Shown: positions 1 through 5,972 of the stretch, piece by piece
Layout: every line of letters begins with the position of its first letter
Position numbering within the stretch: position 1 is the first letter of the stretch
Source: Pseudonocardiaceae bacterium
GTDB lineage: Bacteria; Actinomycetota; Actinomycetes; Mycobacteriales; Pseudonocardiaceae
Length of the DNA stretch: 5,972 nucleotides
NCBI GenBank assembly: GCA_025937115.1
Contig: JAICSB010000218.1
Location: 1 to 5,972 of the forward strand
Direction of reading: 5' to 3'
Notes under the pieces: generated by a model
The model's input: the letters and a program-made list of their open reading frames with translations, nothing else
What the model was told of the DNA's origin: nothing
Databases searched by the model: none
Program-made: the position numbers and the translations under genes

Positions 1-231
1 GAAGCGGTCGCGGAGCACGGCACGAGCCAGCCCGAGGAAGTTGTGCGGCTGCCGAAACTGAGCGATATCGCGCCGTTGCCACCGCTGAAACACCTGGTCC
101 GCGGACCAGCCGTCGAACGACTGCATGTCACCTCGGTCAAGTACGACCACATCATGGGCACCGCGGGCGAACGCCAGCGCGGCGGCACACCCCGCAACGC
201 CCGCGCCGAGCACGATGACGCGCACCAGCAC
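1..231 (-). CDS. FAD-dependent oxidoreductase, N-terminal part (runs off the window)
   Basis: This is the first 77 codons of a flavoprotein whose remainder lies left of base 1. The translation begins VLVRVIVLGAGVAGCAAALA, a Rossmann beta-alpha-beta start with the GxGxxG dinucleotide-binding fingerprint. It is followed by the acidic end of the second strand (VVVLDRGD, about residues 28-35), where the FAD ribose is normally held. Later FRQPHNFLGLARAVL resembles the segment after the FAD site in aromatic-hydroxylase-like and geranylgeranyl-reductase-like monooxygenases. The start is uncertain: GTG at 231, GTG at 225 and TTG at 243 are in frame, and 231 has a weak GGGA 6-9 bases upstream. The frame is open further upstream, but the previous gene stops at 270, so the gene is probably the third of a minus-strand operon. 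Substrate unknown; the family-level call is firm. Confidence 0.8.
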   Translation of the reverse strand, partial: MLVRVIVLGAGVAGCAAALAFARGAHDVVVLDRGDMQSFDGWSADQVFQRWQRRDIAQFRQPHNFLGLARAVLRDRF

Positions 232-269
232 AGCATCCCGCAACTCAAAGGCCGTGACTATCCGGTCTG

Positions 270-1142
270 TCACGGATTGCGTATCAGGGATCTGAACTTC
301 AACCCCAGCCACGGCTTGCGACCCCACGCTATGAGCTGACCCTTGGCGATCGCGTTCCACTGGCTCTGGCGCTGCCAGAACACCATGAAAAACGCTGCGG
401 GATCGGCCAGGATATGGCAGTCGACCTGCCGGGCAGACGGCTCTTCGACCCTGAGTAATCCATCATCGAAAACAAAATTGATCCGACCGCTTCCCCGTAG
501 ATGCACCTGGTAGGTGGCCTGGAGGCCAGCCGCCTTCTCAGCGTTGACAAACGTCCGAGGCTCGCACGTTTGCATCACCGGGACGAAGAACTGCCGCACC
601 ACCATGGCTGCATGTGCCGGCTCGATCCGCCACTTGCGTCCGGCGGCCTTGGCGATGTCGTAACCGTGCATGAGCGTTTCGTTCAGCAGGTTGCAGGTCA
701 AGGCCGACAGGGGCACCGAGGTGCCTTCGACCGTCCACGGGCGCGGCTCATCGGGCGAGTGCCCCGCACACGCGCCGAGGTACTCCTCCGCCCGCTCCTC
801 GATGCGGCCAGCCAGAACAGCCAGATCGCGCTCGGGGTCGGACTTCAACCCAAGCGCGTTCATGTCAGCGTTGTCCCACATGTCCGGGATCATCGAGTCG
901 CCGGCCACCCCAGCAATGCCGGGTACTACTGCCTTATATCGGGAGAGGTCTTGCCGTGCCATCCCAGGCACCAGCATCCAGTTCTGCGAGAGATGCATGG
1001 CAACCTCAGCGATGTTCCACTGGCCCACCGCGGGAACTCCCGGATCAGTGATGGACCGCATCAGGGTCGTCACCCGCCGAACCTCATCACGGAGTGCGTC
1101 CTGGCTCTGCTGCCATTGAGCTGCCGATACGCTCGCGACCAT
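270..1142 (-). CDS. Maleylpyruvate isomerase N-terminal (DinB-like) / SCP2-type protein
   Basis: A 290-residue protein with the architecture of the mycothiol-dependent maleylpyruvate isomerase family. Residues about 10-170 form a DinB-like four-helix bundle with His50 in AMHLSQNW and Glu155/His159 in NETLMHGYDIAKAAG. The ExxxH spacing and the distant first His match the metal-binding triad known for the family (His, Glu, His). Residues about 205-288 look like the SCP2-like C-terminal domain (ILADPAAFFMVFWQR then an aliphatic-Gly tail). Members use or are thought to use mycothiol, but many have unassigned substrates, and nothing here indicates a gentisate pathway. The ATG is well supported: AAGGGG (1148-1153) lies 5 bases upstream. 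It begins one base after the stop of the 96-residue gene, so the two are probably translationally coupled, and it is followed after about 40 bases by the flavoprotein gene. Confidence 0.88.
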   Translation of the reverse strand: MVASVSAAQWQQSQDALRDEVRRVTTLMRSITDPGVPAVGQWNIAEVAMHLSQNWMLVPGMARQDLSRYKAVVPGIAGVAGDSMIPDMWDNADMNALGLKSDPERDLAVLAGRIEERAEEYLGACAGHSPDEPRPWTVEGTSVPLSALTCNLLNETLMHGYDIAKAAGRKWRIEPAHAAMVVRQFFVPVMQTCEPRTFVNAEKAAGLQATYQVHLRGSGRINFVFDDGLLRVEEPSARQVDCHILADPAAFFMVFWQRQSQWNAIAKGQLIAWGRKPWLGLKFRSLIRNP

Positions 1143-1143
1143 G

Positions 1144-1434
1144 TCAACCCCTTAATACGTCGGTCAGCGTGGGTTGGCGCAGCGTGGGCGCCGGTCTCAT
1201 CGCACGATGCCCCAGCTCCTCCGTAATGTTCGAAATCGCGTCGATAAGCCACTTCGTGCGGGTCCGCGATTGCATCCACGACGGCAGATCCAGCGCTGCC
1301 ATGATCTCGTCGGCGAGCACCTCGCCGATTACTCCCGGCCACAACCGCTTGGCCTTCGCGGCGGCGGCTGCCGCCATCCGGTGAGGGGCGTACTGGTCGA
1401 CTTCCTGCGAGGCCTCGATCTGTATGTCGAGCAT
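1144..1434 (-). CDS. Unrecognised 96-residue protein, first gene of the operon
   Basis: I do not recognise this family. The start is one of the best supported in the window: AGGAGG at 1441-1446 sits 6 bases before the ATG. The stop is separated from the next ATG by a single base, and the next gene's ribosome site lies inside this reading frame, so it is a genuine co-translated gene. The product is small, soluble and largely helical by eye. It has an acidic start, an alanine-rich stretch at residues 20-28 (AAAAAAKAKRL) and a central segment WPGVIGEVLADEIMAALDLP. A basic RTRTKWLIDAI segment follows, then a Pro-rich tail. There is no signal peptide, membrane segment or Cys cluster. Its place ahead of an isomerase-like protein and a flavoprotein suggests an accessory subunit or partner of that pathway, which is inference only. 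Confidence 0.8.
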   Translation of the reverse strand: MLDIQIEASQEVDQYAPHRMAAAAAAKAKRLWPGVIGEVLADEIMAALDLPSWMQSRTRTKWLIDAISNITEELGHRAMRPAPTLRQPTLTDVLRG

Positions 1435-1440
1435 CGGAAA

Positions 1441-1446
1441 CCTCCT
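1441..1446 (-). promoter_or_regulatory. Strong Shine-Dalgarno of the left operon
   Basis: The minus strand reads AGGAGG followed by six bases and ATG at 1434. This fixes the start of the 96-residue protein and indicates a leader RNA reaching back toward repeat copy A at 1502. Confidence 0.8.
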
Positions 1447-1501
1447 CAGCTACTGGCCGTCCCCGGCTCGCGGCGACCTCGGCGTCAGCTCCGTCTCCAA
1501 C

Positions 1502-1597
1502 GGTAGTGAGGCGCGCGGTGTAGCGGCGTCCGTCGAATTACTCAGCCGCATACTCAACTGCGGTTGGTGATCCAGACCGTCCGGCGCCTGGCTGCGG
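1502..1597. repeat. LuxR-tail/leader repeat, copy A
   Basis: Plus-strand core GGTAGTGAGGCGCGCGGTGT continues with the conserved GCGTCCG...GAATTACTCA block, then CCGCATACTCAACTGCGG and TGGTGATCCAGACCG (to 1579). It matches copies B and C across the left half. In the right half it matches B and D, which is the 3' end of the luxR gene at 5317-5367. After GACCG the match weakens to CTGGCT only. The luxR reading frame is disturbed here by extra bases, so it is a decayed fragment rather than coding. The copy ends about 70 bases before the start of the left operon (minus strand), so it may supply that operon's promoter region. Confidence 0.8.
1539..1557. promoter_or_regulatory. Paired TACTCAG / TACTCAA heptamers (copy A)
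   Basis: Two heptamers in direct repeat, TACTCAG at 1539-1545 and TACTCAA at 1551-1557 (12-base period). On the minus strand they read TTGAGTA...CTGAGTA and lie about 105 bases upstream of the left operon's start codon. The same pair with a 13-base period recurs in copies B and C, each time upstream of a minus-strand ORF. Spaced direct half-sites would suit a NarL/LuxR-type regulator. That role is inferred. Confidence 0.4.
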
Positions 1598-1605
1598 GAT
1601 GATGA

Positions 1606-1890
1606 TCACCCGAAGGGAAACGCGTTGTCAATGAGGTAACGCCACGATCCGTCCGGCTGCCGGCGAAAGACGTGCACAGGACGAGCGCTGAGCGTCCTCG
1701 GACTGCCGTCAGGATCGTTGTTTTCCACCTTCCATTCGGCAGTCTGCAGTCCGATATCTCCCACCTGGTGACGGCTGAGTACCTTGATTTCGAAGTGTCC
1801 CCAGGCCGCCAGGAAACCGGCCAGCGCTTCCCGAATAGCGTCGGTACCCGTAGCTACCTGACTGGGACCTGGAACGGCTCTGTCCGGAGG
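1606..1890 (-). pseudogene. NTF2/SnoaL-like (YybH, SgcJ/EcaC-type) protein, N-terminus missing
   Basis: The minus-strand frame ending at the TGA in 1606-1608 encodes VATGTDAIREALAGFLAAWG, then a strand-rich middle (GDIGLQTAEWKVENNDPDGS) and ends RRQPDGSWRYLIDNAFPFG. This is the C-terminal two thirds of the small cone-shaped NTF2-like family often annotated as SgcJ/EcaC or DUF4440. The xGxxAIREALAGF and PDGSWRYxIDN segments are its usual landmarks. The expected first helices (about 45-50 residues) are absent. No ATG, GTG or TTG lies between the fragment and the in-frame TAA at 1891-1893, which is the stop of the flavin oxidase, so no translation start is visible. Either a deletion joined the two genes or the product depends on readthrough. 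I call it a pseudogene with good confidence in the family. Confidence 0.75.
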
Positions 1891-2484
1891 TTAGGCCGGC
1901 GTGATGTTTGCGTTGCGGTGGAAGACGTTGCCTGGGTCGTACTGGGTTTTGATCAGGGCCAGTCGATCGTATTTCGTCGACCCATAGGTGGCTCGCACGC
2001 GGTCGTCGTCTTGTTCTGGGTCGAAGTTGACGTAGCCGCCAGCGCCCGCGGCGAGCGGGCACAGGGCGTCCCCGGTGTGGCTGACGAGCCCACCGGTGAC
2101 GGCGAGGCCGTGCGCCTGGATGGTGGCGTCCAGGTCGGCCAGGCTCGCCCCGCCACCGACGACCGCCCGCCTGCGCTCGGGATCCACCACCACGTCCCGC
2201 ATCCCGCTCAGGTCGATCATCAGGCCGCCCTCGCACACGGCCAACCCGCTGTACCCGTGCCCACCACCGCGGACCGCGATCTCCAAGTCCTCGCGCTGCG
2301 CAAATCCGACCGCCGTGACCACGTCCTGCTGCGTCTGGCACCGCGCGATGACCGCGGGATGACGGTCGATGTCGCCGTTCCAGATCAAACGAGCGCTCTC
2401 ATAGTCGGCGTCACCCGGTATGAACACAAGGCCCGACATCACTCTACGGAGTGCTTCGACACCCTCGCCTACCGTCGCTGTCAC
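1891..2484 (-). pseudogene. FAD-binding (PCMH/BBE) oxidase with a large in-frame internal deletion
   Basis: The first ~138 residues are the FAD-binding PCMH domain of a berberine-bridge/6-hydroxy-nicotine-oxidase-like flavoprotein. They include RGGGHGYSGLAVCEGGLMID, whose His (about residue 76) is the usual covalent FAD attachment site, and GGGASLADLDATIQAHGLAV. At SHTG the sequence should continue into a GLTLGGG-like motif and about 250 residues of substrate domain. Instead it jumps directly to the C-terminal BBE segment: GGYVNF, DRVRATYGSTKYDRL and YDPGNVFHRNANI. The protein is thus about 197 residues instead of about 450, joined near base 2071 with the frame kept. It lacks the second flavin-linking Cys region and the active site, so it is probably nonfunctional. 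GTG at 2484 is preferred because GGGGAGGAGA (2494-2503) directly abuts the other GTG at 2493. Confidence 0.8.
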
Positions 2485-2493
2485 AAGAACCAC

Positions 2494-2503
2494 TCTCCTC
2501 CCC
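2494..2503 (-). promoter_or_regulatory. Purine-rich ribosome site deciding the oxidase start
   Basis: The minus strand reads GGGGAGGAGA. It touches the GTG at 2493 but leaves about 10 bases to the GTG at 2484, which favours the latter start. Confidence 0.6.
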
Positions 2504-2543
2504 GCCGACGGAATCGAACATTTCGGCTTCAGGTCGCGTTCCG

Positions 2544-2650
2544 TGCACCTGAATACGTTAGTGAGGCAAGCGGCGTGGCGGCGTCCGCTGAATTACTCAA
2601 TCCGCATACTCAACTGCGACTGGTGATCCAGACCGCAGGCTGGCTCCGGT
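2544..2650. repeat. LuxR-tail/leader repeat, copy B
   Basis: The best-preserved non-genic copy. On the plus strand it starts TGCACCTGAA (shared with copy C), then GTTAGTGAGGCAAGCGGCGT, GCGTCCGCTGAATTACTCAA, TCCGCATACTCAACTGCG and TGGTGATCCAGACCG, to CTGGCTCCGGT. On the minus strand the right end still reads as the luxR C-terminus, R-S-Q-P-A-V-W-I-T-S-R-S-stop, against R-S-Q-I-A-V-W-I-T-S-R-S-stop in the luxR gene. Over 49 bases I count 45 identities with copy D. It lies about 70-160 bases upstream of the flavin oxidase start. Confidence 0.85.
2594..2613. promoter_or_regulatory. Paired TACTCAA heptamers (copy B)
   Basis: Two identical heptamers, TACTCAA at 2594-2600 and 2607-2613, separated by TCCGCA (13-base period, somewhat more than one helical turn). 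The minus-strand reading is TTGAGTA-N6-TTGAGTA, about 110 bases upstream of the oxidase start. This is the most regular of the three pairs and the natural reference for the motif. Confidence 0.4.
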
Positions 2651-2657
2651 CCGTCGA

Positions 2658-2829
2658 TCACAGCTGATCGGGGATGAAAGTCACCGGGTGGGCTCTCATC
2701 CAGCCGACCACGTTCGGTCCTGCTTCGGCCATCTCTGGGTACGCTGCACGACTGCCTCCTAGCCAGCGCGTGGTGGGGGGCGTTCCTGGCGCGGCAAAGA
2801 GGACGGAACGGCGTCCAGGGTGTCACACT
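2658..2829 (-). other. Gap between the oxidase leader and hicB: possible C-terminal gene fragment
   Basis: With repeat B, this fills the 352 bases between the flavin oxidase start and hicB. One minus-strand frame is open from just left of a TGA near 2829 to a TGA at 2658-2660. Its last part reads AAYPEMAEAGPNVVGWMRAH and then PVTFIPDQL. It looks protein-like in composition, but I recognise no family and see no convincing start; an ATG at 2732 would give only 24 residues. It sits immediately before the luxR tail of copy B, so it may be a remnant of another gene. A GGAGG followed by GTG near 2749 belongs to another frame that stops after 17 codons. Low confidence. Confidence 0.3.
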
Positions 2830-2836
2830 GAGACCT

Positions 2837-3061
2837 ATGGGCACCGCTCGGAACCTGACCGCCGCCGTACATCAGGAAGAGGACTGGTACGTGGCACAGT
2901 GTCTTGAGGTCGACGTCGCTAGCCAGGGCCGTACGATCGACGAAGCCTTGAGCAACCTCGCCGAGGCTGTCGCTCTCTACCTCGAAGAGGTCGATGACCC
3001 ACAGCGGCACGTCACCGCCACTCCTCTCGTCACCTCGTTCCAGGTGCCCGGAGCAGCGTGA
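2837..3061 (+). CDS. hicB: HicB-family antitoxin (short form)
   Basis: A 74-residue protein with the HicB fold signature: an N-terminal beta strand (NLTAAVHQEEDWYVAQCLEV), then DVASQGRTIDEALSNLAEAV, the helix that packs on the sheet, and a short acidic tail. HicB proteins bind and block the HicA mRNase. Classical HicB (about 130-150 residues) also has a C-terminal HTH or ribbon-helix-helix that autoregulates the operon. None is visible here, so this short form would need another repressor or none. The gene is on the plus strand, opposite to nearly all its neighbours. It overlaps hicA by the 4-base GTGA (3058-3061), giving antitoxin-first order. The ribosome site before ATG 2837 is weak (only GAG at a usable distance), but the reading frame and family match are strong. 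Confidence 0.88.
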   Translation: MGTARNLTAAVHQEEDWYVAQCLEVDVASQGRTIDEALSNLAEAVALYLEEVDDPQRHVTATPLVTSFQVPGAA

Positions 3062-3281
3062 GTCCTGCGCTCTCTGACCTACCGATCGCAAGATCACCCG
3101 TGTTATCGAGTCGCTTGGCTTTGTCTACGTGCGCACGAAAGGCAGCCACGCCGTCTACCGGCATGCGGATGGCAGGGCCGTGGTTATCCCTCAACATGGG
3201 ACCGTCAAGCGAGGCACTCTGGCCTCCATCCTGCGGCAAGCTGGAATAACGCCTGCTGAGTTCCTCGAACTGCTTCAGTGA
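3058..3281 (+). pseudogene. hicA: HicA-family mRNA interferase toxin with a one-base frameshift
   Basis: The frame from GTG 3058 gives V-S-P-A-L-S-D-L, a normal HicA beginning. Shifting frame near 3080 gives D-R-K-I-T-R-V-I-E-S-L-G-F, then VYVRTKGSHAVYRHADGR, a PQHGTVKRGTL loop and RQAGITPAEFLELLQ to the TGA at 3279-3281. This is a complete HicA double-stranded-RNA-binding-like domain with the catalytic His in GSH (about residue 31). The span is 224 bases; one more base around 3078-3081 would give 225, an exact 74-residue reading. In the second frame a TGA lies just upstream (3074-3079 area) and there is no usable start, so the toxin is not made unless the shift is a sequencing error or a real ribosomal slip. 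The gene starts on the GTGA overlap with hicB. Confidence 0.85.
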
Positions 3282-3295
3282 CGATCCAGTCGTGA

Positions 3296-3397
3296 TCAGT
3301 TCGCTGAGCCGGCAGGTCGGAAGCTGTGTATCGGCCGCTCGCACTTCCAGCCCAGGACGCTCCGAGCCCAGCGATCGGCTGCCGGACGGGTGTCCAT
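3296..3397 (-). CDS. Possible 33-residue ORF downstream of repeat C
   Basis: ATG at 3397 is preceded by GGAGAG (3407-3412) with 9-base spacing. The frame reads MDTRPAADRWARSVLGWKCE and continues about 13 residues to TGA at 3296-3298. It occupies the same position relative to copy C that the 96-residue gene and the flavin oxidase occupy relative to copies A and B. It might therefore be the surviving start of a gene cut off where hicBA now lies. I recognise no family and the length is within chance expectation for this GC content. Confidence 0.25.
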   Translation of the reverse strand: MDTRPAADRWARSVLGWKCERPIHSFRPAGSAN

Positions 3398-3409
3398 CGT
3401 CTTCGTCTC

Positions 3410-3500
3410 TCCATGCACCTGAACGGTTCGCCTTGCACGGTAGTGAGGTGGGCGGTGTCGCCGCGTCCGCTGAATTGCTCAACCCACCTACTCAGCGGCG
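3410..3500. repeat. LuxR-tail/leader repeat, copy C (degenerate)
   Basis: The plus strand carries ATGCACCTGAA (shared with copy B), then GGTAGTGAGGTGGGCGGTGT, GCGTCCGCTGAATTGCTCAA and CCCACCTACTCAGCGGCG. The left half is as well conserved as in A and B. The luxR-coding right half is nearly lost after the second heptamer. Orientation is the same as A, B and D. Confidence 0.75.
3476..3495. promoter_or_regulatory. Paired TGCTCAA / TACTCAG heptamers (copy C)
   Basis: TGCTCAA at 3476-3482 and TACTCAG at 3489-3495, again with a 13-base period. Each differs from TACTCAA by one base, while the surrounding luxR tail is far more decayed. This unequal decay hints that the paired motif was kept longer than its surroundings. 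Confidence 0.35.
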
Positions 3501-3603
3501 TGCTGCGGCCGATGTCTATGCGGTAGGCCGCCAGCACGGGTGGTCCAGACTCACCCATTTCATGTTGTTTCGTGGGGGCACCGGGAATGGTGTCGGGACG
3601 GGA

Positions 3604-4419
3604 TCACGAGGGAATGAGGGGCATGCTCATCTTGTGCATCGGGGCGTCGGCTGTCATCAGCCCTGGAACCCGCTCGGGAACGAGGGCCACGGCAAGGCCT
3701 AGCACCAGCAGCGCGAGGCTCACGAACGTGGCGGCGGCTCGGCGCCAGGGCAGTAGCTTCTCAGCGGCGATGAAGACGGCGATCAGTGCCGTCCACGCGA
3801 TGCTCATGACGCCAAGGGCGAATAGCGCGGTCATCAGTGCCCAGCAGCAACCGATGCACCAGATGCCGTGGCGGGCGCCCATCCGAACCGCGCCCAGCGC
3901 ACCTGGACGCCAGTGCTCGAGCAGGAAGCCGAACGGACCACGGCAATGCCGCAAGCACACGTCCTTCAGTGGCGTGAGCTGGTAGGCCGCTGCCGCGGTG
4001 ATCACTCCGCCCGCTAGCAGCGGTCCGCCCCGGCTCCAGCTCAGGGCATCGATCTCAAGGGCGCGTCCAGCCTTGACGATAGCGAAGCCGATGAGCCCAA
4101 CGACGGTCCACGCTGCCAGATAGCCGACCAAGAGCAAGGCCGGTCCCATCCGCACAGCGTTGTTCCCGCGTTCGCACCGCGCGGCCTGCAGCCGCTGGTA
4201 CACGAGCACCGTGGGCCACACCGACGGGAGCATCATCGCTGCCATCATCAGCGTCCACATACCGGTGAACAAGCCGAGCGGACCCGGATCAGCACCCGGA
4301 CCCCCGTCCTCGCCTCCCATCTGCTGCACCACCACAGCCCAGCAGACGACGGCGAGGGCCAGCAGCGGACCGATCGTCAGCAGCGGGCCGGGCCTGACTG
4401 GGACGCCGACCCTTGTCAT
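3604..4419 (-). CDS. DUF2182 integral membrane protein
   Basis: A 271-residue polytopic membrane protein of the DUF2182 family (predicted metal-binding integral membrane protein, function unproven). I see about six or seven hydrophobic segments (roughly residues 12-30, 50-73, 93-114, 132-148, 187-219, 230-247). The family landmarks are present: WTLMMAAMMLP (55-65), YQLTPLKDVCLRHCR (146-160) and the Gly/Cys motif MGARHGIWCIGCCWALM (180-196) with Cys188/191/192. The tail MTADAPMHKMSMP is Met/His rich, like soft-metal-binding tails. The ATG directly follows the TGA of the DUF1326 gene with no bases between them, so the two are almost certainly one operon and probably one functional unit in the cytoplasmic membrane. 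A copper or other metal role is inference from Cys, Met and His content. Confidence 0.88.
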   Translation of the reverse strand: MTRVGVPVRPGPLLTIGPLLALAVVCWAVVVQQMGGEDGGPGADPGPLGLFTGMWTLMMAAMMLPSVWPTVLVYQRLQAARCERGNNAVRMGPALLLVGYLAAWTVVGLIGFAIVKAGRALEIDALSWSRGGPLLAGGVITAAAAYQLTPLKDVCLRHCRGPFGFLLEHWRPGALGAVRMGARHGIWCIGCCWALMTALFALGVMSIAWTALIAVFIAAEKLLPWRRAAATFVSLALLVLGLAVALVPERVPGLMTADAPMHKMSMPLIPS

Positions 4420-5022
4420 TCAGCCCGTCCAGGCGAACGGGGCGGAAAAGCCCGAAGTGCCTGCTTGGGACCATTCCAGTCCGAGAACTCCGACCCGCGA
4501 GCGGCCCTTCGCCACGGTCAGCTCACTGTTGGCCGGGTGAAAGACATCTACGAGCCGGGCGGGGCGGCCGGTGTCCACACCGAACGGCACGACGTCATCG
4601 ACCTCGACCTCGAGTGCGTCACCGGCGCTCAGCTTGTGGTTCCCGTTGCTCTGGGTGACCTCGATGCGCATCCGTTCCACGCCGAGCATCTCGCCCACCA
4701 GCGGGGCGAGTGCCTCCATCGGGCCCCCCAGCTCGCCGCCGAACACCGCGCCCAGTTTCTGGAGTTGCTCGTCGGAGGCCCTCTCGTCCACCACGAGCGC
4801 GAGCTTCCAGTTGCCGTCGGTCATCACTTGAGGGGCGTCTACCACCACCACAACCGTCCGGTCGCTCACATCCACGTCGTCGACCTCACCGGTGTCAACG
4901 TGGAAGATGAGCACGGCGTTGCAGCGCTCCGTGTCGGCGCCGGCGTCAAACGTGACTGTGCACGGACAGGGCATATCGCAGGAACAATTTTCGAAGTAGC
5001 GACCGCGGATGGACCAGGCCAT
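4420..5022 (-). CDS. DUF1326 domain protein with CxCxxxCxC motif
   Basis: A 200-residue soluble protein of the DUF1326 family. The N-terminus carries the family hallmark IRGRYFENCSCDMPCPC, with Cys at residues 13, 15, 19 and 21, a likely metal or redox site. The body is beta-rich (ILFHVD-type strands, VVVVVDAPQVMTDGNW, LALVVDERASDEQ) and ends with a FAWTG tail. No signal peptide or membrane segment is visible. ATG 5022 is preferred over the in-frame TTG at 5040, because GAGAGGGGG (5030-5038) lies 7 bases before ATG 5022 and the longer start would place it within the coding region. DUF1326 and DUF2182 genes are known to occur together, and here they abut exactly. The biochemical role is not established; handling of a metal or thiol partner by the membrane protein is a reasonable guess. 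Confidence 0.88.
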   Translation of the reverse strand: MAWSIRGRYFENCSCDMPCPCTVTFDAGADTERCNAVLIFHVDTGEVDDVDVSDRTVVVVVDAPQVMTDGNWKLALVVDERASDEQLQKLGAVFGGELGGPMEALAPLVGEMLGVERMRIEVTQSNGNHKLSAGDALEVEVDDVVPFGVDTGRPARLVDVFHPANSELTVAKGRSRVGVLGLEWSQAGTSGFSAPFAWTG

Positions 5023-5029
5023 GGGTCGG

Positions 5030-5038
5030 CCCCCTCTC
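5030..5038 (-). promoter_or_regulatory. Ribosome site deciding the DUF1326 start
   Basis: GAGAGGGGG on the minus strand with 7-base spacing to ATG 5022. Confidence 0.65.
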
Positions 5039-5040
5039 AA

Positions 5041-5316
5041 CCGGGAGAACCAGAAGTCTCGTCCTGCTCATGAAACACGGTCAAGCCACCGGCCGGCCCA
5101 ACTGCCCGGCCAGCCGAGGAACCGAGCCGGACGCTTCCCTCTTCGAGAACGGCGTGACCGCAGCTGTGCCCGTCGATCACTAGCGCGCGTTCGCTGCGGG
5201 CGATGGCCTTGAGCCCAGTTACCCGGACATCACTGCACGGAATTGAGCCGCCGCGGGAAGGGCCTAAGGCAGCTGTTGACCGGTCGCCGGTGGCAGTCCG
5301 CACAGCGAAAACGAGC
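5041..5316. other. Gap between luxR and the DUF1326 gene
   Basis: Besides the promoter candidate, this stretch holds a minus-strand open frame (GTG 5303 to TGA 5037) that could encode up to 88 residues, including RSERALVIDGHSCGHAVLEE and SVRLGSSAGRAVGPAGG. I recognise no family, no ribosome site is convincing, and third positions are less GC-biased than in the flanking genes. A gene fragment or noncoding DNA is more likely than a gene. A short inverted repeat, GGCCGG (5091-5096) and CCGGCC (5106-5111), encloses a 9-base loop but has no T-run, so it is not a convincing terminator. Confidence 0.4.
5055..5084 (-). promoter_or_regulatory. Candidate sigma-70-type promoter for the DUF1326-DUF2182 operon
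   Basis: The minus strand has TTGACC (5079-5084) as a -35 element and GAGACT (5055-5060, fitting the loose actinobacterial -10 pattern xAxxxT) after an 18-base spacer. Transcription would begin near 5048, leaving a leader of about 25 bases that contains the ribosome site. The -10 is weak. Confidence 0.35.
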
Positions 5317-5367
5317 CCGCATACTCAACTGCGGCTGGTGATCCAGACCGCGATCTGGCTCCGGTTC
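5317..5367. repeat. LuxR-tail repeat, copy D (source-like, inside the luxR 3' end)
   Basis: The plus strand reads CCGCATACTCAACTGCGG, TGGTGATCCAGACCGCGATC and CTGGCTCCGGTTCGC. This is the reverse complement of the luxR codons N-R-S-Q-I-A-V-W-I-T-S-R-S and stop. It matches copy B in 45 of 49 bases and copy A over its first 31 or so. Here the second heptamer and the conserved leader are missing or too diverged to align firmly, so only the gene-tail half is shared. Confidence 0.8.
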
Positions 5368-5972
5368 GCAAGGTCGAGCTTGGTGAGGATGTGCTGCACG
5401 TGGTTCTGTGCGGTGCGCTCGGAGAGGTAGAGTCGGGCGGCGATCTCCCGGTTGGTCGGCCCCTGCGCCACCAGCGCGGCGACCTCGCGTTCCCGCGGCG
5501 TCAACGGCTCGGTCGGCGCCTGGCCGAGCCGGCCGGCCAGCTCCTGGGCGCGCGCCGCGAACGGCGCCATGCCGAGGGTCCTGGCTCGACCGGGCCGCGA
5601 TGCCCAGGTAAAGCTCAACTGGTCCGAGGTAGCCCGCGGCGCCCGCCCCGCCCGCGACATGGTGGCCGCGGTAACGGGCCAGCAACCCGCGTAGCGCCGC
5701 GACATCCTCGGCGGCGTCCATGGCCACGGCGACCACGATGCCGAGCGCGTAGCTGACGGTCGCCCCGTGGGTGGTCGGCTGCCACTGGGCGACCGGTCCC
5801 AGTGCTCGGTAGAGCCTGGCTGCCTCGGCACGCCGCCCGGCTGAGATCAGCACAACAGCCGGCGAGAGCGAGTAGATGACGCCGAAGGCCGGGCAGAAGT
5901 CTCGGGCGCCGACAGGTCCATCGAGGGCGTAGGCCGTCACCGAGCCGCTCGCCTCGGGACCGATGTGGCGGC
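5325..5972 (-). pseudogene. Large LuxR-type regulator, 3' part, with internal deletion and frameshift
   Basis: The frame entering at the right edge encodes helical TPR-like repeats typical of large LuxR (LAL/MalT-like or AAA-LuxR) regulators: SPAVVLISAGRRAEAARLYR, AMDAAEDVAALRGLLARYRG and GYLGPVELYLGIAA. It then breaks near 5580-5592. The family continuation appears in another frame as RTLGMAPFAARAQELAGRL, followed by the DNA-binding domain LTPREREVAALVAQG, TNREIAARLYLSERTAQNHV and ILTKLDLANRSQIAVWITSRS (5504 to the TGA at 5325). Family members normally have several further helices between GPVELYLG and LGMAP, so about 40-60 residues seem deleted together with a change of frame. The HTH itself is complete, with the normal NREIA and SERTAQNHV helices. 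The effector and ATPase domains, if present, lie beyond the window. The intact gene may have regulated adjacent modules through the TACTCAA-type sites, which is inference. Confidence 0.82.

Follow-up and report, generated by a model that had tools for sequence, protein, structure and literature searches.

The window, by which we mean the whole 5,972-nucleotide stretch analysed here, ends in the C-terminal part of a gene for a LAL/MalT-like LuxR regulator (5325..5972, minus strand), recognised by its GerE domain. This gene, called luxR below, is broken: alignment with its orthologue in genome G002 reveals that 179 bp are deleted at about 5589-5593, before the GerE domain, which shifts the frame, and blastn matches the gene to the intact gene as two pieces (5329-5593 and 5589-5972) that overlap by 5 bp, so an intact LAL-type luxR is not present in the window. 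The G002 orthologue (P0001, 956 aa) has the size (about 800-1000 aa) and the domain make-up of a LAL regulator, with an N-terminal AAA_16 at residues 4-177 and a C-terminal GerE at 897-951. Also on the minus strand are ORF96 (1144..1434), an open reading frame without a match in Pfam or NCBIfam; next after it, a gene for a mycothiol-dependent maleylpyruvate isomerase-like protein with an SCP2 domain (270..1142; Pfam); a gene for a FAD-binding/BBE oxidoreductase (1891..2493; Pfam); and genes for DUF2182 (PpoB2) and DUF1326 proteins (3604..5040; Pfam). The FAD gene encodes 200 aa versus 469 aa in G002, the difference being an in-frame 807-bp deletion with an 8-bp overlap at its ends. A HicB-like (DUF7387) and HicA-like pair (2837..3281; Pfam and blastn) occupies the plus strand. 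PADLOC matched none of five proteins.

Between these genes lie three copies of a repeat, A, B and C, arranged as direct repeats of 58-60 bp on one strand, with their gene sense on the minus strand. Copies A and B are 86% identical over 81 bp (blastn, 2e-20), while both A and B match C at 80% over 64 bp (2e-8 and 1e-9, respectively). A pattern drawn from the copies matched three times in the window and never in 200 shuffles, which excludes a repeat by chance; a sequence-only reading of this DNA had already described the copies as sharing one orientation, and in this it was right. A further copy, D, lies at the end of luxR and aligns with B at 90% over 52 bp and with A at 97% over 34 bp (blastn). 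We treat A (1500..1557), B (2555..2613) and C (3437..3494), all on the minus strand, as putative promoter elements; they score 67.2, 64.3 and 60.5 bits, respectively, against a sequence-only profile, R1, for which all three were among the model-building sequences. Spacing analysis places GAGTA half-sites at 1551-1555 and 1539-1543 and a -10 hexamer TACCGT at 1500-1505 in copy A; GAGTA at 2607-2611 and 2594-2598 and TAACGT at 2555-2560 in copy B; and GAGTA at 3489-3493, GAGCA at 3476-3480 and TACCGT at 3437-3442 in copy C. Copy A sits 65 nt ahead of the ORF96 start and copy B 61 nt ahead of the GTG with which the FAD oxidoreductase gene begins; copy C points into the antisense of the HicA/HicB-like pair and directly heads no minus-strand gene.

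How much of luxR accompanies each copy differs from site to site. On copy A, a 3' coding remnant of 22 bp (1558..1579, minus strand) matches the intact G002 luxR at 95% over its length; on copy B, the remnant is 40 bp long (2614..2653, minus strand; 85% over 40 bp); and blastn against the intact luxR gave no match at copy C. At copy D (5317..5328, minus strand) the luxR stop codon (5325-5327) overlaps the first half-site, GAGTA at 5322-5326, and neither the second half-site nor a -10 follows. The sequence-only reading had given the repeat a right half of about 15 luxR codons throughout, which these lengths contradict; its shared leader is indeed conserved in A, B and C, with D retaining the first half-site only.

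The operator can be described as two GAGTA half-sites in direct repeat, 11-14 bp apart, followed by nYTCGGCGGAYG and then by the -10 hexamer. Counting as home copies the ten found in the versions of this locus, and as outside sites the 37 found in other genomes (both described below), a TAnnnT stands 37-38 bp past the second GAGTA at 35 of the 37 outside sites (32 of 34 distinct ones) and at seven of the ten home sites, compared with at most 1 of 44 for other pairs of adjacent offsets in the range 15-95, pairs with 37 or 38 being left aside. The three home copies lacking a T-ending -10 read TACCGC, TACCGC and TGCCGC. Some half-sites are altered as well: the first is lost in C212_F, and others read GCGCA (G107_F) or GAGCA (C and G102_D). 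Half-sites in direct repeat at a fixed distance from a -10 are the feature by which we would recognise an activator-dependent promoter, and judged from the letters such a promoter would be expected to look like this. A simple consensus scan, run on the window, found one sigma-70-like site (10/12) in the interval 1400-5400, at 1602-1631 and outside the elements; it lies upstream of A, so that A need not be the sole promoter there.

Related versions of the locus offer a view of how the copies come and go. Scanning the genome collection with the pattern turned up two records: L001, from a metagenome-assembled Pseudonocardiaceae bacterium and 99.5% identical to window positions 1920-5972, and L002, from a metagenome-assembled Pseudonocardiales bacterium (genome G002). 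We compared five versions: the window together with contig C243 (counted as one), C212, G002, G102 and G107. Both C243 and C212 belong to G001, whose two versions may reflect mixed strains. An orthologue of luxR at 86-100% identity is present in four of 11 congeners (G001, G002, G102 and G107), and the strong profile matches occur in the same four; G004 has a luxR homologue of 39% only and is without the element. Three versions keep the gene whole, at 956 aa in G002 and G107 and 977 aa in G102, whereas C212 has lost about 2 kb from inside it, which breaks the gene. In G102 the element comes directly after luxR and ahead of the DUF1326 gene, and in G107 and C212 it stands ahead of the DUF1326 gene without a luxR tail. 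The luxR remnant preceding copy B is 40 bp long in the window and in G102, as opposed to 114 bp in G002, where 108 of the 114 positions are identical to that genome's own luxR (95%) and 109 to the G107 luxR. For this remnant, at least 114 bp of luxR would have had to be copied, a result in favour of the earlier suggestion that modules once followed a copy of luxR whose body was then lost, at least as far as copy B is concerned.

One could go further and regard each copy as a mere remnant of a dead luxR paralogue, devoid of any present function. The luxR pieces left at A (22 bp), B (40 bp) and the G002 copy B (114 bp) would fit such a history, as would the damage to luxR and the FAD gene in the window, but the pattern of conservation mostly speaks against it. 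At A and B, the 60-bp core retains 85-93% identity between versions, whereas the 60 bp upstream fall to 40-46% in five of six pairs (93% for window versus G102 at B) and the 60 bp downstream to 40-75% in four of six pairs (90-92% in the other two). A flank was kept as well as the core in three of 12 flank comparisons, and the window-G102 pair at B, where the flanks match the core, is what a dead remnant would lead one to expect; in most pairs the core is the better kept, however, and core identity among all ten home copies spans 66-93%. Furthermore, the G107 and C212 copies retain the core without any luxR tail, and the core recurs as a promoter-like element in other genomes. We therefore consider a functionless relic improbable.

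A different possibility, raised by the sequence-only reading, is that the luxR-tail/leader unit serves as a point of recombination, or as a new type of element, at which gene modules are added or exchanged, much like a cassette. Module content does vary between versions: HicAB was matched by blastn in the window and G102 and not in G002 or C212, and the FAD gene was not matched in C212 (the G107 contig stops just past DUF2182 and is uninformative on FAD and HicAB). In C212, moreover, window position 1578, at the edge of the luxR tail on copy A, is joined to 3570 behind DUF2182, and in G107 the stretch TGAGTATGCGG is present at the end of luxR and again ahead of DUF1326, flanking a segment that is absent from G102. 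Against this, the 179-bp luxR and 807-bp FAD deletions both lie outside the element and have overlaps of 5-8 bp at their ends, and Pfam comparison of ten ORFs yielded neither a transposase, as the sequence-only reading had noted, nor an integrase. The copies in G001 and G002 are all on contigs of the home locus, which is the very outcome named beforehand as excluding a mobile or cassette role, and in more distant genomes the element either sits at the end of a LuxR gene or precedes a gene, the distance to its -10 being fixed. Dispersed copies and a recombinase, the marks of a mobile element, were not found, strong R1 matches in 390 family genomes being limited to the home locus. Given the promoter-like leader at LuxR ends elsewhere and its fixed -10 distance, recombination is unsupported as the main function of the repeat, and we give a cassette little credence.

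The distribution of the element was followed in genome samples of the family, order and class of G002. When the pattern was strict and had to end in TCACTA, copy B was all that it recovered in the genus, and we therefore relied on the profile R1, built from the ten copies, and on a pattern of the upstream part, GAGTAN{5,9}GAGTANYYCGNCNGANG, in which the -10 was not specified. Among 390 family genomes, R1 gave nine matches of 54-66 bits, all at the home locus and several of them to model-building sequences, and only these nine home sites exceeded 54 bits. At E<=0.01 (with stricter filters and 14 candidates scored per genome), it reported 78 of the 390 genomes. Four of 26 weaker loci that we inspected (L066, L067, L074 and L078) carry the GAGTA repeat at the end of a LuxR gene; no such repeat was seen in the other 22, for which reason we do not trust the R1 E-values. 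A weak match in G082 lies inside a long open frame and was judged to be chance, and the match in G015 covers just the luxR-tail part of the query. The upstream-part pattern, on the other hand, gave 30 sites in 28 of the 390 family genomes (reversed control, one), matches in five of 397 order genomes (control, one), of which one was new, and matches in nine of 394 class genomes (control, zero), of which eight were new. With two home sites omitted and repeated genomes counted once, this amounts to 37 outside sites, many of the family ones belonging to close relatives of each other. Viral contigs had no match to the first pattern; 48 plasmid records had a match, and the 20 listed all hit gene regions (FAD, DUF2182/DUF1326 or luxR), with no leader among them.

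As to genomic context, 29 of the 37 outside sites sit on the 3' ends of LuxR/LAL genes (24 of 28 in the family, none of one in the order and five of eight in the class sample). The luxR stop codon at these 29 falls between 23 nt ahead of the motif start and 49 nt past it; at 19 of the sites it lies at least 31 nt past the start, which puts both half-sites inside the luxR coding sequence. The next gene, as called by a simple start finder, encodes 86-101 aa at 26 of the 29 sites, and the four such products that were compared with Pfam gave no match. Eight sites lie off LuxR ends. In G336 the element occurs both before a 186-aa gene preceding luxR and at the luxR end, and G337 has two sites spaced in the same way. 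Other sites off LuxR ends precede, as judged by eye, a similar next gene (G212) or a lipoprotein-like gene (G643), or a DUF2784-type gene in two class genomes (Pfam for L135 only); one upstream of luxR (L112/G086) is without a -10, and the site at L134 is probably due to chance. Of 26 distant LuxR loci (L036-L061), the exact pattern is present at the gene end in nine and absent in 17, and because of this proportion we conclude that only some of the LAL genes carry it.

This context also bears on whether the conserved stretch might be an RNA leader or attenuator that acts post-transcriptionally. Its location upstream of genes would suit such a role, but no Rfam family reached the gathering score in the window, most of the core would lie upstream of the predicted -10 and would hence not be transcribed from it, and in distant genomes the conserved part is often within luxR coding sequence. 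We regard a leader RNA as highly improbable.

The explanation that we favour, and hold to be likely, is that the repeat is a promoter dependent on an activator, a LuxR regulator of the LAL type (AAA-ATPase plus GerE), and was copied before neighbouring genes. Its operator would consist of the two direct-repeat GAGTA half-sites and nYTCGGCGGAYG, with the TAnnnT -10 37-38 bp further on and probably without a good -35. Where it originated, the element would overlap the 3' part of luxR, stop codon included, and drive the next gene. Copies carrying a piece of luxR as a passenger would then have come to stand before the FAD oxidoreductase gene (B) and before ORF96 and the isomerase gene (A), with further copies before DUF1326-DUF2182 (in relatives) and before a target that would be lost or antisense (C), after which the luxR sequence at the copied sites would have been deleted. 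That copying came first and deletion after is inferred from the five locus versions. Bound to the half-sites, the LuxR protein encoded at D would bring in RNA polymerase and thereby join these genes into one local regulon; position and co-occurrence point to both binding and activation, and the geometry suggests that the element promotes transcription. Since the operator overlaps the end of luxR, a promoter copy readily takes luxR sequence with it, and the tail needs no special element to account for it. The tail is probably a passenger, because the outside sites sit on LuxR ends with a fixed TAnnnT that the search pattern never asked for. Either whole luxR genes or the promoter plus tail may have been copied; tandem LuxR genes are present in the family (G029, G121 and G179). 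With luxR broken in the window, its copies are without an intact cognate at their own locus and may be on their way out.

To our knowledge, few operators are known for LAL regulators, which are large proteins. MalT, the founding member, acts on two decanucleotide activator sites in direct repeat, and these sites differ from the GAGTA element in sequence and place. The heptameric repeats of another group, the SARP-LAL regulators, are bound by the SARP domain. As far as the accessible part of one report goes, the MalT boxes of maltose regulons are named as direct repeats, and the TpdR-dependent promoter PTTMP of Rhodococcus jostii TMP1 involves a LAL activator and direct repeats of which one was shown to be necessary (PMC6099782). 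Our element would resemble PTTMP in combining a LAL-subfamily LuxR, a direct-repeat operator and an activator-dependent promoter, again in an actinomycete, although the 15-nt repeat proposed for TpdR, TnnAAnnGCGGAnTC, differs from it in sequence, and the same part of that report, unlike the case here, does not mention a site in the end of the regulator's own gene (PMC6099782). Allowing up to two mismatches, TnnAAnnGCGGAnTC matched the window three times, with 4.33 matches expected by chance, and none overlapped an element. The heptameric direct repeats of SARP-LAL regulators in Streptomyces are likewise direct-repeat operators of large ATP-binding regulators, but these regulators carry a SARP domain (PMC5930380), whereas the domain search recovered AAA_16 and GerE in P0001 and nothing of the SARP type. 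Among the papers listed in the open-access literature on LAL/LuxR/MalT operators, IniR, promoter duplication and comparative genomics of motifs, none described the motif in its title or the opening of its abstract, and in the same literature no paper was found on TGAGTA with LuxR promoters or on DUF1326 together with DUF2182.

On balance, we incline to the view that this is an undescribed, actinomycete-wide class of LAL promoter with its operator in the regulator's own 3' end, here copied before at least three to four neighbouring units and seen at five different stages as copies were gained and decayed. The operator would be the new part, local regulon expansion being of a known kind. A motif of fixed geometry at the end of the regulator's own gene would permit the targets of LAL regulators to be predicted from sequence. 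Moreover, the locus provides a natural case of a regulon that has seemingly been extended by promoter copying, in which the copies are recognisable by the regulator coding sequence that they carry.

The window's luxR, a LAL/MalT-like regulator gene on the minus strand (5325-5972), is broken at 5589-5593 by a 179-bp deletion, as seen by sequence comparison with three relatives in which the gene is intact (G002, G102 and G107), and the joint of this deletion carries a 5-bp overlap. The FAD oxidoreductase gene (1891-2493, minus strand) has lost 807 bp in frame at 2065-2072, with an 8-bp overlap, and encodes 200 aa in the window versus 469 aa in G002.

Two other versions of the locus, G002 (L010 13210-13307) and G102 (L025 4771-4878), each have a fragment matching the FAD oxidoreductase gene, flanked by pieces of ORF96 on one side and the isomerase gene on the other. 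In a further version, contig C212 (L011 2-1855), the isomerase gene start continues in a single open frame into an apparent FAD-dependent oxidoreductase, following a deletion. At window 1606-1764, a SnoaL/DUF4440-like gene seems to survive only as its C-terminal part (the Pfam match is weak and below cut-off). G002 appears by eye to have kept the N-terminal part.

Upstream of luxR, G002 (L010 5352-5416) and another genome (L027 9286-9350) have a different, unrelated repeat, which contains GCAGTCTGGATGC parts in inverted orientation. The operator of the window's promoter-like element (two directly repeated GAGTA half-sites) and its -10 hexamer precede a DUF2784-type gene in two class genomes (L135 and L136), apparently without a LuxR gene directly upstream of the operator sites. 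In three genomes of the family (G029, G121 and G179), LuxR/LAL paralogues stand in tandem, with about 30-40 bp between their aligned parts.
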